DNA from: Geothrix sp. 21YS21S-4 | GTDB lineage: Bacteria > Acidobacteriota > Holophagae > Holophagales > Holophagaceae | Assembly (NCBI RefSeq): GCF_030845995.1 | Contig: NZ_CP132719.1 | Span: forward strand, 1 to 64,000 | Direction of reading: 5' to 3' | DNA length: 64,000 nt | Shown: piece by piece, positions 1 to 64,000 of the stretch | Layout: each line of letters opens with the position of its first letter | Position numbering within the stretch: the first letter of the stretch is position 1 | Notes under the pieces: model-generated | Databases searched by the model: none | What the model was told of the DNA's origin: nothing | The model's input: the letters and a program-made list of their open reading frames with translations, nothing else | Program-made: the position numbers and the translations under genes

Positions 1-459
1 GGGACGCGGGCGGAACTGCGGCTTCCCCTGGGGCAGGCCCCGAAGGCCCGCCTCGAGCCGATCTCCAGCGCCCCGCGCACCCGCCGGGTCCTCCTCGCCG
101 ACGACGAAGCGGGCATCCGCGAACTCACCCGGGAGATCCTGGAAACCCAGGGCTATTCCGTGGTGGAGGCCGCGGACGGCGCCGAGGCCCTGGAAGCCTT
201 CGAAAGCGATCCCGCCAACTGGGATCTGGCCGTTCTGGACCTGGTGATGCCGCGGCTGCACGGGTCCGAAGTTCTGGCGCACATCCAGGCGATTCGCCCC
301 GACCTCCCCGCCGTTCTCATGAGCGGCTACAGTGCCCAGGCCCGGCCCGATCTGCTGGAGGGCCCCCACCGGCGGTTCCTGGCCAAGCCCTTCCGCATCC
401 GGGAGATGATCGAGGCCCTGCAGGCGCTGGGACTGAACGAGGCGCGGGATGGAGAGTGA
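1..459 (+). CDS. Hybrid sensor histidine kinase, C-terminal fragment (ATPase tail plus receiver domain)
   Basis: Partial gene entering from the left edge; reading frame 1 is open from base 1 to the stop at 457-459. The first residues (GTRAELRLPLG) look like the last strand of a histidine kinase ATPase domain. A short linker then leads to a complete receiver domain with the acidic pair at visible residues 34-35, the phosphoacceptor Asp at about residue 80 (in VLDLVMP) and the conserved Lys in FLAKPF. The protein is therefore likely a hybrid kinase that passes phosphate to its own receiver; its sensor part lies outside the window. The stop overlaps the next gene by 11 bases, so the two are probably cotranscribed. 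The input signal cannot be told from this piece. Confidence 0.85.
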   Translation, partial: GTRAELRLPLGQAPKARLEPISSAPRTRRVLLADDEAGIRELTREILETQGYSVVEAADGAEALEAFESDPANWDLAVLDLVMPRLHGSEVLAHIQAIRPDLPAVLMSGYSAQARPDLLEGPHRRFLAKPFRIREMIEALQALGLNEARDGE

Positions 460-889
460 CGGGCTGTTCGTGTACGGAACCCTGCGCGAGGGAGGCTCCA
501 ACCACGCGTGGCTGCGCCGCACCGGCCCCGAAGGGCTGACCCGCGCCTGGGTGGCGGGGCGGCTCTTCCACCTGCCGACGGGCTATCCAGCCCTGGTGGC
601 CACCGCGGAACCCCCGATGCCTCCGCCCGCTGCCGGCTGGGTGAAGGGCGAGTTCGTGGGCTACGAGGACGAGGCCGACCTGGAAGCGGCCCTCGCGGAT
701 CTGGATCCCCTGGAAGGGGTCGAGGAGGGCCTCTTCACGCGGGAGATCCGTCCCGTGGTGCTCGAAGGCGGGCACCGCTACCGCGCCTGGGTCTACGTGT
801 TCCATGTGGAACGTCTGCCCCGGTTGGAGCGGGAGGCCGTCGAGCTGGCGGATGGGGACTGGGCGCCCTACCTTTCCCGGGAACCGTAA
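449..889 (+). CDS. Gamma-glutamylcyclotransferase-fold protein (AIG2/YtfP-like)
   Basis: 146 residues, a usual length for the small GGCT-like family. The N-terminus carries the hallmark substrate-loop motif VYGTLR (residues 8-13) and a later LDPLEG motif with Glu89, the position expected for the catalytic acid. Family members act in glutathione turnover or as gamma-glutamylamine cyclotransferases, but many YtfP-like members have no proven substrate, so only the fold and likely cyclotransferase chemistry are claimed. It starts inside the end of the upstream kinase gene. Its stop codon lies within a perfect 20-bp hairpin, and a parS-like palindrome sits in its coding sequence at 799-812. Confidence 0.8.
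   Translation: MESDGLFVYGTLREGGSNHAWLRRTGPEGLTRAWVAGRLFHLPTGYPALVATAEPPMPPPAAGWVKGEFVGYEDEADLEAALADLDPLEGVEEGLFTREIRPVVLEGGHRYRAWVYVFHVERLPRLEREAVELADGDWAPYLSREP
799..812. promoter_or_regulatory. parS-like site (one mismatch)
   Basis: GTTCCATGTGGAAC has one central mismatch to the perfect palindrome. It lies in the cyclotransferase gene, about 7 kb left of dnaA, on the opposite side of the origin from the perfect copies. Confidence 0.45.
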
Positions 890-929
890 AACAGAAGGGG
901 CCGGCAAATGCCGGCCCCTTCTGTTTTAC
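886..929. terminator. Bidirectional rho-independent terminator
   Basis: A perfect 20-bp inverted repeat (arms 886-905 and 910-929) with an AAAT loop. The A-rich outer base gives a run of T on the exit side in both directions, so it can terminate both the rightward gene and the converging gyrA. The TAA stop of the cyclotransferase gene lies inside the left arm. Confidence 0.85.
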
Positions 930-938
930 GGGAGAGAG

Positions 939-3542
939 CTACAGGTCGAGGCGCGGCTGTTCCCCGCCCTCGTCGGGGCCGGGATGGACGACGGCTTCCC
1001 CATTCAGGTCTTCCTCCTCGTCCAGGGCCATGGCGCTGGCGTCGATCTTGGCGAGGCCCACGACGCGATCCTCGGCGCTGGCGAGCTTGAGCAGCCCCAC
1101 GCCCTGGGCATTGCGCCCGGTCTTGCGGACCTCGTCGATCAGGAAGCGGATGACCATCCCCTCCTGGCTGATGAGGAGGCAGCCTTCCCCGGGCTTGACG
1201 AGCTTGAAGCCCACCACCTGGCCGTTGCGCACGCCGGCACGGATGTTGATGACGCCCGTGCCGCCGCGGCCCTGAAGCCGGTAGTCCTGGAGGAGGCTGC
1301 GCTTGCCGTAGCCCTTCTCGCAGACGGTGAGCAGCATGCCGTGGTCCGCGGTGCTCTCGTCGGGTTCCACGCCCTCCGGCAGGTCCGGCAGGGGATCCGC
1401 CACTTCCATGTCGACGATGTGATCGCCCTTCGCCAGCTTCATGCCCCGCACGCCGGTGGTGGCGCGGCCCGTGGCGCGGACGTCCTCTTCGGAGAACCGG
1501 ATGGCCTTGCCCTGGGCCGTGGCCAGGACGATCTGCTGCTGTCCCGTGGACCTGCGGACCGCCACGAGGCTGTTGCCGTCCTCAATATTGAGGGCGATCA
1601 GGCCGTTGGCGCGGATGTTGGCGTAGGCCGCCAAGCTGGTCTTCTTGATCGTCCCATCGGCGGTGGTGAACACCAGGTTCTCGCCCTCGGGGAAGTCGCG
1701 CAGGGCCATCAGGGTGACGACGTTCTCGCCGTCCTTGAGGGAGATGAGGTTCCGGATGTGCTTGCCGCGAGTGGAAGCGGCGGCCTCGGGCAGGTCGTAG
1801 ACCTTGAGGGCGTACACGATCCCCTTGTCGGTGAAGGCCATCAGGGTGTCGTGGGCCTTGGTCATGAAGAGCTGCTCGACGAAATCCTCGTCCTTGGTCT
1901 TCATGCCCACCTTGCCCCGCCCGCCCCGGCGCTGGCGTCGGTAGGCGGTGAGGTCTGTGCGCTTGATGTAGCCGGCCTTGGACATGGTGACGACCATGGG
2001 ATCGTCGGGAACCACGTCCTCCATCCGGATCTCGCCGGAGTAGCCGGTGATCTCGGTGCAGCGGTCGTTGCCGAACTGGTCGGCCACCTGCTGCAGCTCC
2101 TCCTTGATGACCTTCAGGAGCAGCGACTCGTCGGCCAGGATGGCCTGGAGCTTGGCGATGAGCTTTTCGAGCTCGGCCAGTTCCGCGAGGATCTTCTCCC
2201 GCTCCAGCCCGGTGAGGCGCTGGAGGCGCATGTCGAGGATGGCCTGGGCCTGCACGGCGGACAGGCAGAGTGTCGGATCCTTCTTGATCGCCGCGGCGGT
2301 GGCGAAATCGCCCGCCATGAGGCCGGCCTTGGCTTCCTCGGGGGTCTTGGCGCCGCGGATGAGCTTGATGACGGCATCCAGGTGATCCAGGGCGATCTTG
2401 AGGCCCATCAGGACGTGGTGTCGCTCTTCGGCCTTCCTCAACTGGAAGAGCGTCCGGCGGGTGACGACCTCGCGGCGGAAACCAACGAACTCCTGCAGGA
2501 CCTCCTTGAGGGTGCAGATGCGGGGCTGGCCGTTCACGATGGCCAGCATGGTGATGGGGAAGCTGTTCTGGAGCTGCGTCTGCTGGTAGAGCTGGTTCAG
2601 CACGATGTCGCTGGGCTCGTTCTTCTTCAGCTCGACCACCAGGCGGATGCCCTCGCGGTCGGACTCGTCCCGCAGGTCGCTGATCCCGTCGATCTTCTTT
2701 TCCCGCACCAGCTCGGCGATCTTCTCGATGAGGCTGGCCTTGTTCACCTGGTAGGGCAGTTCGGTGAAGACCAGCTGCTCCCGGTCCCCGGCCCGGCGGA
2801 TCTGCTCGACGTGGGACTTGGCGCGCACCACGCAGCGGCCGCGGCCCGTGCGGTAGGCGTCCAGGACGCCCTCGGTGCCCAGCATGAGGCCACCGCCGGG
2901 GAAGTCGGGACCCTTGATGTGGGCCATCAGGCCGTCCAGCCCAATGGTCGGCTGGTCGATCAGGTCGATCAGGGCCCGGCAGCACTCCCGCAGGTTGTGG
3001 GGGGGAATGCTGGTGGCCATGCCCACGGCGATGCCCTGGGAGCCGTTCACCAGCAGGTTGGGGAAGCGGGAGGGCAGGACGAGGGGCTCCTCCATGCTGC
3101 CGTCGTAGTTGGGGCCGAAATCCACCGTGTCCTGGTCGATGTCGCCCATCATCTCGTTGGCGAGGCGGGAGAGCCGCGCCTCGGTGTAGCGCATGGCCGC
3201 CGCGGAGTCGCCGTCGATGGATCCGAAGTTGCCCTGGCCGTCCACCAGCACGTGGCGCATGGAAAAGGGCTGGGCCATGCGCACGAGGGTGTCGTAGATG
3301 GCCGAGTCGCCGTGGGGATGGTACTTACCCATCACGTCGCCCACGGTGCGGGCGGACTTCTTGTAGGCCCGGTTCCAGTCGTTCCCGGCCTCCTTCATGG
3401 CGAACAGCACGCGCCGGTGCACGGGCTTGAGGCCGTCGCGGACGTCGGGCAGGGCCCGGCCCACGATGACGCTCATGGCGTAGTCCAGATAGGACTTCCG
3501 CATTTCCTTTTCGATTTCCAGGGGCTCGATGCGATTGGTCAT
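939..3542 (-). CDS. gyrA: DNA gyrase subunit A
   Basis: 867 residues, normal for GyrA. It cuts and rejoins DNA in the A2B2 gyrase that introduces negative supercoils. The catalytic tyrosine is Tyr119 in [10 protein letters not shown]. The quinolone-determining loop reads [11 protein letters not shown], with Ser80 and Asp84 where E. coli has Ser83 and Asp87, i.e. the drug-sensitive residues. The GyrA box QRRGGRG, needed for DNA wrapping, is present in the C-terminal beta-pinwheel and separates gyrase from topoisomerase IV. It is the last gene of the leftward dnaA-dnaN-gyrB-gyrA series. The gap to gyrB is 54 bases and holds a parS-like site. It ends against the hairpin at 886-929. Confidence 0.98.
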
Positions 3543-3554
3543 GGATCTTCCAAT

Positions 3555-3568
3555 GTTCTACGTGGAAC
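3555..3568. promoter_or_regulatory. parS-like site (one mismatch), gyrB-gyrA gap
   Basis: GTTCTACGTGGAAC differs at one base from the palindrome GTTCCACGTGGAAC, which matches the known ParB-binding parS consensus. It lies in the short gap between gyrB and gyrA and is part of a set of similar sites in this window. Confidence 0.55.
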
Positions 3569-3596
3569 GCCGTTCGACATCCTGCAAAGACAGGAG

Positions 3597-6194
<2,598 letters not shown>

Positions 6195-7328
6195 CTAGGC
6201 CGTCGCGCTGTTGGCGAAACGGACGGGCATGAGCACGTACCGGAAGCTGAAATCCTCAAGGCTGGGGGACATGAAGACCCCCTGCCCCACTTCGTCCTTG
6301 AACTGGTAGACGACTTCCTCGCCGGGCAGCCGCTCCAGCAGCTCCGTGAGGTAGTCGATGTTGAAGGCCAGCTCGAAGGGGTGTTCTTCGCCCGTGAAGG
6401 GCAGCGTGGCCTGGTTGACGCCCTCGTCCGGGTGCTGGAAGACCGTCCGGAGGTTGGGGAATTCGTAGAACAGGCGCACGTTCTTGTTGTAGTCGTCCTT
6501 CTTCAGGCCCACGAACCGGAGGGTGCGGAGGAAGACCTCGCGGTCCATGATCACGCGCTTGGGCAGTTCGGCGGGCAGGACCTTCTCGTAGGCCGGGTAG
6601 TTGCCGGTCACGAGGCGGGTGCTGAACTTCAGCCCCGGCTGGTCGAGGTAGAGGGTCGTCCCGTCCCAGCACAGCTCGACTTCGCCTTCGTCGCCCAGCA
6701 GCGTGGGAATCAGGTCCAGGGCGCGCTTGGGGACGATGAGGCGGACCTCGTCCTTGAGCTGGGTGTCGCAGGGCACCTCGGCCACGGCGAGACGGAACCC
6801 GTCGGTGGAGACCACCCTGACGTGGTGCTTGGAGAGGTGCAGAAGCACCGCGGACAGCGTGGGCTTGGTGGCGTCCTTGCTGACGGAAATCGAACCGAGC
6901 TGAATGGCGCGCTTGAAGCGGAGCACTGGGATCTTGACCACCGGCAGGTCCTTGCCTGGGCCGGGCAGTTCAGGGAAGCCCTCACCGGGCTGGATGTTGT
7001 GCTCGGAGTTCATTCCCTTGGCCCGCAGCCACAGCCGGCCACCGGCATCGGGGCATTCGAGGCTGAGGATGCCTTCGGGGAACACCCGCACGGTTTCGAT
7101 GAACTTCTTCCCGGGGACGGCCATGGTCCATTCGCCTTGGCCTTCGCCCGGAACCGTGGCCTCGAAGGCCAGCTCCATGTCCGTGGCCTTCAGGACCACT
7201 TCCTTGGGCCGCACGTCCACATGGATGTGCTGAAGGATCGGAAGGGTGACCCGGCGATCCAGGGCGTGTCTGAGAATCCCCAGGGTTCGATCCAGACGAT
7301 CCTTGGAAACCTGTAACTGAAGATTCAT
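6195..7328 (-). CDS. dnaN: DNA polymerase III beta sliding clamp
   Basis: 377 residues, the usual clamp length. It forms a dimeric ring that tethers the replicative polymerase to DNA. The sequence has the three-fold clamp architecture, starting MNLQLQVSKDRLDRTL and ending with YVLMPVRF, which matches the C-terminal consensus (MPMR) of the pocket that binds client proteins. It lies between dnaA and gyrB, in the same direction. The 216-base gap to dnaA carries DnaA-box-like motifs. The gap to gyrB is only 45 bases, so cotranscription is likely. Confidence 0.97.
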   Translation of the reverse strand: MNLQLQVSKDRLDRTLGILRHALDRRVTLPILQHIHVDVRPKEVVLKATDMELAFEATVPGEGQGEWTMAVPGKKFIETVRVFPEGILSLECPDAGGRLWLRAKGMNSEHNIQPGEGFPELPGPGKDLPVVKIPVLRFKRAIQLGSISVSKDATKPTLSAVLLHLSKHHVRVVSTDGFRLAVAEVPCDTQLKDEVRLIVPKRALDLIPTLLGDEGEVELCWDGTTLYLDQPGLKFSTRLVTGNYPAYEKVLPAELPKRVIMDREVFLRTLRFVGLKKDDYNKNVRLFYEFPNLRTVFQHPDEGVNQATLPFTGEEHPFELAFNIDYLTELLERLPGEEVVYQFKDEVGQGVFMSPSLEDFSFRYVLMPVRFANSATA

Positions 7329-7544
7329 GAATCACCCTTGATGATGCTGATGCTCTGGGCAACCTGTGGAAAGACGACTCAAAGCCCTATTCTACCGGAG
7401 TTTCCCGCCCCCGCACAGGCTGTGGAGACGCCCTGGGAGAGGGCGGATTCCGCGGATTCAGCCGGCGTCCGGGGAACCCCTGGGGCCTGTCTGCGGAAAA
7501 CGGCGGAGGGGGGCCTGTGGATATATCCAACAAGCCCTGATCTA
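7329..7544. other. Candidate replication origin (oriC) between dnaN and dnaA
   Basis: A non-coding gap of 216 bases flanked by dnaA and dnaN. It holds three same-orientation TGTGGA motifs: TGTGGAAAG at 7365-7373, TGTGGAGAC at 7421-7429 and TGTGGATAT at 7516-7524. The last is one base from the consensus DnaA box (TTATCCACA read on the other strand). The other two are weaker. A less GC-rich patch lies at about 7377-7395. Genes diverge from this area, as expected at an origin. The alternative gap between dnaA and rpmH lacks clear boxes. Confidence 0.55.
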
Positions 7545-8924
7545 TCAATGAATGCTGTTGAGGAGAGCCTGGACCATCCTGTGGAATTCCGAATCGCGCT
7601 TCATCCGTTCCCGCACGGAATCGATGGCATTCATCACCGTGGAGTGGTGCATGTTGAAAGCCCGCCCGATGTCGGTGAAGGGCGTCGACGCGATTTCCCG
7701 GGCCAGATACATGGCCACCTGCCGCGGAAGGAGGATCGCCTGCTGCCGCGACCGCTTCTTCATCAGGTCCACCAGGGAGACGTTGAAGGTCTCCGCGGTC
7801 ATCCGGTAGATCCGGTCCGGCGGGATGGCGGCGGTGGGTTCTTCCCCGCTCTGCCCTTGGAACGCGGCATGGGCGAGCTCCAGGGTGGGCGGGATGCCGA
7901 TGAGGCTCGCCTGGAATATGATCCGGGTGAGGAAGCCCTCGAGGTCTCGGACGCTGCCCTTGGCCTTGTGGGCGATGAAGGTCAGCACGTCGTCCGGAAT
8001 GGGCGGGACGTTCTTGAAGTCCGCGTCCTCCAGCTTTTTCTTCAGGATGGCGATCCGCGTCTCGAAGTCCGGGGGCTGGATGTCCGCGGTCAGGCCCCAC
8101 TTGAAGCGGGTGATGAGCCGCTCGTGGCAGCCCTCCAGGCGCTGCGGCGGCTTGTCGGACGTGAGGACGATCTGTTTCCCGTGCTGGAGGAGGTATTCCA
8201 GGATGTAGAAGATCTCCTCTTGCGTGCGCTCCATCTTGCCGAGGGTCTGGACGTCGTCGAGCAGCAGCACGTCGTTCTGCTGGTACTTCTTCCGCATGGG
8301 CTCGGTGTTCTTGGCCTTGATGGCCACCGTGAGCTCGTTGAAGAAGTTGTCCACCTTGAGGTAGGCCACCCGCAGCTTGGGATTCCGCGCCAGGAGCCCC
8401 TTTCCGATTCCCACCATGAGGTGGGTCTTTCCCAGCCCGGCCCCGCCGTAGAGGAACAGGGGATTCAGGCTGAGCGGCGTGGCGGCCTTCCCGTAGTTGT
8501 CCACCACGGCCTTGGCCGCTGCGAAGGCCAGCTGGCTGCCGGGGCCGACGACGAAGCGATCGAGGGTGTAGCGGTTGAACAGGTGCGGGAAGGAGATCGG
8601 CGCGGCCTCCGCGGCCCCGTTCCCGGTCGCGGCGGGGCTCTTTCGCGCCGCGGATTTCGGGGCGGCCGGGGTTCCATCCACGTGGAAGACCAGCCGCAGG
8701 TCCGCCAGGCCGCCCTGGGCCAGGGCGTCGTTGAACTCCTCCGGAAGCTGCTGCTCGATCCAGAGTTTCGCGGCGGCGCTGGGGACGCGGATCCACAGGG
8801 TTCCGTTGTCCACCCGCTGGGGTTCGCAGGGCGCGATCCATTCCTTGAAGCTGGCTTCGGGGAGCTGCTTCGAGAGGCCGAGCCGGATGGTGTCCCAGAG
8901 GGCGGCGGGATCGGCGGATCGCAT
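7545..8924 (-). CDS. dnaA: Chromosomal replication initiator DnaA
   Basis: 459 residues from the ATG at 8924, which has GAGGG seven bases upstream. A longer frame reaches 9038, but its first 38 residues are Pro/Arg-rich and not DnaA-like. Domain I begins at residue 1 (helicase-interaction domain), with a low-complexity Ala/Pro linker at about 85-110. The AAA+ domain has Walker A GGAGLGKT at 160-167 and Walker B LLLDDVQ near 220. The C-terminal DNA-binding domain carries the DnaA signature around FNMHHSTVMNAID. It melts oriC and loads the helicase. It likely also controls its own expression through the boxes in the adjacent gap. It diverges from rpmH. Confidence 0.97.
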   Translation of the reverse strand: MRSADPAALWDTIRLGLSKQLPEASFKEWIAPCEPQRVDNGTLWIRVPSAAAKLWIEQQLPEEFNDALAQGGLADLRLVFHVDGTPAAPKSAARKSPAATGNGAAEAAPISFPHLFNRYTLDRFVVGPGSQLAFAAAKAVVDNYGKAATPLSLNPLFLYGGAGLGKTHLMVGIGKGLLARNPKLRVAYLKVDNFFNELTVAIKAKNTEPMRKKYQQNDVLLLDDVQTLGKMERTQEEIFYILEYLLQHGKQIVLTSDKPPQRLEGCHERLITRFKWGLTADIQPPDFETRIAILKKKLEDADFKNVPPIPDDVLTFIAHKAKGSVRDLEGFLTRIIFQASLIGIPPTLELAHAAFQGQSGEEPTAAIPPDRIYRMTAETFNVSLVDLMKKRSRQQAILLPRQVAMYLAREIASTPFTDIGRAFNMHHSTVMNAIDSVRERMKRDSEFHRMVQALLNSIH

Positions 8925-9104
8925 GGGGTTACCCTCGGGGCGATGGAGAGACGGGAAGGGCGGCACCCGAGGGAGCCGCCTCCGCGCAGACGCGGGCGTC
9001 GGCTCGACGGCCGACGCCACCCAAACGCCGCCGGCCACGGGCAGGCGCGCGGGAGGAATCCAAATCTAGCATTCCCGGCGGGGGTTGGGACGGCCGAAAT
9101 GGGC

Positions 9105-9133
9105 TTGAGATGTGGGGTCTCCGCTGATATCTT
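9105..9133 (+). promoter_or_regulatory. Putative sigma-70 promoter of the rpmH-rnpA-yidC operon
   Basis: TTGAGA at 9105-9110 and TATCTT at 9128-9133, separated by 17 bases and lying 45 bases before rpmH. The spacing is canonical and the -35 is good; the -10 is weak. Confidence 0.4.
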
Positions 9134-9178
9134 CGAAGGTTCGTCCTCCTCCCTGGAGGGGGCCTCCGAGGTGGAATC

Positions 9179-9313
9179 ATGAAGCGCACGTTTCAGCCCA
9201 ACAACCGCCGCCGCGCGAAGACCCACGGCTTCCTGAGCCGCATGAAGACCAAGAACGGCCGCCTGGTGCTGAAGCGCCGCCGGGCCAAGGGCCGCCACGT
9301 CCTGGCGGTCTGA
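9179..9313 (+). CDS. rpmH: 50S ribosomal protein L34
   Basis: 44 residues, very basic, starting [19 protein letters not shown] and ending GRHVLAV: a textbook L34. It sits next to dnaA in the conserved rpmH-rnpA-yidC order and is the first gene of the rightward operon. The next gene starts 11 bases after its stop. It is a structural part of the large ribosomal subunit near the tunnel exit region of 23S rRNA. Confidence 0.97.
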
Positions 9314-9324
9314 CCCTCCGTCCC

Positions 9325-9702
9325 ATGATCTTCAAGGGCCGATTCCGCACGGTCCGGCAGAAGGACCATGCGGTGCCCACGCCCCTGCCCCGGCCCCTTC
9401 TGGGGCCGCAGGCGTATCTGGACATCCGGGCCTGGCGCCATCGGGGCGGACTCGCCGAAGCGGGTCCGCTCCTGCTGGTGACGTCTCCCCGGAAGACCGG
9501 CAGCGCCGTCCAGCGCAATCGCTTTCGCCGTCGCGTGCGGATGGCCTTTCTGGGCCTTTCCGATCAGCTCGCCGGCCGCCCCTGGATCGTCTGGGTGAGA
9601 CCCGGCCGGACCTCCCCGCCCCTCGACCGCCTCGCCTTCCGGGACATCGAAGGTCAGCTTGAGCTGGCTCTGCGCCGCCTCCCCGCCACGGACACGCCAT
9701 GA
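9325..9702 (+). CDS. rnpA: Ribonuclease P protein component
   Basis: 125 residues from the ATG at 9325. It binds the catalytic RNA of RNase P and helps process the 5' end of tRNA precursors. The RNA-binding signature RNRFRRRVR is present in SAVQRNRFRRRVRMAF, and the protein is strongly basic. The N-terminal half (FKGRFRTVRQ) is shorter and more divergent than in E. coli but fits the family. Its stop overlaps the yidC start (ATGA). The small yidD gene often found between rnpA and yidC is missing. Confidence 0.9.
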   Translation: MIFKGRFRTVRQKDHAVPTPLPRPLLGPQAYLDIRAWRHRGGLAEAGPLLLVTSPRKTGSAVQRNRFRRRVRMAFLGLSDQLAGRPWIVWVRPGRTSPPLDRLAFRDIEGQLELALRRLPATDTP

Positions 9703-11234
9703 AAAACCGCAACATCCTTCTGTTCGTGCTCGGCAGCGCGATCCTGCTCGCGGGCCAGTTCTGGCTCACGTCCCGGTACGCCAAGCCGCTGCCCCCTTCC
9801 GCGGTGCCCACGGCGGAGAGCAAGGCCCCCGCGGCTGCGCCCATCCAGCCGGTCGCTCCCGCGGTCGCCCAGGCTTCGGGCGCGGCGCCCGTGGTGGATC
9901 CGACCCTGACCCACACCCTGACCACCGCCGACCTGCGCCTCACCTGGCAGGTGGCCACGGGCGCGCTGAAGCAGGCGATGTGGGTCGAGGACGGAACGCC
10001 CTTCTTTCCTGAGACGTTCGGCGGCCTGGGAGCCTTCCAGGGCGAAAGCTTCCGGACCGTGCGCGAAGAGAAGAGCGCCGAGGGCACGACCGTGGTGTTC
10101 GAGAACGGTGCCGGCGATCGCCTGGCCTACGCGGTGCCCGCCAAGGGCCTGGTGATTCGTGTGGAGGGCGCTTCGTCCCGCAACGCGTCCCTCCTGCTGG
10201 TGGCGAGCCCCGCCACCGACGTGCCCGTCCAGCACCTGGGCCGCGTCTTCACCGTCAAGGAGAAGGGCGTGGACGCCGTCACCTGGGCGGACATGCTGCA
10301 CGATCCGTTCTTCAGCTTCGTGGGGGCCAAGCGCAAGGTGCTTCCTCCCACCTCCGACCGGCTGGGCCTCGACGCCGGGCTGGAGAAGGACAGCAAGCAT
10401 CAGCGGAACCATTATTTCGCCGCGCTGTGGAAGCTGCCCCGCCTGGCGGGTCGGGATGCGGCCGGCTACGAGCTCCTCCCGGAAAACGGTCGGCTGTCGG
10501 CGTCCCTCTATCTGGGGCCCAAGCAGGCCGAGCCGCTGGCCGCCTTCGAGAAGCCCTTCACCCAGGTCATCGACTACGGCTTTTTCGGCGCCGTGGCGCA
10601 CCTGCTGTTCTGGATCCTGCAGAAGGTCCATGCGCTGGTGGGCAACTGGGGCTGGGCGATCGTCCTGTTCACCGTGATCATCCGCGGCGCGACCTGGCAC
10701 CTGAACACCAAGCAGACCGTCTCCATGCTGCGCATGAAGGACTTCGAGCCGCACCAGAAGGCCATCCAGGCCAAGTACGAGAAGTTCGGCAGCGACATGA
10801 CGAAGAAGGCCGAGATGCAGAAGGAGCTCATGGAGCTCTACAAGAAGAACGGGCACAACCCCATGGGCGGCTGCCTGCCCATGCTGCTGCAGATGCCCAT
10901 CTTCCTGGCCCTCTGGTCCATGCTCAACGCGGTCTTCGAACTGCGCCACGCCCCCTTCTTCGGGTGGATCGTGGACCTCTCCGCGCGGGACCCCTACTAC
11001 ATCTTCCCAGTCCTGATGGGCGTCTCCATGTTCGCCCAGCAGTACATCACCCCCGCCGTCGGCGATCCCGCCCAGCGCAAGATGATGCTGGTCCTCATGC
11101 CCGCCATGATGACCTTCTTCTTCGCCCAGAGCCCCGCGGGGCTGGTGATCTACTACTTCGTGTTCAACCTGATCGGCCTCATCCAGACCTGGTGGATCAT
11201 GCGGTCCTACCAGCCCCAGCCCATCAAGGTCTAG
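9699..11234 (+). CDS. yidC: Membrane protein insertase YidC
   Basis: 511 residues. It inserts and folds inner-membrane proteins, alone or with SecYEG. One N-terminal membrane segment (NILLFVLGSAILLAGQFWL) is followed by an Ala/Pro-rich linker, a long periplasmic beta-rich domain (about residues 70-290) and the conserved C-terminal domain with five membrane segments. The C-terminal domain has the hairpin loop (about residues 345-385) and the GGCLPMLLQMPIFLALW motif. The long periplasmic domain is the Gram-negative form. The start overlaps rnpA by four bases, so translation is coupled. Confidence 0.97.
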   Translation: MKNRNILLFVLGSAILLAGQFWLTSRYAKPLPPSAVPTAESKAPAAAPIQPVAPAVAQASGAAPVVDPTLTHTLTTADLRLTWQVATGALKQAMWVEDGTPFFPETFGGLGAFQGESFRTVREEKSAEGTTVVFENGAGDRLAYAVPAKGLVIRVEGASSRNASLLLVASPATDVPVQHLGRVFTVKEKGVDAVTWADMLHDPFFSFVGAKRKVLPPTSDRLGLDAGLEKDSKHQRNHYFAALWKLPRLAGRDAAGYELLPENGRLSASLYLGPKQAEPLAAFEKPFTQVIDYGFFGAVAHLLFWILQKVHALVGNWGWAIVLFTVIIRGATWHLNTKQTVSMLRMKDFEPHQKAIQAKYEKFGSDMTKKAEMQKELMELYKKNGHNPMGGCLPMLLQMPIFLALWSMLNAVFELRHAPFFGWIVDLSARDPYYIFPVLMGVSMFAQQYITPAVGDPAQRKMMLVLMPAMMTFFFAQSPAGLVIYYFVFNLIGLIQTWWIMRSYQPQPIKV

Positions 11235-11242
11235 GAGTTCCC

Positions 11243-11707
11243 ATGCGGAAGAGCGGCGCGAGCCTGGAATCCCTGCCCGACCTGATCGCCCGATGGGCGG
11301 CCCACTTGGGCCTGACCGTGGAGGCCAAATCCTCGCCTTCCGGGGATGAGGAGGCCTTCCCCAACCGCCTGGCCATCACCGGTCCCGACGCCGGCTGGTT
11401 GGCCGCGGACCGCGGTGCGGCCCTGGACGCGCTCCAGTTCCTGGTCCACGAGGCCCAGGGCGAGCGGGAGGATCGCAAGCTGGCCTACCTCGACGTGAAG
11501 GGGGCCCGCCTGTTCCGGATGCAGGAAGTCATGGCCATGGGCCGCTTCGCGGCCGACAGGGCGCGGGAACTGGGAAGCCACACCCTCGGCGCTCTCAGCG
11601 CCCGGGAGCGCCGGTGGGTCCACCTCGTGGTCAGTCGCGAAGAGGGCCTGGGCACGGAGAGCGAAGGCACCGGCGTCTTCAAGCCCGTCAAGGTGTTCCG
11701 GAAGTAG
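11243..11707 (+). CDS. khpB: Jag/KhpB-like RNA-binding protein (KH plus R3H), lacking the Jag-N domain
   Basis: 154 residues from the ATG at 11243, after GGAG. The middle carries a KH-like segment (ADRGAALDALQFLVH, compare the KH GRRGxTLDALQYL motif of the family). The C-terminus is a clear R3H domain: SARERRWVHLVVSREEGLGTE, then SEGTG. Jag/KhpB proteins bind RNA and in Gram-positive bacteria influence cell division and envelope gene expression. The usual N-terminal Jag-N domain is absent, and the KH loop has lost the GxxG Gly pair (AADRGAAL), so RNA binding may rely on R3H. Its place just after yidC is typical. Confidence 0.85.
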   Translation: MRKSGASLESLPDLIARWAAHLGLTVEAKSSPSGDEEAFPNRLAITGPDAGWLAADRGAALDALQFLVHEAQGEREDRKLAYLDVKGARLFRMQEVMAMGRFAADRARELGSHTLGALSARERRWVHLVVSREEGLGTESEGTGVFKPVKVFRK

Positions 11708-11716
11708 ACTGGCCCG

Positions 11717-13024
11717 GTGTTCCCGGCCCCCGATCCCATCTGCGCCCCCGCCACGCCCCTGCTACCGTCGGCGGTGGCGGTGGTGCGCGTCTCGGGACCA
11801 CGCCTGGGGACTGTTTTCGCGCCGCTCCTGCGCCTGCCGGAGCCCCGGCAGGCCGCGTTGCGGCTGCTCCGCTGGGAGGGCTTCCGCGAGAAGGCGCTGG
11901 TCCTGTTCTTTCCTGCCCCCGCCAGCTACACCGGCGAGGATCTGATGGAGTTCCAGCTCCACGGGAATCCGCTGTTGGTGCGGCGGTTCCTGGCCCACCT
12001 CGGCACGCTGGGCATCCGTCTGGCGGAGCCGGGAGAGTTCACCCGCCGCGCCCTTTTGAACGGCAAGCAGGGGCTCCTGGAAGCGGAAGCTCTGCGGGAC
12101 CTGGTGGCGGCGGAGACGGACACCCAGATCCGCCTCGCCCAGGCCCGGGCCGGCGCCGAACCGCCCTGGATCGCGGAAGCCCGTCGGCTGCTCGCGCCGT
12201 GGCTCGCCCGGGCGGAAGCGGCGGTGGACTATGGCGAGGAAGAGGGTATTTATCTAAATCCGGAAGAGTTGGCGCATGAATTGGAGCCGCTTCGCCAGCG
12301 GTTCCACGTGGAACAGATCCGCGTCCGCGCCGCGCGGCACCTCCGGGATGGCCTGCGCCTGGCCCTGGTCGGGCGTCCCAACGCGGGGAAGAGCACCCTG
12401 TTCAACGCCCTCGCCGAGGAGGATCGGGCCATCGTCACGGACGTGCCCGGCACGACCCGCGACGTGCTGGAGGTGCGCTGCGAATGGCGGGGCCTTCCCC
12501 TGCGGCTCTCCGACACCGCCGGCCTCCGGGACACGGAGGATCCCGTCGAGCGGCTGGGCGTGGCGCGGGTGGGACCCGTCCTCGAGGAAGCGGATCTGGT
12601 CCTCCACCTGTGGCCGGCGGGGGATCCCGAACCCGACCCCACGCTGCTTCGAACCCTGGCGCCTTTCGCGGGAAAGGTGCTGGAAGTCCGCACCTTCTCG
12701 GATCGGGCTGCCGCCCCGGGCGTGACGGTGGCGGCGCCGCTCGGCGAGCTGGACGCGCTGGAAGGGGCCTTGAAGGAGCGCCTCCTCGGGGGCCTGGACG
12801 CGGACGCCTGCCTCGGCGCTTTGGCGACGGACCGGCAGACGGCCCTCCTGGATGCCCTGGCCGCCCAAGTGGACCTTCTCCTGGCATTGGAGCCGGGGGG
12901 CCCGCCGGAATTGCCGGCTTCCCTCCTCCAGGGCGCGTGGGGCCTCCTCGCGCGCCTCACGGGGGAGGACCGGGCGGAAAGCACGCTGGACCACCTGTTC
13001 AGCGGATTCTGCCTGGGGAAGTAG
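11717..13024 (+). CDS. mnmE: tRNA uridine-5-carboxymethylaminomethyl modification GTPase MnmE
   Basis: 435 residues from a GTG start. With MnmG it installs the cmnm5 group on the wobble uridine of certain tRNAs. The N-terminal folate-binding domain begins ICAPATPLLPSAVAVVRVSG. The Ras-like G domain starts near residue 215 with GRPNAGKSTLFNAL, followed by VPGTTRDV and DTAGLRDTEDPVE. The C-terminus ends FCLGK with the conserved cysteine (family FCxGK). It continues the rpmH operon nine bases after khpB, and gatB follows 19 bases later. A perfect parS palindrome is embedded in its coding sequence at 12301-12314. Confidence 0.96.
   Translation: MFPAPDPICAPATPLLPSAVAVVRVSGPRLGTVFAPLLRLPEPRQAALRLLRWEGFREKALVLFFPAPASYTGEDLMEFQLHGNPLLVRRFLAHLGTLGIRLAEPGEFTRRALLNGKQGLLEAEALRDLVAAETDTQIRLAQARAGAEPPWIAEARRLLAPWLARAEAAVDYGEEEGIYLNPEELAHELEPLRQRFHVEQIRVRAARHLRDGLRLALVGRPNAGKSTLFNALAEEDRAIVTDVPGTTRDVLEVRCEWRGLPLRLSDTAGLRDTEDPVERLGVARVGPVLEEADLVLHLWPAGDPEPDPTLLRTLAPFAGKVLEVRTFSDRAAAPGVTVAAPLGELDALEGALKERLLGGLDADACLGALATDRQTALLDALAAQVDLLLALEPGGPPELPASLLQGAWGLLARLTGEDRAESTLDHLFSGFCLGK
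12301..12314. promoter_or_regulatory. parS site (perfect palindrome) inside mnmE
   Basis: GTTCCACGTGGAAC, a perfect 14-bp palindrome identical to the core of known parS sites, about 3.4 kb right of dnaA. It encodes FHVE inside MnmE. Confidence 0.75.
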
Positions 13025-13043
13025 ACTGGCCGGAGGAGGCAAG

Positions 13044-14504
13044 GTGAAGCCGGGATGGGAAGCCGTGATCGGTCTCGAGGTCCACGTTCAGCTGCGGACG
13101 CGGTCCAAGATGTTCTGCGCCTGCGCGAACGCCTACGGCGCCCCGCCGAACACCCATACCTGCCCCGTGTGTCTGGGTCTGCCGGGCGCCCTCCCCGCCC
13201 TCAACGCCGAGGCGGTCCGGATGGCCCTGTCCCTGGGCCTGGCGGTGGGCGCTAAAATCCGGCCGGAAAGCACCTTCTACCGCAAGCAGTACGTCTATCC
13301 CGACCTCCCCAAGGGCTACCAGATCACCCAGGGACCCGTGGCGGTGGTGGAAGAGGGCCTTCTCGAAGTGCCCGGCGATCCGGAGGTCCGCGGGGCTTCG
13401 GGGCCGGTGGCCATCCGCCTGGAGCGGGCGCACCTGGAGGAGGACGCCGGAAAGAGCGCCCACGACCTCCGCCCCGGCGCCAGCCTGGTGGATCTGAATC
13501 GCGCGGGGGTGCCACTCCTGGAGATCGTGGGCGCGCCCGACCTGCGGAGCCCTCAGGAGGCGTCGGACTACCTCAAGGCCCTGCACCGGCTGGTGGTGTT
13601 CCTCGGCATCTGCGACGGCAGCCTGGACGAAGGCAGCTTCCGCTGCGACGCCAACGTCAGCCTCCGGCCGGCCGGAGCGCAGGCCTTCGGGACCCGCGTC
13701 GAAGTGAAGAACCTCAATTCGTTCCGCTTCGTCAAGCAGGCCCTCGCCTTCGAAATCGAGCGCCAGGCCGCGCTGATGGAGGGCGGCGGCACGGTGGTCC
13801 AGGAGACCCGGGGCTGGGACGCCCAGGCGGGGGAGACGCGGGCCCAGCGGACCAAGGAAGCGGCCATGGACTACCGCTACTTCCCGGAGCCGGACCTGCC
13901 CGCCCTGCGGATTCGGCCCGAGGAGGTCGAAGCGGCCCGCGCGGCACTTCCTGAACTGCCCGAAGCCCGCGCCCGGCGCTGGCGGGAAGCCCACGGCGTG
14001 GGCGCGGACGAGGCCCAGACCCTGCTCCAGACTCCGGCCTTTGCCGCCTATTTCGATGCCCTGGCCGAGGCCTGCGGCCAGGGGAAGGCCGCGGCCAACT
14101 GGCTGCTGGGCGAGGTCAGCCGCCTCCTGAATGAAGGCACGGGGGGAATCGAAACCTTCCCGCTCGCTCCCGCGTCCCTGGCAGAACTGATCCGATTGGT
14201 GGAGTCCCGCGTGATCAGTCACGGCGCGGCCCGGGAGCAGGTGCTCCCCGCCCTTCTGGCGGGCGAAGGGTCCGCCGAGGCCATCGTTGCGGCCCGGGGC
14301 CTCGCCCAGGTCAGCGACCGCGGCGCGATCGAAGCCCTGGTGGCTCAGGTGCTGGCGGCCCATCCGGGCCCCGTCGCCCAGATCAAGGGCGGCAAGGCGA
14401 GCCTCACGGGCTTCCTGGTGGGTCAGACGCTCAAGGCGGGCGGGGGCAAGGTGGACCCCAAGCTGGTGAACGAAGTCCTCGCCGAGGCTCTGGCCAAAGC
14501 CTGA
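13044..14504 (+). CDS. gatB: Aspartyl/glutamyl-tRNA(Asn/Gln) amidotransferase subunit B
   Basis: 486 residues from a GTG start with a strong GGAGGAGG ribosome-binding site just upstream. It is the tRNA-binding and kinase subunit of GatCAB, which turns Glu-tRNA(Gln) or Asp-tRNA(Asn) into the amide form. Hallmarks are EAVIGLEVHVQL at the start, CPVCLGLPGALP, the YPDLPKGYQITQ motif and the C-terminal YqeY-like domain, ending KLVNEVLAEALAK. The N-terminal cysteines (CACANAYG and CPVC) suggest a zinc site as in other GatB proteins. gatA and gatC are not in the window. Confidence 0.96.
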   Translation: MKPGWEAVIGLEVHVQLRTRSKMFCACANAYGAPPNTHTCPVCLGLPGALPALNAEAVRMALSLGLAVGAKIRPESTFYRKQYVYPDLPKGYQITQGPVAVVEEGLLEVPGDPEVRGASGPVAIRLERAHLEEDAGKSAHDLRPGASLVDLNRAGVPLLEIVGAPDLRSPQEASDYLKALHRLVVFLGICDGSLDEGSFRCDANVSLRPAGAQAFGTRVEVKNLNSFRFVKQALAFEIERQAALMEGGGTVVQETRGWDAQAGETRAQRTKEAAMDYRYFPEPDLPALRIRPEEVEAARAALPELPEARARRWREAHGVGADEAQTLLQTPAFAAYFDALAEACGQGKAAANWLLGEVSRLLNEGTGGIETFPLAPASLAELIRLVESRVISHGAAREQVLPALLAGEGSAEAIVAARGLAQVSDRGAIEALVAQVLAAHPGPVAQIKGGKASLTGFLVGQTLKAGGGKVDPKLVNEVLAEALAKA

Positions 14505-14525
14505 GGGCCGCGCCATTCTGGCGCC

Positions 14526-14813
14526 ATGAGTTCCGAGATCCCCTCCGCCCTGCAGGCCTACCACCCGGGCGTGGTCCACATCTGCCAAAGCTGCGGAAAG
14601 TCCGTCGTGGACGCCGTGGAGACGCCCGGCGAGCCCTTTCGCTGCCTGGACTGCCGCGGACTGGCGCCGGCCCCGGAGGACGAGTTGACCCGGGCGGCCC
14701 TGGCGGATCCCGGCATCGTGGACGTCCCAGCCGACCGCCCGACCCTGTGGCGCGTGGTCGCGGTGGTGGTGTTGGCGGTGGGCGCCCTGGGCATCGTGTT
14801 CTGGAACCGGTAG
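14526..14813 (+). CDS. Small zinc-ribbon-like membrane protein, function unknown
   Basis: 95 residues. I do not recognise the family. The N-terminal half has two CxxC pairs (CQSC and CLDC, about 22 residues apart), which would fit a small zinc ribbon. The C-terminus has one hydrophobic segment (VVAVVVLAVGALGIVFW) ending at WNR, so it is probably a tail-anchored protein with a cytoplasmic metal site. It starts 21 bases after gatB and precedes the PLP enzyme, so it may belong to the same transcript. Codon use matches the neighbours. Confidence 0.6.
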   Translation: MSSEIPSALQAYHPGVVHICQSCGKSVVDAVETPGEPFRCLDCRGLAPAPEDELTRAALADPGIVDVPADRPTLWRVVAVVVLAVGALGIVFWNR

Positions 14814-14854
14814 GAAGGCCGGCGGACCCACTATCCTGGTTCCAGGAGCCTTTC

Positions 14855-16048
14855 ATGCCCAAGCCCTGGGGACCGACCACCACCGCCATCCACGCCGGCA
14901 AGCACTTCAATCCCACCCGGGCCGTCACCACGCCCATCTTCCAGACCTCCGTCTTCCAGCTGATGGAAAACCGGGAGGGGGCGGAATTCGCGGCCAGTGT
15001 GGAGCCCCCGACCTTCTACACCCGGTGGGGGAACCCCAACACCAGCGAGGTGGAGGCGGTCCTGGCGGAGCTGGAAGGCGCCGAGCGCGCCCTGGTCACG
15101 GGCTCGGGCATGGCCGCCTTCGCCCTGGTCCTGGAGGCCTTCCTGAAATCCGGGGATCACGTGGTCGCTCCCGCCGCCATCTACCTGGGGACGGAACAGC
15201 TCCTCCGCCGGTGGGAAACGGAGCGGGGACTGCGGATCACCTGGGTCCGGAACACCCTGGATCTGGACGAGTGGGAAGCGGCCATCCAGCCGGACACCCG
15301 GCTGATCTGGGTGGAGACGCCCTCCAACCCCACCCTGGCATTGACGGACCTCGCCGGCATCGCGGCGCTGGGGAAACGGCAGGGCATCCGCACCGTGGCC
15401 GACAACACTTTCCCCAGCCCCATCCACACCCGGCCGCTGGACCACGGGATCGACCTCAGCGTCGCCTCCGCCACCAAGTACCTCGCCGGCCATTCCGATG
15501 TGGTGGCGGGCGCGATCGCCGGGTCCGAGGCGGACGTGGTGGCCTGCTGGCACTTGGCGAAGGTCACCGGTCCGACCCTGGATCCCATGGCCGCCTGGCT
15601 CCTGCATCGGGGGCTCAAGACCCTCGCCCTGCGGGTGCGCCGCGCCTCGGACAACGCCCAGGCCCTGGCCGAGTGGCTGCAGGCGCAGCCCCAGGTGGCG
15701 CGGGTGGACTACCCGGGCCTGCCGACCCATGCCGGGCACGGGATCGCGGCGCGGCAGATGGTCCAGGGCTTCGGCGCCATGATCTCCTTCGAGCTGGCGG
15801 CGGGCCTGTCGGCGGGACAGCGGTTCTGCGAAGCCCTGGAGGTGGTCACCCGCGGCGTGAGCCTGGGGGGCGTCGAGAGCCTCATCCAGCATCCCGCCAG
15901 CATGAGCCACCTGAAGACCCCCGCCGAAGTCAAAGCCCGGCTGGGGATCTCCGACGGGCTCCTGCGGTTCTCCGTGGGCATCGAGGATCTGCCCGATCTG
16001 ACCGCCGACCTGGAGCGTGGCTTTCGGGCCGCCGCGGAGGCGCGATGA
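14855..16048 (+). CDS. Cys/Met-metabolism PLP-dependent enzyme (cystathionine gamma-synthase/lyase or sulfhydrylase type)
   Basis: 397 residues from the ATG at 14855, which has AGGAG upstream. It is a fold-type I PLP enzyme of the trans-sulfuration family. The PLP-binding lysine is Lys208 in SATKYLAGHSDV, and ETPSNPTL and the GSGMAA loop near residue 83 are family signatures. The family includes cystathionine synthases and lyases, methionine gamma-lyase and O-acyl-homoserine sulfhydrylases; motifs alone do not decide. It overlaps a ThiS-like sulfur carrier gene by four bases, which leans towards sulfur insertion (MetZ/MetY type) rather than cleavage. That preference is inference. Confidence 0.85.
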   Translation: MPKPWGPTTTAIHAGKHFNPTRAVTTPIFQTSVFQLMENREGAEFAASVEPPTFYTRWGNPNTSEVEAVLAELEGAERALVTGSGMAAFALVLEAFLKSGDHVVAPAAIYLGTEQLLRRWETERGLRITWVRNTLDLDEWEAAIQPDTRLIWVETPSNPTLALTDLAGIAALGKRQGIRTVADNTFPSPIHTRPLDHGIDLSVASATKYLAGHSDVVAGAIAGSEADVVACWHLAKVTGPTLDPMAAWLLHRGLKTLALRVRRASDNAQALAEWLQAQPQVARVDYPGLPTHAGHGIAARQMVQGFGAMISFELAAGLSAGQRFCEALEVVTRGVSLGGVESLIQHPASMSHLKTPAEVKARLGISDGLLRFSVGIEDLPDLTADLERGFRAAAEAR

Positions 16049-16245
16049 ACCTGCGGATCAACGGCGAAGTCCGCGAAACGCCCGCCCTGGCCACTGTCGC
16101 GGATCTGGCGGCCTGGCTGGCGCTGCCGGCCTTCGGGACGGCGGTGGAGCTGAATGGGGAAGTCGTCCGGCGCGCGGATCACGCCGCCACGCCTCTGACC
16201 GAAGGCGACCGGCTGGAAGTGGTGAAGCTGGTGGGGGGCGGCTGA
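16045..16245 (+). CDS. thiS: ThiS/MoaD-family sulfur carrier protein
   Basis: 66 residues, starting MNLRINGEVRE and ending VVKLVGGG, with the C-terminal Gly-Gly that is thiocarboxylated in this ubiquitin-like family. Internal matches to ThiS are the AVELNGEVV strand and LTEGDRLEVV. ThiS normally gives sulfur to thiazole synthase ThiG in thiamine synthesis, but no thiG, thiF or thiH is nearby. Instead the start overlaps the stop of a trans-sulfuration PLP enzyme (ATGA). A role in methionine or cysteine synthesis through a protein thiocarboxylate, as described for HcyS in Wolinella, is possible. The gene converges on ribD with only one base between them. Confidence 0.85.
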   Translation: MNLRINGEVRETPALATVADLAAWLALPAFGTAVELNGEVVRRADHAATPLTEGDRLEVVKLVGGG

Positions 16246-16246
16246 A

Positions 16247-17368
16247 CTACCGCCAGACCTCCCACCGTCCGCCCGGCCACCGGGCCACCGCGCGGCGTTC
16301 CCAGGAGCTGGGAAGGGGCAGATCGAGGGGCGTCCCTCCGGCCGGCGCGTCGCTCCGGAAGCAGTGGAATTCGTCGGCCAGACCCTGATCGAGGAAATCC
16401 CGAACCAGGGAGCCTCCGCCTTCCACCAGCACCCGTCCCACGCCGCGCGCGCCCAGTTCATGAAGAAGGTGGCGGAGGCTGCATCCCTTCGGGGCTGGCG
16501 GCAGGTGCAGATCTTCCACGTCGCGGAGCGGCGCCGGGGTTCCCGTCACGGCCCGCAGGGCGGGCTGGCCGGCGACCGGTTGCCAGATCCGAGCGGTGGA
16601 GGGAACCTGGCCCGCCGGATCCACCACCACGCGATGGAAGGTCCGGTGGGGGGCCGTCGGAGCGGGCCATCGGTCCGTGAGCTGGGGGTCGTCCATTTCC
16701 GCCGTGCGGCGCCCCACGACGATGGCCTCGGACGCCCGGCGGAGGGCGTGGCCCAGCCGCTGGACGGCGGGCGGCGTGACCTGGGTGCGCTGTCCCTCCG
16801 GTCCGAGCGCTCCGTCGGAACCCAGCGCCAGCTTGAGGCTGACCCAGGGCAACCCGGCGTGGATGAACTTGAAGAAGGGAGCGTGAAAGCGGGCGCAGGC
16901 CTCCGCCAGCACGCCCTCCTCCACGGGCAGCCCCTGGGCCCGCAGGATGGCCATTCCGCCCCCGTCCACCCGCGGATTGGGATCGCGAACGCCCACCACC
17001 ACCCGGGCGATGCCCGCCTGCAGAAGGGCCTGGGTGCAGGGTCCCGTCCGGCCCTGGTGGCAGCAGGGCTCCAGGGTGACGTAGGCGGTGGCTCCGCGAA
17101 CGTCCTCCTCCCGGGATTCGGCGTCCCGCAGGGCCATGATCTCGCCGTGGGGGTCCCCCGCCCGGGTGTGGGACCCGATCCCCAGAACCCGTCCATCCTT
17201 CACCAGAGCGCAACCCACGGGGGGATTGGGGCTGGAGAGCCCGACCCCCTTCAGCCCCTCCTGGAGGGCCAGGGCCATGAAGTGCGGATCCCCGGAAAGC
17301 CCCTCGGGTACCGGCCAGGGGCCGCCGGTGGCGAGGGCCCAGGCGGTCTCGGGGGACAACTCAGACAT
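16247..17368 (-). CDS. ribD: Bifunctional riboflavin biosynthesis deaminase/reductase RibD
   Basis: 373 residues. It performs the second and third steps of riboflavin synthesis: deamination of the pyrimidine ring and reduction of the ribosyl side chain. The N-terminal deaminase domain has zinc ligands in PHGEIMAL (His, with Glu as proton shuttle) and TLEPCCHQGRTGPC. The usual HAE triplet reads HGE, a mild change that keeps the catalytic residues. The C-terminal reductase domain (from about residue 170) contains the VGRRTAEMDDPQL and VLVEGGG motifs. The first 30 residues are an extension beyond the core. The start overlaps ftsY by eight bases. Confidence 0.93.
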   Translation of the reverse strand: MSELSPETAWALATGGPWPVPEGLSGDPHFMALALQEGLKGVGLSSPNPPVGCALVKDGRVLGIGSHTRAGDPHGEIMALRDAESREEDVRGATAYVTLEPCCHQGRTGPCTQALLQAGIARVVVGVRDPNPRVDGGGMAILRAQGLPVEEGVLAEACARFHAPFFKFIHAGLPWVSLKLALGSDGALGPEGQRTQVTPPAVQRLGHALRRASEAIVVGRRTAEMDDPQLTDRWPAPTAPHRTFHRVVVDPAGQVPSTARIWQPVAGQPALRAVTGTPAPLRDVEDLHLPPAPKGCSLRHLLHELGARGVGRVLVEGGGSLVRDFLDQGLADEFHCFRSDAPAGGTPLDLPLPSSWERRAVARWPGGRWEVWR

Positions 17369-18275
17369 CGAGCAGGCCGTCCACGAAGGCTTCGGGGTCG
17401 AAGGGGATGAGGTCGTCGACGCCCTCCCCCACGCCCACGAAGGCGATGGGCAGCTTGAGGCGCTCCAAAATGGGAACCACGACGCCCCCCTTGGCGCTGC
17501 CGTCCAGCTTGGTGAGGACGAGGTCCGTAACCCCTGCGACGCGCGCGAAGGTCTCCGCCTGGACCAATCCGTTTTGGCCGGTGGTGGCGTCCAGGACGAG
17601 CAGCACCCGATGGGGGGCTTCCGGGATGACCTTCTGGAGGCTGCGCCGGATCTTGTCCAGCTCCTTCATCAGGTGGTCCTTGGTGTGGAGGCGGCCCGCG
17701 GTGTCGATCAGCACCCACGGCGTGCCCTTCGCTTTCGCGCTGGCGGCGCCGTCGAAGGCGATGGCGGCGGGGTCGCCCCCCATCTGGTTGCGGATGACCG
17801 GTACCCCGGCCCGCTCGCCCCACAGTTCCAGTTGATCGATGGCCGCGGCGCGAAAGGTGTCCCCCGCCACCACGAGAACGCCCTCGCCGCGGGCCTTCAG
17901 GTGGGCGGCCAGCTTGCCCAGGGTCGTTGTTTTTCCGACACCGTTGACGCCCACCAGGAGGACGACCTGGGTGCCGCGGGCGGCAAAGGGCGCGGCGGGC
18001 TGCTGGCGGAGGAGCTTCAGCAGCTCCTCTTTGAGGATGGCCTTGGGATCGATATCTCCGCGCTTCAGTTCGGACTTGAGCCGATCCATCAGCTGATCCA
18101 CGGCCTTCACGCCGAGGTCCGCTTGGAGCAGCAGGTCTTCCAGTTCCTGGAGCTGGGCCGCGTCCAGCCGCCGGAGCCCCAGAAGCCGGCCCATGGGTGC
18201 GAGCACCACGTCCTGGGTCCGCTTCAGCCCCTGCCTGAATTTGTCGAACAGGCCATCGAGAAAGCCCACGCCCAC
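17361..18275 (-). CDS. ftsY: Signal recognition particle receptor FtsY
   Basis: 304 residues, a short FtsY without the long acidic A domain. It receives ribosome-SRP complexes at the membrane and hydrolyses GTP with Ffh. The N domain (about residues 20-95) precedes the G domain with P-loop GVNGVGKTTTLGKLA, DTFRAAAIDQL, the DTAGRLHT switch and TKLDGSAKGG, ending with GVGEGVDDLIPF. The first residues (GFLDGLFDKFRQGLK) can form the amphipathic membrane-targeting helix. ribD overlaps its 3' end. The upstream gap to lon contains a perfect parS palindrome. Confidence 0.96.
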   Translation of the reverse strand: MGVGFLDGLFDKFRQGLKRTQDVVLAPMGRLLGLRRLDAAQLQELEDLLLQADLGVKAVDQLMDRLKSELKRGDIDPKAILKEELLKLLRQQPAAPFAARGTQVVLLVGVNGVGKTTTLGKLAAHLKARGEGVLVVAGDTFRAAAIDQLELWGERAGVPVIRNQMGGDPAAIAFDGAASAKAKGTPWVLIDTAGRLHTKDHLMKELDKIRRSLQKVIPEAPHRVLLVLDATTGQNGLVQAETFARVAGVTDLVLTKLDGSAKGGVVVPILERLKLPIAFVGVGEGVDDLIPFDPEAFVDGLLDV

Positions 18276-18309
18276 CTCGCGAAACTCCAGTCTACCGAAG
18301 CCCAGCCGC

Positions 18310-18323
18310 GTTCCACGTGGAAC
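18310..18323. promoter_or_regulatory. parS site (perfect palindrome), lon-ftsY gap
   Basis: GTTCCACGTGGAAC, perfect 14-bp palindrome in non-coding DNA 35 bases upstream of ftsY. It is identical to the copy inside mnmE. Confidence 0.75.
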
Positions 18324-18402
18324 ATGGGCTCCCTGTCCCCGTCATGGAAGGGCGGCGCATGGGGAGGAATCAGTACCGGCACGATCGCGCCCATAAGCGA
18401 AG

Positions 18403-18446
18403 GCCAGGGTCAGCAGGGCCTCGGAAGAGGCAATGCTGACCCTGGC
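18403..18446 (-). terminator. Long hairpin downstream of lon
   Basis: A perfect 13-bp inverted repeat (18403-18415 with 18434-18446). The inner part forms a further five-base-pair stem closed by a GGAA tetraloop. It starts 27 bases after the lon stop. There is no clear T-run after it on the lon strand, so it could equally be an mRNA 3'-end stabilising structure. Confidence 0.55.
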
Positions 18447-18472
18447 TCCGTCGCGGAGACGAAGGGCTAAAT

Positions 18473-20869
<2,397 letters not shown>

Positions 20870-20897
20870 GGAAAAAACCTCGGCCTTCAGAATACCC

Positions 20898-21467
20898 CTA
20901 CTTCCGCCGCGGCCTCCGGATGGAGGCCTCCGCCTCGCTCGGGAACAGGGCCTGGGGCACCGGTTTGGCGGGTTCGACGGCGGCGACCGGCCGCTCCGCG
21001 CGCCCGCCGCCCGCCTCCTTCTGCATGAGGCCCTCGAGGGCCTTCACGAAATCCGGCAGGTCCTTGAAGTCGCGGTAGACCGACGCGAAGCGGACGTAGG
21101 CCACCTGGTCCAGCCCCTTCAGCTCGTCCATGATCAGCTCGCCCAATTCCCGGCTGCGGATCTCGCGATCGGGTCGCTCCATCAGGCGGGATTGGAGATC
21201 GCCCACCAGCTCCTCGATGCGGGCGAGGGACACGGGCCGCTTCTGGCAGGCCAGCAGCAGGCCCTTCATCAGCTTCTGGCGGTCGAAGGGCTCCCGCCGG
21301 CCGTCCTTCTTGAGGATCACCAGAGGCACTTCCTCCACCCGCTCGTAGCTGGTGAAGCGCCGGGCGCAGGAGAGGCACTCCCGGCGGCGGCGGATGGAAT
21401 CGCCTTCGCGGGACTCCCGGGAGTCCACCACTTTGTCTTCGAGGTGCCCGCAGAAGGGACAGCGCAT
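20898..21467 (-). CDS. nrdR: Transcriptional repressor NrdR
   Basis: 189 residues. It represses ribonucleotide reductase genes in response to dATP/ATP. The zinc finger is MRCPFCGHLEDKVVDSRES with CLSCARRF, and the ATP-cone domain follows (VILKKDGRREPFDRQKLMKGL). The core ends near residue 150 with YRDFKDLPDFVKAL. The last 35-40 residues are a Gly/Ala/Pro-rich tail ending PRRK, which most family members lack. It precedes lon in the same direction; its start is seven bases after the OsmC-like gene stop. Confidence 0.94.
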   Translation of the reverse strand: MRCPFCGHLEDKVVDSRESREGDSIRRRRECLSCARRFTSYERVEEVPLVILKKDGRREPFDRQKLMKGLLLACQKRPVSLARIEELVGDLQSRLMERPDREIRSRELGELIMDELKGLDQVAYVRFASVYRDFKDLPDFVKALEGLMQKEAGGGRAERPVAAVEPAKPVPQALFPSEAEASIRRPRRK

Positions 21468-21473
21468 CGGGGG

Positions 21474-21920
21474 CTAGACCTCCACCACGCGCGGTTCCAG
21501 CACGGCCTCGCAGGTGACGGAATTGGCGACGAAGCAGTACTTGTGGGCCTTTTCGAACAGCTCCACCACCTTCGCCATGCCCGTGCCCCGGGGGACGCGG
21601 ATCACGGGACGGAGGTGGACCTTCGTGATGCGCGTGACCTTGTCCACCATGTCCAGCACCGCTTCCGCGCGGTCCTCGTAGCCCACCACCGGCACCTGGG
21701 CCTTGGCGCAGAGGGCCAGGAACGTGAGCATGTGGCAGGTGGCGAGGGCGGAGCCCAGCAGGTCCTCCGGGTTCCATCGCGCGGCGTCGCCCGCGTACTC
21801 CGGCGCGCTGCTCACGGCGATGGGGGCCTTCCCCGGCGCCGTCACGGTGGCGTTGCGGGTGTAGGCCTTGTCCAGCGTATTGCCGGTCCAGGCGACGGTG
21901 AGGGGATAGCTGTGGGCCAT
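21474..21920 (-). CDS. OsmC/Ohr-family protein
   Basis: 148 residues. OsmC/Ohr proteins are small dimeric peroxidases that reduce organic hydroperoxides with two cysteines. Both candidate cysteines are present: one in GSALATCHMLTFLALC and one in HKYCFVANSVTCEA. The RWNPEDLLGSALATC segment matches the OsmC signature (PExLLxxAlaaC). The substrate (organic hydroperoxide, or another thiol-linked compound in the YhfA/OsmC branch) is not determined. It lies in a leftward run: alpha/beta hydrolase, OsmC, nrdR, lon. Confidence 0.88.
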   Translation of the reverse strand: MAHSYPLTVAWTGNTLDKAYTRNATVTAPGKAPIAVSSAPEYAGDAARWNPEDLLGSALATCHMLTFLALCAKAQVPVVGYEDRAEAVLDMVDKVTRITKVHLRPVIRVPRGTGMAKVVELFEKAHKYCFVANSVTCEAVLEPRVVEV

Positions 21921-21969
21921 GGGGCCTCCGCGGGCGACGGGGATAGCTTAACCCCGCGGAGGTCGGGCC

Positions 21970-22764
21970 CTAGCGGGCGGGCAGCCGCTCCAGCCAGGTC
22001 TTCAGCCGGCGGTTGAAGGCCTCCGGCTGCTCGTAGGCGACCAGATGGCCGGCCTTGGGGATGATCTCCAGCTCGGCCCCGGGAATGGCCTCCGCGAGGC
22101 GCTGGGATTCGCTGGACGGGATGATCGTGTCGTCGGCGCCCGTGACGACGAGGGTGGGCACGCCGATGCGGGAGAGTCCCGGCGTGCGGTCGGGCCGGTC
22201 CGCCATGCCGAGCAGCGCGGCGGCCACGCCTTCGGCCCGGGAGGGTTCCATCAGGGCGCGCACCTCCTTCGCCATCGCCTGATCGGGGTTGTCCGCGGCG
22301 AGCATCTTGGGGGCCATGTCGTCGATGACCGAGCCCGGCCCTTCCTTCCGCACCTTGTCGGCGGTCGCCCGGCGCTTGGTGGCGGCATCGGGGGTGTCGG
22401 CGCCGGCCCGGGTGCCCACCAGAACCAGGCCCCGCAGGAGGTCGGGGAAGCGCGCCTGGAAGGCCAGGGCCACGTAGCCGCCCATGGAATGGGCGATCAA
22501 GACCACGGGACCCGTTTCCCACTCCCGCAGGAGCGCCGCCAGGTCCTCCGCGTAGCGGTCCATGGAGACGGCGCCTTTGGAGCCCTCGCTTTCCCCCAGC
22601 CCCCGCAGATCGGGGGCCAGGACGCGGTGGGTGGCGGAGAACGCCTCCACTTGCTTGTCCCACGCGCCCCGGGACAGCGGAAAGCCGTGAACGAACAGCA
22701 GGGGCGGCTGACCGGTTCCCCGGTCGGTGTAGGCGAGGGCGAGACCTTCCACGGTTGTCTTCAC
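21970..22764 (-). CDS. Alpha/beta-fold hydrolase
   Basis: 264 residues from the GTG at 22764, which has AAGGAG placed correctly upstream; a frame extension to 22830 lacks family similarity. It is a typical soluble alpha/beta hydrolase: oxyanion region LLFVHGFPLSRGAWD, nucleophile elbow AHSMGGYVAL, an acid in TGADDTIIP and the histidine in AGHLVAYEQPEAF. The cap region (about residues 120-185) is Ala/Asp-rich. Relatives include non-haem peroxidase-like esterases and MhpC-type hydrolases; the substrate cannot be told. It diverges from rsmB. Confidence 0.88.
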   Translation of the reverse strand: MKTTVEGLALAYTDRGTGQPPLLFVHGFPLSRGAWDKQVEAFSATHRVLAPDLRGLGESEGSKGAVSMDRYAEDLAALLREWETGPVVLIAHSMGGYVALAFQARFPDLLRGLVLVGTRAGADTPDAATKRRATADKVRKEGPGSVIDDMAPKMLAADNPDQAMAKEVRALMEPSRAEGVAAALLGMADRPDRTPGLSRIGVPTLVVTGADDTIIPSSESQRLAEAIPGAELEIIPKAGHLVAYEQPEAFNRRLKTWLERLPAR

Positions 22765-22883
22765 GCTGTCTCCTTTTTCCAGGTTGTGCGGGACGGGTCT
22801 TGGCGTTGGGGAGGCGCCTGGCGGCGCCAAGGGTCAATATGGGGCCTTGGGCCATAATCGGAATTGGTTTTTTCTGGAGTGCC

Positions 22884-24161
22884 ATGCCCACACCCGCCCG
22901 CCTTCACGTCGCCCACGCCCTCCACGGCGTGTTCGGAGAAGGGGAACGGGTTCCGGACATCTGGGACCGGGACCTCGGGGAGGACGCTCACTTGGCGCAG
23001 GCCCTCCTGGGCCACTGCCTCCGCCGCTGGGGGCGCCTCCAGGCCTGGGTGAAGCCCAACCTCAAGGACCCATCCCGGGGCGTGCCCCTGGGGACCCAGG
23101 TGGCCCTGGCCATGGGCCTGGCCCAGCTCGCGTGGCTGCCCGGGGTGAGCGACCACGCCGCCGTGAACGAATCCGTCCTCCTGGCCGCGGACCGGGAGTT
23201 GGGCTTCCCTCCCCACAAGGGACTGGTCAACGCCCTGCTCCGCCGGGCGGCCAAGGACCGCGCCGCGCTGGCCGCCCAGCTGGAGGCCCTTCCCGCCTCC
23301 CTGGACCGCTCCCCCGCCGTGGAGCAGGCGCTCCGGATGGCCCTGGCCCCCCACGGCGCCGCGGATCAGTTGGAAGCCCTGTGGGCCCGCCTCCAGCAGC
23401 CCCCCCGCCCCGCATTCCGGGTGCTGAAGGGCGAATCCCCCGAGGGTCTGGTTCCGGATCTGGAGGTGCCCTCCGCCCTGCGGATGGCCGAGGGCGGCTC
23501 TTTCCCGCGCCCCTGGCTGGAATCCGGCGCGGGGATGGTCCAGGACCGCACCTCCCAGGCGCTGCTCGCCTACGCCTGGAACCGGCCCGTGGCCCGCATC
23601 CTGGACGCCTGCGCCGCGCCCGGGGGCAAGACCACGGCCCTGGCCCGGCGCCATCCCGGCGCGGAAATCACGGCTCTGGAAGCCCACCCCCGGCGCGCCG
23701 CCCGTCTCCGCTTGACGCTCCAGCAGCGCGAGGTCGAGGCGGAGGTGATCCAGGCGGACGCGGCCGAATGGCTGGAGCGAACGGAGGAGGCCTTCGATCT
23801 GATCCTGGTCGACGCCCCCTGCAGCGGGAGCGGCACCCTCCAGAAACATCCCGAGTGGCCCTGGCTGGCCCACGACGAGCTGCCCCGCCTCACCGGGCTC
23901 CAGCGGCGGCTCCTGACCGCCGCCGCGGACCGCCTCGCGCCCCGGGGGCTGCTGATCTACGCCGTCTGTTCCTGGCTGCCGGAAGAGGCGGAGGCCCACC
24001 GGGAGTGGCTGGCGGAGGCGAGGCCCGACCTGCGACCCGCGACGGTGTGGCCCGCGGGCCTCGGCGTGGAGTCCGGAACCGCCCCCACGGCGCGGTTCCA
24101 GCCCCACCCCCTCCGCTGGGAAGGAGAGGGATTCCAGGCCTTCGCCCTCACCTGGGGCTGA
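22884..24161 (+). CDS. rsmB: 16S rRNA (cytosine-5-)-methyltransferase RsmB/NOL1-NOP2-Sun family
   Basis: 425 residues from the ATG at 22884 (GGAG upstream). It methylates a cytosine of 16S rRNA, C967 in E. coli, using S-adenosylmethionine. The N-terminal NusB-like RNA-binding domain (to about residue 150) includes the NESVLLAADRELG and KGLVNALLRR motifs, which assign it to RsmB rather than other family members. The C-terminal SAM domain shows DACAAPGGKTTALA, DAPCSGSGTLQKHPEW and the catalytic cysteine in IYAVCSW. Its 3' end converges on the esterase gene, 38 bases away. Confidence 0.93.
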   Translation: MPTPARLHVAHALHGVFGEGERVPDIWDRDLGEDAHLAQALLGHCLRRWGRLQAWVKPNLKDPSRGVPLGTQVALAMGLAQLAWLPGVSDHAAVNESVLLAADRELGFPPHKGLVNALLRRAAKDRAALAAQLEALPASLDRSPAVEQALRMALAPHGAADQLEALWARLQQPPRPAFRVLKGESPEGLVPDLEVPSALRMAEGGSFPRPWLESGAGMVQDRTSQALLAYAWNRPVARILDACAAPGGKTTALARRHPGAEITALEAHPRRAARLRLTLQQREVEAEVIQADAAEWLERTEEAFDLILVDAPCSGSGTLQKHPEWPWLAHDELPRLTGLQRRLLTAAADRLAPRGLLIYAVCSWLPEEAEAHREWLAEARPDLRPATVWPAGLGVESGTAPTARFQPHPLRWEGEGFQAFALTWG

Positions 24162-24199
24162 TGAGCGCACCCGTGCAGAAGCGGAGCGCCGCGGCGGCC

Positions 24200-25150
24200 T
24201 CAGGGTTCCGCGAAGGCCCGTTTCAGGGCCTGGGCGATCCGGTCCAGGGCTCTTTCCGCGGCGGAGAAGACCGCGGGAAAGAGGATGAAATCGTGGAGCA
24301 TCCCGGCGTAGGACGCATGGGTCACCGGGACGCCCAGGGTCCGAAGGCGATCCGCGTAGGCCCGGCCCTGATCCGCCAGGATGTCGCATTCGGCCGTGAG
24401 GATCGTCGCCGGCGGAAGGCCCGCGCCGTGGACCGCGCATAGCGGCGAAGCGGCTCGCCCGTCCGCGTGGGCGAGGTAGTGCGCTCGGTACCAGGCGAGG
24501 CTCTCCGCCGACAGCCAGGGGCCCCTTCCGAAGTGCCGGAAGGATTCCGCAGCTTCGGCCCCGGACGACAGGTCGGTCCAGGGGCAGATCAGGACTTGGT
24601 GGCGCACCCGCGGCGTCCCCTCGTCCCGGGCCCGCAGGGCGACCAGCGCCGCCAGGTTGCCTCCGGCGCTGTCGCCTGCCACGGCCAGGCGAGCGGGGTC
24701 CCCGTCGAAGGACGCGGCTTCACTGGCCGTCCATTGAAGAGCGATCCAGGCGTCCTCGACCGCGGCGGGAAAAGGAGCCTCCGGCGCGAGGCGGTAGCCC
24801 ACGGACACCACGATGCAGCCGGCGCAGGCCGCCAGGCGGGTGCAGAGCGGCTCGAATTCGCCGAGGGTCCCCAGGACGAAGCCGCCCCCGTGGAAGAAGA
24901 CCAAAACGGGATGGGGGCCGGGGCCCGGGGGCGTCGCGATGCGAAGGGGGACGCTTCCCGCGAGGGCTGAGCGCACGGCGACGTCCTGCCGGGGCTCGCC
25001 GGCCCAGGCCCGGGGCAGGAACCCTTGGCGAGCTTCCGAGGGGCTCTGGACGGAGAGGGGCGGTCCGCTTTCGGCGGACAGCCGGGAGAGCAGCGCTTCC
25101 GCCTCGGGATGCAGCTCGCCGGGATGGTCGGGGTAGAACTTGCTCGGCAT
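24200..25150 (-). CDS. Alpha/beta hydrolase of the hormone-sensitive-lipase family (acetyl esterase type)
   Basis: 316 residues. The family is defined by the oxyanion motif HGGGF (LVFFHGGGFVLG) and the nucleophile in AGDSAGGNLAAL. The acid lies in ECDILADQGRAYADRL and the histidine in HASYAGMLHDFILFP. Such enzymes cleave short-chain esters in the cytoplasm, and no signal peptide is visible. The length fits the family. A terminator hairpin (25176-25202) separates it from the upstream secreted-protein gene, so it probably has its own promoter. Confidence 0.9.
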   Translation of the reverse strand: MPSKFYPDHPGELHPEAEALLSRLSAESGPPLSVQSPSEARQGFLPRAWAGEPRQDVAVRSALAGSVPLRIATPPGPGPHPVLVFFHGGGFVLGTLGEFEPLCTRLAACAGCIVVSVGYRLAPEAPFPAAVEDAWIALQWTASEAASFDGDPARLAVAGDSAGGNLAALVALRARDEGTPRVRHQVLICPWTDLSSGAEAAESFRHFGRGPWLSAESLAWYRAHYLAHADGRAASPLCAVHGAGLPPATILTAECDILADQGRAYADRLRTLGVPVTHASYAGMLHDFILFPAVFSAAERALDRIAQALKRAFAEP

Positions 25151-25175
25151 GGGGCCTCTCCTCGCCTCAAAATGC

Positions 25176-25202
25176 GCGAAGGCCCTCGGAAAGGGCCTTC
25201 GC
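25176..25202 (-). terminator. Rho-independent terminator
   Basis: A perfect 10-bp stem (25176-25185 with 25193-25202), seven-base loop. On the minus strand it is followed by a short T-run (GCATTTTGAG). It ends the transcript of the gene at 25226-25723. Confidence 0.75.
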
Positions 25203-25225
25203 AGGGATCGCCGGACGGAGCCGGA

Positions 25226-25723
25226 TCAGATCTGGCTGGCGCCCGGAGGAATGATGACGCCCGTGAGGGCCGCGACCTTCGCGTTGGCCAGGAGCTTGCC
25301 GCCGGTGCCGGGGCCCACGCCCAGGACGGCGCCCTGGCGGACGGCGGCTTCGGTGGTGGCGACGGTGGGGACCTTGGCGGCGGCCATCCGCTGGATCAGG
25401 AAGGAGGCGGCGCTGCTGCCGTCGCCGGCTACCTTGTCGCCGGCCACGAGGACCACCGCGTCGGGATGGCGGCTGCCCAGGGTGGTCAGCGCCTTGCCCA
25501 TGTCCTGCTGGCCCTTGACGTCCACCACGATGACCTTCATTCCCGGCAGGGCGCCGCTGATGGCTTCCACGGCGGCCTTGCTGCTCGTGGAATCGCACAC
25601 CACGGCCACGGTCGAGGCCTGGGGGAGGGCGTGGCGCATGGCCTTCCCGAGGGCATCGTAGTCCCCGGCGGCAAGGGAGAGGGTCGACAGGACCACGGCG
25701 GAGAGCAGGCTCGCGAGCTTCAT
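25226..25723 (-). CDS. Secreted protein of unknown function, periplasmic-binding-like fold
   Basis: 165 residues from the ATG at 25723, which has GAGGAG upstream. A signal peptide is clear (MKLASLLSAVVLSTLSLAAG). The mature part has alternating strands and helices (VAVVCDST, KVIVVDVKG, PDAVVLVAGD, VPTVATTEAAV) and ends GVIIPPGASQI. This resembles one lobe of the ABC_sub_bind-type periplasmic binding proteins, where similar VPTVxxxEAxV and GA-P-SxI segments occur, but it is about half their size. No partner transporter is nearby. The function is unknown. Confidence 0.75.
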   Translation of the reverse strand: MKLASLLSAVVLSTLSLAAGDYDALGKAMRHALPQASTVAVVCDSTSSKAAVEAISGALPGMKVIVVDVKGQQDMGKALTTLGSRHPDAVVLVAGDKVAGDGSSAASFLIQRMAAAKVPTVATTEAAVRQGAVLGVGPGTGGKLLANAKVAALTGVIIPPGASQI

Positions 25724-25817
25724 GGGAAAGATCTCCTCGCCCGTCCGACGTCCGCCGGTCCGGGCACAGGAGACCTCATCGGCCCTCATTCCTATTTCTT
25801 GAATGGACCAAGGGTCG

Positions 25818-26588
25818 TTATTTCTGCTCTTGCGTTTTTGACGCAGGAATCGTGATCGGAATCTCAGCCTGTCCCAACGCGAATTGAACGGCGCCCAGGA
25901 GGGCGACGGGGGCGGTGACGGCGCGGAGGATGCTGCGGCCGAGGCTCACGGATCGCCATCCCGCGGCGGACAGCGCGGCGAATTCGGCGTCGGTGATCCC
26001 GCCTTCGGGTCCGCTGGTGAAAGCGAGGGGCTCCCGCCGGAGGACGGGGTTCGCCTCGCCGGTGGCGAGCTCGTAGGCCACCCACTTCTGCGGGGAGTCC
26101 CACCCGAGGAGGGCGCCGAACGGAACGGGCGGGCGCAACTCGGGCCGGCGGGTGCGGTGGCTCTGCTCGCAGGCGGATTGGACGAGCCGGGCCCAGCGCT
26201 CCATGCGGGCGGCCGTCTTGGCGGGGTCGAACTCGCTGCGGGCGTAGATCACCGGCTGGAGGAGGATCGCGCCCAGTTCCACCAGCGGGGGGATCCACTC
26301 GTCGAACAGGCTGAGCTGGGCCGGGAGCGGCAAGCAGGCCTGGAGGGCGATGGGCGGTTCCCGGTCCTCCTGGAGGGGGGCGACCAGCCGCGCGAGGGCC
26401 CGCTCCCGCCCCAGTTCCGCGAGGTCCGCCGTCCAGGGAGCCTCGCCCAGCACGAGTTCGAGGGCGTCTCCCGGTTTCAATCGAAGGGCGCGCAGGTGTT
26501 TTGCGGCGTCGAAGTCCAGCGGGACGGCGAGGTTCTCCACGGGGGAAATCCCGGCGGGAAGGTGCAGAAAAAGGCGCGGAAGGCTCAC
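25818..26588 (-). CDS. rsmE: 16S rRNA (uracil(1498)-N(3))-methyltransferase
   Basis: 256 residues. It methylates U1498 of 16S rRNA at N3. An N-terminal PUA-like domain (FLHLPAGISP, HLRALRLKPGDALEL) is followed by a SPOUT domain. The knot motif is FTSGPEGGITDAEF and then VSLGRSILRAVTAPVALLGAVQ, matching the family GPEGG and LGxxILRxETA motifs, with Val in place of the usual Glu in the latter. Length is normal. It diverges from the terC-like gene; no prmA is adjacent. Confidence 0.93.
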   Translation of the reverse strand: MSLPRLFLHLPAGISPVENLAVPLDFDAAKHLRALRLKPGDALELVLGEAPWTADLAELGRERALARLVAPLQEDREPPIALQACLPLPAQLSLFDEWIPPLVELGAILLQPVIYARSEFDPAKTAARMERWARLVQSACEQSHRTRRPELRPPVPFGALLGWDSPQKWVAYELATGEANPVLRREPLAFTSGPEGGITDAEFAALSAAGWRSVSLGRSILRAVTAPVALLGAVQFALGQAEIPITIPASKTQEQK

Positions 26589-26658
26589 GGGGCCATCATC
26601 CCACGGGGGCCGGCGGGGGGCTTCCCCCCTTCGCTAAGCTGGAAGGCCTGGAGGCACC

Positions 26659-27603
26659 TTGGTCGACGCCCTGCTGCAAGCCGCTCCCTGGTGGGCCTGG
26701 GGGGGCTTTCACGCCTTCGTGTTCCTGATGCTGGCCCTCGACCTGGGCGTGTTCAACCGGCGGATCCACGCGCCCTCCATGAAGGAGGCGGGGATCTGGA
26801 GCGCGGTGTGGATCGGGCTGGCGCTGATCTTCAACGGGCTGATCTTCCAGGCGGAAGGCACGCAGAAGGGACTGGAGTGGCTCACGGGCTACGTCCTGGA
26901 GAAGTCGCTCAGCGTGGACAACCTGTTCGTGTTCGTCCTCGTGTTCCAGAGCTTTCGGGTGGACCTGCGGCACCAGCACCGGGTGCTGTTCTGGGGCGTG
27001 CTCGGCGCTCTGTTGATGCGGGCCGCGATGATCCTGGCCGGAACGGCGCTGCTGAACCGCTTCCACTGGATGATCTACGTGTTCGGCGGTTTCCTGATCT
27101 TCACGGGCATCCGGATGCTGCTGACGAAGGGATCGGGGCCCGATCCCACCCAGAACCCGCTGGTGCGCGCGTTCCGCCGCTTCGTCCCCTACGACGAGAA
27201 GGGGGGTCACGAGCACTTCTGGTCCCTTCGCGACGGCCGGCGCTACGCCACGCCCATGCTGCTGGTGCTGATCACCATCGAGGTGACGGACCTGGTCTTC
27301 GCGGTGGATTCCATTCCCGCCGTGCTCGCCGTGAGCCGCGATCCCTTCGTGGTCTATACGTCGAACATCTTCGCGGTCCTCGGCCTTCGGAGCCTCTACT
27401 TCCTGCTCGCCAAGGCCATGGACCGCTTCCATCGGCTGAAGACGGGCCTGGCGGTGGTGCTGGCGTTCGTGGGCCTCAAGATGTGCGCCGCGGAATGGGT
27501 GAAGATCCCCGTTCACTACAGCCTGTTGGTGATCGCCGCGATCCTCGCGGGCAGCATCATCACCAGCCTGGCGTGGCCGGCCGAGCAGCAGGATGCCGAA
27601 TGA
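26659..27603 (+). CDS. TerC/Alx-family membrane protein
   Basis: 314 residues from a TTG start preceded by GGAGG. An integral membrane protein with about eight hydrophobic segments. Family signatures are EKSLSVDNLFVFVLVF near residue 90 and ITIEVTDLVFAVDSIPAVLA near 210; both carry the acidic residues thought to take part in metal transport. Alx and TerC proteins are linked to manganese export and tellurite resistance. The short upstream gap (70 bases) is too small to hold the manganese riboswitch that often controls this family. Its stop overlaps the ribF start. Confidence 0.92.
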   Translation: MVDALLQAAPWWAWGGFHAFVFLMLALDLGVFNRRIHAPSMKEAGIWSAVWIGLALIFNGLIFQAEGTQKGLEWLTGYVLEKSLSVDNLFVFVLVFQSFRVDLRHQHRVLFWGVLGALLMRAAMILAGTALLNRFHWMIYVFGGFLIFTGIRMLLTKGSGPDPTQNPLVRAFRRFVPYDEKGGHEHFWSLRDGRRYATPMLLVLITIEVTDLVFAVDSIPAVLAVSRDPFVVYTSNIFAVLGLRSLYFLLAKAMDRFHRLKTGLAVVLAFVGLKMCAAEWVKIPVHYSLLVIAAILAGSIITSLAWPAEQQDAE

Positions 27604-28538
27604 TGGACGTCTGGCATAAGGCTCTCGACGCCGCGCCCGCCGCGGGTCCCGTCGTCCTCACCCTCGGGATCTTCGACGGCGTCCACGCCGGCCATCGGGA
27701 ACTGCTGCGGATCGCGTCGAATCGCGCGCGGGCGCTGGGGCTGCGGTCCGCCGTGGTCACCTTCGACCCCCATCCCGCCGTGGTGGTGGCCCCCCAGAGC
27801 AAGCCCAAGCTGCTGATGACCCTCGACCAGCGCTTGGCGGCGTTCGCGTCCGAGGGCGTGGATCTCGCGTGGGTGATCCCGTTCAGCCGCTCCTTTTCGG
27901 AACTGAGTCCCGCCGCCTTTCTCGAAGGGCTGGGGCGGGTTCTGTCCCCGGCGGAGCTGCACGTCGGAAAGGCCTTCGCCTTCGGCCGCGACCGCAGCGG
28001 ATCCGTGGAGACCCTGGAGGCCTGGGGCGCCGCCCACGGCTGCCGGGTCTCCACCCTGGCCCTCCGCGCGCCCGATGGGGGGCGCCTGTCCAGCACCCGC
28101 ATCCGCCAGGCCCTCGACCGCGGGGAAGTGGCCGCCGCGAAGGAACTGCTGGGGCATCCCTACGCTTTGACGGGCGTGGTGGTGGAAGGCGATCGCCGGG
28201 GTCGCCATCTGGGCTTCCCCACGGCCAACCTGGCCTGGGAGCAGGAACAGATGCCGGCTTTCGGCGTCTACGTCACCGAGGCGCTCCTTCCCCACCAGGG
28301 CGGGTCGCGGCTGGGCCTCACCAATGTGGGCGAGAAGCCCACGTTTGAAGGCCGCCGCCTGACGGTGGAAACCCACATTCCCGGCTTCGAAGGCGACCTC
28401 TATGGAGGCCGACTGGAAGTCCGCTTCCTGCACCGGCTGCGGGGCGAGGTGCGCTTCGCCTCCGTGGACGAACTGCGGGATCAGATCACCCAGGACGTGG
28501 CCGAGGGCGTGGCCTGGTGGCAGGCGCGGAAGGCCTGA
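27600..28538 (+). CDS. ribF: Bifunctional riboflavin kinase / FAD synthetase
   Basis: 312 residues from the ATG at 27600, which overlaps the upstream stop (ATGA); a second ATG at 27603 is equally possible. It converts riboflavin to FMN and then FAD. The nucleotidyltransferase domain has GIFDGVHAGHRELL and the SSTRIRQAL motif. The C-terminal riboflavin kinase domain has GDRRGRHLGFPTANL and NVGEKPTFEG. Length is typical. ribD is 10 kb away, so the flavin genes are dispersed here. Confidence 0.95.
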   Translation: MMDVWHKALDAAPAAGPVVLTLGIFDGVHAGHRELLRIASNRARALGLRSAVVTFDPHPAVVVAPQSKPKLLMTLDQRLAAFASEGVDLAWVIPFSRSFSELSPAAFLEGLGRVLSPAELHVGKAFAFGRDRSGSVETLEAWGAAHGCRVSTLALRAPDGGRLSSTRIRQALDRGEVAAAKELLGHPYALTGVVVEGDRRGRHLGFPTANLAWEQEQMPAFGVYVTEALLPHQGGSRLGLTNVGEKPTFEGRRLTVETHIPGFEGDLYGGRLEVRFLHRLRGEVRFASVDELRDQITQDVAEGVAWWQARKA

Positions 28539-28560
28539 AAGACCAGAAAGGGGCCCGGCT

Positions 28561-28773
28561 TCAACTCGCGGCGTCCACGCGCCACCGGGCCAGGGGCCGT
28601 TCGGTCAAGTCCCAGACCTGGAATCCCTGGGGCAGGCGGGTGATCCCCAGCCGGCTCCGGATCTGGGCCTTGGCGGACTCGAGGCTGTCGGCCTCGATGG
28701 GGCCGTATTCCATGAAGTAGCCGCTGAACTTGTAGCCGAAAGCGCGAGGGGGGATCCGCATGAGGGGCTCCAT
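28561..28773 (-). CDS. Small conserved-looking protein, function unknown
   Basis: 70 residues. I do not recognise it. It has an ordered amphipathic composition (FGYKFSGYFMEYGPIEADS, then SAKAQIRSRLGI and GFQVWDLTERP) with no signal peptide or membrane segment. That looks like a small alpha/beta domain rather than a random frame. Met5 at 28761 has GGAG six to seven bases upstream and may be the true start. It converges on ribF with 22 bases between them. A long inverted repeat (28780-28845) sits immediately upstream of the start. Confidence 0.6.
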   Translation of the reverse strand: MEPLMRIPPRAFGYKFSGYFMEYGPIEADSLESAKAQIRSRLGITRLPQGFQVWDLTERPLARWRVDAAS

Positions 28774-28779
28774 CTGTTC

Positions 28780-28845
28780 CGTTTCTCCAATATTCGTCTT
28801 TTTTTCGTCAAGTCAAGTCCGACACGAAAAAAAGATGGAGAAACG
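28780..28845. repeat. Long interrupted inverted repeat with T-rich and A-rich arms
   Basis: Two paired blocks: 28780-28789 with 28836-28845 (10 bp), and 28798-28808 with 28824-28834 (11 bp, seven T facing seven A). An eight-base bulge on one side faces a single base on the other, and a 15-base loop closes it. It lies between the small gene ending at 28561 and the secreted-protein gene ending at 28907. On the minus strand it sits downstream of the latter and could act as its terminator, or as the leader of the small gene. Confidence 0.65.
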
Positions 28846-28906
28846 AGTCCCGGGTGCTCTTTCAGGATCTACCCCTGGGATGGACAGGGCCTGTCCAATG
28901 GAGGCC

Positions 28907-29161
28907 TCAGCGGATCCAGAGCTCCACGCGCCCACGGAAGGGAACCAAGGGGCGGCACGGCGGGGGAGGCAAAGGGCGGAGGACCACCCGGTCCGGGGCG
29001 CAGTCGTAGGGTTCGCAGCGGTCCCACCGGCGGGCCTCCCATCGGGGATAGGGGCGGCAGGGTTCCACCATCACCACGGGACGACGGCGCTCCCATCGGC
29101 CGTGGGCCGAGAGGGGAAAGGCGGCGAGGGTCGCGAGAGCGAGCAGGGCGAGGCGTCGCAT
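28907..29161 (-). CDS. Small secreted Arg/Pro-rich protein
   Basis: 84 residues, with a strong ribosome-binding site (AAGGAGG) before the ATG at 29161. A signal peptide MRRLALLALATLAAFPLSAHG is followed by a mature part rich in Arg, Pro and Trp with four cysteines (EPCRPYP, RCEPYDCAPD, PPPPCRP). Four cysteines could form two disulfides in the periplasm. No known domain is recognised. It resembles the many short, lineage-specific exported proteins of Gram-negative bacteria. Confidence 0.6.
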   Translation of the reverse strand: MRRLALLALATLAAFPLSAHGRWERRRPVVMVEPCRPYPRWEARRWDRCEPYDCAPDRVVLRPLPPPPCRPLVPFRGRVELWIR

Positions 29162-29324
29162 GGGGCCTCCTTCTCGAAACGGGACGAGCTGTCCCGCCTA
29201 TGGAAGGTCACGCCGCGTGCCAAACATGGAAACCAAGCAAATAAACGCTTTGAAGTGGAACGAAAGGCCCCGTTCCGCGCTAAATGCAACGCGTGCTTGC
29301 CGCGGTGTCGCAGGGAACCACGCG
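29162..29324. other. Intergenic gap
   Basis: 163 bases, less GC-rich than its surroundings in 29215-29290. It probably holds the promoter of the small secreted-protein gene. I see no repeat, RNA gene or strong promoter match. Confidence 0.4.
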
Positions 29325-29939
29325 TCAGCGGTCCCGGCGGTCCCCCACCACGGTTGCGGGAACGCCGGCCACGATGGCCCATTCGGGCACGTCCCGGGTC
29401 ACCACGGCGCCCATGGCCACCACGGCGTGATCGCCGATCTGGACGCCGTCGGTGATCCCCGCATTGGCGCCGATCCAGGCGTCCCGGCCGATCCGGATCC
29501 CCCGGGAGCGCACGGGCTGGTCCTTGATGTCGCGGTCGGGCTGGAGGCCGTGGTCGAAGGCGTAGATGGCCGCGCCGCTGGCGATCCGGGTGCCGTCCCC
29601 GACGACGAGACCCTTCCGCCCGCCGTCCAGCCGGGCGCCCGCATTGACGCTGACGTCGTTCCCCAGCGTGATGGGGCCGTGGAGGAAGGCCTGGGCGGCG
29701 ATGGCGCAGCGGTCGCCCAGCACCACGGCCCGGCCCGGTTCGCCGAAGATGGCGGCTTTCGGCGCGATGAAACAGCCCGTTCCCAGCCGCACGGTCTCCT
29801 GGGCCAGCAGCCGGGCCTGGACATCCGCCTGCCAGGCTTCGGCCCAGGCGCGATGCCGCGGCTTCAACGCGAAATACAGCCAGGGCATCCACGACAGGCG
29901 CCGTTTGTGCTGGTCCCGCAGGGCTTCGAGGTCGCGCAT
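29325..29939 (-). CDS. Hexapeptide-repeat (left-handed beta-helix) acyltransferase
   Basis: 204 residues. After about 50 helical residues the protein has hexapeptide repeats of the LbetaH fold (VVLGDRCAIAAQAFLHGPITLGNDVSVNAGA) and a C-terminal part with IRIGRDAWIGANAGITDGVQIGDHAVVAMGAVV and VPEWAIVAGVPA. This is the signature of the NodL/maltose/galactoside O-acetyltransferase class. The acceptor is probably a sugar, but no sugar cluster surrounds it. It diverges from the marC-like gene. Confidence 0.88.
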   Translation of the reverse strand: MRDLEALRDQHKRRLSWMPWLYFALKPRHRAWAEAWQADVQARLLAQETVRLGTGCFIAPKAAIFGEPGRAVVLGDRCAIAAQAFLHGPITLGNDVSVNAGARLDGGRKGLVVGDGTRIASGAAIYAFDHGLQPDRDIKDQPVRSRGIRIGRDAWIGANAGITDGVQIGDHAVVAMGAVVTRDVPEWAIVAGVPATVVGDRRDR

Positions 29940-29993
29940 CGGGGCAGTCTACTTGCAAAGGAGGCGGCTGACCGGAAGCTGTAGACTCCCTCC

Positions 29994-30677
29994 ATGCCCG
30001 CCCTCGGCCCCCTGCCCACCTGGTCCTTCGCGCTCGGCGTGGCGACCTCCCTTTTCTCGGTGCTGAACCCCATCAGCGCGGCGGCCATCTTCGCCAGCGC
30101 CACGGCGGGCATGGACAATCCGGCCCTGCGGCGTAGCGCGAAGAAGGCCGCGCTGACGGCGGGCGCGGCCATGCTGGCCTTCGCCCTGGTGGGCCAGTTC
30201 ATCTTCAGCCTGTTCGGGTTCACCGCCCTCGCCATGCGGTTCGTGGGCGGGGTCCTGGTGCTCTACCGCGCCATCTCGATGCTGTACGGCGAGGATCCTC
30301 GCGAGCGGAGCACCGAGGACGAGAAGGCCGAGGCCAGCCGCAAGCTGCCGGAGGACTTCGCCATCATCCCCTTCGGCATCCCGCTGGTGGCGGGCCCCGG
30401 CACCCTGTCCACGGTGATGGGCATGATCGCGGGCGTGACCTGGTGGGAGTACGGCGTCGTCCTGCTCGCCATCCTGCTGAACGCCTGGATCGTCTACCTC
30501 TTCCTGCGAAAGGCCCCCGCCGTGTTCTCCCGGCTGGGGGCCATTGGGACCAAGGTGGTGAACAAGTTGATGGGTCTGATCCTGGCCGCCGTCGCCATGC
30601 AATTCCTGATCAACGGCGTGAAGGCGCTCTACATCGAGATGCAGCAGACGCCGCCGGCCGCCGTCGCGGTGAAGTGA
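29994..30677 (+). CDS. MarC-family integral membrane protein
   Basis: 227 residues with about six hydrophobic segments. Family matches include LFSVLNPISAAAIFASATAG at the start, FGFTALAMRFVGGVLVLYRAISML and PFGIPLVAGPGTLSTVM. MarC (UPF0056) proteins have no proven transport substrate; the older link to multiple antibiotic resistance has been questioned. It ends 15 bases from the converging glutathione peroxidase gene. Confidence 0.9.
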   Translation: MPALGPLPTWSFALGVATSLFSVLNPISAAAIFASATAGMDNPALRRSAKKAALTAGAAMLAFALVGQFIFSLFGFTALAMRFVGGVLVLYRAISMLYGEDPRERSTEDEKAEASRKLPEDFAIIPFGIPLVAGPGTLSTVMGMIAGVTWWEYGVVLLAILLNAWIVYLFLRKAPAVFSRLGAIGTKVVNKLMGLILAAVAMQFLINGVKALYIEMQQTPPAAVAVK

Positions 30678-30692
30678 GGCTTCAGGTCCGCC

Positions 30693-31235
30693 CTACTTCA
30701 GGGCGGCTTCGATGGCGGCCCGCAGCTCGGGGCTGTCCGGCGCGACGCGGCTGCCGAAGGCCTGGATCACCTGGCCGTCCTTCCCCACCAGGTACTTGTG
30801 GAAATTCCACGCGGGCTCGCCGTGCTTGGCGGTGAGGAACCGGTACACGGGCGCCTGGTTCGCGCCCTTCACGTCCAGCTTCTCGAACAGGGGGAACGTC
30901 ACGCCGTAGTTCTTCTCGCAGAAGGCCTGGATCTCGCCGGCGGTGCCCGGTTCCTGGGCGCCGAACTGGTTGGAGGGGAAACCGAGAATGACCAGCCCGC
31001 GGTCCTTGTACTCGGTGTAGAGCTTCTGCAGCCCCGCGTACTGGGGCGTGAAGCCGCAGCGGCTGGCCACGTTGACGGCGAGGACGACCTTCCCCTTGAA
31101 GGCGGCCAGGGACTCGGGCTTGCCGTCCAGCGTGTTGAGCGTGACGTCGTAGAGGGACATGGGGACCTTCCTTTCGGCGGGCGCGGCCACGGCGGACACC
31201 GCGGCGGCAAGGGCGAGGCAGGCGAGAGGGCGCAT
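30693..31235 (-). CDS. Glutathione peroxidase-family thiol peroxidase, exported
   Basis: 180 residues from the ATG at 31235 (GGAG upstream). An N-terminal signal-like segment (MRPLACLALAAAVSAVAAPA) precedes the GPx domain, so the enzyme is probably periplasmic. The peroxidatic residue is a cysteine (Cys60 in NVASRCGFTPQY), not selenocysteine. The catalytic Gln94 in FGAQEPG and Trp in WNFHKYLV complete the active site. Such cysteine GPx enzymes usually take electrons from thioredoxin-like partners. A second Met (MSLYDV, residue 26) could give a cytoplasmic form. Confidence 0.9.
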   Translation of the reverse strand: MRPLACLALAAAVSAVAAPAERKVPMSLYDVTLNTLDGKPESLAAFKGKVVLAVNVASRCGFTPQYAGLQKLYTEYKDRGLVILGFPSNQFGAQEPGTAGEIQAFCEKNYGVTFPLFEKLDVKGANQAPVYRFLTAKHGEPAWNFHKYLVGKDGQVIQAFGSRVAPDSPELRAAIEAALK

Positions 31236-31368
31236 TGGGGACTCCGTCGAAGTCGGGGCGATGGCGATTGGGTGCCGCCGGGCGGGGCTCCGTTTCCGGC
31301 GGGCGGCGGAAGGGGGCCGCTGGGCTCCAAGGGTAGCCCTCCCCTCCGCCTCGGTCATCCTGGAAGCC

Positions 31369-32460
31369 ATGCGTCTCGGCCCCCTCCAGCAGCACTTCCG
31401 GTCGCGCCTGCGGAAGCGGACGCCCTGGGCGGTCGTCCTGGTGTTCGCGGCCGTCTTCATCGGCCTCCAGTTCGTGGTGGTCCCCGCGGGGCTCCAGGCG
31501 CGCCATTCCGGCACCCTGGCCAACGCCCTGCTCACGCCCTTCCTGGTGTCCTTCGCGTACGGCTTCCTGTCCCCCCTGCCCTGGCGGTGGAGCGGGGACG
31601 ACCGGCCGCGCGCGCCCTTCGGACGGGGGTTGGTCCAGGCGCTGGTGTTCAACTCCGCCGTGATCCTGCTGCTGACGGCCCTGAGCTGGCTGCTGGTGCG
31701 GAACGCCAGCCTCAAGGCCGAGGCGCTGGGTCTGGCTCGGGGCGCGAAGGTCGGCCTGGGCAGCGTGGTCCTGGTCCAGCTCCTGGCCGGCACCCCCCTC
31801 ATGACCATCATCGGGGCGATCATCTCCTTCGCGGTCATCACGGAGGAGGAGAAGGCCGCCGCCGAGGCCCGCCTGGAGGAAGCCCAGTGGGTCCTCCTTC
31901 GCGGCCAGTTGAGTCCTCACGTCCTGTTCAACTCCCTGAACGGGCTGGCGGAGCTGGTCCGCCAGGATCCCGCGGCGGCGGAGCAGGGGATCCTCGATCT
32001 GTCGGAGCTGTACCGGGCGCTCCTCCGCCACGGCGACCGGCCCAAGGCGCCCCTGGGCGAGGAGCGGGCCCTGGTGCAGCGCTTCCTGGCGGTGGAGCAG
32101 CTCCGCCTGGGCACCCGCCTCGCCGTGCGCTGGGAATGGGACGAGGCTCTGGACGGGATCGAAGCCCCGCCCTTCCTCCTTCAGCCCCTGGTGGAAAACG
32201 CCCTGAAACACGGCATCGCGCCCCATCCCGGCGGCGGGGAGATCGTCATCTCCCTCCGGCGGGAGGGCGCCGGCCTCCGCCTTCGCGTCGTGAACACCGG
32301 CCGGGGGATGGGGCTCGTCCCGGGGACCGGCGTGGGAATCCAGAACCTGGAGGCGCGCCTGGCCCTGGCCTATGGCTCCCAGGCCCGGTTCCACCTGCGG
32401 CCCGAGGGGAGCGCCACCCTCGCTGAAGTGGCGCTGGAGCGCCTGGAGACCCGCCGATGA
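31369..32460 (+). CDS. LytS/YehU-type sensor histidine kinase
   Basis: 363 residues from the ATG at 31369. The N-terminal half has about four membrane segments (WAVVLVFAAVFIGLQFVVV, LLTPFLVSFAYGFL, LVFNSAVILLLTALSWLLV, LMTIIGAIISFAVI). The kinase part is of the His_kinase family: QLSPHVLFNSLNGLAEL carries the phosphorylated histidine, PFLLQPLVENALKHGI the N box and GVGIQNLEARLALAYG the G box. Its stop overlaps the next gene, a LytTR response regulator. The sensed signal is unknown; there is no separate periplasmic domain. Confidence 0.92.
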   Translation: MRLGPLQQHFRSRLRKRTPWAVVLVFAAVFIGLQFVVVPAGLQARHSGTLANALLTPFLVSFAYGFLSPLPWRWSGDDRPRAPFGRGLVQALVFNSAVILLLTALSWLLVRNASLKAEALGLARGAKVGLGSVVLVQLLAGTPLMTIIGAIISFAVITEEEKAAAEARLEEAQWVLLRGQLSPHVLFNSLNGLAELVRQDPAAAEQGILDLSELYRALLRHGDRPKAPLGEERALVQRFLAVEQLRLGTRLAVRWEWDEALDGIEAPPFLLQPLVENALKHGIAPHPGGGEIVISLRREGAGLRLRVVNTGRGMGLVPGTGVGIQNLEARLALAYGSQARFHLRPEGSATLAEVALERLETRR

Positions 32461-33182
32461 AACCGCTCCGCGTGGCCCTCGCCGACGACGAACCCCTGGC
32501 CCGGGCGCGGCTGGCCCGCCTCCTGCGCGAGGCCGGCTGCGACGTGCGCGCGGAACTGGCGGATGGGGCGGCGGTGCTGGCCTGGCTGCGCGAGTCCCAC
32601 GACGTGGAGGCCTTCTTCCTGGACATCCAGATGCCCGGTGCGACGGGGCTTGAAGTGGCGGCGGAACTGGCGGAGGGCCGACCCGGGCTGCCGGTGGTGT
32701 TCGTGACCGCCCACTCGGAACACGCGGTCCGCGCCTTCGAGGCTGCCGCCGCGGACTACATCCTGAAGCCGGTCTCCGCCGACCGCCTGGAAAAGACCCT
32801 GGTCCGGCTGCGGGAAGGCGCCGGCCGGCGGGGCGAAGGGCCCGGCGGAGCGGTGCCGCGGTTTCCGGTCCGGGCGGGCGAAGGCCACGTGTTCCTGGAC
32901 CTGCGGCGCACCAGCCATTTCGAGGTGGAGGAAGAGGTGGTGTGGGCCTGGGCCGCCGGGAGCCGCCACCGCACGTCCTGGACCACCCTGGCGGAGGTGG
33001 AGGCGGCCTTCCCGGGGATCGAGCTGATCCGGATTCAGCGGCATCTCCTCCTGCGCCCGGAATCCGTCCTGGGGCTCCGTCCCCTGGAGGGGGGCCGCGT
33101 GTCGGTCCGCGTGGGGGAAGGGGTGGATCTGGAAGTGAGCCGCAGCGTCACGCCGCGGCTGAAGGAGCGCCTGGGCCTCTGA
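32457..33182 (+). CDS. LytTR-family response regulator
   Basis: 241 residues, overlapping the kinase gene by four bases. A receiver domain (acidic residues Asp10-Asp11, phosphoacceptor Asp56 in FFLDIQMPG, Lys in ILKPV) is joined by a Gly/Arg-rich linker to a LytTR-type DNA-binding domain with WTTLAEVEAAFPG and IRIQRHLLLRPESV. The latter has the family pattern, though the usual HRSxLVN reads QRHLLLR. Such regulators bind direct repeats upstream of target genes, and targets are often adjacent. None is evident here. Confidence 0.9.
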   Translation: MKPLRVALADDEPLARARLARLLREAGCDVRAELADGAAVLAWLRESHDVEAFFLDIQMPGATGLEVAAELAEGRPGLPVVFVTAHSEHAVRAFEAAAADYILKPVSADRLEKTLVRLREGAGRRGEGPGGAVPRFPVRAGEGHVFLDLRRTSHFEVEEEVVWAWAAGSRHRTSWTTLAEVEAAFPGIELIRIQRHLLLRPESVLGLRPLEGGRVSVRVGEGVDLEVSRSVTPRLKERLGL

Positions 33183-33226
33183 CCCGCCCCGGAGTGCGCT
33201 AGCCTCTTGGGCAACCGGACGATCCT

Positions 33227-34621
33227 TTGGCCGAGCCCCCCTTCATTCGCCTGTCGCGCCGCGGCGCCTCGCCGGCCACGGTGGGCGGCGCGCGCATCGC
33301 GGTCATGTACGCGCTGGCGTCCGGCCTCTGGATCCTGGTGTCCGACCGCCTGCTGGAGGCGATGGTCCCGGACGCGGCGCGGCGGATCAGCGTGGGGATC
33401 CTCAAGGGCTGGGCCTTCGTGATCCTGACGGCCATCATCCTGTTCCTGATGGTGAGGCGGCTGCTGGGCCAGGCCGTGAACCGGGAGACCCGCCTCCACA
33501 CCCTCATCCACGCCATCCCCGACCTGGTGTGGGTGAAGGACGCGGACGGCCTCTATCAGGCCTGCAACCAGGCCTGCGAGCGGTTCTTCGGGGCGAAGGA
33601 GGCGGACATCCTGGGCCGGCGCGACGAGGATTTCATTCCGCCGGAGCTGGCGGACACCTTTCGCCGGAAGGATCGGGAAGCCATCCTGGCGGACGGCCCC
33701 ACGGTGGAGGAGACCTGGGTGACGTTCCCCCATTCGGGCGAACGGGTGCTCCTGGAGACCCTGCGCACGCCCCTTCGGAGGGGCACCGCCGTCACGGGCG
33801 TGCTGGGGATCAGCCGGGACATCACCGTCCAGGACAGCCACATCCGCGAGCGGGCCCGCCTCGAAGGCCAGCTGCACCAGGCCCAGAAGATGGAGACCGT
33901 GGGCCGGTTCGCGGGCGGGATCGCCCACGACTACAACAACATGCTGGGCGTGATCCTGGCGAACGCCGATCTGGCGCTCTACCAGATGGCCGCGGACCGC
34001 CCCGAGCGGAAATACCTGGAGGACATCGCCAAGGCCGCCCGCCATTCCGCCGAGCTGACGGGCCAGATGCTGGCCTTCGCCCGGCAGGAGCCCGCCCATC
34101 CCGTGGAGGTGGACCTGGAGCGGGCGGTCGAAGGACTTCTGGGCGTCCTGGGCGGCCTGGTGGGAGCGCGCATCGAGGTGAGGTGGCGGCCCCAGGCCGG
34201 GCTGTGGCCCGTGCGAGTGGACCCCACGCAGTTGGAGCGGGTGATCACCAACCTGGTGGTCAACGCCCGCGACGCGATCCCGGGGGAGGGGCGGATCGGG
34301 CTGACGGCGCGCAACGTGGCTCTGACGCCGAAGGAGGCTTCCGCCTGGGAAGGCGCCGAGCCGGGCGACTACGCGATGGTGGAGGTGGCCGATTCCGGCA
34401 GCGGGATGGCGCCGGAAGTGCTGCCCCACATCTTCGAGCCGTTCTTCACGACCAAGTCCCGGGGCAAGGGCACCGGCCTGGGCCTCGCCCTGGTCCACAG
34501 CATCGTGAAGCAGAACCGCGGGGCCATCCGGGTGGAAAGCGAGCCCGACCGCGGCACGACCTTCCGGATCCTGCTGCCCCGGGACCGGGCCGCCGAGGGT
34601 CCGGGCGAGCCTATTTCCTGA
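33227..34621 (+). CDS. PAS-domain sensor histidine kinase (NtrB-like)
   Basis: 464 residues from a TTG start with no strong ribosome-binding site; the ATG at 33305 is an alternative. Two membrane segments near residues 25-45 and 60-80 are followed by a PAS domain (LHTLIHAIPDLVWVKDADGLYQACN). The dimerisation domain has KMETVGRFAGGIAHDYNNMLGVIL with the phosphorylated His. The ATPase domain has NLVVNARDAI, DSGSGM and TGLGLALVHSIVKQ. No receiver or regulator gene is adjacent, so it is an orphan kinase in this window. Its last 11 bases overlap the converging rseP gene. Confidence 0.88.
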   Translation: MAEPPFIRLSRRGASPATVGGARIAVMYALASGLWILVSDRLLEAMVPDAARRISVGILKGWAFVILTAIILFLMVRRLLGQAVNRETRLHTLIHAIPDLVWVKDADGLYQACNQACERFFGAKEADILGRRDEDFIPPELADTFRRKDREAILADGPTVEETWVTFPHSGERVLLETLRTPLRRGTAVTGVLGISRDITVQDSHIRERARLEGQLHQAQKMETVGRFAGGIAHDYNNMLGVILANADLALYQMAADRPERKYLEDIAKAARHSAELTGQMLAFARQEPAHPVEVDLERAVEGLLGVLGGLVGARIEVRWRPQAGLWPVRVDPTQLERVITNLVVNARDAIPGEGRIGLTARNVALTPKEASAWEGAEPGDYAMVEVADSGSGMAPEVLPHIFEPFFTTKSRGKGTGLGLALVHSIVKQNRGAIRVESEPDRGTTFRILLPRDRAAEGPGEPIS

Positions 34622-35741
34622 GCTTCATCAGGTCCAGAAAGATCACTAGGACCATCAGGGAGGCGAGGAGGACGAAGCCGCCGGTGAGGATCCGCTCCTT
34701 CAGGTCGACGGTGAGTTCCTTGCGCCGCACCTTCTCGAAGATCAGCAGTGCCATGTGGCCGCCGTCCAGGGCCGGGATGGGAAGGGCGTTGAGGATGGCG
34801 AGCTGGAGGCTGATGGCTCCGCACATGAACAGGAAGGTCTCCCATCCGTGCTCGGCCGCGCGGCTGCCCTGGCGCAGGATCCCGATGGGACCGGCGACCT
34901 CGGCGCTGCGGGCCTGGAAGGTCACCAGCCGCTTGAGGAATCCGAAGACCTGGGCCGTGAGGCGGCCGGAGGTCTCCACGGCGTAGCGACCGCCCGTCAG
35001 GAGGTCGCCGGCCTGGAAGGGACGGAATTCCAGGGGCGTGGGAACGGGCAGCGGCATGAAGCCGAGGCGCCCCTTTCCGCCTTCGGCCCGAGGCACGAGG
35101 GGGAGTTCCAGGGCTTTACCGTCGCGGGTCAGGCGGAAGGGAACGGGCTGGCCGGGGCGGGCCTGGATGTAGGCCACCGCCGCTTCCCACTCTGCGCCCG
35201 GGAAGTTCAGCTCCCCGATCCCGCGCAATTCGTCGCCCACCTTGAGTCCGCCCTGTTCGGCTGAACCGCCCTTGAGCACTTCCACCACGGTCCACGTTTC
35301 CTGCACTTTGGTGATGCGCGCCTGGTGGATGCCGACCAGCGCGAACAGGACGAGCGTGGTGGCCAGGTTCGCCAGGATGCCGCCGCCGTAGAACAGCATC
35401 CGCTTGCCGAAGGGCTGCTGGAGGAAGCCGTAGGGATCCTCGGCGCCCGGTTCCTCGGGGTTGAAACCGGCCAGCTTCACGTAGCCGCCCAGGGGAAGGG
35501 CCGACAGGCGGACGTCTGTCTCCCGCCATTTGAAGCCCAGGAGCCGGGGGCCGAAGCCCAGCGAGAACACCTCCACCGGCATCCCCATCCACTTGGCCGC
35601 CAGGAAATGGCCGCCCTCGTGCAGGAAGACCAGGCCCCCCAGCATGAGAATGGGCCCCCAGAACCCGGCGCCCGGCAGCTTGAGGGCGACAAGGGAGATG
35701 GCGGCGAAGGACAGGACGAGGGGGGCGCGCTTCATGGACAT
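34611..35741 (-). CDS. rseP: Site-2-type intramembrane metalloprotease RseP
   Basis: 376 residues. It cuts membrane-embedded anti-sigma factors or signal-peptide remnants. The zinc motif HEGGH is at residues 41-45 in the first membrane helix, and the second metal-binding motif is LNALPIPALDGGH near the C-terminus. Between them is a PDZ domain (VVEVLKGGSAEQGGLKVGDEL). About four membrane segments are visible. The gene follows uppS-cdsA-dxr, the classic order before bamA, but here the series ends at a converging kinase gene and bamA is not in the window. Confidence 0.95.
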   Translation of the reverse strand: MSMKRAPLVLSFAAISLVALKLPGAGFWGPILMLGGLVFLHEGGHFLAAKWMGMPVEVFSLGFGPRLLGFKWRETDVRLSALPLGGYVKLAGFNPEEPGAEDPYGFLQQPFGKRMLFYGGGILANLATTLVLFALVGIHQARITKVQETWTVVEVLKGGSAEQGGLKVGDELRGIGELNFPGAEWEAAVAYIQARPGQPVPFRLTRDGKALELPLVPRAEGGKGRLGFMPLPVPTPLEFRPFQAGDLLTGGRYAVETSGRLTAQVFGFLKRLVTFQARSAEVAGPIGILRQGSRAAEHGWETFLFMCGAISLQLAILNALPIPALDGGHMALLIFEKVRRKELTVDLKERILTGGFVLLASLMVLVIFLDLMKLRK

Positions 35742-35750
35742 CCAGGGTGA

Positions 35751-36905
35751 TCAGGCCCGGGTCCGGACCCATCCTTCAGCATGACGCCTTGCGGCGCGAT
35801 CCGCATCCAGCACCTCGGCGAGGGACCCCGCCGGGCCCGGGGAGAGGGCGGCTAGGGTCTCCCGGTTGCAGGCCTGGATGTCCCAGAATCCGATGCGCTT
35901 TTCCAGGAAGGCAGCCACGGCCACCTCGTTGGAGGCGTTGAGGAGGGCCGGCGCCGTCCCGCCCGCGCGGAGGGCGTCGAAGGCCAGGGCCAGGCAGGGG
36001 AAGCGGTCCAGGTCCGGGGCCTCGAAGGTCCAGGTCCGGGCCTCCTCCCAGGCGTAGGGCGCCACGGGGCCGGGACCCTGCTCGGGATAGAGGAGGCAGT
36101 ACTGGATGGGGAGGCGCATGTCATTGGCGCAGACCTGGAGCTGGTAGCTCCCATCGGCGAAGCCCACCATGGCGTGGACCTGGCTCTGGGGGTGGACCGT
36201 CACGCCCACCTGGTCGGCGGTCAATCCGAAGAGGACTGAGGCCTCGATGACCTCCAGCCCTTTGTTCATCAGGGTGGCGCTGTCGATGGTGATCTTGGGG
36301 CCCATCTTCCAGGTGGGATGGTTCAGAGCCTCTTCCACCGTGGCGGCCTGGATCCGGGCCAGAGGCCACTCCCGGAAGGGGCCGCCGCTGGCGGTGATCC
36401 GGACCTCCCGGAGGGAAGCCCGGTCCCGGCCGTCCAGCAACTGATGGAGGGCCGCGTGTTCGCTGTCCACCGGGAGCAGTTCCCCGCCGCCGGCCAGGGC
36501 GGCGGCGTGCATGAGGGCGCCGCCGACCACCAGGGATTCCTTGTTGGCCACGCAGACCCGGCGCCCCGCGCGAAGGGCGGCTTCGGTGCTGGCCAGCCCG
36601 GCGCTGCCCACGATGGCGGCCACCACCGTGTCGGCGTCCGGATGCAGGGCGCAGGCCAGGAGACCCTCGGCCCCCCAGTGGATTTCGGGCCGATGGGACA
36701 GGGCGGCCCGGAGCCAGTCGGCGTCCTCCTTCGAGCCCACGGAGACGCAGGCCGGACGGAACGCCTCGCACTGGGCCTTCAGCAGCTCGCGGTTGCGGCC
36801 GGCCGCCAGGGCGACCACCTGGAGGCGCCCGGGATGCGCCCGGACCACGTCCAGGGCCGACGTCCCGATGGATCCCGTGGAGCCCAGGAGGGCGACGCGC
36901 CTCAC
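35751..36905 (-). CDS. dxr: 1-deoxy-D-xylulose 5-phosphate reductoisomerase
   Basis: 384 residues. It is the second enzyme of the MEP isoprenoid pathway, turning DXP into MEP with NADPH. The Rossmann start is RRVALLGSTGSIGTSALDVV. The metal- and substrate-binding residues are in LLPVDSEHAALHQLL and ITASGGPFRE; WKMGPKITIDSATLMNKGLEVIEA is the family hallmark. It lies one base from cdsA and ten from rseP in one operon, supplying precursors for the undecaprenyl lipid made by UppS. Confidence 0.97.
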   Translation of the reverse strand: MRRVALLGSTGSIGTSALDVVRAHPGRLQVVALAAGRNRELLKAQCEAFRPACVSVGSKEDADWLRAALSHRPEIHWGAEGLLACALHPDADTVVAAIVGSAGLASTEAALRAGRRVCVANKESLVVGGALMHAAALAGGGELLPVDSEHAALHQLLDGRDRASLREVRITASGGPFREWPLARIQAATVEEALNHPTWKMGPKITIDSATLMNKGLEVIEASVLFGLTADQVGVTVHPQSQVHAMVGFADGSYQLQVCANDMRLPIQYCLLYPEQGPGPVAPYAWEEARTWTFEAPDLDRFPCLALAFDALRAGGTAPALLNASNEVAVAAFLEKRIGFWDIQACNRETLAALSPGPAGSLAEVLDADRAARRHAEGWVRTRA

Positions 36906-36906
36906 G

Positions 36907-37791
36907 TCAGTTGAACCCGTGCACGAAGTGGACGTAGGCGTACATCACGGGCGCCGCGAACACCAGGCTGTCCACCCGGTCGAGGATGCCGCCGTGGCCG
37001 GGGATCCCCACGCCGACGTTGGAGTCCTTCACGCCCACGCTCCGCTTCCAGGTGCTCTCCACCAGGTCTCCCAACTGGCCGGCGGTGCCCAGGAGAAGGC
37101 CCAGGGCGACGCAGTCCACCGCGGACCACTCCGGGCAGACCGTCGCCTGCATCAGGAAGGCGCCGAGCAGGTTGCCGCCGAGGTTGCCGAAGGCGCCCTC
37201 CCAGCTCTTCTTGGGGCTCACCCGGGGCGCCAGCTTGCGGCGGCCGAAGTAGCTGCCCACGAAGTAGGCGGCGGTGTCGCCGAACCACGTGATGATGAAC
37301 AGGGCCAGGATCAGCCGGCTGCCGGTCTTCGGCAGGGTGCCCTGGAGCATGAACAGCTTCTGCTGGAAGCCGAGGCCGAAGCCCAGGTAGAGGGCTCCGA
37401 GCCAGGTGATGGCCTGGCTGGGAAGGGCCTCGTCCAGGTCCTTGTCGAAGAAGAGGGCCCCGAAGTGGATCACGGGCGCCCCGGCGGCGAAGATGAGCCA
37501 CAGGGGAACCGGATCCAGGTTTCCGGAGGCGAGGAAGAAGTGGGCCAGGATCCCCCAGGCCACGAGCGTGCCCGCCGCCAGCGAGGGGTTGAACCGGCGC
37601 ACCCGGGCCATCAGGGTCAGCTCGCGGACGCCCAGGGCCGCGGTGGCGGCCATGATGGCCAGGTAGGTCCAGGAGGCCCAGGAGCGGTCCCCGAACCACA
37701 GCAGGGTGAAGAAGAAAACGCCGAAGACCAGGGCCGACGTCACCCGCACGGCCAGGTTCTTCGTGTCCATCTTGGGCGTGGTCCGTTCCAT
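36907..37791 (-). CDS. cdsA: Phosphatidate cytidylyltransferase
   Basis: 294 residues from the ATG at 37791; a second Met (residue 8) is possible. It makes CDP-diacylglycerol from phosphatidic acid and CTP, in the inner membrane. About eight hydrophobic segments are present. The C-terminal signature is SVGVKDSNVGVGIPGHGGILDRVDSL, matching the CDP-alcohol cytidylyltransferase consensus with the metal-binding Asp residues. ITWFGDTAAYFVGSYFGRRKLAPRVSPKKSWEG is recognisable in two parts as the other conserved block. The start overlaps the uppS stop by one base (TGATG). Confidence 0.96.
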   Translation of the reverse strand: MERTTPKMDTKNLAVRVTSALVFGVFFFTLLWFGDRSWASWTYLAIMAATAALGVRELTLMARVRRFNPSLAAGTLVAWGILAHFFLASGNLDPVPLWLIFAAGAPVIHFGALFFDKDLDEALPSQAITWLGALYLGFGLGFQQKLFMLQGTLPKTGSRLILALFIITWFGDTAAYFVGSYFGRRKLAPRVSPKKSWEGAFGNLGGNLLGAFLMQATVCPEWSAVDCVALGLLLGTAGQLGDLVESTWKRSVGVKDSNVGVGIPGHGGILDRVDSLVFAAPVMYAYVHFVHGFN

Positions 37792-38477
37792 CAGATTCCC
37801 CCGAAGCGCCGTTCGCGCTGGGCGTAGTCGTCGAGCGCCGCCCGCAGTTCGGCGGGGCCGAAATCGGGCCACAGGAGGTCCGTCATGTGGAGTTCGGCGT
37901 AGGCGGACTGCCACAGGAGGAAATTGGAGATCCGGTGCTCGCCGCTGGTCCGGATCAGCAGGTCCACGTCGGGCACGCCGGCGGTCCACAGGCGGGAGTC
38001 CAGGGCGGCCTCGTCCACCTGGTCGGGCCGGAGGCCGTCCTCGATGCAGCGGCGGGCGGCCTGGGCCAGTTCCAGCCGGGAGCCGTAGTTCACGGCCAAG
38101 TGGAAGGTCATGCCCGCGTTTCCGGCCGTGGCCTCCTCCAGGGCGCGCATGTCGGTCCGGATGCCCGCGGGCATCCCCTCCAGGGCGCCGAGGTGATGGA
38201 AGCGGATCCCCTTCCGGCTGAGCTGGTGGACGAACATCCGCAGGTACATGCGGAGCAGCGCCATCAGGGCGCCGACTTCCTGGGCAGGCCGCTTCCAGTT
38301 CTCCGTGGAGAAGGCATAGAGGCTGAGGTGCCGGATCCCGGCGTCGGAGGCCGCTTCCAGGATGCGCTCCACCGCCTGGACGCCCGCCTTGTGCCCCTTG
38401 ATCCGCGGCCATCCGCGCTGAGCGGCCCAGCGGCCGTTTCCGTCCATGATGATGGCGACGTGGGCTGGAATGCTCAT
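37791..38477 (-). CDS. uppS: Isoprenyl (undecaprenyl) diphosphate synthase
   Basis: 228 residues. It condenses eight IPP units onto farnesyl diphosphate to make the lipid carrier for the cell wall. HVAIIMDGNGRWAAQRG holds the catalytic Asp; GIRHLSLYAFSTENW and DLLIRTSGEHRISNFLLWQSAYAEL (in parts) are the substrate-binding motifs. A near-copy of its first ten codons lies just upstream in frame with a short leader reading frame (38474-38584) whose stop overlaps the uppS start. It is the first full gene of the uppS-cdsA-dxr-rseP operon. Confidence 0.96.
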   Translation of the reverse strand: MSIPAHVAIIMDGNGRWAAQRGWPRIKGHKAGVQAVERILEAASDAGIRHLSLYAFSTENWKRPAQEVGALMALLRMYLRMFVHQLSRKGIRFHHLGALEGMPAGIRTDMRALEEATAGNAGMTFHLAVNYGSRLELAQAARRCIEDGLRPDQVDEAALDSRLWTAGVPDVDLLIRTSGEHRISNFLLWQSAYAELHMTDLLWPDFGPAELRAALDDYAQRERRFGGI

Positions 38478-38584
38478 TGTGGGTCCGGCTGCGGGTTCAA
38501 AGCAGCCGCTTCCCCGTGGGCGGCCTCGCGTATCCCTGGAAGGGATGCCGAGATGATGATCGCGACGTGGGCCGGAATGCTCAT
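38474..38584 (-). CDS. Short leader reading frame, duplicated uppS start
   Basis: 36 codons beginning with the same ten residues as UppS (MSIPAHVAII). The DNA match to the uppS start covers about 33 bases with two or three differences. It then continues ISASLPGIREAAHGE and ends with a TGA overlapping the uppS ATG (ATGA). It has no ribosome-binding site as clear as that of uppS. It may be only the scar of a short duplication, or it may be translated and coupled to uppS. Confidence 0.35.
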   Translation of the reverse strand: MSIPAHVAIIISASLPGIREAAHGEAAALNPQPDPQ

Positions 38585-38785
38585 CGGGGGCCTAGAACCC
38601 CTTCCCGCGGGCGGGGCCCAGCCACGGGAACATCGCGACGGGCAGCAGGACGGTCATTTCGCGCGAAACCTCGGAAGGATGAAAAACATCATGCTAGCAC
38701 GGGGCTCGGGAGGATAATCCGGGAGGGCTTTGCTCTCCGAACCCCCGTGGTAGGCTTGTCCCCATTATTTTTTTCCGGCGAACCC
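38478..38785. other. 308-base gap between uppS and the GTPase-kinase gene
   Basis: Divergent promoter region. The left part holds the duplicated uppS start (38550-38584). The right part (38660-38785) is less GC-rich, with a T-run at 38767-38773, and must contain the promoter of the GTPase-kinase gene. I see no strong promoter match, RNA gene or second repeat. Confidence 0.4.
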
Positions 38786-41170
38786 ATGGTTCAGTTCAAC
38801 ACCCGAGCGAACGAGATCCTCCTCAAACTGGTCTATTACGGACCGGGTCTCTCGGGTAAAACGACGAACCTGAAATCGCTTCACGCCATGTGCGCGGAAG
38901 CGCACCGCGGCGAGATGTTCTCCGTCAATACGCAGGAGGACCGCACCCTTTTCTTCGACCTGCTGCCCATCAATCTGGGCTACATCTACGGCAACGCGAT
39001 CCACCTCCAGATCTACACCGTGCCGGGCCAGGTCCAGTACGACGCCAGCCGGCGCGTGGTCCTGGGCGGCGCCGACGGCGTGGTGTTCGTGGCGGATTCC
39101 AGCGAAACCAAGATGCAGGACAACGTCGACTCGCTGTCGAACCTGTACCACAACCTCAATGCCAACCGCCTGAACATCAAGCAGATCCCCTTCGTCATCC
39201 AGTACAACAAGCGGGACCTGTCCGACGCGATGCCGGTGGGCGTCATGAACCGGCGATTGAATTTCCGCAGCGTCCCCTACTTCGAATCCGTAGCCAACCG
39301 CGGAACGGGCGTCCTCGACACGTTCCTGTCCATCACCCGCGAGACGGTGGGCTACACCTTCCGCAAGTACCACCTCGACAAGAAGATCAAGGACTTCGAC
39401 GAGATGCTGAATCTCATCGAGTCCAATGTCCGCTCCAGCATGCGGGAGCTGCCTCCGCCTCCCGAAACGGAACCGGAAACCGCCCCCGACACCACCATCC
39501 TCCGCCACAGCAACGTCAGCGTGGCGGACCTGGTGCCCGGCAAGGTCGCCGATGCCCAGGAGCTGCTGGAGGACGCCCTCAAATCCAACATGGAGACCGC
39601 GCGGCTCTATTCGGAGCTGAAGGAGAGCAAGGACGCCCTGGAGAAGAAGAACCAGGAGCTGGGCCAGCTCTACACCCAGCTGGAGCGCGCGAACCAGGAC
39701 AACCTCAAGACGCGGAAGTACCTGGAGGGCCTCATCCAGAACATGGGCGAGGCGGTGATCTCGTTCTCCGCGGATGCCAAGATCCTGACCTGGAACGCCG
39801 CCGCCGAGCGGATCTTCGGCTATTCGCGGCCGGAGATCGTGGGCCGCAGCATGGCCCAGCTCACGCCCGACCACCTGGTGGGCGAACTGGAGCAGGTGAT
39901 CCAGCAGACGATCCGCGGGCAGGTGGTGCGCGACATGCCGACCATCCGCCTGCGCAAGGGCGGGATCGCGTTCCCCGCGAGCATTACCTTCGCTCCCGTC
40001 AGGGGCGCCGACGACCGCGTGGTTGCCTTCTCGGCCCTGGTCCGGGACGCCACCGAGACCCGCGCCCTGGAGGACCGGCTGGTCCATGCCCAGCGGCACG
40101 AGGCCCTGGGCCGGCTCGTTCCCTCCCTTTTTCACGAAGCCGCCAACCGCCTGACGCCGGTTCTGGTCGAAGGCCGGCTGCTGGCCGAATCCGCCCTGGA
40201 GCCCCACCAGGCGGAACAGGCGGCCCGTCTCGTGAAGGCCGTGGATTCGGTCCAGGATCTTCTGCGGCCCCTGCAGACCGTCCTGAATCCCCCCACCCCG
40301 CAGCGCACGGCCACGCAGCTCAACCGCCTCGTGGAAGAGGCTGCGGCCCTGGTGGCGCTCCAGGCCCGAAGCGCGGACGTGGACATCGAACTGAACCTCG
40401 AGCCCAGCCTGCCGGAGACCGCCCTCGACGCCGGCCTCGTCCTGCTGTCGCTCACCAATCTGCTGCTGAACGGGATCCGCACTGCGGCCTTAGCGCCGGT
40501 GAAGCGGCTCCGGGTGGCCACGCGGGCGACGGGCGACGGGCTCCAACTGGTGGTCCAGGATTCCGGGGAGCCGCTCTCCGAGGCGCGCCAGGCCGAAGTG
40601 TTCGATCCCGCCGCCTCGCCCACGGCCGAGGCGCTCGGGCTGCCGGTGGCCGACATCATCGCCCGGCAGCATGGTGGCCGGCTCACCGTCCGCAGCCAGG
40701 AGGGCGTGGGAAACGCCTTCCTGCTGGAACTTCCTCTGGAGGCGGCGCCCGTGGGGGCCCCTGCGCCAATCTCCGCCGGCGGAGGCCTGGCGGGCCGAAG
40801 GGCCCTGGTGGTGGACGACGAGGCCTTCCTGCTGGAATGCCTGGTGGACGCCCTCGAATCCTGGGGCCTGGAGGTGGTGTCCAGCTCCCGCGGAGAAGAG
40901 GCCGTCGAGGAGCTTCAGCGGGGAAGCTTCGACGTGATCGTATCGGACATCCGCATGCCCGGCCTGTCGGGGATGGACCTGTACGAATGGCTGCAGGCCA
41001 ACGCGCCCGCCATGGCCCGGCGGATCCTCTACACCACCGGCGATTCCTTCGACGTGAAGACCCGCGGCTTCCTCGAGAGCACCCAGGTCCCCTACCTGGG
41101 TAAACCTTTCGATCTAAAGCAGCTCCGACAAAGTCTGGAGCGCCTGGTAGAGCTTCCGGTCGAAGCGTGA
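38786..41170 (+). CDS. MglA-type GTPase fused to PAS, histidine kinase and receiver domains
   Basis: 794 residues from the ATG at 38786; longer frames to 38477 are not protein-like. Residues 1-195 are a full MglA-class small GTPase: P-loop GPGLSGKT (19-26), TVPGQVQY (79-85) with the PGQ typical of MglA, and NKRD (141-144). A Pro/Glu linker and a coiled coil (about 250-310) lead to a PAS domain (about 312-420). The kinase domain has His450 in LFHEAANRLTP and an N box (NLLLNGIRTA), but its G boxes are degenerate: DSGEPLS, and LGLPVADII for GxGLG. A receiver domain with Asp721 in VSDIRMPG ends it. It probably couples GTPase state to phosphorelay signalling, perhaps in motility or polarity. Confidence 0.9.
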   Translation: MVQFNTRANEILLKLVYYGPGLSGKTTNLKSLHAMCAEAHRGEMFSVNTQEDRTLFFDLLPINLGYIYGNAIHLQIYTVPGQVQYDASRRVVLGGADGVVFVADSSETKMQDNVDSLSNLYHNLNANRLNIKQIPFVIQYNKRDLSDAMPVGVMNRRLNFRSVPYFESVANRGTGVLDTFLSITRETVGYTFRKYHLDKKIKDFDEMLNLIESNVRSSMRELPPPPETEPETAPDTTILRHSNVSVADLVPGKVADAQELLEDALKSNMETARLYSELKESKDALEKKNQELGQLYTQLERANQDNLKTRKYLEGLIQNMGEAVISFSADAKILTWNAAAERIFGYSRPEIVGRSMAQLTPDHLVGELEQVIQQTIRGQVVRDMPTIRLRKGGIAFPASITFAPVRGADDRVVAFSALVRDATETRALEDRLVHAQRHEALGRLVPSLFHEAANRLTPVLVEGRLLAESALEPHQAEQAARLVKAVDSVQDLLRPLQTVLNPPTPQRTATQLNRLVEEAAALVALQARSADVDIELNLEPSLPETALDAGLVLLSLTNLLLNGIRTAALAPVKRLRVATRATGDGLQLVVQDSGEPLSEARQAEVFDPAASPTAEALGLPVADIIARQHGGRLTVRSQEGVGNAFLLELPLEAAPVGAPAPISAGGGLAGRRALVVDDEAFLLECLVDALESWGLEVVSSSRGEEAVEELQRGSFDVIVSDIRMPGLSGMDLYEWLQANAPAMARRILYTTGDSFDVKTRGFLESTQVPYLGKPFDLKQLRQSLERLVELPVEA

Positions 41171-41216
41171 AAGGGGCCCGCGCCCCATACTAGTGGCTTC
41201 GTGCGAGGAGCCTCCT

Positions 41217-42311
41217 ATGCAGCGCCGTTGGATCTTGGCAGTCATCGTCGGATCGGGCCTCGCGGCCCAGACGCCCCTTCCTCCGCCGGCTCCCGAGCCC
41301 GTGCAGGCTCCGGAGCCGGTTCAGGCCACGCCGCAGGCCGAGCCTCCTGCTCCGAAAGTGGAGGAGCCCAGCGCCCCCAAATCCTTCGACCAGCTCCGCC
41401 CCAGCCAGCGGAAGTTCGCGTACTCCCTCCACCGCACGGCCCTCGCCGCCCATGAACTGGGCTACTACCGCAGCCACCCCAAGGCGGTGGAAGTGCGCGA
41501 CGCGCTGCAGGCCCTGGTGGACGCGCAGGCCGGGCTGCCCGAAAAGGCGCGGGGCGGCGTCCCGGCGGCGGAGGCCTACCTGGCGCGCCTCCGGGCGAAT
41601 CATGGGCTATACGGCGCGGACGGGAAGAAGCTCCTGTTCGACGGCAACTGGAAGGCGCTTCAGGCCTCCGCCCGCGCCGCCGCCAAGGCCGGGGCGCCTG
41701 GGCTGGAAGGCCGCCTCTTGAAGGTGAAGGGCCTCCTGACGGATCCCAAGGTCGACGCCGCGGCGCCCTCCTGGGCCGAGCCTGCGCCCGCCCGGAAGGG
41801 CCGCAAGACCAAGCCCGTGCGGGTGCCGGATGGCTTCGGGGAGCAGAAGGCGGTGCTGACGCTGTGGGTCCGCCGCGCCCAGGCCTGGATCGGCAACGTG
41901 CCGCAGGAAGCGGACGTGAACGGCGAGCGCAAGTCCCGGCGCGCGGCGGACCCGGCTCCGGCGAAGGTCCTGGGCGACCTGGTCGCGTGGTTGGGGAAGG
42001 ATGATCTGGATCTGCTCCGCGATCCGGGCTTCGCGTGGTTCGACCTCCGCTACCTCGGCGCCGAGCCCGGAAAAGAATTCCTCGCCCACGCTTCCGATAT
42101 CGTCGCGGGCAAGGCCCCCGAAGGCGCGCCCGGGGAACTGATCCTGATTCCGGCCCTGGACCCGGTGATGGGCGAGAGCCGGTTCGGCTCGGGCGAGGAG
42201 AAGCGTCCGGTTCTGGCGGAAGTGAAGCAGGGCGCCCCGGCGTCCAGCGTCGCAGCCCAGATGGCGACCTTCGAGAAGGCGGGCCGCAGCCGGGAGATCG
42301 AGGTCAAGTAG
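41217..42311 (+). CDS. Exported protein of unknown function, faint dipeptidyl-peptidase III-like region
   Basis: 364 residues from the ATG at 41217 (GAGGAG upstream). An N-terminal hydrophobic signal-like stretch (RRWILAVIVGSGLAAQTP) is followed by a Pro/Glu/Ala-rich linker (about 20-60). The rest is helical. Segments such as FDQLRPSQRKFAYSLHRTALAAHEL and AYLARLRANHGLYGADGKKLL recall the N-terminal part of M49 dipeptidyl-peptidases, but the HExxxH zinc motif is absent, so no peptidase activity is claimed. The C-terminus ends SREIEVK. It is followed by a terminator shared with the converging regulator gene. Confidence 0.6.
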   Translation: MQRRWILAVIVGSGLAAQTPLPPPAPEPVQAPEPVQATPQAEPPAPKVEEPSAPKSFDQLRPSQRKFAYSLHRTALAAHELGYYRSHPKAVEVRDALQALVDAQAGLPEKARGGVPAAEAYLARLRANHGLYGADGKKLLFDGNWKALQASARAAAKAGAPGLEGRLLKVKGLLTDPKVDAAAPSWAEPAPARKGRKTKPVRVPDGFGEQKAVLTLWVRRAQAWIGNVPQEADVNGERKSRRAADPAPAKVLGDLVAWLGKDDLDLLRDPGFAWFDLRYLGAEPGKEFLAHASDIVAGKAPEGAPGELILIPALDPVMGESRFGSGEEKRPVLAEVKQGAPASSVAAQMATFEKAGRSREIEVK

Positions 42312-42330
42312 ACCTTCGGTTCCTGCGTGA

Positions 42331-42355
42331 AGAGGGGGCGCCCGGCGCCCCCTCT
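42331..42355. terminator. Hairpin between converging genes
   Basis: A perfect 11-bp GC-rich stem (42331-42341 with 42345-42355) and three-base loop, followed rightward by TTCATT. It sits one base before the regulator stop codon at 42357, so it may end transcripts from both sides. Confidence 0.7.
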
Positions 42356-42356
42356 T

Positions 42357-43076
<720 letters not shown>

Positions 43077-43129
43077 GCACACTCCGGGACTGGCTTTGAT
43101 CCTACTAGAATGATTCCCCCGGAGCGCCC

Positions 43130-44080
43130 ATGGACGCCTACTTGAGCATCGTCATTCCCATCTACAACGAGGAGGAGAATATCCCCGTCCTGTGGGAGCG
43201 GCTGTCCCGGGTGATGGCGCAGCACTTCTCGGACCCCGCCAAGCCCTGGGAGATCGTGTTCACGGACGACGGCAGCCGGGACCGCAGCCTGGCCATGCTG
43301 GTGGACATCGTCCAGTCGGAACCCCGCGTGCGCATCGTGGAGTTCAACCGCAACTACGGCCAGCACAGCGCCATCTTCGGCGCCTTCGCCGAAGTGAGGG
43401 GGAAGATCATCGTCACGCTGGACGCCGACCTCCAGAACCCGCCGGAGGAGATCCCCAAGCTGGTGGCCAAGGTCGAGGAGGGCTTCGACGTGGTGGGCGG
43501 CTGGCGCCAGGGCCGCAAGGAGAACGACAGCTTCTTCCGCACCATGCCCAGCAAGATCGTCAACGCCATCACCCGCAAGACCACCGGCGTGAAGCTTCAG
43601 GATTACGGTTGCATGCTGCGGGCCTACAGCCGGGACGTGGTGAACGCCATGCTGCTGTGCAAGGAGCGGTCGAGCTTCATCCCCGCGCTGGCCAACAGCT
43701 TTGCCAAGCGGATCACCGAGGTCCCCGTCGCCCACGCCGAGCGGGCCGCCGGCACCAGCAAGTACGGCCTGTGGAAGCTGATCAACCTCCAGTTCGACCT
43801 GCTGACCAGCTTCAGCCTGCTGCCGCTCCAGGCCCTCAGCGTGTTCGGCGTGATCACCGCGGGCGTCGGGTTCCTGCTGTTCCTGGGGCTGGTGATCTAC
43901 CGCTTCCTGCACCCGGAAGGAACGGCCCAGGGCGTGTTCACCCTGTTCGCCATCCTGTTCTTCTTCGTGGGCTGCCAGTTCGTGGCCTTCGGCCTGCTGG
44001 GCGAGTACATCGGCCGCATCTACCAGGAAGTCCGCGACCGGCCGCGCTACATGGTGAAGAAGATCCATCAGGCCGAGTAG
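43130..44080 (+). CDS. Family 2 glycosyltransferase (ArnC/DPM1-like, membrane-bound)
   Basis: 316 residues. The GT-A domain begins LSIVIPIYNEEENIPVLWERL and has FTDDGSRDRSL and the metal-binding TLDADLQNPPEEI. Two C-terminal membrane segments (VFGVITAGVGFLLFLGLVIY and FTLFAILFFFVGCQFVAFGLL) place it in the group that transfers sugars to undecaprenyl phosphate, such as ArnC, GtrB and dolichol-phosphate mannose synthases. YIGRIYQEVRDRPRY is the typical tail. The sugar is not known. No flippase or acceptor genes are adjacent. Confidence 0.9.
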   Translation: MDAYLSIVIPIYNEEENIPVLWERLSRVMAQHFSDPAKPWEIVFTDDGSRDRSLAMLVDIVQSEPRVRIVEFNRNYGQHSAIFGAFAEVRGKIIVTLDADLQNPPEEIPKLVAKVEEGFDVVGGWRQGRKENDSFFRTMPSKIVNAITRKTTGVKLQDYGCMLRAYSRDVVNAMLLCKERSSFIPALANSFAKRITEVPVAHAERAAGTSKYGLWKLINLQFDLLTSFSLLPLQALSVFGVITAGVGFLLFLGLVIYRFLHPEGTAQGVFTLFAILFFFVGCQFVAFGLLGEYIGRIYQEVRDRPRYMVKKIHQAE

Positions 44081-44094
44081 CCGGCTCCGGCCCG

Positions 44095-45489
44095 TCAGTC
44101 CGGGAGAACCGGGAAGCGCACCTGGACCAGCAGTCCCTGGCCGGAAGCGGGCTCGGAGAGCTGGACCCCGGCCCCGAGGGCGCGGGCGATCTCCTGGACG
44201 ATCGACAATCCGAGCCCGCAACCCGGCGCGCCGTCCTCGTTCAGGCGGCAGAACCGCTCGAACACCCGGACGCGGTCCGCCGGAGGGATGCCCGGCCCGT
44301 CGTCTTCCACCAGGAGCGCGACGGCGTCGTTTTCGCGGCGAAATCCGACCGTGACGGTGCCTCCGGGGGGCGTGTAGCGCAGGGCGTTGTCCACGAGGTT
44401 CGCCACGAGCTCATGGAGCATGGCCGAGGTGGCCGCCACGGGCACCGGCCCGGCCGGGGGGTCCAGTCCCAGGTCGATATCCCTGGCCTGCGCCAGGCCC
44501 GCCAGTTCTTCGAGCACCCGCTGGGCCATCTCCCCCAGATCCGTGGGCGCGAGAGGGCGCGGGTGCTGCGCGCCCGCCTCGGCGCGGGAGAGGCTCAGCA
44601 GCTGGTTCACGAGGCGGGTGCCGTGGCGGACCTCCTGGAAGATGGCCCGAAGGGATTCGCCCTTCTGCTGGGAATCGGCGGTGCGCAGGCCGAAGTTCAC
44701 CTGGGTCTGGAGCACGGCGAAGGGCGTCCGCAGCTGGTGGGCGGCGTTGTCGATGAAGCGGGTCCGCTGGGCGACCTGGGCGTCCAGCCGCTGCACGTAG
44801 TCGTTGATGGCCCCCACCAGAGGCGACAGCTCGGTGGGCACGGGACCGGGATCCAGGGGCTCCAGGGAGCCGGGACGGCGGTTCCGGACGATGCTGCGCA
44901 GGGCCACGAGGCCCTTCAGGCCCCACCGCAGGGACAGTCCCAGCAACGCCGACGCGAGGGCCAGCATCCACAGGCCCTGCCGCAGGCTCCCGGCCCAGAT
45001 CTCCTGGATCATCCGGTCGTGGGCGCGGAAGGTCTGGGCCACCTCGATGATCACCGGCCCCTCGGCGGGCGCGGCAAAGACCGGCTGGGCGTAGGCCACC
45101 ACGCGGACCGGCTGGTCCCGCACCATGGAATCGAAGGCCAGGGATTCCTCGGGGCGCAGAGCCACCGGTGGGGCGGGGAGCTCTGTGTAGCCCGACAGAA
45201 GCGCCCCCCGGGCGGATGCGATCCGGTAGTAGACCCGGTCCTCGTCCTCGGATTCGAACAGCTCCAGGGCCGCCGGCGGGATGGCCACTTCCAGCACGCC
45301 GTCGTCGTACTGGATCTGCTGGGCGATGATGCGGGCCGAGCCCAGGAGCAGCCGGTCCTGGACGCGGCTGGCCGTGGTGCGCGCTTCCCGGAAGGCCAGC
45401 CAGAGGTTGAGCGCCGCCAGGGCGCCCAAGGGCAGGAGCAGCCACAGCAGCAGCCGGGCGCGGAGGCTGGCGGGAAAGCTAGGCCTCAT
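44095..45489 (-). CDS. TctE/QseC-like sensor histidine kinase
   Basis: 464 residues. Two membrane segments (LLLWLLLPLGALAALNLWL and LWMLALASALLGLSL) enclose a periplasmic domain of about 140 residues of the 2CSK_N type found in TctE. The phosphorylated His is in FIDNAAHQLRTPFAVLQTQ. The ATPase domain shows NLVDNALRYTPPGG, DDGPGIP and GCGLGLSIVQEIAR. Its start overlaps the regulator gene by 11 bases. With the adjacent periplasmic binding protein and the divergent carboxylate transporter it likely senses an organic acid or similar ligand. Confidence 0.92.
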   Translation of the reverse strand: MRPSFPASLRARLLLWLLLPLGALAALNLWLAFREARTTASRVQDRLLLGSARIIAQQIQYDDGVLEVAIPPAALELFESEDEDRVYYRIASARGALLSGYTELPAPPVALRPEESLAFDSMVRDQPVRVVAYAQPVFAAPAEGPVIIEVAQTFRAHDRMIQEIWAGSLRQGLWMLALASALLGLSLRWGLKGLVALRSIVRNRRPGSLEPLDPGPVPTELSPLVGAINDYVQRLDAQVAQRTRFIDNAAHQLRTPFAVLQTQVNFGLRTADSQQKGESLRAIFQEVRHGTRLVNQLLSLSRAEAGAQHPRPLAPTDLGEMAQRVLEELAGLAQARDIDLGLDPPAGPVPVAATSAMLHELVANLVDNALRYTPPGGTVTVGFRRENDAVALLVEDDGPGIPPADRVRVFERFCRLNEDGAPGCGLGLSIVQEIARALGAGVQLSEPASGQGLLVQVRFPVLPD

Positions 45490-46153
45490 GGCGGGGTTTC
45501 AGGAGGTAGCCGAGGCCGCGCAGGGTGACGATGACGGCGTCTCCGCACTCCAGCTTCTTCCGCAGGCGGTGGACGTAGATTTCGATGGCGTCGGGGGAGA
45601 CCTCCTCGTCCATGGAGAACACGCTGTCGGCCAGGGCCTTCTTGCTGACGGTCTTGCCGGCCTTCATCATCAGCAGCTCCAGCACGGCGTGCTCCCGGGG
45701 CGTCAGGGCCAGAGACCCGCCGGCCAGAGTGAACACCCGGGCATTGCTGTCGTAGTGAAGGCCGCCGCAGGCGAGGATGGGATTCTTCTGCTGATTGGCC
45801 CGGCGTACCAGGGCCCGCATCCGCGCCTCCAGTTCGGGAACCTCGAAGGGCTTGGCCATGTAATCGTCGGCCCCGGTGTCCAGGCCTTCCACCCGCTCCT
45901 GGATGCCGCCGTGGGCCGTGAGAATGAGGACGGGCACTGCGTTGTGGCGCCCGCGGAGGCGGCGGAGCACCTCGCGGCCGTCCATGGCGGGCAGCGCGAG
46001 GTCGAGAATCACCAGATCGTAGGCCTCCGTGTGCAGCAGGTCGTCCGCCTCGACGCCGTCGAAGGCGCGCTCCACGGTGTACCCGTCCGCCTCCAAGGTG
46101 CGGGCGAGCCACTGGGAGAGCGTCCGGTTGTCTTCGACCAGCAGGATCTTCAT
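45479..46153 (-). CDS. TctD-like OmpR-family response regulator
   Basis: 224 residues. The receiver domain has Glu7-Asp8, phosphoacceptor Asp51 in VILDLALPAMDG and Lys in YMAKPFE. The winged-helix domain includes LTPREHAVLELLMMKAGKTVSKKAL and DAIEIYVHRLRKKLE, very like TctD/QseB. It overlaps the sensor kinase gene and lies 16 bases after the binding-protein gene, so all three are probably one leftward operon that could control the divergent transporter gene. Confidence 0.93.
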   Translation of the reverse strand: MKILLVEDNRTLSQWLARTLEADGYTVERAFDGVEADDLLHTEAYDLVILDLALPAMDGREVLRRLRGRHNAVPVLILTAHGGIQERVEGLDTGADDYMAKPFEVPELEARMRALVRRANQQKNPILACGGLHYDSNARVFTLAGGSLALTPREHAVLELLMMKAGKTVSKKALADSVFSMDEEVSPDAIEIYVHRLRKKLECGDAVIVTLRGLGYLLKPRHEA

Positions 46154-46169
46154 AGGCGCGGCTCCGGGA

Positions 46170-47165
46170 TCAGCGGGCGGCGCCGACGAATTCCAGCGTG
46201 TAGGTGCTGGCCAAATCGATGTTCTTCCCCTGGAGCGATTTTTCGATGCGGGCCATTACCCGCAAGACGGTGGCGGGCCCGTCCTTCGGCATGCGGCCGT
46301 CCGGAATGAAGATGGCCTTGCTGTGGGCCAGGGCCCTCACGTAGGCGGCCTTGTCGCCGGCGTGGAAAGCGGCGGGCACGGCGGAGGCGAGCTCCGCCGC
46401 CGTGTGGGACTGGATGTAGCGGAGCGCCTTGACGAGGGCATTCACCAGCTTCTGCACCTCGGGCTTGTGGCGGGCCATCCAGGCGCTCTGCAGGTAGAGG
46501 CAGGAGGCGGGGTAGGGCCCGCCCAGCGCCCTGGCGGTGTCTTCCGGCGTGCGGAGATCCACCAGCACCCGGGCCTGGCCGCTGTTCAGGAGCCGCGAGG
46601 CGGTGGGATCGGTGGTCATCCCGGCCACGATGGTGCCGCGCGCCATGGCCTCGATGAAGCTGTCGCCGGTGCCGACGGGAATGAAGCTCACCTGGTTCAG
46701 CTTCAGGCCGGCGGACAGGGCGAGGTACCGCGACAGGAACTGGGTCGAGGAGCCGAGGCCGGTGACGCCCAGCGGCTGGTCCTTCAGATCGCCCATGGTC
46801 CGGATGCGAGGCGCCCGGGCCGACACGAGCTCCACCTCTCCGGGCGCCTGGGTGAACTGGATGACCGAGGTGATGGCCTTGCCCTGGGACTGCATGTAGA
46901 TGGTGTGGTCGTAGAAGCCCACGACTCCCTGGACGCTGCCCACGAGAAGCACATCCACCCCGTGGATGCCGGACCACTCGCTGCGCAGCTCCACGTCAAG
47001 GCCCTGCTCCTTGAAGTACCCCAATTGGTCCGCCAGCGCCACGGGCAGGTAGATGAGCTTCTCGATGCCGCCGACCATGAGGACGATGCGCTCGGCGTGA
47101 GCGCGCAGAGGCCCCCCCGCCAGCAGGGCGGCGGCGAGGGCGAGGAGCTGGAGCGCGCGTCGCAT
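46170..47165 (-). CDS. Periplasmic substrate-binding protein (NMT1/SsuA-like), no transporter partner
   Basis: 331 residues from the ATG at 47165 (GGAGG upstream). A signal peptide (MRRALQLLALAAALLAGG, cleavage near AHA) precedes a type II binding fold: YLPVALADQLGYFKEQGLDVEL, LGVTGLGSSTQFLSRYLAL and GDSFIEAMARGTIVAG are typical of NMT1/SsuA ABC binding proteins. No permease or ATPase gene is nearby. Being first in an operon with a TctE-like kinase suggests it presents ligand to the sensor rather than to an importer, but that is inference. Confidence 0.88.
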   Translation of the reverse strand: MRRALQLLALAAALLAGGPLRAHAERIVLMVGGIEKLIYLPVALADQLGYFKEQGLDVELRSEWSGIHGVDVLLVGSVQGVVGFYDHTIYMQSQGKAITSVIQFTQAPGEVELVSARAPRIRTMGDLKDQPLGVTGLGSSTQFLSRYLALSAGLKLNQVSFIPVGTGDSFIEAMARGTIVAGMTTDPTASRLLNSGQARVLVDLRTPEDTARALGGPYPASCLYLQSAWMARHKPEVQKLVNALVKALRYIQSHTAAELASAVPAAFHAGDKAAYVRALAHSKAIFIPDGRMPKDGPATVLRVMARIEKSLQGKNIDLASTYTLEFVGAAR

Positions 47166-47393
47166 GGGTCCTCCGCCGGGGGAGCGGCGGGGCAGGGCAC
47201 CGCGATCCGGAGACGGTTTCCAGGATGGTCGATCCCGCGGATGGGCGCGCGCCCGCGTGACAAAAAGCACATCCGCGGGGGCTGAAAGGGGACTGAAAGG
47301 TTCGGTCTCCAAGATTCCCGACTGACACGGACTCCCCATCCCCCCTTCCACCTTCCGGCCGCTTCGTCGCGGCCTCCTTCCGGGGGCATCCCC
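47166..47393. other. Divergent promoter region
   Basis: 228 bases between the leftward binding-protein/TctDE operon and the rightward DASS transporter gene, so promoters face both ways. CTGAAAGGGGACTGAAAGG at 47283-47301 is an 8-bp direct repeat (CTGAAAGG, 11-base period), one helical turn apart, and could be a regulator site. Confidence 0.45.
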
Positions 47394-49139
47394 ATGACCC
47401 ACTCCGAAGCCAAGTCCGGCTGGCAGGGCGCGCAACCCCTGCGGCTGTTCGCGACCCTGCTCGTCGGCCTCTTGCTCTACACGCTGCTTCCCCGATTCGC
47501 GCCCCTGCCCGACGCGAAGTTCTTCGCCGGCAGCGCCGGTTCCAAGAGCGCTTCCAAATCCGGGGACAAGGCCAAGGCCGGGGACAAGGCGGTCAAGGCG
47601 TCCGAGAAAGCCCCCAAGGTCGATGCGAACGAATCCGCCATCATCCGGAAGCCCGCGCTCTCCGCCCGCGAACAGGCCGTGAAGGAGGCTGAAGCGGCCG
47701 CCCAGGCGAAGCTGGAGGCCGCGGCGAAAGCGAAGGTCGAGACGGAAGCCAAGGGGAAGGCGGAAGCGGAGGCCAAGGCCCGGGTTGAGATCGAGAAGGT
47801 CCGCCAGGAGGACTGGAAGCGCGGCCTGCACCTCTTTGCCATCTTCGTGGCGACCATCCTGGGCATCATCCTCCGTCCCCTGCCCATGGGCGCCGTGGCC
47901 ATCATGGGCGTGGCGCTCACGGCCATCACGGGCACGCTGCCCGTGGTCGACAGCCTCAGCGGATTCTCCGAGAAGACCCTCTGGCTGATCATCGTGGCCT
48001 TCATGTTCGCCCGGGGCTTCATCAAGACCGGCCTCGGCACCCGCATCGCCTACTTCTTCATGCGCCTGCTGGGCAAACGCACGCTGGGACTGGCCTACGG
48101 ATTGGCCGCCACGGAGTTCGTGCTGGGCCCCGTGGTGCCCAGCAACACCGCCCGCACCGCCGGGATCATGATGCCCATCGTGCGCTCCCTCGCCGGCGCC
48201 TACGGAAGCAACCCGGGCGACGGGACCGAGCGGAAGATCGGGGCGTACCTGATCATGGCCTGCTTCAACATCGACATCATCATCAGCGCGATGTTCCTCA
48301 CGGCCATGGCCGCCAACCCCATGACCCAGAAGTTCGCCGCGGATTTCGGCCTCACCATCACGTGGAACAGCTGGTTCGTGGCCGCCTTCGTGCCGGGGCT
48401 GGTGGGCCTGCTGGTCATTCCCTACGTGCTCTACAAGTTCTACAGGCCGGAGATCACACGGACCCCCGAAGCGGTGGAGATGGCGACGGCCAAGCTGAAG
48501 GAGATGGGCAGGCCCTCGGTGTCCGAGTGGCTGATGGTGGCCGTGTTCAGCTTCGTGCTGGTGCTGTGGGTGATCGGCGAAAAGACCTGGGGCATCGACG
48601 GCACCACGGCCGCCCTGCTGGGTTTGGGCCTGCTGCTGCTGACCGGCGTGCTCACCTGGAAGGACGTGCTGGAGGAGCACAACGCCTGGGACGTGCTGAT
48701 CTGGACCGGCGCCCTGATCATGATGGCGGGCTTCCTCAACAAGCTCGGAATGATCCCGTGGTTCAGCAAGGTGGTGGGCGCCTCCATGGCGGGCCACGGT
48801 TGGCTCTTCGGGTTCCTCGTGCTGGCCCTCACCTACTTCTACGCGCACTACTTCTTCGCCAGCATGACCGCCCACGCTGGCGCGATGTACGCGGCCTTCC
48901 TGGGGGTGTCCATCTCGCTCGGCGCGCCGCCCATGCTCGCGGCCCTGGTGCTCTGCTTCTTTTCCAACCTGCACGCCAGCATGACCCACTACGGGACTGG
49001 GCCGGCCGCCGCCATGTTCGGCCTGGGCTACGTGCCCATCGGCACGTGGTGGCGCCTGGGTTTCATCATCAGCCTCGTGAACATCCTCATCTGGGTGGTC
49101 GTGGGCGGCGCCTGGTGGAAGGTGCTGCACCTCTGGTAG
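47394..49139 (+). CDS. DASS-family (SLC13/CitT-type) dicarboxylate/anion transporter with a charged insertion
   Basis: 581 residues. From about residue 143 on it is a typical divalent anion:sodium symporter: LHLFAIFVATILGIILRPLPMGAVAIMG, GPVVPSNTARTAGIMMPIV (SNT motif) and ASMTAHAGAMYAAFL in the second half. It probably takes up C4-dicarboxylates, citrate or similar anions. Between the first membrane helix (about 17-33) and the next lies a stretch of about 100 residues (41-140) made mainly of Ala, Lys and Glu with coiled-coil character, absent from usual family members (about 470-490 residues). It is divergent from the TctDE-like operon. Confidence 0.9.
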   Translation: MTHSEAKSGWQGAQPLRLFATLLVGLLLYTLLPRFAPLPDAKFFAGSAGSKSASKSGDKAKAGDKAVKASEKAPKVDANESAIIRKPALSAREQAVKEAEAAAQAKLEAAAKAKVETEAKGKAEAEAKARVEIEKVRQEDWKRGLHLFAIFVATILGIILRPLPMGAVAIMGVALTAITGTLPVVDSLSGFSEKTLWLIIVAFMFARGFIKTGLGTRIAYFFMRLLGKRTLGLAYGLAATEFVLGPVVPSNTARTAGIMMPIVRSLAGAYGSNPGDGTERKIGAYLIMACFNIDIIISAMFLTAMAANPMTQKFAADFGLTITWNSWFVAAFVPGLVGLLVIPYVLYKFYRPEITRTPEAVEMATAKLKEMGRPSVSEWLMVAVFSFVLVLWVIGEKTWGIDGTTAALLGLGLLLLTGVLTWKDVLEEHNAWDVLIWTGALIMMAGFLNKLGMIPWFSKVVGASMAGHGWLFGFLVLALTYFYAHYFFASMTAHAGAMYAAFLGVSISLGAPPMLAALVLCFFSNLHASMTHYGTGPAAAMFGLGYVPIGTWWRLGFIISLVNILIWVVVGGAWWKVLHLW

Positions 49140-49152
49140 GTTCGCAGTCGTC

Positions 49153-49183
49153 GAGGAGGGCCCGCGTGGCGCGGGCTCTCCTC
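49153..49183 (+). terminator. Hairpin after the DASS transporter gene
   Basis: A 13-bp stem (49153-49165 with 49171-49183, one G-T pair) and five-base loop, starting 14 bases after the stop. No T-run follows, so termination may be weak or rho-assisted. Confidence 0.5.
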
Positions 49184-49208
49184 GGCCTTCCTCCTTCTCC
49201 GAGGGACC

Positions 49209-49790
49209 ATGGCCGAGCGCGACATCCCTCCGGAAAACCAGTCGGGACCGAAGTCTCTGGGGGACCTCTTCTGGTCTTTCAGCTGGCTGGCCGTGCAGGG
49301 ATTCGGCGGGGTGATGGCCATCGCCCAGCGGGAATTGGTCGAGCGGAAGCGGTGGCTGACGAAGGCCGACTTCCTGGAGGAATGGTCCGTGGCCCAGACC
49401 ATGCCCGGCCCCAACGTGATGAACCTGTCGCTGGTGATCGGAGGGCGGCGCTTTGGGTGGCGGGGCGCCCTCGCGGCCATGGCGGGCATGCTGGGGCTCC
49501 CGCTGCTGGTGGTACTGGGGCTGATCCTGGCGCACGGGCAGATCGGACAGCATCCCGTGGTGATGCGGGCCATGCGCGGGATGGGGGCGGTGGCCGCGGG
49601 GCTGATCCTGGCCGCGGGCCTCCGCCTCGGGGAAGGCTTGAAGGGCCATCCCCTCGGGTGGCCCGCGTGCCTGGGCCTGGCCGGCGCCGCGTTCGCGGGC
49701 GTGGCCCTGCGGCACTGGCCCTTGCCGCTGATCCTGTTCGGCCTGGGCGGGCTGGCCTGCCTGGCCACCTACCGGCGGCTGGAGCCGTGA
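49209..49790 (+). CDS. Chromate transporter, N-terminal-type half (short-chain CHR)
   Basis: 193 residues with about five membrane segments. It corresponds to one half of ChrA: LFWSFSWLAVQGFGGVMAIAQRELVERKRWL and the WSVAQTMPGPNVMNLSLVIG motif are family signatures. Short-chain CHR proteins work in pairs of opposite membrane orientation, and the partner gene overlaps it by four bases. Known members expel chromate; whether this pair does so is not shown. Confidence 0.9.
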   Translation: MAERDIPPENQSGPKSLGDLFWSFSWLAVQGFGGVMAIAQRELVERKRWLTKADFLEEWSVAQTMPGPNVMNLSLVIGGRRFGWRGALAAMAGMLGLPLLVVLGLILAHGQIGQHPVVMRAMRGMGAVAAGLILAAGLRLGEGLKGHPLGWPACLGLAGAAFAGVALRHWPLPLILFGLGGLACLATYRRLEP

Positions 49791-50374
49791 CGGCCCCCGC
49801 CGGCACCCTCGCGCTCGGCGGCTGGGATTGGCTGCACCTCTTCGGCCACTACCTCCTGCTCTCGCTCCTTTCGGTGGGCGGCGCGCTCACCACGGCCCCC
49901 GAGATGCACCGCTACCTGGTGCTCCAGCACCGCTGGCTCACCGACAGCCAGTTCAGCAGCTCCATCACGCTCGCGCAGGTGGCGCCCGGCCCGAACATCC
50001 TCTTCGTGGCGCTCCTGGGCTGGAACCTCGGCATGAACTCCGGCGGGCTTCTGCTGGCCCTGGCCGGGGCCTTCATCGCCCTGGCGGGGATTCTGCTGCC
50101 CAGCACCCTCGTCACGTACCTGGCCTCCCAATGGAGCCACCGGAACCGCCACCTCCGGGCCGTGCGCGCGTTCAAGCAGGGGATGGCTCCCGTCGCCATC
50201 GGGCTGATGCTGGCCACGGGCTGGATCCTCGCCGGCAGCCAGGGGGACACCGGGGGGAACGGACGGCTGTGGTGCCTGACGGCCGCCGCCGCGGTCCTGG
50301 TCTGGCGGACGCAGCTTCACCTCCTCTGGTTCCTGGCCGCCGGAGCGCTGCTCGGCATCCTCGGGTGGGTCTAG
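49787..50374 (+). CDS. Chromate transporter, C-terminal-type half (short-chain CHR)
   Basis: 195 residues from a GTG overlapping the upstream stop (GTGA). HYLLLSLLSVGGALTTAPEMHRYLV and SSITLAQVAPGPNILFVALLGWNLG match the second CHR half. About six hydrophobic segments are present. With the preceding gene it forms the likely heterodimeric transporter. The gene is followed by a short gap and the converging yacG. Confidence 0.9.
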   Translation: MTAPAGTLALGGWDWLHLFGHYLLLSLLSVGGALTTAPEMHRYLVLQHRWLTDSQFSSSITLAQVAPGPNILFVALLGWNLGMNSGGLLLALAGAFIALAGILLPSTLVTYLASQWSHRNRHLRAVRAFKQGMAPVAIGLMLATGWILAGSQGDTGGNGRLWCLTAAAAVLVWRTQLHLLWFLAAGALLGILGWV

Positions 50375-50417
50375 AACCACCTATCCGGAAGCCATCCAGG
50401 CCCCAGCGCGGGGCTGA

Positions 50418-50606
50418 TCAATTTTCCTCGCCCTCCCCGCTCCACCCCTCGCCGTTCTCCTCCTGGGGCTTTTCCGGGACGCGGTAGCTCTCGTCGGCCC
50501 AGGCGCCCAGGTCGCGAAGGCGGCAGCGCTCCGAGCAGAAGGGCCGGGACGTGTTTCCCTCCCAGGGTGTGGGGGTGCGGCAGACGGGACAGGGACGAAG
50601 CTTCAT
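50418..50606 (-). CDS. yacG: DNA gyrase inhibitor YacG (zinc-binding)
   Basis: 62 residues. Four zinc ligands are visible: CPVC near residue 6 and FCSERC near residue 24. The [24 protein letters not shown] block (in overlapping parts) is diagnostic. E. coli YacG binds GyrB and blocks DNA binding by gyrase. The acidic C-terminal tail is usual. It normally sits near coaE, but here it is isolated between the chromate pair and dnaK. Confidence 0.92.
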
Positions 50607-50677
50607 GGAATCAGCTTATTCCCATTGGCCGAGACATCAAACAAGAAGAAAATATGAATCAAAATTAGAAGATATTG

Positions 50678-50705
50678 TTGACAGATGGCCGCTGCCTCGT
50701 ATGCT
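50678..50705 (+). promoter_or_regulatory. Sigma-70-type promoter of dnaK
   Basis: A perfect -35 TTGACA at 50678-50683 and -10 TATGCT at 50700-50705 with a 16-base spacer, 52 bases before the dnaK start. The upstream DNA (50607-50677) is unusually AT-rich and could act as an UP element. No CIRCE or HAIR operator was found around it. Confidence 0.7.
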
Positions 50706-50757
50706 GAAGGGAGTGCAAAGGTGGGCATCGTCCGGCCTGCGCCTTCAGGAGGAAGAC

Positions 50758-52644
<1,887 letters not shown>

Positions 52645-52690
52645 CGTCGTCCGGGGGTTCCGCGCTACGCGCCCACCCCCGGGGCCCCGC

Positions 52691-52724
52691 GCAGAGGCCC
52701 GGTTAAGCGGGCCTCTGCTTTTTT
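52691..52724 (+). terminator. Rho-independent terminator after dnaK
   Basis: A perfect 11-bp stem (52691-52701 with 52708-52718), six-base loop and six T (52719-52724). A second, smaller hairpin (52651-52658 with 52675-52682) precedes it. Confidence 0.9.
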
Positions 52725-52761
52725 GTCTGTCGTCGAAATCTTAGTGCCTTAGACTAAAGCC

Positions 52762-53844
52762 ATGTCCCATCCCGACTACTACAAGATCCTGGGCGTGCCC
52801 CGGTCGGCCTCGGAAGAGGACATCAAGAAGGCGTACCGCAAGCTGGCGCGGAAGCACCATCCCGACCTGAACCCCGGCGACGCCAAGGCGGAGGCGGAGT
52901 TCAAGAAGCTGGCGGAGGCCAACGACGTCCTGTCCGACGCCGAGAAGCGGAAGAACTACGATACCTACGGCGATCCCGCGGGTCCCGGCGCCCAGGTGCC
53001 GCCGGGGTTCCAGCAGGACGCGGGCTTCTCCTTCGAGGATGTCTTTGGGGGTTTCGCCGGCGGCGGGTTCGGTGGCCGCCCCACGCGCCGCGGTCCCGAG
53101 CGGGGCGAGGATCTGATCCACACCGTCCGCCTGGGATTCCGCGAGGCGTTCGAGGGCACCCGCCTCAGCCTGCGGGTGAACCGCTCGGAGCCCTGCCTGA
53201 CCTGCCGGGGCACCGGCGAGTCGGGCAAGAAGCAGGAGACCTGCCGCACCTGCGGAGGGAAGGGCAAGCTGGGCGGCGGCTCGGGCTTCCTGTCCTTCGG
53301 CCGGACCTGCCCCGACTGCGGTGGCCGCGGCGTGCGGGTTCCCGCGTGTCCCGACTGCGGCGGCGCCGGCCGGCTCCCCCGCCAGGAGACCGTCGCCATC
53401 GCCATCCCGCCGGGCGTGGAAGACGGCGCCAAGCTGCGCGTGGGCGGCAAGGGCGAGGCCGGGCGCCGCGGCGGCGGGCCGGGCGACCTCTTCCTCCAGA
53501 TCAGCATGGAACCGGATGCCCGCTTCGAGCGGAAGGGGGCGAACCTCTACGTGCGCCTCCCTGTCAGCTTCTCGGAAGCGGCGCTGGGGGCGAAGGTGGA
53601 CGTGCCCACGCCCGAGGGCCAGGCCACCATCAAGGTGCCGCCGGGCACCCAGACCGGGGCCAAACTGCGGCTGAAGGGCCAGGGCATGCCCATCCCCAAG
53701 GGGAGCCAGCGGGGCGACCTCATCGCCGAAGTCGCGGTGGTGACGCCCGCGATCCAGGACGAGCGCAGCAAGGAGCTGCTCCGGGAGCTGGCGGACCTGA
53801 ACGACGAAGACGTGCGCAAGCAGCGGAGTGCGAGTCATGGCTAA
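52762..53844 (+). CDS. dnaJ: Co-chaperone DnaJ (Hsp40)
   Basis: 360 residues. It delivers clients to DnaK and stimulates its ATPase. The J domain has HPD at residues 33-35. A Gly/Phe-rich region ([11 protein letters not shown]) leads to four zinc-finger repeats: [24 protein letters not shown] and CPDCGGAG. The C-terminal domains include [21 protein letters not shown]. The upstream gap has a terminator and no clear ribosome-binding site near the ATG. hspR overlaps its end. Confidence 0.96.
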
Positions 53845-54214
53845 AGATCCGAGGATGGGCGCATACATGATCGGCGTGGTGTCGATGCGGTACGGCGTGC
53901 ACCCGCAGACCCTGCGGCTCTACGAGCGCGAAGGCCTGCTGGCGCCCAGCCGCACCGAAGGCAAGACCCGCCTCTACAGCGACGAGGACCTGGAGCGCCT
54001 GGAGTTCATCCTCAACCTGACCCGGGATCTGGGCGTCAACCTCGCGGGCGTGGAAGTGGTGCTGGGCCTGCGGGACCGCCTGGAGCGGATGCAGGAGGAC
54101 CTGGAGCGCCTCGTGGGCGCCATGGAGGCCGCGGGCCTCAAGGACGTGTCCCGGCCCCCGGCGTCCGCCACGGGCCTCGTGAAGCTGCCTCCGCGCGGCG
54201 TCCGCAAGCGCTGA
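53837..54214 (+). CDS. hspR: MerR-family heat-shock repressor HspR
   Basis: 125 residues from the ATG at 53837, overlapping the dnaJ stop by eight bases; a GTG three codons earlier is possible. The HTH is of MerR type: [20 protein letters not shown] and [19 protein letters not shown], followed by [19 protein letters not shown], the segment typical of HspR. In actinobacteria HspR represses the dnaK operon with DnaK as co-repressor by binding HAIR elements. No HAIR palindrome was found near dnaK or dnaJ here, so the operator must differ or lie elsewhere. Confidence 0.88.
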
Positions 54215-54280
54215 GACCGCCCGGAGTTGCCCTGGGGTCGGGGATCGCTTGCTATGCTGGTCGCTTCTCCCGGGAGTTCT

Positions 54281-55147
54281 GTGCCCCTCCGGCATCTCGA
54301 AGAGCGATCGCTCGACAAGTACTTCGACTCCATCCGTCATCTGCCGCTTCTCACGGCCGAGGAGGAGCGCATCAACGGTCGTCTCTGGCAGAACGACCAC
54401 AACCCCGAAGGGCTGCGCGGCCTGGTGGAGGGCAACCTCCGCTTCGTGGTGAAGGAAGCCCGCAAGTTCGAGGGCATGGGCCTCGATCTGCTGGACCTGA
54501 TCAGCGAGGGGAACCTGGGCCTCATCGAAGCCGCCAAGCGCTTCGATCCCGAGCGCCAGAACAAGTTCCTGACCTACGCTTCCTGGTGGGTGCGGCAGGC
54601 CATCTTCCACGCCCTCGCCGAGCACGGGAACAAGATCCGCCTGCCGCAGAAGGTGGCGGGCCATCTCGTGCAGCTGAACCGCGTCACCCAGAAGCTGAGC
54701 CAGTCCCTGGGCCGCGCGCCCATGCTGCAGGAGATCGCGGACGCCGCGAACCTCACGGTCGAAGAGGTGGAGCGGCTGCAGCTGCTGCAGCAGACCACGT
54801 CGACGGTCTCCACCGAGCAGGGCCTGGGCGACTCCGACCTCACCGTGGGCGACAGCCTGGAGCAGGAGGTCGAGCCCTCCGCCATGCGCACCCTCGACCA
54901 GGAGGCCTTCCTGGAGCAGATCGAGGCGAGCCTCGCCTCCCTCAGCGAGAAGGAGCGCAAGATCATCACCCTGCACTTCGGCCTCGCCGGCCACGAGCCG
55001 CTCACGCTGGAGCAGATCGGCAAGCAGTTCGATCCCCCGATCTCCCGCGAGCGCGTGCGGCAGCTCGAAGAGCGCGCCTTCTCGCGGATCCGCGAGCGGC
55101 GCCGCGAAGTGCTGGGCGGCTTCCTCCGCGGCGGGGATGGGCCGTGA
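54281..55147 (+). CDS. Sigma-70-family RNA polymerase sigma factor (RpoD/RpoS-like)
   Basis: 288 residues from a GTG at 54281 with GGGAG five bases upstream; an ATG at 54254 in frame is an alternative. Region 1.2 (DKYFDSIRHLPLLTAEEE) and region 2 (NLRFVVKEARKFEGMGLDLLDLISEGNLGLIEAAKRFDP, in parts, with FLTYASWWVRQAIFHAL) bind core and the -10 element. Region 3 follows. Region 4 has TLEQIGKQF and RERVRQLEERAFSRIRE for the -35. Length and region order fit a group 2 (RpoS-like) or short primary factor. It follows hspR, suggesting a stress role. Confidence 0.92.
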   Translation: MPLRHLEERSLDKYFDSIRHLPLLTAEEERINGRLWQNDHNPEGLRGLVEGNLRFVVKEARKFEGMGLDLLDLISEGNLGLIEAAKRFDPERQNKFLTYASWWVRQAIFHALAEHGNKIRLPQKVAGHLVQLNRVTQKLSQSLGRAPMLQEIADAANLTVEEVERLQLLQQTTSTVSTEQGLGDSDLTVGDSLEQEVEPSAMRTLDQEAFLEQIEASLASLSEKERKIITLHFGLAGHEPLTLEQIGKQFDPPISRERVRQLEERAFSRIRERRREVLGGFLRGGDGP

Positions 55148-55163
55148 TCCGAGGGCTCCCGCG

Positions 55164-56036
55164 ATGAAGGGACGGCCGGACTGTCCCCAGTGCCAGGGGC
55201 AGGGCCTCCTCTTCGACCCCGATCCGCAGAAGCCGGTGCGGGTCTGCGGCTGCACTGCCGATCTGGGGCCGGACGCCGAGAGTCTGGGGCTTCCCTCTCG
55301 CTATCAGGAGGCGGACTTCACCCGTTTCTGGAAGTGGTGGAACAACGCCCAGGCCAGCCGCGTGCGGGTGCTTCTCGACCGCGTGCCGGAGCTGGAGGAT
55401 CTGCTGGCCCGCCCCGTGGAGGACGTGGGCGAGGTGGAGGGCCGCGAGGACCTCGTCAAGTTGATGCAGGCCCTGCGGCGGCGGCCCGAACACGGGATCC
55501 GCCCCGCGGGCGCCGAGGCCTTCGCCCAGTGGGCCCAGAACGGGAAGCACAAGTTCCGCCACGGATGGGAACTGTGGTGGATCCACGGCCCCGCCCAGAG
55601 TGGGCGCAGCACTCTGGCCGCCGCGGCCCTTCGGGCCTGGACCGAACGCACCGGCCGCGGCGGGCGCTTCGTCTCGGTGCGGACCCTCAGCCAGGCCATC
55701 AAGGACGCCTACTACGATGTCCGCAGCTTCCAGAACCAGGGCTTTCAGAGCGTCCGCGATCTGGTCGAGCCCCTCCAGGATCCGCCGCTCCTGGTGCTGG
55801 ACGACTGGGACCGGATGGATTCGGACATCCGCGTCGCCGCCGCCCTGGCCCAGCTCCTGGATCACCGCTACGGCGAGGAGCTGCCCACCATCCTCACGGC
55901 GGCGGGACCTCCGGAGGAACTGCTCCGGCGGGAGAATCACCCCCTCGTCCGCCTCGAGGACGGCAGCCTGATGGAGCGGCTGAAGGGCGCCGAACGCGTG
56001 GAGATGGCGCCCGCGCTCCAGCGCTGGCTGCGATGA
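55164..56036 (+). CDS. DnaC/DnaI-like AAA+ ATPase with a substituted P-loop lysine
   Basis: 290 residues from the ATG at 55164 (GAGGG upstream); an ATG at 55137 is possible. The N-terminus has Cys7, Cys10, Cys28 and Cys30 (CPQC, CGC), a plausible zinc site as in DnaC relatives. The P-loop is GPAQSGRST (142-150): Arg148 stands where Walker A has Lys. Walker B is LLVLDDWDRMD (209-219), and PTILTAAGPPEEL resembles sensor 1. It looks like a helicase loader or a derived ATPase. The substituted lysine may weaken ATP hydrolysis. Confidence 0.75.
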   Translation: MKGRPDCPQCQGQGLLFDPDPQKPVRVCGCTADLGPDAESLGLPSRYQEADFTRFWKWWNNAQASRVRVLLDRVPELEDLLARPVEDVGEVEGREDLVKLMQALRRRPEHGIRPAGAEAFAQWAQNGKHKFRHGWELWWIHGPAQSGRSTLAAAALRAWTERTGRGGRFVSVRTLSQAIKDAYYDVRSFQNQGFQSVRDLVEPLQDPPLLVLDDWDRMDSDIRVAAALAQLLDHRYGEELPTILTAAGPPEELLRRENHPLVRLEDGSLMERLKGAERVEMAPALQRWLR

Positions 56037-58597
56037 CCGGACTGCTCCGCCGCCTGCTGCGCCTGCACCTCTCCCCGCGCCCCGCCGGGCTGTGGGCGGT
56101 GGTCGCGGGGCTGACGTTTCTGCTGGGGCTCGGCGCCCTGCGCGTGGAGCGGGCGCTGGACCTGATGAGCCTCCTTCCGGTGGAGCATCCGGCCGTCCGG
56201 GCGAACCTGGAGGCCGGCGTGGGCCAGCAGGAGCTGCTGTGGCTCGTCGCCGAGGGGAGCGAAGGCGACCTGGAAGCCCGGCGCGCCTGGGCCGAGGGCC
56301 TGGTGGACCGCCTGCTCACCGCCGGCGACCTCCCCCTCAACGGCCTTGCCGCGGAGGGTCGCCTGTCGGAGCCCATCCCCGTGCCGGGCCCCGGCGGCGT
56401 GAGCCCCTGGCCGGCGCTCCTCGCCGTGGGGGCCCTCGCGGAAGGGGACGCCGCCGTGGGCCGCTTGACCACGGAAACCCTCTACACCCTGGCGCCCGCC
56501 TGGCTGGGGGACCGGCTCTCGCCTCTCAAGGAGCCCGCCGAACTGAAGCGCCGGCTGGAGGCCACGGCCCGCGCCCTGGGTTCGCCGGAGCCGCTTCCCG
56601 CGGCCCTCGCGCGGCTGGATCCCCTCGGGCTCCGGGACCTCGCCCCCGCCGCCGGCGGGGGCATGGCGAAGGCCCGGGAACTGGGCCGGGCCTTCACGCT
56701 GCGGATGCACACCGGCTACCTGGAGACCAAGGACGGCCGCTTCGTGATGCTGCCGCTGGTGGCGGGCTTTCCCGCTTCCGACGTGAAGGCCGCCACGCGC
56801 GCTCTGACCTGGTTGAGCCGCGGCGCCGCGGGACCCCTGCCGACCTCCGCGCGGCTGGGGGACTTGGAGGCCGCGCTGAAGCCCCAGGCGGATCGCCCTT
56901 TCCCCGTGCAGGTCACCGGCGCCCACGCGATCACGATCTGGGAATCCCACCGGCTCACGGGCGAAGTGGCGCTCAGCCTCGGCCTCAGCTTCGTCCTCAT
57001 CGGCCTGGTCTACTGGCTGGGCTTCCGCACGCTCGCGGGCTACGGGTTCGTGATGGTGCCCGTCCTGCTGGGAATGGTGTGGGCCCTGGGCCTTACGGGC
57101 TGGGTGCTGGGCCGGGTGAACCTGATGGCCGCGGGGTTCGGCGCGGTGCTCCTGGGCGTGGGCGACGACGTAGGCATCCTCCTGTTCAGCCGCTATCGCG
57201 AGGAGCGCCGGGCGGGCCGGACCAAGGCGCGGGCCCTCCACGACGCGCTGCTGGGCACCGGCCCCGGCGTGGTGGCGGGCGCGCTGGCGACGGCGCTGGC
57301 CTTCCTCGCTCTGGCGTTCACGCCCTTTCCCGGAATCCGCGACCTGGGGCTCACCACGGGCCTCGGTTTGTTGGCCTGTCTGGCGGCCACGTTCCTGGTG
57401 ATGCCCCCCTTGCTCCTGGCGCTGGACCGCGGTCGCGGCACCTTCGCCCCGGGTTCGCCCGCGCCCCTTCCCCGCCGCCGGGCGTGGGCGCCCTGGGCAG
57501 CCCTGATCCTCCTAGGGCTGGCCCTGGCCGGCGCGCCCCGCACTCGCTGGGAGGAGGACCTGCGCCGGTTCCGGGCTCAGGGCAATCCCGCCCTCACCTT
57601 GCAGGAGCGCCTCACCCGCACCCTCGGCGCGAGCCTCCAGCCCTTGGCCCTCCAGATCCCCCTGGAGGATCCGGATCGCCTGCCGGGGCGCTGGAACCGG
57701 CTGAGTCCCATCCTTCGCGAGGCGGGCCTGCCGGTGCCCGATTGGCAGACCCTGGATCCGGAGCTGCGCCACGCTCTGGGCTCCGAAACCTGGCGCCGCC
57801 AGGTACTGGAGGCGGCGGGCCGGGCGGGGCTGGATCCCGCGGGGCTCGAAGGACCCCTGTCGGCCCTGGCCGCGGCGGCCTCGGACCCCGCCCAGCCGGT
57901 CCACGCGCTCCAGGCCCTCCTTCCCCGAACCGGCGAGACCCGGGAACAGGCTCGGCCCTGGAACCTGTGGGACGGCCTGAGGCGGGGCCACCGCGCCCCG
58001 CCCCTGGCTCCCGCGCTGACGGTGCCCGTCCGGCTGGATGAAGCCGCCCTCGTCCGCCTCACGCCGGAGGTGGAAGCCGCCGGGGGCCGGTTCGTGGGCA
58101 CCCAGCCCTTGTTCCGCGCCGTGAAGGCGATCGCCAAGGACGCGGTCCAGGAGGCCGTGCTCCTGGCGCTGGGCGGGATCTTCGCGGTGATCGCCCTGTT
58201 CGGCCGCAGCCTGCGTTTCGCCTGCTTCGCCATCGTCCCCCTCGCGGCCAGCCAAGTGGGCGCCCTGGGGGCCCTGGGCTGGGGCGGGGAACCCCTCACC
58301 TTCCTGTCCCTCATGGCCATTCCCATCGCGCTGGGCGTCAGCGTGGACACCGCCTTCAACCTGCTGCACCGCGCCCGGGGCGAAGCGGACGCCTCCCAGC
58401 GCGTGGCCCGGGTCAACGCCGTGTGCGCCGGGACCACCCTCGCCGGCTTCGGGGGGATGGTCTTCAGCGGCTACCGCGGGCTTCGGGGTCTCGGCCTCGC
58501 CTGCCTCGGGGGCGTCGCCCTCGCCCTGCTCCTCACCCAGTGGCTCCTGCCGGTGCTGCTGGAGAAATGGCCGCTGGAGAAAAAGGGAGTATCCTAG
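56033..58597 (+). CDS. RND/MMPL-family exporter (HpnN-like)
   Basis: 854 residues, overlapping the ATPase gene by four bases (ATGA). Twelve membrane helices in the RND pattern: one at the N-terminus, a large periplasmic loop, five helices (GYGFVMVPVLLGMVWALGL, VGDDVGILLFSRYREERRAG in the conserved Asp-containing block), a second loop and five more with LMAIPIALGVSVDTAFNLLHR. It resembles the HpnN/MMPL group, which moves lipids or hopanoids to the outer membrane; the substrate is not known. It ends just before the AT-rich island. Confidence 0.9.
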   Translation: MTGLLRRLLRLHLSPRPAGLWAVVAGLTFLLGLGALRVERALDLMSLLPVEHPAVRANLEAGVGQQELLWLVAEGSEGDLEARRAWAEGLVDRLLTAGDLPLNGLAAEGRLSEPIPVPGPGGVSPWPALLAVGALAEGDAAVGRLTTETLYTLAPAWLGDRLSPLKEPAELKRRLEATARALGSPEPLPAALARLDPLGLRDLAPAAGGGMAKARELGRAFTLRMHTGYLETKDGRFVMLPLVAGFPASDVKAATRALTWLSRGAAGPLPTSARLGDLEAALKPQADRPFPVQVTGAHAITIWESHRLTGEVALSLGLSFVLIGLVYWLGFRTLAGYGFVMVPVLLGMVWALGLTGWVLGRVNLMAAGFGAVLLGVGDDVGILLFSRYREERRAGRTKARALHDALLGTGPGVVAGALATALAFLALAFTPFPGIRDLGLTTGLGLLACLAATFLVMPPLLLALDRGRGTFAPGSPAPLPRRRAWAPWAALILLGLALAGAPRTRWEEDLRRFRAQGNPALTLQERLTRTLGASLQPLALQIPLEDPDRLPGRWNRLSPILREAGLPVPDWQTLDPELRHALGSETWRRQVLEAAGRAGLDPAGLEGPLSALAAAASDPAQPVHALQALLPRTGETREQARPWNLWDGLRRGHRAPPLAPALTVPVRLDEAALVRLTPEVEAAGGRFVGTQPLFRAVKAIAKDAVQEAVLLALGGIFAVIALFGRSLRFACFAIVPLAASQVGALGALGWGGEPLTFLSLMAIPIALGVSVDTAFNLLHRARGEADASQRVARVNAVCAGTTLAGFGGMVFSGYRGLRGLGLACLGGVALALLLTQWLLPVLLEKWPLEKKGVS

Positions 58598-58643
58598 ATC
58601 ATTAAAGCGAAAGAGAATTTGCTCTTTATGAATCGAGGTGAAA

Positions 58644-60167
58644 ATGTTAACACGATTAAAGGTCAATGGGTTTAAAAATTTAATCAATGTTGATGTGAGT
58701 TTTGGAGAATTTACGTGTATTGCAGGCCCGAATGGATCGGGCAAATCGAATTTATTTGATGCAATAATGTTTTTAAGCCACTTGGCGGACAAGTCATTAC
58801 TGGAGGCTGCCCAGCTTGTAAGAGATCCCGACTGTAAAAATTCAGACATTCGATCCTTGTTTTTTAAAGCAGGTGATTCAATTCACGAAACAATGGAATT
58901 TGAAGTCGAAATGATTATTCCAAAATTTGGAATAGACGACCTTGGGCAAAAAGCAGAAGCAACTACAACTTTTCTCACATATAAAGTGGTCATTGGATTT
59001 AACAAAAGACCTTCTGCCTACGTGGCTCAACCCCTAATGATATTAGAGGAAAAATTAGATCATATTACTTTGGGGGCCGCTCGTCGTCATGTTTATTTTA
59101 AAAGGAACCCCGGTTTAATAAGCCTTTTAGGTGTCCAGAGAAGAACGAGTTCTTTTATTTCGACTGATCGAGAAAATAATATTATTAAAATTCATCAAGA
59201 TACCAAATCAGATGTACATAAGGGTTCAGGGGGGCGGGCGCGGCAGGTTTCCTCTAGATTATTGCCTAGAACTGTAATTAGTACCGCTACAGCGGCTGAG
59301 GCCCCTACCGCTTTGCTTGCACGGCGAGAAATGCAATCGTGGCGGTTATTGCAATTAGAACCATCCGCAATGCGCGCTCCGGACCCTTATATTGCCCCGC
59401 AGGTAGTCGCTGAAAATGGAGCGCACTTACCGGCAACCATGGCAAGATTAACTGGAATAGCGAGGAGTAAGTTATATTCGGGAAGCACAAATGAACTATT
59501 TAGAACTGTAAGTGAGCAAAAGGCGAAATCTATTAAGCAAAAAATTGTAGAATCACTTTCTACTCTTATTGATGGAGTTGATGATGTATATGTGGATCAG
59601 GATGAAAAACGAGAATTATTTAGCCTTATAATTATTGATAACAATCAAACCAAGCATGAGGCTCGAAGCCTATCGGATGGCACACTGCGTTTTTTGGCAC
59701 TCGCCTTAATTGCAAATGATCCGGATTCTTCTGGCCTCGTTTGCATGGAAGAACCGGAAAATGGGATTCATCCAACTCGCATCCCTTCTATTTTAACTTT
59801 ACTAAAAGATGTTTCTAAAGCACAGAGAGCTTCGTCTAAATTAGGACCCATCTTAAGGCAAGTTATTATTAATACACATTCTCCAATTGTGGTGGCTCTT
59901 TTGAGTCCAGAAGATATCTTGTTTTCAAAACCTATCCAAGGAATATATAACAATAAAAGGATAGATCGAGCTGCATTTATTCCGTTAGAGAAAACTTGGC
60001 GCTCACGGCTTACTCCCGACAGCTTGGTTTCTTCTAAGGGAGAGGTTATAGAATATTTAAATGTTCTTGCAACTGCATTAAGCGAAGGGGGATTGTCTAA
60101 TACGGCTACATATGTGGGATTGGTAGAATCTCTTCCGTTTGTGGAGCTCCAAGAGGAGCAAGAGTGA
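58644..60167 (+). CDS. ABC-type/OLD-like ATPase of a putative two-gene defence module
   Basis: 507 residues from the ATG at 58644 with GAGGTG just upstream; a GTG at 58638 is possible. Walker A is GPNGSGKS (28-35), the ABC-like signature RSLSDGTLRFL (341-351), Walker B LVCMEEPENG (365-374) and the H-loop NTHSP (410-414). This is the AAA_21/AAA_15 arrangement of OLD, PARIS and AbiL-type ATPases, with the ATPase split by a long helical middle. There is no fused TOPRIM domain; the next gene supplies it. Codon use is AT-rich. Confidence 0.88.
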   Translation: MLTRLKVNGFKNLINVDVSFGEFTCIAGPNGSGKSNLFDAIMFLSHLADKSLLEAAQLVRDPDCKNSDIRSLFFKAGDSIHETMEFEVEMIIPKFGIDDLGQKAEATTTFLTYKVVIGFNKRPSAYVAQPLMILEEKLDHITLGAARRHVYFKRNPGLISLLGVQRRTSSFISTDRENNIIKIHQDTKSDVHKGSGGRARQVSSRLLPRTVISTATAAEAPTALLARREMQSWRLLQLEPSAMRAPDPYIAPQVVAENGAHLPATMARLTGIARSKLYSGSTNELFRTVSEQKAKSIKQKIVESLSTLIDGVDDVYVDQDEKRELFSLIIIDNNQTKHEARSLSDGTLRFLALALIANDPDSSGLVCMEEPENGIHPTRIPSILTLLKDVSKAQRASSKLGPILRQVIINTHSPIVVALLSPEDILFSKPIQGIYNNKRIDRAAFIPLEKTWRSRLTPDSLVSSKGEVIEYLNVLATALSEGGLSNTATYVGLVESLPFVELQEEQE

Positions 60168-60787
60168 TAAACTATCTTTTTCTTGCAGAAGGAACTTCCG
60201 ACCAAGTTTTAATTCCAATTATTAATTCTCTTATATTTGAAACATTGAGGTTATCGGTTAATGTGGTGATCCCTAATTTTAATTCGGTGAGGCCACGGCC
60301 GACATCTTTAAATTCAAAGCTTAATGTTGTTAATAGGTTATATAAAAATATAGACTTTTTGGTTATTCATCGAGACGCCGATGCCGCAGGAGCTTCGTCT
60401 CGATTGATGGAAATGGAGCAGGCAACGGCTTGTTCCGTTCCTTCTATACCATGGGTTCCCGCTATCCCAGTGAAAATGACGGAAGCATGGTTGTTGACAG
60501 ACCGTGCTGCTATATTTAAAGCAATAGGATGTAGAAGATCTGATAAAAAAATCACCTTTTGTCCGAATAAGCGTATCGAAGGGCTTGCGGATCCCAAGGA
60601 TTACCTTTTTCAAAAAATATATGAAATTGCGGATTTACCTTATCGACGGCGAAAAGATTTAAATGTGAATTTGGTGAGAAGAAGGATTGGAGATTTTATT
60701 TCAGATTCACCTGAATTAAGACTCTTACCTTCATTCAGGGTTTTTGAAGGAAGGCTAAAAAAAGTTCTTCATGATCTTTATGATTAA
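60164..60787 (+). CDS. TOPRIM-domain protein (DUF4276/RloB-like), putative nuclease effector
   Basis: 207 residues from a GTG overlapping the ATPase stop (GTGA), with GAGGAG upstream. TOPRIM residues are visible: FLAEGTSDQVL with Glu9 and Asp13, and VIHRDADAAG with Asp71 and Asp73. IPVKMTEAWLLTDRAA resembles the PxxxxEAWLLAD block of DUF4276. In similar pairs the ATPase controls a TOPRIM nuclease that attacks tRNA or DNA on phage infection. The close coupling points to one complex. Exact family cannot be fixed by eye. Confidence 0.75.
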   Translation: MINYLFLAEGTSDQVLIPIINSLIFETLRLSVNVVIPNFNSVRPRPTSLNSKLNVVNRLYKNIDFLVIHRDADAAGASSRLMEMEQATACSVPSIPWVPAIPVKMTEAWLLTDRAAIFKAIGCRRSDKKITFCPNKRIEGLADPKDYLFQKIYEIADLPYRRRKDLNVNLVRRRIGDFISDSPELRLLPSFRVFEGRLKKVLHDLYD

Positions 60788-61838
60788 TAAACTTAAAGAG
60801 ATTTTAGCAGAGCAACTTGGTGCCGGTTCTGTCCCCGCCGCCGAGGTCATGGCCCTAGGCCTCTACCATCCCGAGCACGGCTACTACCGCCGGGCGACGG
60901 GGCCCTGGGGGTTCGAGGGGAAGGACTACTACACCGCCCTCGACCTGGGGCCGCTCCTGGGGCAGACCCTGGCCCTGCGCCTGGAAGCCGCCTGGGAGCG
61001 CCTGGGCCGGCCGGCGCGGTTCACGGCGCTGGAGCCCGGCGCGGGGCGCGGCTGGCTGGGCCGGGACGTGCTCAACGCGGCCACGGGCGCCTTCGCCGAG
61101 GCCCTCGTCTACGTGCATCGCGACGACAATCCGGCGGCCAGGGCCGCGGCGGAAGCGGCCCTGGCCCCTTTCCTGGCATCCGGCCGGGCGCGGTTCGCCG
61201 CCGAGGGCGAGCCGCTGGAGCCCTTCGTCGGCGCCGTCTTCAGCAACGAACTGTTCGACGCCCTGCCGGCGCAGCCCTGGCGGTGGAGCGGGGCGCAGTG
61301 GACCCGCGAAGTCCTGACCGAGGCGGGCCCCCAGTGGCAGGCGGCGGAGCCCGGCGAGGCCGGAGCCTGGTTCGCCGCCCACACGGACGGGCTGGAGCCC
61401 CTCGACGGAAGCATCTGGTGTGAAGGGCTCCCCGCCGTGATCCGCGACCTCGCCGCGCCCCTGGAGGCCGGGCTGTTCCTGGCCGTGGACTACGGCGAAC
61501 CCGCCGGCCGGCTGCTGGCCAAGGGCGCGGACCTGCGCCGGTTCAAGGCCCACACCGTGGACGGCAAGTGGCACGAGGACCTGGGCGAGTCGGATCTCAC
61601 TGCGGACGTCGATTTCACCCGGCTGGCCCACCTGCTGGAAGAACAGGGGTTTGGAGAATTGTTCCACGTGGAATTGAGCAAGTGGATCCGGACCCACGCC
61701 CCCCTGGATCAATGGGGCGCCCAGTGGATGGCGCTTCCCCCCGCGGACCGGATGCAGCGGACGGAGAACCTCCTCCAGCTCACCCTCCCCAACATGATGG
61801 GGAGCCGCTTCCGGGTGCTCGAGGGATGGAAGGGTTAG
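60771..61838 (+). CDS. MidA/NDUFAF7-family SAM-dependent methyltransferase
   Basis: 355 residues; the ATG at 60780 is an alternative start. Matches to the COG1565 family: ALGLYHPEHGYYRRATGPWGFEGKDYYTAL (in parts), EPGAGRGWLGRDVL, FSNELFDALPAQPWRW and FLAVDYGEP. Human NDUFAF7 methylates an arginine of complex I; the bacterial role is less known. The first 15 or so codons are AT-rich and lie in the acquired island, overlapping the TOPRIM gene, while the rest is GC-rich, so the gene's start was replaced or rebuilt. A parS-like site lies at 61661-61674. Confidence 0.88.
   Translation: MIFMINKLKEILAEQLGAGSVPAAEVMALGLYHPEHGYYRRATGPWGFEGKDYYTALDLGPLLGQTLALRLEAAWERLGRPARFTALEPGAGRGWLGRDVLNAATGAFAEALVYVHRDDNPAARAAAEAALAPFLASGRARFAAEGEPLEPFVGAVFSNELFDALPAQPWRWSGAQWTREVLTEAGPQWQAAEPGEAGAWFAAHTDGLEPLDGSIWCEGLPAVIRDLAAPLEAGLFLAVDYGEPAGRLLAKGADLRRFKAHTVDGKWHEDLGESDLTADVDFTRLAHLLEEQGFGELFHVELSKWIRTHAPLDQWGAQWMALPPADRMQRTENLLQLTLPNMMGSRFRVLEGWKG
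61661..61674. promoter_or_regulatory. parS-like site (one mismatch)
   Basis: GTTCCACGTGGAAT differs from the perfect palindrome only in its last base. It lies inside the methyltransferase gene, encoding FHVE as in the mnmE copy, about 53 kb right of dnaA. Confidence 0.5.
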
Positions 61839-61843
61839 CCACG

Positions 61844-61887
61844 GATGAACGCGGATGAAAGAGCATCTGGGTTCATCCGCGTTCATC
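61844..61887. repeat. Inverted repeat of GATGAACGCGGATGAA type
   Basis: A perfect 16-bp stem (61844-61859 with 61872-61887) with a 12-base loop, built from repeats of GGATGAA and GTTCATC. It lies just after the methyltransferase stop and before the converging hydrolase stop. It could act as terminator. Similar CCACGGATGAACGCGGATGA sequences are common intergenic repeats in many GC-rich genomes. Confidence 0.7.
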
Positions 61888-61898
61888 TGGGGCTGGGT

Positions 61899-63773
61899 TC
61901 ATTTCTCTGAATAAATCCCCACGCCCAGGCTGCTCGGCCGCGCGGCGTCGTGGAAGACCGTGTGGGTGGCTTTCCGGTAGTCCTCGGGCTGGGCTTCGTT
62001 GATGTTGGTGAAGACCTGGGGATTGCGGTCCATCAGGGGGAACCAGGTGCTCTGGAGCTGGACCATGACGCGGTGGCCCTTCCGGAAGGTGTGGAACACG
62101 TCGTTCATGCTCCAGGCGACGCGGGTCGGCTGCCCGGGGGTGAAGGGCGTGGGCTTTTCCAGGCTGTCGCGGTACTTGCCGCGCATGACCTCCCCGCGCA
62201 CCAGCTGCTGGTAGCCGCCCATGGGGTTGGCCGTCCGGTACCAGGGGGAGCCAGGGTTGAAGCCCGGATTCGTGAATCCGTCGGGATAGACGTCGATCAG
62301 CTTCACCACCCAGTCCGCGTCGGTGCCCGTGACGGCTACGAACAGCTCGGGCCGGAGCGGCCCCGCCACGGTCAGGTCCGCCTCCAGGGGCACGGTCTGG
62401 AAGACGAGGACGTCGGGGCGGCGGCTCGCGAAGCGCTGGTCGGCGGTCATGTATTCGCGCGGCATCCCGATGGCCACCTCTTCGATGAAGGGCACGGGCT
62501 TGGCGGGATCCGACACGAAGGCGTCCGCGCCGCCGTCCTTCCCGGGCGGGGCGAAGCCGAGCCCGCCGCCGGGCTGAAAATAGAGCTTGGCTTCCTTCGC
62601 CTGGGGCGGCGGCCAGGCGTCGAACCGGCGCCAGCGGTTGGCGCCCGTCTCGAAGACCGTGGCTTTGGACAGGGCGGGATCCGGCGCGCCCTTGAGGTAG
62701 TGCATGAAGAAGGGGAACAGGATTTCCGCTTGGAACCAGTCGGAGGTGTCCGATCCGAATTGCACCAAGCCGAGGTGGTCGCCCTTGCTCCGCTCCCATC
62801 CGCCGTGGAACCAGGGGCCCATCACCAGCCGGCTGTCCGTGGCGGGGCTCTGGCGCCCCAGCGCCTGGAAGACCTGGAGGGAACCGAACAGGTTCTCGGC
62901 GTCGAACCAGCCGCCCACGGTGAGCACTGCGGGCTTCACGCCCTTCAGCCGGGGGCGCAGGTCCCGGGCCCGCCAGAAGGCGTCGTAGTCCGGGTGGTCC
63001 AGCATCTCGTTCCAGAAGGCGACGTCCTTCGCGTAGCCGCGGGTGGCGCCGGTGGAGCCCAGCCGCAGGAACCACGCGTAGCCGTCGGAGGTGCCGTGGT
63101 CCAGGGGCGTCGGCCACATCGGGGTGGGCGCGGGCCGGGGCTTGCCGAAGCTGATCATGAAATTGAAGGCGTGGGGCAGCCACAGCGCCCCGTTGCGGTG
63201 GAAGTCGTCCCCCTGGAACCAGTCCGCGACGGGCGCCTGGGGCGAGACGGCCTTGAGCGCCGGGTGGCCGGACAGGGCGCCCAGGGCGGTGTAGAAGCCG
63301 GGGTAGCTGATCCCCCATTGGCCCGCGCGGCCGTTGTGGCCGGGGACGTGGGCCAGCACCCACTCCAGGGTGTCGAAGGTGTCCGTGCCCTCGTCCGTCG
63401 CCGCGCCGCTGGCCGCGCGGTCGGGGCGCATGTTCTCGAAGCTCCCTTCGGACATCATCCGGCCCCGCACGTCCTGGTACACGAAGATGAAGCCCTCGTC
63501 CTCGAATCGGGACGACGGCCCCAGGTGGGAGGGAAACGCGTCGGGACCGTAGGGCCGCACGCCATAGGGCGTCCGCTCCATCAGGACGGGATAGGCGCGG
63601 GTCGCATCTTTGGGAGCGTAGATGGCGGTGAACAGCTTCACCCCGTCGCGCATGGGAATCAGGACCTCGCGCTTGGTGTAGTGGTCCTGGGGCGCGGCGC
63701 CCAGGTCCGTTCCCGCGGCGGCGAGCAGGCCCAGGGACAGGAACGCGACGCGCAGGGCGCGGCTCAACGTCAT
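61899..63773 (-). CDS. CocE/NonD-family hydrolase (X-Pro dipeptidyl-peptidase-like), exported
   Basis: 624 residues from the ATG at 63773 (GGAG six bases upstream); two earlier Met codons are less likely. A signal peptide (ALRVAFLSLGLLAAAGTDLGA) is visible. The alpha/beta hydrolase domain begins VLIPMRDGVKLFTAIYAPKD, and the nucleophile is in GQWGISYPGFYTALG. The cap and the C-terminal jelly-roll (PLEADLTVAGPLRPELFV) follow. This is the S15/CocE pattern, seen in cocaine esterase, glutaryl-7-ACA acylase and X-Pro peptidases. The substrate is not known. It diverges from the agmatine deiminase gene. Confidence 0.9.
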   Translation of the reverse strand: MTLSRALRVAFLSLGLLAAAGTDLGAAPQDHYTKREVLIPMRDGVKLFTAIYAPKDATRAYPVLMERTPYGVRPYGPDAFPSHLGPSSRFEDEGFIFVYQDVRGRMMSEGSFENMRPDRAASGAATDEGTDTFDTLEWVLAHVPGHNGRAGQWGISYPGFYTALGALSGHPALKAVSPQAPVADWFQGDDFHRNGALWLPHAFNFMISFGKPRPAPTPMWPTPLDHGTSDGYAWFLRLGSTGATRGYAKDVAFWNEMLDHPDYDAFWRARDLRPRLKGVKPAVLTVGGWFDAENLFGSLQVFQALGRQSPATDSRLVMGPWFHGGWERSKGDHLGLVQFGSDTSDWFQAEILFPFFMHYLKGAPDPALSKATVFETGANRWRRFDAWPPPQAKEAKLYFQPGGGLGFAPPGKDGGADAFVSDPAKPVPFIEEVAIGMPREYMTADQRFASRRPDVLVFQTVPLEADLTVAGPLRPELFVAVTGTDADWVVKLIDVYPDGFTNPGFNPGSPWYRTANPMGGYQQLVRGEVMRGKYRDSLEKPTPFTPGQPTRVAWSMNDVFHTFRKGHRVMVQLQSTWFPLMDRNPQVFTNINEAQPEDYRKATHTVFHDAARPSSLGVGIYSEK

Positions 63774-63916
63774 GACGAACTCCGGAGGAAGCCTCATGAT
63801 ACGCGGCATTCCTTCGAGGAGACCTCCGCCGGATTCGCGCTCGACGGGACGGAAGCCTTTTGATGAACTGGATGTTGGCTCGCTCCGGAGCCGCGCCTGC
63901 CTGGGGTTTCCGAACC

Positions 63917-64000
63917 ATGTCCCGACCGTCTTTCCGCCAACCCGCCGAATGGGACCGCCACGCCGCCTGCTGGCTGGCCTGGCCCGGCCACGGCCACCTG
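63917..64000 (+). CDS. Agmatine deiminase / peptidylarginine deiminase family, N-terminal fragment
   Basis: Only the first 28 codons are in the window; the gene runs off the right edge. The start MSRPSFRQPAEWDRHAACWLAWPGHGHL (in overlapping short parts, QPAEW and CWLAWP) matches the N-terminus of Porphyromonas-type agmatine deiminases, which release N-carbamoylputrescine in putrescine synthesis. The catalytic cysteine lies beyond the window. The ribosome-binding site is weak. Confidence 0.75.
   Translation, partial: MSRPSFRQPAEWDRHAACWLAWPGHGHL

Follow-up and report, generated by a model that had tools for sequence, protein, structure and literature searches.

The locus analyzed here raises the question of whether a GTPase of the MglA type and a PAS-histidine kinase-receiver chain are truly parts of one protein and, if so, in which direction a signal would pass between them. 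At 38786-41170 (+) of the window (by which we mean the whole 64,000-nucleotide stretch of Geothrix sp. 21YS21S-4 DNA that was analyzed) there is a single open frame of 794 aa, and the MglA-PAS-kinase fold-receiver chain that the initial annotation described in that frame is confirmed by Pfam matches, by the match of the G domain to solved MglA structures and by the helices of an AF2 model, one of them the probable coiled coil. The ATG at 38786 is supported as the start, orthologs opening with MVQFNT. Our class-wide search took in 93 genomes, 77 of them from the family of the window protein (Holophagaceae; the named relatives are Geothrix and other Holophagaceae), and in 56 of these 77 the orthologs align from residue 1 to at least residue 784 in one open frame; there is therefore no frameshift. 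Where Holophagaceae loci are long enough to show it, the gene mostly lies at a conserved position, divergent from uppS-cdsA-dxr-rseP. The idea that two genes had been joined by a frame error or by chance, the former being what the initial annotation named as undoing its reading, found no support and was rejected as next to impossible, there being one frame in 56 family genomes at one locus. The architecture is real and conserved across one bacterial family, the Holophagaceae. The further suspicion, that it might prove common and already characterized, was half right: it is common within the family, but we found no description of it in the literature. The gene and its immediate neighbors are as follows.

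38786..41170, + strand: whole gene, MglA-helix-PAS-putative pseudo histidine kinase-receiver, 794 aa
37791..38477, - strand: uppS, which opens the divergent uppS-cdsA-dxr-rseP cluster and marks the conserved locus by synteny in Holophagaceae loci
41217..42311, + strand: downstream gene without Pfam match, 46 bases past the stop, perhaps a co-transcribed partner

The downstream gene, which may be co-transcribed with the fused gene, is found in most Geothrix-clade loci at 49-62% identity and is absent from several other genera; its product is probably an exported protein with a Pro-rich start. We note that 4 kb upstream, at 32457-34621 (+), a LytTR response regulator adjoins a PAS histidine kinase that keeps all its boxes, and that the fused receiver may have this kinase as its partner. 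We also note that a metagenome-assembled genome titled Deltaproteobacteria (L065, JAIFMW010000027.1) carries the Holophagaceae version of the gene with the same downstream neighbors, and its title is probably wrong.

Within the fused gene we distinguish the following parts.

38786..39355, + strand: MglA-class G domain, residues 1-190 (PDB MglA match, E 2.7e-53; residues invariant in orthologs)
39356..39550, + strand: linker, residues 191-255, partly disordered (low pLDDT; 72% mean pairwise identity)
39554..39742, + strand: long helix and probable coiled coil, residues 257-319, running into the PAS domain (AF2 helix H257-319; 82% mean pairwise identity)
39722..40048, + strand: PAS domain, residues 313-421 (Pfam PAS, E 5.2e-14)
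40052..40285, + strand: DHp two-helix region, residues 423-500, with the H450 codon at 40133-40135 (AF2 helices)
40301..40750, + strand: HATPase_c (CA) fold with degenerate ATP site, residues 506-655 (Pfam, E 9.5e-12 over 556-652)
40559-40573, + strand: G1 box of the CA fold, DSGEP, degenerate
40625-40642, + strand: G2 box of the CA fold, AEALGL, degenerate
40805..41137, + strand: receiver domain, residues 674-784, with phospho-acceptor D721 at 40946-40948 (Pfam, E 1.7e-18)

The G domain is complete and of the MglA class, as had been claimed. In an HMM scan that puts the PAS, HATPase_c and receiver domains well over the cut-off, its Ras/Arf matches are weak and barely over it, and it is the comparison with solved structures that places it firmly: for residues 5-185 the best match is M. 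xanthus MglA (PDB 6h17, E 2.7e-53), followed by a second gliding protein MglA (3t12, E 2.2e-49). Its motifs, GPGLSGKT(T), D52-R53-T54 (DRT), TVPGQ (Q82) and NKRD (141-144), satisfy the Group 1 MglA set of a GxxxxGKT P-loop, an Arg finger beside the G2 Thr, a G3 PGQ and a G4 NKxD, and G19, K25, T26, D52, R53, T54, Q82, N141, K142 and D144 are invariant in the orthologs. AF2 models the MglA domain with a pLDDT of only ~25-35, because the 37 alignment rows are nearly identical there, and the domain arrangement was not read from that model. The HATPase fold and the receiver are well modelled, the former at a pLDDT of ~90. The best family scores are to PAS hybrid histidine kinases of the EspA/EspC, AtoS and FixL type, and Foldseek matched PAS-histidine kinase structures, with DivL (4q20) lower in the list. 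Two DHp helices (423-468 and 474-500) are predicted, and an H-box, HEAANRL, is present with H450 as the phospho-acceptor His; Pfam HisKA gave no scoring match in the window protein. The ATP-site boxes of a catalytic kinase, G1 DxGxG and G2 GxGLG, are not matched, DSGEP and AEALGL standing in their place, whereas the receiver has its full residue set: two acidic residues (D677, D678), the acceptor D721, T750 and K773.

The pattern of conservation across orthologs bears on which of these parts is likely to be chemically active. By mean pairwise identity the MglA domain is the most conserved (92%), followed by the helix (82%), the PAS domain (68%) and the receiver (67%), with the kinase core least conserved (DHp 53%, CA 50%). 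The degeneracy of the kinase G boxes had been remarked on from the single sequence and holds in every ortholog examined: neither the second Gly of DxGxG nor the first Gly of GxGLG occurs in any of the 57. By contrast, an ordinary kinase nearby, at 33227, retains H, N, DSGSG and GTGLGL. The receiver residues D677, D678, D721, T750 and K773 are invariant in all 52 orthologs that have a receiver. Position 450 is H in 40 of the 57 orthologs, N in 12 and D or T in five. H450 is kept throughout the Geothrix clade in an HE-NRLTP setting, which suggests a chemical role for it there. In a tree of residues 1-655 the His-less family sequences form one branch of 17 (support 100), of which 12 have a receiver and the five receiver-less ones are the sister group of those 12. 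Since H450 is lost yet the receiver kept in 12 sequences, the function of the receiver in these proteins is independent of autophosphorylation.

Shorter relatives indicate which parts can be dispensed with. Within the Holophagaceae, the receiver is missing in all five genomes of genus g169; genus g7 has MglA-PAS or shorter forms, the same locus being shown in one genome (G292); and the fused gene is absent from genus g5, whose genomes are ~1 Mb. Of two other families in the class, f2 has proteins of 406-413 aa made up of MglA-PAS alone, and f3 (7 of 7) has MglA-PAS-kinase fold and no receiver. The f3 DHp has no recognizable H-box, with a His near the site in at most one protein, and the GxGLGL box is missing from its G2 region, though DNGxG persists in most. 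As g7 and f2 keep MglA-PAS without the kinase, the N-terminal half functions without it.

The reading that we prefer, at about even confidence, is that the protein is a one-chain switch that takes its phosphate input at the receiver and gives its output through the MglA-type GTPase. The loss of the ATP boxes in 57 of 57 orthologs, the loss of the acceptor His on one branch and the unchanging residues of the receiver and GTPase together point to receiver input and GTPase output, and make the direction originally suggested, in which the GTPase state gates phosphosignalling in cis, the less likely one. The kinase part is probably a pseudokinase scaffold: its fold is kept (the CA domain is modelled with confidence and DivL is among the fold matches) while its ATP site is not intact, and the related PAS-kinase part of f3 likewise has no recognizable H-box or GxGLGL box. 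Against this it must be set that ATP binding persists in some histidine kinases whose boxes diverge, that the kept H450 of the Geothrix clade suggests a chemical role there, and that in f3 and in the five g169 genomes the GTPase part also exists without a receiver. Beyond the domain anatomy, the mechanism is what we infer. The DHp/CA pseudokinase would dimerize the protein and dock its own receiver, much as DivL works with DivK; D721 would receive its phosphate from another kinase or from a small phosphodonor; and the altered receiver-DHp contact, together with the PAS signal, would be transmitted along the long helix to reach the G domains, whose nucleotide cycle or effector access would change. 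In Geothrix, phosphate may also pass between D721 and the retained H450. By analogy with other Group 1 MglA proteins, the GTP-bound G domain would probably have a polar machine or a type IV pilus machine as its target. The genome has six T2SSE-type ATPase matches, including an adjacent pair at 792703-794884, and these are consistent with the presence of type IV pili.

The kept His leaves room for another role, that of Spo0B-like phosphotransfer. The Geothrix DHp would then be a hub through which the attached receiver exchanges phosphate with a second receiver or an HPt, under the control of the GTP state of MglA. The presence of H450 in all 40 members of the His-bearing group, nearly always in the HE-NRLTP context and in spite of the lost ATP boxes, speaks for such a hub, as does the intact receiver; but the sister genera have N in place of H and yet keep receiver and GTPase, so phosphotransfer cannot be the general function, and we think it unlikely to be the explanation. 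The model of the initial annotation, in which an active kinase, or a phosphatase, would be turned on and off in cis by the GTPase state and phosphate would carry the output, we consider decidedly unlikely for the window protein: G1 and G2 are broken as in all 57 orthologs, no other part is as weakly conserved as the kinase, and one branch does without the acceptor His. Phosphatase activity is nonetheless within reach of a degenerate CA domain, and elsewhere in the phylum there are MglA-GAF-histidine kinases with all boxes intact, for which this direction may hold. Finally, the C-terminal half could be mainly a localization or dimerization tail, with the GTPase acting alone and the kinase-receiver part decaying, a view to which the kinase-less g7 and f2 proteins and the receiver-less g169 proteins lend something. 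It seems to us improbable, for decay would not spare a receiver whose active site is invariant in 52 of 52 and which is better conserved than the kinase.

It had been observed that no mglB-like gene adjoins the fused gene, and a search of the 3.08-Mb genome for mglB/Roadblock genes bears this out. Of its four MglA genes only one has an adjacent Robl_LC7 (MglB) gene, and this sole Robl_LC7 gene, at 2658225-2658494, lies beside a different, stand-alone mglA; a normal mglA-mglB pair therefore exists besides the fused gene, and the idea of an adjacent or alternative MglB for the latter was rejected. Two further MglA genes, L003 (G000:C1:2565538-2566095) and L004 (G000:C1:1970401-1970961), encode C-terminal extensions of ~100-220 residues with no identified domain, and extensions of this kind are widespread among the MglA proteins of Acidobacteriota. 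The premise that MglA is normally stand-alone therefore needs qualifying for this phylum, where long C-terminal extensions, including that of MglA-GAF-histidine kinases, are common.

A domain-architecture search, for which long MglA proteins of other Acidobacteriota were fetched and then scanned, returned MglA-GAF-HisKA-HATPase or close variants in at least nine families (f2, f3, f5, f8, f18, f26, f35, f45 and f76, the f35 member being placed by a local HMM only). The order MglA, then sensor and kinase, is thus found beyond the Holophagaceae, but with GAF instead of PAS and no receiver. Six of these proteins (L087, L090, L096, L098, L099 and L103) have recognizable H, N, G1 and G2 boxes and, on their motifs, would be stronger candidates for a kinase gated by its GTPase than the window protein is; the other examined members are partly or heavily degenerate in these boxes. 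In a G-domain tree the PAS series is one clade (100/99) that groups with the kinase-fused MglAs at weak support (62/86), while the stand-alone MglAs, that of M. xanthus included, fall outside. The PAS series has HEAANRLTP as its H-box where the GAF kinases have the SHELRTPLT type, and this difference suggests separate fusions of PAS and GAF kinases to MglA. We note that the kinase-like C-terminus of the f39 MglA proteins (L089:1610-3190 (-) and L100:556-2160 (+)) is vestigial, apparently another case of kinase decay, and that L102 (G012:C17) encodes in one frame of 848 aa an MglA followed by GAF, PAS and a long tail with no assigned domain. No such fusion was found in the one Gemmatimonadota and one Bacteroidota genome searched. 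A literature search, in which subscription papers lay mostly outside coverage, found nothing relevant on MglA fused to a histidine kinase and nothing on Geothrix plus MglA.

Several known systems share parts of this design. The main published survey of prokaryotic small GTPases, by Wuichet and Sogaard-Andersen, left out proteins of more than 240 aa (PMC4316618), and at 794 aa the window protein exceeds this single-domain limit. It resembles the Group 1 proteins MglA and SofG of that survey in 181 alignable G-domain residues, the P-loop, the intrinsic Arg finger beside the G2 Thr, TVPGQ and NKxD, but it carries 600 more fused residues, its G domain falls outside the branch of stand-alone MglAs, and it is not coupled to mglB, a coupling that is usual, though not universal, for Group 1 MglA. 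In Myxococcus xanthus, RomR is a receiver protein that acts on the MglA GTPase and in which the state of the Asp matters (PMC3441718). RomR is a separate protein with an N-terminal receiver and a RomR-C region and has no kinase or PAS domain, whereas the receiver of the window protein is C-terminal, in the same chain as MglA, and followed by no further region. The conservons, actinobacterial G protein systems CvnA-D, pair a histidine kinase with an MglA-like GTPase within a single signalling unit (PMC13343842, PMC4316618), but as separate proteins, with an MglB-like CvnB, a CvnA8 that autophosphorylates on His, Group 2 GTPases without the Arg finger, and no receiver; we found no operon of separate CvnA, CvnB, CvnC and CvnD adjacent to the fused gene. 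DivL of Caulobacter, described as a pseudokinase (PMC4853435), offers the likeness of a dead histidine kinase working with a receiver (DivK), but it regulates the kinase CckA and has no GTPase, whereas the window protein has receiver and GTPase in cis. PAS hybrid histidine kinases have the same PAS-DHp-CA(-receiver) order, but the window protein differs from them in its broken ATP boxes and its N-terminal MglA. The GAF proteins of other Acidobacteriota (L087-L104) come close in following MglA with sensor and kinase; they differ in their SHELRTPLT-type boxes and often intact kinase, and are probably a separate fusion event.

Work on Myxococcus polarity and on conservons, systems built of separate parts, has left open how phosphorylation of a receiver reaches a Ras-like GTPase. 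In the fused protein these parts are physically joined, so the coupling could be assayed on one purified protein, and the MglA-GAF-kinase proteins, in which the same switch carries kinases that look active in some cases and dead in others, form a natural series. We put forward tentatively, as something short of probable, that Acidobacteriota have a class of one-piece hybrid switches combining a Ras-like GTPase with two-component signalling, and that in the Holophagaceae the kinase has become a dead scaffold on which a phosphorylated receiver would set the state of MglA in the same chain, a task that elsewhere falls to the separate proteins RomR, MglA and MglB. Phosphate signals could in this way control a polarity-type GTPase within one protein.
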